From positions 372 to 9,859 of the forward strand of contig NZ_QULN01000021.1 of assembly GCF_003481705.1 (NCBI RefSeq): a DNA stretch of 9,488 nucleotides. Reading direction: 5' to 3'. Positions 1 to 9,488 of the stretch are shown in pieces; the stretch's first letter is position 1, and every line of letters starts with the position of its first letter. The DNA comes from Butyricicoccus sp. OM04-18BH. Lineage in GTDB: Bacteria > Bacillota > Clostridia > Oscillospirales > Butyricicoccaceae. Position numbers and translations under genes: made by a program. The notes beneath the pieces are model-generated. The model was not told where the DNA came from and did not search any database. It saw only the letters and a program-made list of their open reading frames with translations.

Positions 1-106
1 TATGGAATGGGCAGCAAGCCATCCCGTTCCGACCTACACGGATTCCATAATGCTCCGCTGCCTGTCTTGTTGTGACAGACTGCTTCACAGCTTCAAATAC
101 ATTCAA
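1..106 (-). CDS. DNA primase, CHC2 zinc-finger type, N-terminal fragment
   Basis: The first 35 codons are present and the gene runs off the left edge. I chose TTG at 106-104 as the start because AAGGAGGG (120-113) lies 6-7 bases upstream and no in-frame ATG fits. The peptide begins MNVFEAVKQSVTTRQAAEHY and ends with CPFH at residues 32-35. This is how short CHC2-type primases of Firmicutes mobile elements start: a helical lead, then the first Cys-x2-His half of the zinc ribbon. Such primases synthesise RNA primers, here probably for the strand transferred or replicated after relaxase nicking. It lies 65 bp downstream of the relaxase on the same strand, so co-transcription is likely. The family call rests on the conserved N-terminus only; the catalytic TOPRIM part is outside the window. 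Confidence 0.8.
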   Translation of the reverse strand, partial: MNVFEAVKQSVTTRQAAEHYGIRVGRNGMACCPFH

Positions 107-171
107 ATCTATCCCTCCTTGAAAAAAGAAAAAACACCTGACATTCTCTGATTGAAAATGGCAAGTGCCTG

Positions 172-1752
172 TTAAAGTTCCATATCCTGTTGTCTGTGTT
201 TCGCCTGTGCCGGGGCGGTTCTTTGAGCCTTTTTCTCGTCTGCCTTATCCTGCAAGACTTCCTTGATGGGCTGCTTCTTAGGCGGCTCTTTACTTTCCTC
301 TGTGCCGGGTGTGGCTTTCCGTACCCAGTAGCGGATGTCCCGCAGCTTCTTCAAATCCTCCTGTACCTCGGTCAGCGGTACTTTCAGCTCTGCGATTTCG
401 CTGAGAAGGGTTTCCTGCTCCTCTTGCAGCTCCTTTTGGGTACTATCCTTATCGTCCGGGTGCTTGGCAAGGTAGGCGGCGGCTTTCGCATACCGGGCGA
501 CCTCCGGGTGTTCCTGTTTGAATTTCTCCTTTGTTTTCTTGAAAAATATCTTCTGGTACTTCTCATAGACAGGCTTACATTCCTTGCAGTCTGTCCGGCT
601 GGCAAGAATCCCGTCAATCACTTTGCTGCGGGCTTCCTTTGGCTTCATCTGACTGCGGTAATCTGCGGCTGATTTCCCGGAAGATTCCAGAAATACTTCT
701 AAGTCCTCCACAGTGGAAAGCCCCTTTTGCCGGAGATAGGACAGGGCTTCGCTGACTGCCTTTAAGTCCTGTGAAGTCCCCCGGTTCTGTCCAGCCCTTG
801 TCCAGTCCTTCCGTTCTTCCTTTCGTATCTCCATATACTTCATCAGCAGATTGGGAAGAAGTGTTGCTTCCTCCGCCGCCTTTTGTGCAAGCAGCTCTTT
901 CCGTTTTTCGCCCAGCTCGGTAATCCAGCCTTTGAGGTTTTGGATAAGCTGCCGGATGGACTTCATCAGGCGGTTGGCGGCTCTGATTTCCCGGTTCAGG
1001 TTTCCGATATTCGTCTGGATACCACGCTTTTCCATCTGCCGGACAGCAGCCCCCTCATGGACAGTGGGGACAATATCAAGCCCCTGTCTGGCATAGGAAC
1101 GCAAGTCCACACGCTCCGGACGGTCATTGGCTTCCAGATAGCGGTTCTGGATGACCTCCCATTCATGCCGCCAGATTTCGCAATACTTCTGGTCGTTCCA
1201 ATCCACCGTATCCTCCTTGTGGCTTTTCCATCTGCCGGACGGAAGTTTTATCCGTTCCCCGTTTTCGTCAAGGTCATAAACCTTGCGGCTCTTGGGAAGC
1301 CATTTTCCATGTTCGTCCATTGCCCTCATAGTGAGCATGACATGGGCGTGGGGATTGTGTCCCGGCGGATGGGGGTCATGGATTGCAAAATCAGCAATCA
1401 TGCCTTTGGAAACAAACTGCTGCTCACAAAACTCCCGGACAAGGACAGCATACTGGTCGGGTGGTATCTCTCTTGGGATGGTAAGCACCCACCGCCTTGC
1501 AAGCTGGGAGTTCCATTGCTTTTCCACCGCTTCGGCGGCGTTCCATAAGGTATTGCGGTCTGCATACGACCGTGGGGCGTTTGCCGGGAGCAGAATTTCA
1601 TTGTGGACAATACCACGCTTTTCCGGGTAGTGCTTCACTTGCTGGTCGTATTCACAGAACAGCTTTTCGCCACTCTGGTAAGCAGCGGCGGCAACCGCAG
1701 ACTGCCGCTGGCTGCGCTGAACAATCGTGATTTCGTTGTGTGGGCAGGGCAT
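172..1752 (-). CDS. MobA/MobL-family (MobQ) relaxase
   Basis: This 526-aa protein should nick the element's oriT, become covalently attached to the 5' end and lead the strand into a recipient through a helper conjugation machine. The relaxase domain occupies roughly residues 1-240. The N-terminus has the family-typical SAVAAAAYQSGE, with Tyr25 as the probable nucleophile, as in RSF1010 MobA. The metal-binding histidine motif is HDPHPPGHNPHAHVML (about 125-140), with His125, His135 and His137 the likely ligands. The rest is charged and probably coiled coil (about 240-500), ending in a Lys/Glu/Gln-rich tail; there is no primase or helicase domain like that fused to RSF1010 MobA. The start at 1752 has AAAGGAGGG eight bases upstream. 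A terminator hairpin lies 62 bp upstream of the start and a candidate oriT about 760 bp upstream. A separate primase follows. Family assignment is firm; the nucleophile is assigned by analogy. Confidence 0.95.
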   Translation of the reverse strand: MPCPHNEITIVQRSQRQSAVAAAAYQSGEKLFCEYDQQVKHYPEKRGIVHNEILLPANAPRSYADRNTLWNAAEAVEKQWNSQLARRWVLTIPREIPPDQYAVLVREFCEQQFVSKGMIADFAIHDPHPPGHNPHAHVMLTMRAMDEHGKWLPKSRKVYDLDENGERIKLPSGRWKSHKEDTVDWNDQKYCEIWRHEWEVIQNRYLEANDRPERVDLRSYARQGLDIVPTVHEGAAVRQMEKRGIQTNIGNLNREIRAANRLMKSIRQLIQNLKGWITELGEKRKELLAQKAAEEATLLPNLLMKYMEIRKEERKDWTRAGQNRGTSQDLKAVSEALSYLRQKGLSTVEDLEVFLESSGKSAADYRSQMKPKEARSKVIDGILASRTDCKECKPVYEKYQKIFFKKTKEKFKQEHPEVARYAKAAAYLAKHPDDKDSTQKELQEEQETLLSEIAELKVPLTEVQEDLKKLRDIRYWVRKATPGTEESKEPPKKQPIKEVLQDKADEKKAQRTAPAQAKHRQQDMEL

Positions 1753-1813
1753 TTCGTGTCCCTCCTTTCGGTAATTGGTGGATGAGGTGGCGTTTTACCA
1801 CCCCACCTTGGGC

Positions 1814-1850
1814 AGAAAAAAAGCAGGAGACCTTTTCAGATTTCCTGCTT
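1814..1850 (-). terminator. Rho-independent terminator between the 73-aa gene and the relaxase
   Basis: A perfect 8-bp stem, AAGCAGGA (1821-1828) and TCCTGCTT (1843-1850), encloses a 14-base loop. On the minus strand it is followed at once by seven T residues. It lies downstream of the 73-aa gene and about 60 bp upstream of the relaxase start, so it either ends the small-gene transcript or acts as an attenuator limiting read-through into the relaxase. The remaining 70 bp to its right (1862-1936) contain no evident gene. Confidence 0.8.
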
Positions 1851-1936
1851 GGTGTGCCACTGTGTAGGCGGCGGGTATTTAGTTGTGAAAGTTCGGGGCA
1901 AGTTGACCCGATGTGTAGGGAATGAAAAACTGGAAA

Positions 1937-2158
1937 TTATTTTTCTTTGCATTTTATACCGTAATTTCCCCTACTACCATTTTCGTAGCCCCGATATATT
2001 TCATATCTTTTTCCATTTATATCCACTTCGTCATCGTTAATAAATGTATAAGACTCGCCATTTTCTTCACAATATTTTGAAATTGCTTCCATAGTTTTTG
2101 CAAGAGTTGGGTAATTGGTACTATCCTCATAAGGAACCCAAAAAGCCTTTTTAAACAT
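1937..2158 (-). CDS. Small conserved protein, possibly DUF4318-like
   Basis: A 73-aa protein beginning MFKKAFWVPYEDSTNYPTLA, with a Tyr/Gly-rich C-terminus (KRYEIYRGYENG...GIKCKEK). I see no signal peptide, membrane helix or catalytic motif. The overall pattern (MFKK-x-F-x-V/I-P start, a central AISKYCEENGE helix, an FIND-x-DEVDINGKRYE strand pair and a C-terminal KC motif) resembles the small DUF4318 domain as I remember it; this is not certain. The start is well supported: AAGGAGG lies about eight bases upstream in TTAGAAGGAGGTATTTTAT. The gene and its 5' region are clearly more AT-rich than the relaxase and DUF3847 genes on either side, suggesting separate acquisition. A terminator follows. 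Function unknown. Confidence 0.75.
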   Translation of the reverse strand: MFKKAFWVPYEDSTNYPTLAKTMEAISKYCEENGESYTFINDDEVDINGKRYEIYRGYENGSRGNYGIKCKEK

Positions 2159-2170
2159 ATAAAATACCTC

Positions 2171-2267
2171 CTTCTAATTTGTTAAATAATCCACGAATTT
2201 TCAAATCTTTGTAAAATAATAGTATCATACAACTTCGCAAAAGTCCACTTATAACTTCTAATTTGTT
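2171..2267. repeat. 13-bp exact direct repeats upstream of the 73-aa gene
   Basis: CTTCTAATTTGTT occurs at 2171-2183 and again at 2255-2267, 84 bp apart, in a very AT-rich stretch directly upstream of the 73-aa gene. The first copy overlaps the sequence just before that gene's ribosome binding site. They could be binding sites for a regulator or the footprint of a small duplication or insertion. Nothing else is evident between the copies. Confidence 0.7.
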
Positions 2268-2276
2268 GCTGTCTTT

Positions 2277-2282
2277 ATTATA
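2277..2282 (-). promoter_or_regulatory. Candidate -10 box for the 73-aa gene and perhaps the relaxase
   Basis: On the minus strand this is a perfect TATAAT (seen as ATTATA on the plus strand), about 120 bp upstream of the 73-aa gene. The region 17 bp upstream of it has no good TTGACA match, so the call rests on the -10 box and the AT-rich context. A small dyad (CTATC-gaaaa-GATAG, 2294-2308) overlaps the expected -35 position and could hold an operator. Confidence 0.35.
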
Positions 2283-2383
2283 CTGCATTGCCTATCGAAA
2301 AGATAGTATATTTTATGAAACTTGTCGGCTGGGAACAGCTTGTAGCGCAAGGTGTCCCCAGATGGCAAGTCCACAAAAGGGTA

Positions 2384-2423
2384 GCTGGCGGCAGCCAGCG
2401 CAGGGGAAGCGTAGCGTCCCCTG
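2384..2423. repeat. Two adjacent perfect hairpins next to oriT
   Basis: First hairpin: GCTGGC (2384-2389), loop GGCA, GCCAGC (2394-2399). Second: CAGGGGA (2401-2407), a 9-base loop, TCCCCTG (2417-2423). They lie about 75-110 bp from the candidate nic site, the usual place for accessory-protein sites in an oriT. The stretch 2300-2460 has no convincing gene. Part of the first hairpin (2387-2399) is repeated exactly in the leader of the XRE gene. Confidence 0.65.
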
Positions 2424-2463
2424 TTTGATTTGGAGCAGACCATGACTGCGGAAAATCACAGCC

Positions 2464-2540
2464 CTCCGGCGAGGAGCCTTCGGAGAACGCAATGCACCAA
2501 CCTCTGGGTGGTGTATAATTGCGCCCTCTTTCAGAGGGGC
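2464..2540 (+). other. Candidate origin of transfer (oriT) with RSF1010-like nic core
   Basis: The core TATAATTGCGCCCT (2514-2527) contains TGCGCCCT, matching the nic region of MobQ-type oriTs (RSF1010 core TAAGTGCGCCCT). Directly 5' of it is an imperfect hairpin, CACCAACC (2495-2502), loop TCT, GGGTGGTG (2506-2513), pairing 7 of 8 bases. This is the same arrangement as in RSF1010, where an inverted repeat ends about 8 bases before the nick. By analogy the nick would fall between G2523 and C2524. A further hairpin, CCCTCT (2524-2529) / AGAGGG (2533-2538), begins at the predicted nick. Another dyad, CTCCG (2464-2468) / CGGAG (2481-2485), lies further 5'. A MobQ relaxase is encoded nearby. Exact limits and nick position are inferred. 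Confidence 0.8.
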
Positions 2541-2568
2541 AGTTCACGGGCTGCGGCTCTGAAAGCAA

Positions 2569-2883
2569 TCATGGCCGTTTCCGGCCTGCGTCCTCTCCTT
2601 GAAAATTACCGTTTCCGGCGAATACTTTTTCCATAAGCTGACGGGTGCTGTCTTTGTGGAACAGCAGCTTCAAAAACAAACTGACCTGTTCATCCGTAAT
2701 GGCTTCCGGGTGGGGAAGGTAGCTTTCCAGCATGGCGGCTCTGGTGCAAAGCCGGTGTGTCCGTTCCTTCCGTGTCAGCGTCTTTATCTGGTGTTCCAAT
2801 ATCTTTTCTTCATGCTGCGCCCTCCGCAGCTTCTTTTCCGTTTTCTCTATCTCCTGATTGAGTTTTTCCAGCTTTTCATTCAT
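2569..2883 (-). CDS. DUF3847-family protein
   Basis: A 104-aa charged protein of the DUF3847 type found next to RepA-like and relaxase genes in Firmicutes mobile elements. Residues 1-45 (MNEKLEKLNQEIEKTEKKLR...) form a clear heptad-rich coiled coil. The middle carries LTRKERTHRLCTRAAMLESY, then a stretch (ITDEQVSLFLKLLFHKDSTR) recalling the relaxase-associated MobC-like proteins. The start codon overlaps the stop of the RepA-like gene by four bases (ATGA), implying translational coupling, and AAGGAGG lies 10 bases upstream inside that gene. Its stop is only about 45 bp from the predicted nick site. A role as oriT accessory protein fits the position but is inference; the family has no established function that I can name. 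Confidence 0.85.
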   Translation of the reverse strand: MNEKLEKLNQEIEKTEKKLRRAQHEEKILEHQIKTLTRKERTHRLCTRAAMLESYLPHPEAITDEQVSLFLKLLFHKDSTRQLMEKVFAGNGNFQGEDAGRKRP

Positions 2884-3218
2884 AGGCGGCTGTCCTCCTT
2901 CTTGGGAATGAGTACATATATTTTGTTGGGTTCCCCGAAGCCCTGACGCACTCGCAGTATCAGTCCGGCGTCCTCCAATTCATTCAGGGAACGCTTCACG
3001 GTCATGGTGCTGCGGGCAAGTGCCGCCGCCAGTTCCACGATGGGGAAATGGATAAATAAAATCCCGTTGGCGTCCTCTATGCCGGACAGGAAAACTAAAT
3101 CCAACATCCGGGCGTACATGACCTTGGCGGTGCTGCTGATCGGGAGCCGCAGCAAGGCTCTCGGCAGCGGCATACAGGGCGGCAGGGCGGTGTCTGCGGT
3201 CATAAATTCAACTTCCAT
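2880..3218 (-). CDS. RepA_N-like winged-helix protein (short replication initiator A)
   Basis: This 112-aa protein matches the N-terminal winged-helix DNA-binding part of RepA_N replication initiators. It has LPRALLRLPISSTAKVMYARML (about 18-39), a beta strand GILFIHFP, a helix pair VELAAALARSTMTVKRSLNEL (recognition helix near 72-80), and the family-typical wing GLILRVRQGFGEPNKIYVL. Full-length RepA_N initiators are usually more than twice as long, so this is either a stand-alone DNA-binding protein or a truncated initiator. The ATG at 3218 directly follows the stop of the 63-aa gene with no gap, and AAAGGAGG lies 11 bases upstream within that gene. The next gene overlaps by 4 bp. It may bind repeats in the 3463-3592 region, by analogy with initiators that act upstream of their own gene. 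Confidence 0.8.
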   Translation of the reverse strand: MEVEFMTADTALPPCMPLPRALLRLPISSTAKVMYARMLDLVFLSGIEDANGILFIHFPIVELAAALARSTMTVKRSLNELEDAGLILRVRQGFGEPNKIYVLIPKKEDSRL

Positions 3219-3410
3219 TCACTCTGTGTCCTCCTTTACTTTTCGTTTTGAGCGTTTGGAAAGATAATGGGGGCAGTCCACAATGACCGCCCGGAAACTC
3301 TGCTTGCAAGTGCGTTGGCATTTCCGGCAAAGGCCGTTGTACGTTACCCGCCCCCGTTCATTGAGGAAGAAAGACAGTTCCAGCTTCCTCTTTTTCGGCA
3401 TTCTCGGCAT
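3219..3410 (-). CDS. Cys-rich basic 63-aa protein, putative zinc binding
   Basis: A small, strongly basic protein. The centre, GLCRKCQRTCKQ (residues about 27-38), has Cys-x2-Cys-x3-Cys, and another Cys lies in VDCPHYLSKRS (with a His two residues later), so four metal ligands are available for a small zinc finger. Both ends are Lys/Arg rich (MPRMPKKRK and KRSKRKVK), consistent with nucleic-acid binding. It is the first gene of the three-gene set with the RepA_N-like and DUF3847 genes. AAGGAGG lies four bases before the ATG; the internal ATG at codon 4 is an alternative with wider spacing. I do not recognise a named family; it looks like a conserved companion of the RepA-like gene in such elements. 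Confidence 0.75.
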   Translation of the reverse strand: MPRMPKKRKLELSFFLNERGRVTYNGLCRKCQRTCKQSFRAVIVDCPHYLSKRSKRKVKEDTE

Positions 3411-3520
3411 GGTGCCTCCTTAAACAAAAATCCGCCCATTTCAGCCGTAACAGCCGCAATAGACGGATAGCAGATTTTAGTGTCGTGTTTCGGGGCGATT
3501 TTTAAGGAAAAAGCGGTCAT
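3344..3520 (-). CDS. Possible 58-aa ORF overlapping the 63-aa gene
   Basis: In another minus-strand frame an ATG at 3520 opens a 58-codon reading frame beginning MTAFSLKIAPKHDTKICYPS and containing a CRECRK cysteine motif near residues 38-43. It overlaps the first third of the 63-aa gene. No good ribosome binding site precedes it. The phrase PKHDTKICYPS resembles PKHNNPIGYSLPYP in the 48-aa frame upstream, which reflects the repeated DNA described at 3463-3592. It could be a real leader-type peptide or a by-product of the repeats. Low confidence. Confidence 0.25.
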   Translation of the reverse strand: MTAFSLKIAPKHDTKICYPSIAAVTAEMGGFLFKEAPCRECRKRGSWNCLSSSMNGGG

Positions 3521-3592
3521 AGAGCCGCCCGGAAATCCCCCGTAGTATTACGGATAGGGTAGACTATACCCTATCGGATTGTTGTGTTTCGG
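3463..3592. repeat. Duplicated block with 9-bp perfect palindrome
   Basis: ACGGATAG occurs at 3463-3470 and 3550-3557. TGTCGTGTTTCGG (3481-3493) recurs as TGTTGTGTTTCGG (3580-3592), 12 of 13 identical. The two elements keep the same order and strand, so this is a pair of related blocks. The second block carries an extra inverted repeat, GATAGGGTA (3553-3561) / TACCCTATC (3567-3575), with a 5-base loop and no T-tract on either side, which argues against a terminator and for a protein-binding or origin structure. Confidence 0.65.
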
Positions 3593-3694
3593 TATCAATT
3601 CGGTGTTCATTTTCGCCGGTTCTCCCTGATGTCGTTCCTGCCCCTGGCTCTCACAACGGCGTTTCGCTCCCTTTGGTACGCTCGTTGCGGTCAT
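3548..3694 (-). CDS. Possible 48-aa ORF upstream of the RepA-like gene set
   Basis: An ATG at 3694 with GGAGG four bases upstream (3703-3699) opens a 48-codon frame. It starts MTATSVPKGAKRRC and ends PIGYSLPYP just inside the perfect palindrome at 3553-3575. The composition is basic and there is no recognisable domain. The ribosome site is good in sequence but tightly spaced. It may be a small leader peptide or a chance frame; nothing else supports it. Confidence 0.25.
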   Translation of the reverse strand: MTATSVPKGAKRRCESQGQERHQGEPAKMNTELIPKHNNPIGYSLPYP

Positions 3695-3890
3695 GGTTCC
3701 TCCATTTCCCTGCCGCAAGTCGTTGCGCTACATCGCCGGGGAGCATATCCCATACAGGCCGGTCATTCGATTGGAATAATCCATCGATGAACTAAGCCCA
3801 TTATGGCACATTTTTGAGCCTTCTCCCGTATATCCACAAAGTAGGAAAACCGCCCCCAAATCGAAATTTTCCACGATTGCGGAACAGGTA

Positions 3891-3899
3891 TGGTATAAT
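3891..3899 (+). promoter_or_regulatory. Extended -10 promoter of the XRE regulator
   Basis: TGGTATAAT is a perfect TATAAT (3894-3899) with the TGn extension that compensates for a poor -35; no TTGACA match is found 17 bp upstream. Transcription would start near 3906, about 38 bases before the ATG at 3944. Confidence 0.65.
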
Positions 3900-3908
3900 G
3901 GGATTGAC

Positions 3909-3921
3909 GGCGGCAGCCAGC
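3909..3921 (+). promoter_or_regulatory. Candidate operator in the XRE leader, shared with the oriT region
   Basis: GGCGGCAGCCAGC lies just downstream of the expected transcription start and, with its next bases, forms a 5-bp dyad GCGGC-agcca-GCCGC. The identical 13 bases occur at 2387-2399 in the hairpin array beside oriT, and in both places GCAGG follows (with one extra C here). A sequence kept at both sites is a reasonable candidate binding site for the adjacent regulator. This is inference. Confidence 0.4.
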
Positions 3922-3943
3922 CGCAGGAAGGAGCGATGTATCT

Positions 3944-4765
3944 ATGAAAACCCGCATTTCCGTACAGGAACGCCTGAAAGATTTACGGGTGGAACAGGGC
4001 TTAAATCTGGAAGAACTGGCGCAGAAAACCGGCATTTCAAAATCAGCCCTCGGCAGCTATGAAAACGACAACGATGAATACAAGGAAATCAATCACGGCA
4101 GTCTGTTGAAGCTGGCAGACTTCTATCAGGTGTCCGTTGACTATCTGCTCGGCCTGACCAACAATCGGAAATATGAAAACACGCCGATAGAAGAATTACA
4201 TTTGAGTGATGAAGTCGTGGAACTGCTGAAAAGTGAACGCTTCAATAACCGGCTGCTGTGTGAGATTATCTCCCATGAAAAATTCAAGGAACTGCTGGCA
4301 GACGCAGAAATCTATGTGGACGGGATGGCAACCATGCGTTTCCATGACATGAACAGCTCGCTGGCTGCTGTGCGGGCGATGATACTGGAAGAACATCCCG
4401 AAGCGGTGACAGACCGGGCAATCAAAGTGTTGGAAGCCGGTCAGGTAAAGGAAGAAGATTTCTTCTGCCATGTGACGCACAAAACATGGGATGTTATTCT
4501 TCACGACATACGCAAGGCGCACGAAAATGACAATGAAAGTGCGCCTGATACCACTCCCGCCGATGAACTGATACGGGAAGTACAAAAGGCCATGCAATCG
4601 CCGGGGGACAGGGTTCAGCAATTCACGGAGATGTTCTGTAAGGCGTTCCAGCTTAAATATAAGCGGCTCTCACAAGAGGAACGAAGCCTTTTGAAGAAAC
4701 TGTTCAAGAAATCCCCGCTGATAAAACAGTCCGGTATGAACTTCCGGCGCAGGCCGTGGAAATGA
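3944..4765 (+). CDS. XRE-family transcriptional regulator
   Basis: A 273-aa regulator. A Cro/C1-type helix-turn-helix domain spans residues about 7-70 (ERLKDLRVEQGLNLEELAQK, then GISKSALGSYE as the recognition region, and LLKLADFYQVSVDYLLGLTN closing the fold). The remaining 200 residues are mostly helical and charged, without a peptidase or ligand-binding motif I can name, so it is not a LexA/ImmA-cleavable type by eye. The ATG at 3944 has AAGGAG ten bases upstream (3928-3933). A nearer ATG at 3935 opens only a three-codon frame and is rejected. It is the only plus-strand gene, divergent from the RepA-like set and convergent with the hydrolase operon. It probably controls mobilization or replication genes of the element and its own promoter; the target is not shown directly. 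Confidence 0.85.
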   Translation: MKTRISVQERLKDLRVEQGLNLEELAQKTGISKSALGSYENDNDEYKEINHGSLLKLADFYQVSVDYLLGLTNNRKYENTPIEELHLSDEVVELLKSERFNNRLLCEIISHEKFKELLADAEIYVDGMATMRFHDMNSSLAAVRAMILEEHPEAVTDRAIKVLEAGQVKEEDFFCHVTHKTWDVILHDIRKAHENDNESAPDTTPADELIREVQKAMQSPGDRVQQFTEMFCKAFQLKYKRLSQEERSLLKKLFKKSPLIKQSGMNFRRRPWK

Positions 4766-4769
4766 AAAA

Positions 4770-4805
4770 CTGCCGTTGTGGGAATGGGTGTTCCTGCAAC
4801 GGCAG
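4770..4805. terminator. Bidirectional terminator between convergent XRE and hydrolase genes
   Basis: A 9-bp perfect stem, CTGCCGTTG (4770-4778) / CAACGGCAG (4797-4805), with an inner GGAA/TTCC pairing. It sits 4 bp after the XRE stop and 6 bp after the hydrolase stop. On the minus strand it is followed by five T residues, a good terminator for the hydrolase operon. On the plus strand the tail is CTTTGATTAT, so it is weaker there but still usable for XRE. Confidence 0.8.
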
Positions 4806-4811
4806 CTTTGA

Positions 4812-5576
4812 TTATATATGAATTTGGAAATCCTGAAACTTAAACAATCCATTTCCCTGTTTGAGTTTTCCGGCTCTCTCTAATTGTGCAAATCCGGCTT
4901 CAATATCGGCTATCAAAGAAACGGGAATATCCAACTGATGGTGTCCGGGCAGAACTTTTTTTATATTGTATTTCCGTATTCGCCTTATAGATTGATAGAA
5001 TAGCTTCGGGTCGGTAGTTGGGTAAAATGCGTCCAGGCTTCCCTTGTATATCAAATCCCCGGAATACAAATAGTTTCGTTCTGGTTCGTAAAAGCAACAA
5101 TGTCCGGGAGAATGTCCCGGCGTGTGAACAACTTGAATTTCCCGCCCGCCTAAATTTAGAAAATCGCCATCGTGTAAAATTCTTTGTGGGATACCTTGAA
5201 AAATCTGATAAGCGTTAATATCAAAATCTCTTGGAAAATCACAAGGAAGCCTTGTCAAATTATTCTTCACAACTTGCAATGGTATCGGAAACCTGACCGA
5301 TAGCCAGTCCTTTTCCGCTTCATGTACGGCGATATTATCAAAATACTTATGCCCGCCAATGTGATCCCAATGAACATGAGTTGTAACTGTCATAACAGGC
5401 AGCTTTGTCAGAGAGTCCACAATTTTTCTGATGTTGGAAACGCCTAAACCTGTATCAATGAGAATAGCATATTTTTCCCCACATAATAGATAACAATGTG
5501 TTTCTTCCCAGTGCTTGTATTCGCTAATAGAGAATGTATCACGGTCTATTTGCTCAATGGTAAACCAATTATCCAT
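4812..5576 (-). CDS. Metallo-beta-lactamase-fold hydrolase
   Basis: This 254-aa protein has the full zinc set of the MBL fold: HVHWDH (His67, His69, Asp71, His72), HTPGHSPGH (ligand probably His155), SGD (Asp174) and PGHH (His212). IDTG near 40-43 is the usual strand-turn before the active site. No signal peptide is seen, so it is probably cytoplasmic. The pattern fits the glyoxalase II/lactonase-like hydrolases rather than class B beta-lactamases; the substrate cannot be told from sequence. It starts 34 bp after the NTF2-like gene; GGAGG lies 12 bases before the ATG, somewhat long. It appears to be the last gene of the three-gene cargo operon and ends at a strong hairpin. Base composition is more AT-rich than the mobilization genes, suggesting separate origin. 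Confidence 0.9.
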   Translation of the reverse strand: MDNWFTIEQIDRDTFSISEYKHWEETHCYLLCGEKYAILIDTGLGVSNIRKIVDSLTKLPVMTVTTHVHWDHIGGHKYFDNIAVHEAEKDWLSVRFPIPLQVVKNNLTRLPCDFPRDFDINAYQIFQGIPQRILHDGDFLNLGGREIQVVHTPGHSPGHCCFYEPERNYLYSGDLIYKGSLDAFYPTTDPKLFYQSIRRIRKYNIKKVLPGHHQLDIPVSLIADIEAGFAQLERAGKLKQGNGLFKFQDFQIHI

Positions 5577-5610
5577 TCCGCATAATTACCTCCAGCAACT
5601 GAATTTCCAG

Positions 5611-6030
5611 TTAAAACCACTTTGCATTTTCATCTCTGAAATGTGGTATATTGCCATCTTTATAAGGGTCATACCGATTTTCGTTACAACCAAATTCTTT
5701 TAAGAGAGCAATCTTGCCATCTGGCGTCCATTCTATCAGTGACATTCCATCAAACGCTTCTACGTTACCGGCATCCATCTTATTTTTGAAATACCATTCA
5801 ACAATGGTTTGATTGCCTTTATGGAAAAATTGCTTGATGTCCCATTGCAAGACAGTTCCACGGGTATTCCATTCCTCAAACCAAAGTTTTATTTTCTTGG
5901 AGCCGTGGTACTCTGGCCCCCAACTTTCAATATATACGGCATTATCAGAAAATACATTAAATATACCCAAATCTTTTTTTGCAAGCCACATATCAAACCA
6001 AAGTCTGATAATTCTTTCTCTATTGTCCAT
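5611..6030 (-). CDS. NTF2/SnoaL-like family protein
   Basis: A 139-aa protein with the alpha+beta layout of NTF2-like proteins. An N-terminal helix (ERIIRLWFDMWLAKKDLGIF) is followed by FSDNAVYIESWGPEYHG, a typical turn and strand, then KIKLWFEEWNTRG, and strands TIVEWYFKN and GMSLIEWTPDGKIALLKEF. NTF2-like folds form a conical pocket used either as an enzyme site (SnoaL-type cyclase, isomerase) or a binding site; no catalytic residues can be assigned. AAGGAAGG lies nine bases before the ATG. The gene begins only 18 bp after the stop of the small regulator and precedes the MBL-fold hydrolase, so the three are likely co-transcribed and the two enzyme-like proteins may act on the same small molecule (inference). 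Confidence 0.8.
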   Translation of the reverse strand: MDNRERIIRLWFDMWLAKKDLGIFNVFSDNAVYIESWGPEYHGSKKIKLWFEEWNTRGTVLQWDIKQFFHKGNQTIVEWYFKNKMDAGNVEAFDGMSLIEWTPDGKIALLKEFGCNENRYDPYKDGNIPHFRDENAKWF

Positions 6031-6048
6031 TTCGCAGCGCCTTCCTTG

Positions 6049-6273
6049 TCAATTTAATTTTTCAGCGTCTTTGTCCTGCTCTAATTCAATTACATCCAAA
6101 ATGCCACAATTCAGGGCTTCGCAGATACGAACCAGCGTTTCCATGCTGATGTTTTTGCCTTTACCCATGTTGGCAATCATATTTGTGGTAAGACCGGCGG
6201 CAATCCGCAAGTCCTCTTTCCTCATATTGCGCTCAACCAGCGTGTGCCAGAGGGGTTTATAGCTTATGTGCAT
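6049..6273 (-). CDS. Small Cro/C1-type helix-turn-helix regulator
   Basis: A 74-aa protein that is almost entirely one helix-turn-helix domain: YKPLWHTLVERNMRKEDLR, then AAGLTTNMIANMGKGKNISM (recognition helix), then LVRICEALNCGILDVIEL. This is the compact HTH_26-like form common in mobile elements. AGGAGG lies four to five bases before the ATG. It is first in the operon with the NTF2-like and MBL-fold genes and probably autoregulates it: a palindrome CCCGG-tt-CCGGG lies between the promoter and the gene, and the CCGGTTCCG half of it is repeated on the far side of the promoter. Its target is inferred from position. Confidence 0.85.
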   Translation of the reverse strand: MHISYKPLWHTLVERNMRKEDLRIAAGLTTNMIANMGKGKNISMETLVRICEALNCGILDVIELEQDKDAEKLN

Positions 6274-6291
6274 TTATCCTCCTGCCTTTCT

Positions 6292-6372
6292 CCCGGTTCC
6301 GGGGTTTCTGTTCCCATTATATCAAAGTTCTTGCTATTCCACAAATATTTCTTGACACAACCGCCGGTTCCG
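6292..6372 (-). promoter_or_regulatory. Promoter of the cargo operon with flanking 9-bp repeats
   Basis: On the minus strand TATAAT (6321-6316) is preceded at 17 bp by TTGTGG (6344-6339), giving a transcription start near 6309 and a short leader to the ATG at 6273. CCGGTTCCG occurs at 6293-6301, inside the palindrome CCCGGTTCCGGG (6292-6303), and again at 6364-6372, so one copy lies on either side of the promoter. The motifs are GC-rich islands in an otherwise AT-rich stretch, as expected for operators of the adjoining small regulator. Confidence 0.6.
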
Positions 6373-6415
6373 TCTGGATTGTGCTTTTCCTTTCTTTTCT
6401 TGATTACATCTACTT

Positions 6416-6445
6416 AGCCATCAGCTGCTTCATGCCCTGGGACTT
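6416..6445 (-). other. Orphan 30-bp Maff2-like coding block, candidate attachment-site scar
   Basis: Read on the minus strand these ten codons give KSQGMKQLMA, a stretch I recognise from Maff2, the small membrane protein of Tn1549/CTn-type conjugation modules, where it is normally followed by GGG. Here it is followed by Lys and a TAG stop (6412-6410), and the residues before it (TLLLLLYRTSV) are not Maff2-like. The block lies next to the end of the serine recombinase gene, where an element terminus is expected, and is flanked by loosely inverted arms (ATTACATCTAC at 6403-6413 and GAAGTAAT at 6463-6470). It probably marks an insertion in, or an att core derived from, a maff2 gene. Confidence 0.5.
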
Positions 6446-6478
6446 TACTGATGTGCGATAAAGAAGTAATAGAAGTGT

Positions 6479-6527
6479 AAAAAATTTTGCCGTTCCTATC
6501 CGGCACTTGCGCATTGTGTCGGATAGG
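6479..6527 (-). terminator. Terminator of the recombinase gene
   Basis: CCTATCCGGCAC (6495-6506) pairs with GTGTCGGATAGG (6516-6527) over 12 bp with a single G-T pair and a 9-base loop. It begins 8 bp after the recombinase stop. On the minus strand a run of six T follows, but 10 bases beyond the stem, so termination may be less efficient than in a classical hairpin. A role as a recombinase binding site at the element end is an alternative. Confidence 0.6.
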
Positions 6528-6535
6528 TCGGGCGG

Positions 6536-8146
6536 TTATTCGGGCAAGTCCACCTTGCCAACAAAAGAATAATAAATCTCAATGTCCTGTCTGCGGGTCT
6601 TGTTCTCGTCATAGCTGCACTCATGCACAACGATTTTCTCTACAAACTCCCGCAGCAGAGTAGGGGTAAGTTCTTCAAAGCTGGTATGCCGCCGGACAAC
6701 ATTCATAAACTTTTCTGCGTTCACGGTGGCTTCCTGTGCTTTGGAAAGCTCCGCTTGAATAGCAGCGGCTCTTTCTTTCAGCTCCCGTTGCTCTGCTTCA
6801 TAGTCTGCCGACAGCTCTGTGAAACGCTCGTCTGATATGCGCCCGGTCACGCTGTCCTCATACAGCCGCTTGAAGATAGCGGATAACTCGGCTATGCGTT
6901 TCTCGGAGGCTTCCAGTTCCTTTTTCTTGGCGGCGTTCCTGCGTTTGCCCCCGTCCTCGTTCTGCTCAATCAAGAGTTTCATAAACCGGGCTTCATGCTT
7001 TGCCGCATAGCTGGTCACTTTCCGCAGATTGGAGAGTACACCAGCGGTCAAGAGGTCGGTGCGGATAAAGTGCGCCGTACAGTCATGGGTGCGTTTCTTG
7101 TAGTTGCCGCAGATATAACAGTCCTGCTTGCGCTTGTCCGTCTGGTATCGCTGCTGATACATCACGCTGCCGCAGTCCGCACAGAACAGTATGCCGGAGA
7201 ACAAACCCACTTCATCATAGCGGTTTGGGCGTTTGCGCTGTTTGCGAAGCTCCTGCACCCGTTCCCATGTTTGGGTGTCTATGATAGGCTCGTGGTGGTT
7301 CTCGAAAATCACTTGCTTTTCCGGGGGATTTTCTACACTGTGCTTGACTTTGTAAGAAAGTTTTTCTGTCTTGAAATTTACCAGACAGCATGTGTATTCC
7401 CGGTTTTCAAGGATATGCACTACGGTATTGGTCGCCCACTTGCACTCATAGCCGGGGTGGTAGCGGCGGGTGCTGCCCGTCCTGCGGTATTCAAGCGTTC
7501 CCGGCGTGGGGATTTGCTGCTCTGTGAGCATACGGGCTATCTTGGTCGGACCATTCCCGGCAAGACAGAGGTTGTATATCTGCTTGACTACGGGTGCAGC
7601 TTCCTCGTCAATAATGAAATTTTCATCCTCGTCCATGAGGTAGCCATACACAGGCTTGCTTGTGATGGGCTTGCCATTCATGCCTTTTGAGCGTTTTACT
7701 GCTTTGATTTTCTTGCTCGTATCTCTCACCAGCCATTCGTTAAAGATATTCCGCAGCGGGGCAAAGTCATTGTCGCCCTGTGCGCTGTCCACTCCGTCAT
7801 TGATAGCGATGAAGCGGACACCTTTCTGTGGGAAAATCATTTCCGTGTACATTCCCACTTGCAGGTAGTTTCGCCCTAACCTCGACATATCCTTTACGAT
7901 AACTGTCCCGACTTTTCCGGCTTCAATGTCCGCAAGCATGGCTTGAAAACCGGGTCTTTGAAAGTTCGCACCAGAATAACCGTCGTCCGTGTACCAGCGC
8001 AGATTGGAAAAGCCGTTCTGCTTTGCATAGGTTTCAAGGATACGCTTCTGATTGGAAATGGAATTGCTTTCGCCTTGCAGCTCGTCCTCATGGGATAGTC
8101 TTGGGTAAAGGGCGGTAATTGGTTGTTGGTTGGTCTGTCTTAACAT
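6536..8146 (-). CDS. Large serine recombinase (TnpX-type, DUF4368 C-terminus)
   Basis: A 536-aa site-specific recombinase expected to excise and integrate the element. The catalytic resolvase domain is residues about 10-160: YPRLS with nucleophile Ser18, ELQGESNSI (22-30), then the conserved DMSRLGRN (86-93) with catalytic arginines. A recombinase domain follows (about 165-300), then a zinc ribbon with Cys322, Cys325, Cys343, Cys346 and Cys356. Next is a coiled coil (about 390-480) and a C-terminal part with FVEKIVVHE near 505-513, the DUF4368-like end. The DELQGESNSI stretch is typical of TnpX/TndX relatives from Firmicutes transposons. GGAGG lies five bases before the ATG. The gene sits at one end of its element in known relatives, so the junction just downstream (6400-6530) should contain an att site. 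Confidence 0.95.
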   Translation of the reverse strand: MLRQTNQQPITALYPRLSHEDELQGESNSISNQKRILETYAKQNGFSNLRWYTDDGYSGANFQRPGFQAMLADIEAGKVGTVIVKDMSRLGRNYLQVGMYTEMIFPQKGVRFIAINDGVDSAQGDNDFAPLRNIFNEWLVRDTSKKIKAVKRSKGMNGKPITSKPVYGYLMDEDENFIIDEEAAPVVKQIYNLCLAGNGPTKIARMLTEQQIPTPGTLEYRRTGSTRRYHPGYECKWATNTVVHILENREYTCCLVNFKTEKLSYKVKHSVENPPEKQVIFENHHEPIIDTQTWERVQELRKQRKRPNRYDEVGLFSGILFCADCGSVMYQQRYQTDKRKQDCYICGNYKKRTHDCTAHFIRTDLLTAGVLSNLRKVTSYAAKHEARFMKLLIEQNEDGGKRRNAAKKKELEASEKRIAELSAIFKRLYEDSVTGRISDERFTELSADYEAEQRELKERAAAIQAELSKAQEATVNAEKFMNVVRRHTSFEELTPTLLREFVEKIVVHECSYDENKTRRQDIEIYYSFVGKVDLPE

Positions 8147-8162
8147 AAAATCCTCCGTTTCC

Positions 8163-8215
8163 GACAGCCAGCCCCACTATTCCGTACCTTGATTGTACCA
8201 CATGGGGCGGCTGTC
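8163..8215 (-). promoter_or_regulatory. Long inverted repeat with candidate promoter in the recombinase leader
   Basis: GACAGCCAGCCCCA (8163-8176) and TGGGGCGGCTGTC (8203-8215) are complementary over 13 bp with one bulged base. A further GTAC/GTAC pairing lies inside the loop. On the minus strand the loop also holds TGGTACAAT (8200-8192), an extended -10 box, with no clear -35. The repeat ends six bases before the recombinase ribosome binding site (GGAGG, 8156-8152). It may be an operator overlapping a recombinase promoter, an mRNA hairpin limiting translation, or both. Confidence 0.5.
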
Positions 8216-8257
8216 TGTATAGCGGCAAAAGCGTCAAATCTGCTTCTTTATGGTCGG

Positions 8258-8446
8258 TCAAATCGCCGTTTTTTGTGTAGCAGCTTCCGCTTCCAGCACT
8301 TTCATCATCTTGTCGGCTGCGGTGTCGGTTGCGCCCTGCTTGAAGAAGCCGGAAACGGTAAGGACGGAGTTGCCCATGCGGATTTCCGTCACACAGTCCG
8401 GGCGGCGGTCTGTTTTGGTGGTGCTTGTCTGTTTCGTTTCTGTCAT
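8258..8446 (-). CDS. TnpW-like transposon-encoded protein
   Basis: A 62-aa protein, MTETKQTSTTKTDRRPDCVT through to VLEAEAATQKTAI. It matches the small proteins annotated as TnpW next to serine recombinases in Tn4451-like elements; the core VTEIRMGNSVLTVSGFFKQG is the recognisable part. The ATG at 8446 overlaps the stop of the ATPase gene (ATGA) and has AAAGGAG seven bases upstream. A longer frame starting at 8548 exists but lies inside the ATPase gene and is not preferred. The predicted mixed alpha/beta fold has no catalytic motif. Its biochemical role is not established to my knowledge; the tight linkage suggests involvement in recombination or its control. Confidence 0.85.
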   Translation of the reverse strand: MTETKQTSTTKTDRRPDCVTEIRMGNSVLTVSGFFKQGATDTAADKMMKVLEAEAATQKTAI

Positions 8447-9297
8447 AGGCTCTCCTTTCGCTGCTTCATCAGTTGCTTTAAGCGTTCCAGCTTTTCCTGT
8501 GCGGTTTCCTTTCGGAAGTTGCTGCCCGTGAAGCGGACGGGGGCGCACATGGAAGTCAGCCTGTCATAGATACGGGCGTGGGGCGTGTCCTGCGGGTGCT
8601 GCAATTCCTCCAGCGTGAGGTTGGTCGTGGCGATCAGCGGCTTGCCGCTTCGGTAACGGCTGTCAATCACGCTGTAAACCTGTTCCAGCCCGTATTCTGT
8701 TCCTCGCTCCATACCGAAATCATCAAGTATCAGCAGAGGGTAGCTGCAAAGGCGGGAAATATATTCGTTCCTGCCCTCAAAGCTGGCGGCAAGGTCACCC
8801 AGTATCGTTGCAAAGTTTGTCATGCAGACGGCAACCTCTTTTTCCATAAGGGCGTTGGCGATACAGGCGGCAAGGTAGCTTTTTCCCGTCCCCACGCCGC
8901 CCCAAAACAGGTAGCCGATATTTTCAGCCTGCATGGTTTCCCAGCTCTCCACATAAAAGCGGGCGGTTTCGGTCTGCGGGTTTCTGCCGTTGTCATGCTC
9001 AAATGTCCAGTTCCGCATAGCAGGGTCGGTAAAGCCCCGGCGTTTCAAGTCCTCCACTTTTTCAAGGTGCTTCTGTCGGCTTTCGGCGGCTTGCTGCTTT
9101 TCACGGGCTGCCCGCTGGCAGTCGCACTCTGCCGGGTGGCGGTCACGCCCGAAACAAGTCTTTCCCTCTGCAAAATAGGCTTCTTTGGGCGTATGGCACT
9201 TACCGCAGTATAAAAGCCCGTCCTCGCCTGTGTAGTCCTCCGCTTCGGCGGTAGTGGCTGTAATGTCCGTAATCATAGCTTCAATTCCGTTTTTCAT
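8443..9297 (-). CDS. DnaC/IstB-like ATP-binding replication protein
   Basis: A 284-aa AAA+ ATPase of the helicase-loader type. The N-terminal part has a cysteine set (YCGKC at about 30-34, then Cys48, Cys58 and Cys60) that could bind zinc, followed by a coiled helix. The ATPase core has Walker A GGVGTGKS (133-140), Walker B LLILDDFG (188-195), ATTNL as sensor 1 (223-227) and IYDRL with a probable arginine finger (Arg246). It should load a replicative helicase on element DNA or otherwise assist replication. I chose the ATG at 9297 because AAGGAGGG precedes it and it overlaps the upstream stop by four bases. The longer frame from 9381 lies inside the preceding gene. The gene overlaps tnpW by four bases at its end. 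Confidence 0.9.
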   Translation of the reverse strand: MKNGIEAMITDITATTAEAEDYTGEDGLLYCGKCHTPKEAYFAEGKTCFGRDRHPAECDCQRAAREKQQAAESRQKHLEKVEDLKRRGFTDPAMRNWTFEHDNGRNPQTETARFYVESWETMQAENIGYLFWGGVGTGKSYLAACIANALMEKEVAVCMTNFATILGDLAASFEGRNEYISRLCSYPLLILDDFGMERGTEYGLEQVYSVIDSRYRSGKPLIATTNLTLEELQHPQDTPHARIYDRLTSMCAPVRFTGSNFRKETAQEKLERLKQLMKQRKESL

Positions 9298-9488
9298 AAG
9301 CTCTCGCCCTCCTTGCATGAATAATCGGGTATGCCCTGTTTCGGGGCAGCCTTGCCTTTGGCAGCGTCCTCCTGCGCCCACTTGTAAATGGTGGCTGCAT
9401 GGCTGTGGTACTGTTTCCCGGTGGAAGCGATATGGCAGGAAAGCCGGTCAATATAATACTCCCACTTGTCGGGCAACTCTGTTTTTAG
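9294..9488 (-). CDS. Replication initiation/replisome-organizer protein, C-terminal fragment
   Basis: The reading frame is open to the right edge; 64 residues are visible, from LKTELPDKWEYYIDRL to the stop at 9294. The stretch WEYYIDRLSCHIASTGKQYH, then SHAATIYKWAQEDAAKGK, resembles the C-terminal DNA-binding segment (Y-x-S-H-x-A-T-I-x-x-W) of DnaD-like and phage replisome-organizer proteins found directly upstream of DnaC-like loaders. It overlaps the ATPase gene by four bases (ATGA). A TTG at 9476 is not a start but an internal codon, since the frame continues upstream with good coding character. The N-terminal domain, which would decide the exact family, lies outside the window. Confidence 0.7.
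   Translation of the reverse strand, partial: LKTELPDKWEYYIDRLSCHIASTGKQYHSHAATIYKWAQEDAAKGKAAPKQGIPDYSCKEGESL

What the first reader, a model, noticed from the sequence alone, without database searches (positions are those of the whole stretch)
6403..6470. Maff2-derived 30-bp scar at the junction of two element segments
Ten codons giving KSQGMKQLMA stand alone, bounded by unrelated sequence, immediately beyond the serine recombinase terminus. The simplest readings are an att core acquired from a conjugative element's maff2 gene, tandem elements sharing that target, or the joined ends of a circular form. It suggests the element targets, or once sat in, the conjugation module of another element.
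Basis: partly seen in the sequence, partly recalled or inferred. Interest (0 to 1): 0.75.

Follow-up and report, generated by a model that had tools for sequence, protein, structure and literature searches.

The report
Two mobile elements splitting one gene
The short maff2-like stretch is what is left of a conjugation-element gene between the ends of two different mobile elements, which likely inserted separately at two sites 18 bases apart; elements of this kind are known to target this gene, so the find is real but mostly ordinary.

Summary
The minus strand at 6445-6416 reads KSQGMKQLMA, residues 42-51 of Maff2 (PF12750); shuffles of the window give no such match. It is not a stand-alone 30-bp scar. 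Element A (serine recombinase 6536-8146, end at 6446) joins maff2 at the AA of the Lys42 codon. Element B (window 1 to about 6427: MobQ relaxase, HTH genes, metallo-hydrolase) joins it at the CA of the Gln48 codon, 18 bp on. About 18 bp (6445-6428) are true maff2. The next 12 bp (6427-6416) belong to B's own end, which imitates maff2: it is also present at the 5 of 36 compared B ends that lie in unrelated DNA. Relatives show A alone in maff2, B alone in maff2, and both together with maff2 parts outside the pair. In 295 genomes site-1 occupancy did not differ detectably between B-bearing and B-free maff2 genes, so the pair fits two independent insertions. A's last 3,043 bp differ by one base from L005, whose element carries a tetracycline-resistance gene and resembles the published IME_Rho_tet; two maff2 sites are also published. 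New detail on a known kind.

The parts
6410..6445 (-). Composite junction reading KSQGMKQLMAK*: maff2 remnant plus element B's terminal codons and stop
6428..6445 (-). True maff2 remainder, 18 bp (codons 42-47, K S Q G M K), between the two insertion points
   Evidence: Varies with the host maff2 across 31 element-B ends in maff2; continues as normal maff2 in 34 of 80 element-A loci
6444..6445 (-). Inferred crossover dinucleotide AA of element A (site 1, Lys42 codon)
   Evidence: Left and right junctions of element A both keep AA
6426..6427 (-). Inferred crossover dinucleotide CA of element B (site 2, Gln48 codon)
   Evidence: Bases before CA follow the target and bases after CA follow the element at left ends, the reverse at right ends
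6416..6427 (-). Element B's own maff2-like end, CAGCTGATGGCT
   Evidence: 9-10 of 12 bases match maff2 also where B sits in non-maff2 DNA: L083, L101, L123, L124, L125
6446..9488 (-). Element A (IME_Rho_tet-like), recombination end; the rest lies beyond the window
   Evidence: 3,043 bp at 99.97% identity to 15 of 80 loci; one base differs, at 7390, in the four loci aligned base by base
6446..6476 (-). Element A terminus with the inverted-repeat arm that resembles the left-end arm of relatives
   Evidence: a 21-bp TIR is published, PMC12904643
6536..8146 (-). Large serine recombinase of element A (Resolvase, Recombinase, Zn_ribbon_recom, DUF4368)
8258..8548 (-). TnpW-family small protein
8443..9381 (-). 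DnaC/IstB-like ATPase
   Evidence: Same-length gene in the near-identical module of L005
9294..9488 (-). C-terminal end of a phage-type replisome organizer gene (cut by the window)
   Evidence: Corresponds to L005 7996-8853, TIGR01714
1..6427 (.). Element B, part of it; its recombinase and other end lie beyond the window
   Evidence: Same order as Vescimonas L085, where B alone splits maff2
172..1752 (-). MobQ relaxase of element B
   Evidence: NCBIfam MobQ 242.4 bits, cut-off 200; Pfam MobA_MobL
2569..3218 (-). DUF3847 protein and DeoR-like regulator of element B
3944..4765 (+). HTH regulator of element B
4812..6030 (-). Cargo of element B: metallo-beta-lactamase-fold hydrolase and SnoaL-like protein
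6049..6273 (-). Small HTH protein next to element B's end
   Evidence: conserved beside B ends in relatives

Best explanation
The maff2-like 30 bp is a composite junction: about 18 bp of a maff2 gene lying between two different serine-recombinase mobile elements that likely integrated separately at two cores 18 bp apart, plus 12 bp that are most simply the second element's own maff2-like end. Element A (recombinase 6536-8146) joins maff2 at the AA of the Lys42 codon. Element B (MobQ relaxase, window 1 to about 6427) joins it at the CA of the Gln48 codon. Relatives place the maff2 start (about residues 1-41) beyond A and the maff2 end (from residue 48) beyond B; in the best-annotated relative, L085, maff2 lies next to VirD4-like and VirB6-like conjugation genes. 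For the window these outer parts, and B's own recombinase, are predicted, not seen. Shown: the two boundaries, each element alone in maff2, and the pair with both outer parts in other genomes. Inferred: that the recombinases cut at AA and CA, that both elements are mobilized by a helper conjugative element, and that the window's host gene is a conjugative-element maff2. The order of insertion is not determined.
For: Of 80 element-A loci, the end is followed by the maff2 3' part in 34, by element B's left end in 10, by B's right end in 1, by other DNA in 31; 2 end at the contig and 2 are masked. At element A's left end the maff2 match stops at residue 43 or a few residues on, the last ones coming from A's own end. 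Element B alone: L085, L086, L112 match maff2 1-51 (48-51 from B's end), then B, then 45-70/71 (45-47 from B's end). Both: of 11 fetched stretches that start with a pair junction (one masked on the A side, L110), 7 reach the maff2 3' part behind B. G001 contig 25 and G002 contig 21 hold matches 1-43 and 45-70 about 19 and 21 kb apart. B's left end keeps its maff2-like 12 bp in 5 non-maff2 targets. In 29 non-maff2 targets of A, information is confined to AA at 0-1, GG at +9/+10, AT at +12/+13 and weakly +15/+16, all inside the 18-bp remainder.
Against: The window holds neither outer part of maff2, and no genome is held for it, so the outer halves are by analogy. In 4 of the 11 fetched pair stretches no maff2 3' part was found behind B (L104, L109, L114; L113 ends at the contig). 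In G046 the pair L115 has no maff2 5' match on its contig. L071 has B inverted behind A's end with TG in place of CA, and its other end is rearranged; a simple CA crossover does not explain it. L063 has its maff2 5' piece in inverted orientation. L125 has CAT and L118 CAC after the crossover, so the element-side sequence is not fixed. Recombination itself was not tested.
Confidence: 0.92

Rival explanations
1. A and B form one composite element that moves as a unit, and the 18-bp remainder is a fossil carried inside it.
For: The pair recurs: 18 of the 31 B ends in maff2 compared have A in front (one with the junction masked; 11 of the 18 came from the recombinase search itself and 3 more from genomes reached through it). 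Review PMC5704250 allows transfer of composite tandems (passages).
Against: Each element is found alone in maff2. The remainder varies with the host maff2 while the elements stay similar. A's near-identical copies L001-L015 sit in 7 maff2 and 7 other targets, with 1 at a contig end.
Confidence: 0.05
2. The junction is a circle or dimer junction (joined ends) of a single element.
For: A single recombinase sits next to the junction in the window.
Against: The two sides belong to elements whose known copies have different recombinases, 36% identical, each with its own second end elsewhere.
Confidence: 0.01
3. Element B alone carries a whole 30-bp maff2 mimic at its end, and A inserted there without any real maff2 gene.
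For: B's end does mimic maff2 for 12 bp from CA on.
Against: Upstream of CA the 18 bp are not carried by B: at the 5 non-maff2 targets they are other sequence.
Confidence: 0.02

Closest known systems
IME_Rho_tet (PMC12904643)
   Same: Serine recombinase with the element end 81-90 bp past its stop (here 90), terminal inverted repeats, MAFF2 genes as main target (116 of the 256 elements whose reconstructed site matched GenBank, in the paper). A relative with a near-identical recombination module (L005) has a tet ribosomal-protection gene, a methyltransferase-like gene (below curated cut-offs), a NikA/MobC-like gene, a PF03432 relaxase and the recombinase.
   Different: Only the last 3 kb are in the window, so resistance gene, relaxase and left end are unseen. 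The paper's main text has no hit for tandem or accretion.
IME_ScoC232_maff2_site1 and IMESp2907 (maff2 site 2) of streptococci (PMC5357655, PMC5704250; passages)
   Same: Serine-integrase IMEs using two different sites inside maff2. The site-1 element is listed with a MobP relaxase, replisome organizer and DnaC, comparable with element A's relative L005 (PF03432 relaxase, replisome organizer, DnaC-like); the site-2 element is listed with a MobQ relaxase, as in element B.
   Different: They are listed for different species; here both sites of one gene are used at once. Exact published site coordinates are in figures or supplements that I could not read.
Tandem accretion of IMEs
   Same: Two IMEs next to each other at one target gene.

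Membership tests
IME_Rho_tet (element A) | 3' boundary 81-90 bp past recombinase stop | tested here: met
   Stop ends at 6536, element end at 6446: 90 bases (paper section)
IME_Rho_tet (element A) | Inverted repeats at both ends | tested here: inconclusive
   Right arm in the window; left arm seen only in relatives, where a strict mirror search found none and the maff2 junctions showed it; the paper's motif is in a figure
IME_Rho_tet (element A) | tet ribosomal-protection gene, relaxase and MobC on the element | not testable with these tools
   Outside the window; present in relative L005
IME_Rho_tet (element A) | Integration in maff2 | tested here: met
maff2 site-2 IME such as IMESp2907 (element B) | MobQ relaxase | tested here: met
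   NCBIfam MobQ above cut-off
maff2 site-2 IME such as IMESp2907 (element B) | Own serine recombinase | not testable with these tools
   Outside the window; present in L085
maff2 site-2 IME such as IMESp2907 (element B) | Same position in maff2 as published site S2 | tested here: inconclusive
   Core at Gln48 here; the published coordinates were not readable
Tn5252-type ICE host | VirD4- and VirB6-like genes around maff2 | not testable with these tools
   Outside the window; present around L085

The most novel reading that the evidence does not exclude
Two unrelated lineages of mobilizable elements have divided one 70-codon conjugation gene between them: their cores lie 18 bp apart, just beyond the last base that element A's recombinase appears to read, and element B's end rebuilds the maff2 sequence past its own core. 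Each insertion therefore leaves the other's landing half-site intact, and both can ride on one conjugative element.
Probability: 0.3. Interest if true: 0.55.

Novelty: new member of a known kind. Interest (0 to 1): 0.33.

Why it matters
It corrects a likely misreading: the maff2 codons are a normal insertion footprint, not a scar. It also gives base-level junctions for two insertion sites in maff2. Because one of the two element families spreads tetracycline-resistance genes among gut bacteria (PMC12904643), knowing that double occupancy recurs and is consistent with independent insertion helps annotate such regions.

Tried and rejected
Preferential targeting of B-bearing maff2 by A: no signal. 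In 295 genomes, 5 of 12 B-bearing against 23 of 61 B-free maff2 genes carry a site-1 insertion, Fisher p 1.0; without the four genomes already known to hold pairs, 1 of 6 against 19 of 53, p 0.65. A first version had counted the G046 pair among the 27 site-1 rows (22 of 60, p 0.75); one search mends this. I sorted the rows by hand: 38 intact (one of them cut at a contig edge), 7 ending at position 51, 27 ending at 41-43. Left out: 7 further N-terminal rows (decayed, frameshifted, or ending at 29, 42 with a late start, 45 or 46), 2 rows below the cut-off, and the C-terminal pieces. The 27 were not each checked to be element A. The 5 pairs (G001, G002, G008, G011, G046) come from the B-end pattern, so pairs whose B end differs more would be missed. 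The second order searched (295 genomes, 7 with a match) was not used in this test.

Maff2 as a VirB2-like conjugative pilin: the idea came from its two predicted helices (model mean pLDDT 83, helices 2-36 and 39-69). No support: two unrelated PDB sequences at E 0.36 and 0.68, no Foldseek match at E 0.001 or better (105 at E up to 10, best 0.61; the 50 rows shown hold no pilin), no other Pfam match. Left open.

A degenerate pattern of the junction in viral contigs: 0 matches. Near matches of the whole window in plasmids: 9 records, none covering 80%.

Rows dropped: one search left out L015, L048, L066, L067, L071, L034, L068 (contig end, masked, inverted, or 18 bp of maff2 followed by a third kind of end) and did not profile the 10 B-junction loci. 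One search left out L089, L130 and second fetches of the same place.

Full report
What is there. On the minus strand, window 6445-6416 reads KSQGMKQLMA and 6415-6410 reads K-stop. A degenerate Maff2 pattern with up to 3 mismatches finds only this place, with no mismatch, and 0 of 200 shuffles give one. An intact relative in L064 is Pfam Maff2 (PF12750) over its full 70 positions; the ten residues are 42-51 of it.

Element A. The recombinase at 6536-8146 is a large serine recombinase. A scan of genome contigs gave 509 related stretches, of which the best 80 were kept. After the recombinase stop the sequence stays closely similar for about 80-90 bp where it can be read and then changes: to the maff2 3' part in 34 of 80, to a second element's left end in 10, to that element's inverted right end in 1, to other DNA in 31, with 2 contig ends and 2 masked. 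Where the other end of element A meets maff2, the maff2 match stops at residue 43 or a few residues on. The last matched residues there are written by A's end itself, so the gene proper stops after residue 41 plus AA. Left and right junctions share AA, the first two bases of the Lys42 codon. The last 3,043 bp of A in the window match 15 loci (L001-L015) at 99.97%; the four aligned base by base (L001, L004, L005, L014) differ from it at one base, 7390. Of those 15, 7 sit in maff2, 7 elsewhere, 1 ends at the contig.

Element B. A blast of window 6150-6440 against plasmid records led to element B on its own, and the shared end sequence GAAAGGAAAAGCACAATCCAGACGG to further copies. In a Vescimonas plasmid record (L085) it splits a maff2 gene that lies beside VirD4-like and VirB6-like genes; it carries a MobQ relaxase and its own recombinase near the far end. 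That recombinase is 36% identical to A's. B's left end follows maff2 up to Lys47 and continues CAG-T/C-T..ATGGC..AA..stop; its right end reads ...ATAAAACAG and then the maff2 3' part. Ten of 15 loci examined show that right junction, and the same ten show a maff2 match 45-70/71 there (in L110 45-69).

Which bases are maff2. Among 36 B left ends compared, 31 are in maff2 and 5 in unrelated DNA (L083, L101, L123, L124, L125). The 18 bases before CA follow the target. The 12 bases from CA on are kept in unrelated targets too, 9-10 of 12 matching maff2. These ends are related by descent, so they are not independent. The window's CAGCTGATGGCT (6427-6416) is thus most simply B's own end, and true maff2 is 6445-6428. 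L110 supports the position of the crossover: its target-side sequence after CAG (CTTGTCGC) stays at the right end while the left end has B's version.

Both together. Of the 31 B ends in maff2, 18 have A in front (one masked) and 13 do not. Eleven of the 18 were found through A and 3 more in genomes reached through A, so this is not an unbiased sample. In two contigs maff2 matches 1-43 and 45-70 lie about 19 and 21 kb apart with the pair in between (G001 contig 25, G002 contig 21). In a search of 295 genomes of one order with PF12750, 44 have a match. Site-1 occupancy is 5 of 12 among B-bearing and 23 of 61 among B-free genes, p 1.0; leaving out the four genomes already known to hold pairs gives 1 of 6 against 19 of 53, p 0.65. 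The numbers are small, but the pair is what independent insertion predicts. In 29 non-maff2 targets of A the informative positions are AA, GG at +9/+10, AT at +12/+13 and weakly +15/+16. B's core is at +18, so B's insertion would not remove what A's recombinase appears to read. That last step is inference.

What does not fit. L071 has B inverted with TG at the core, and its far end is rearranged. L063 has the maff2 5' piece inverted. The pair L115 has no maff2 5' match on its contig. L104, L109 and L114 show no maff2 3' part behind B. L034 and L068 show 18 bp of maff2 followed by yet another kind of end. L118 and L125 differ right after CA.

Comparison with the literature. PMC12904643 (abstract, sections 13 and 15, passages) describes IME_Rho_tet: 504 complete elements, the 3' end 81-90 bp past the recombinase stop, MAFF2 genes as target in 116 of 256 elements whose reconstructed site matched GenBank. 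Relative L005 carries a tet ribosomal-protection gene, a methyltransferase-like gene, a NikA/MobC-like gene, a PF03432 relaxase, a replisome organizer and a DnaC-like gene. A blast with L005's tet-class gene matched 30 of 80 loci, many at only 66-72% and over part of its length, so not all were shown to carry one. PMC5357655 (passages) reports two serine integrases using two locations in maff2. PMC5704250 (passages) lists IME_ScoC232_maff2_site1 (MobP) and IMESp2907 (MobQ, site 2). These fit A and B in kind. I saw no description of both in one gene in the listings or in the passages read; supplements were not readable and most subscription papers are not held.

Verdict. The finding is correct in what it saw and partly correct in its reading. 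It is a well-delimited example of a known kind, with base-level detail that may be new.

Noticed in passing
L071 around 11671-11780: Element B sits inverted behind element A's end, with TG where CA is expected; a B left end in the same genome (L130) is next to rearranged sequence.
   Followed up: partly
L034 and L068 after the element-A end: 18 bp of maff2 followed by a third kind of element end (CACTT...), suggesting more elements use site 2.
   Followed up: no
window 4812-6030: Metallo-beta-lactamase-fold hydrolase plus SnoaL-like gene as cargo of element B; the former is 77% identical over 558 bp to a gene on a Clostridioides difficile plasmid.
   Followed up: no
G121 contig 20, 158822-160676; G108 contig 9, 17916-18426; L064: maff2 occurs in two or three neighbouring copies in some places, so one interrupted copy may leave another intact.
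   Followed up: no
Cutibacterium plasmid NZ_LC473083.1 near 24534: The near match to the window starts at 6448, next to the end of element A.
   Followed up: no
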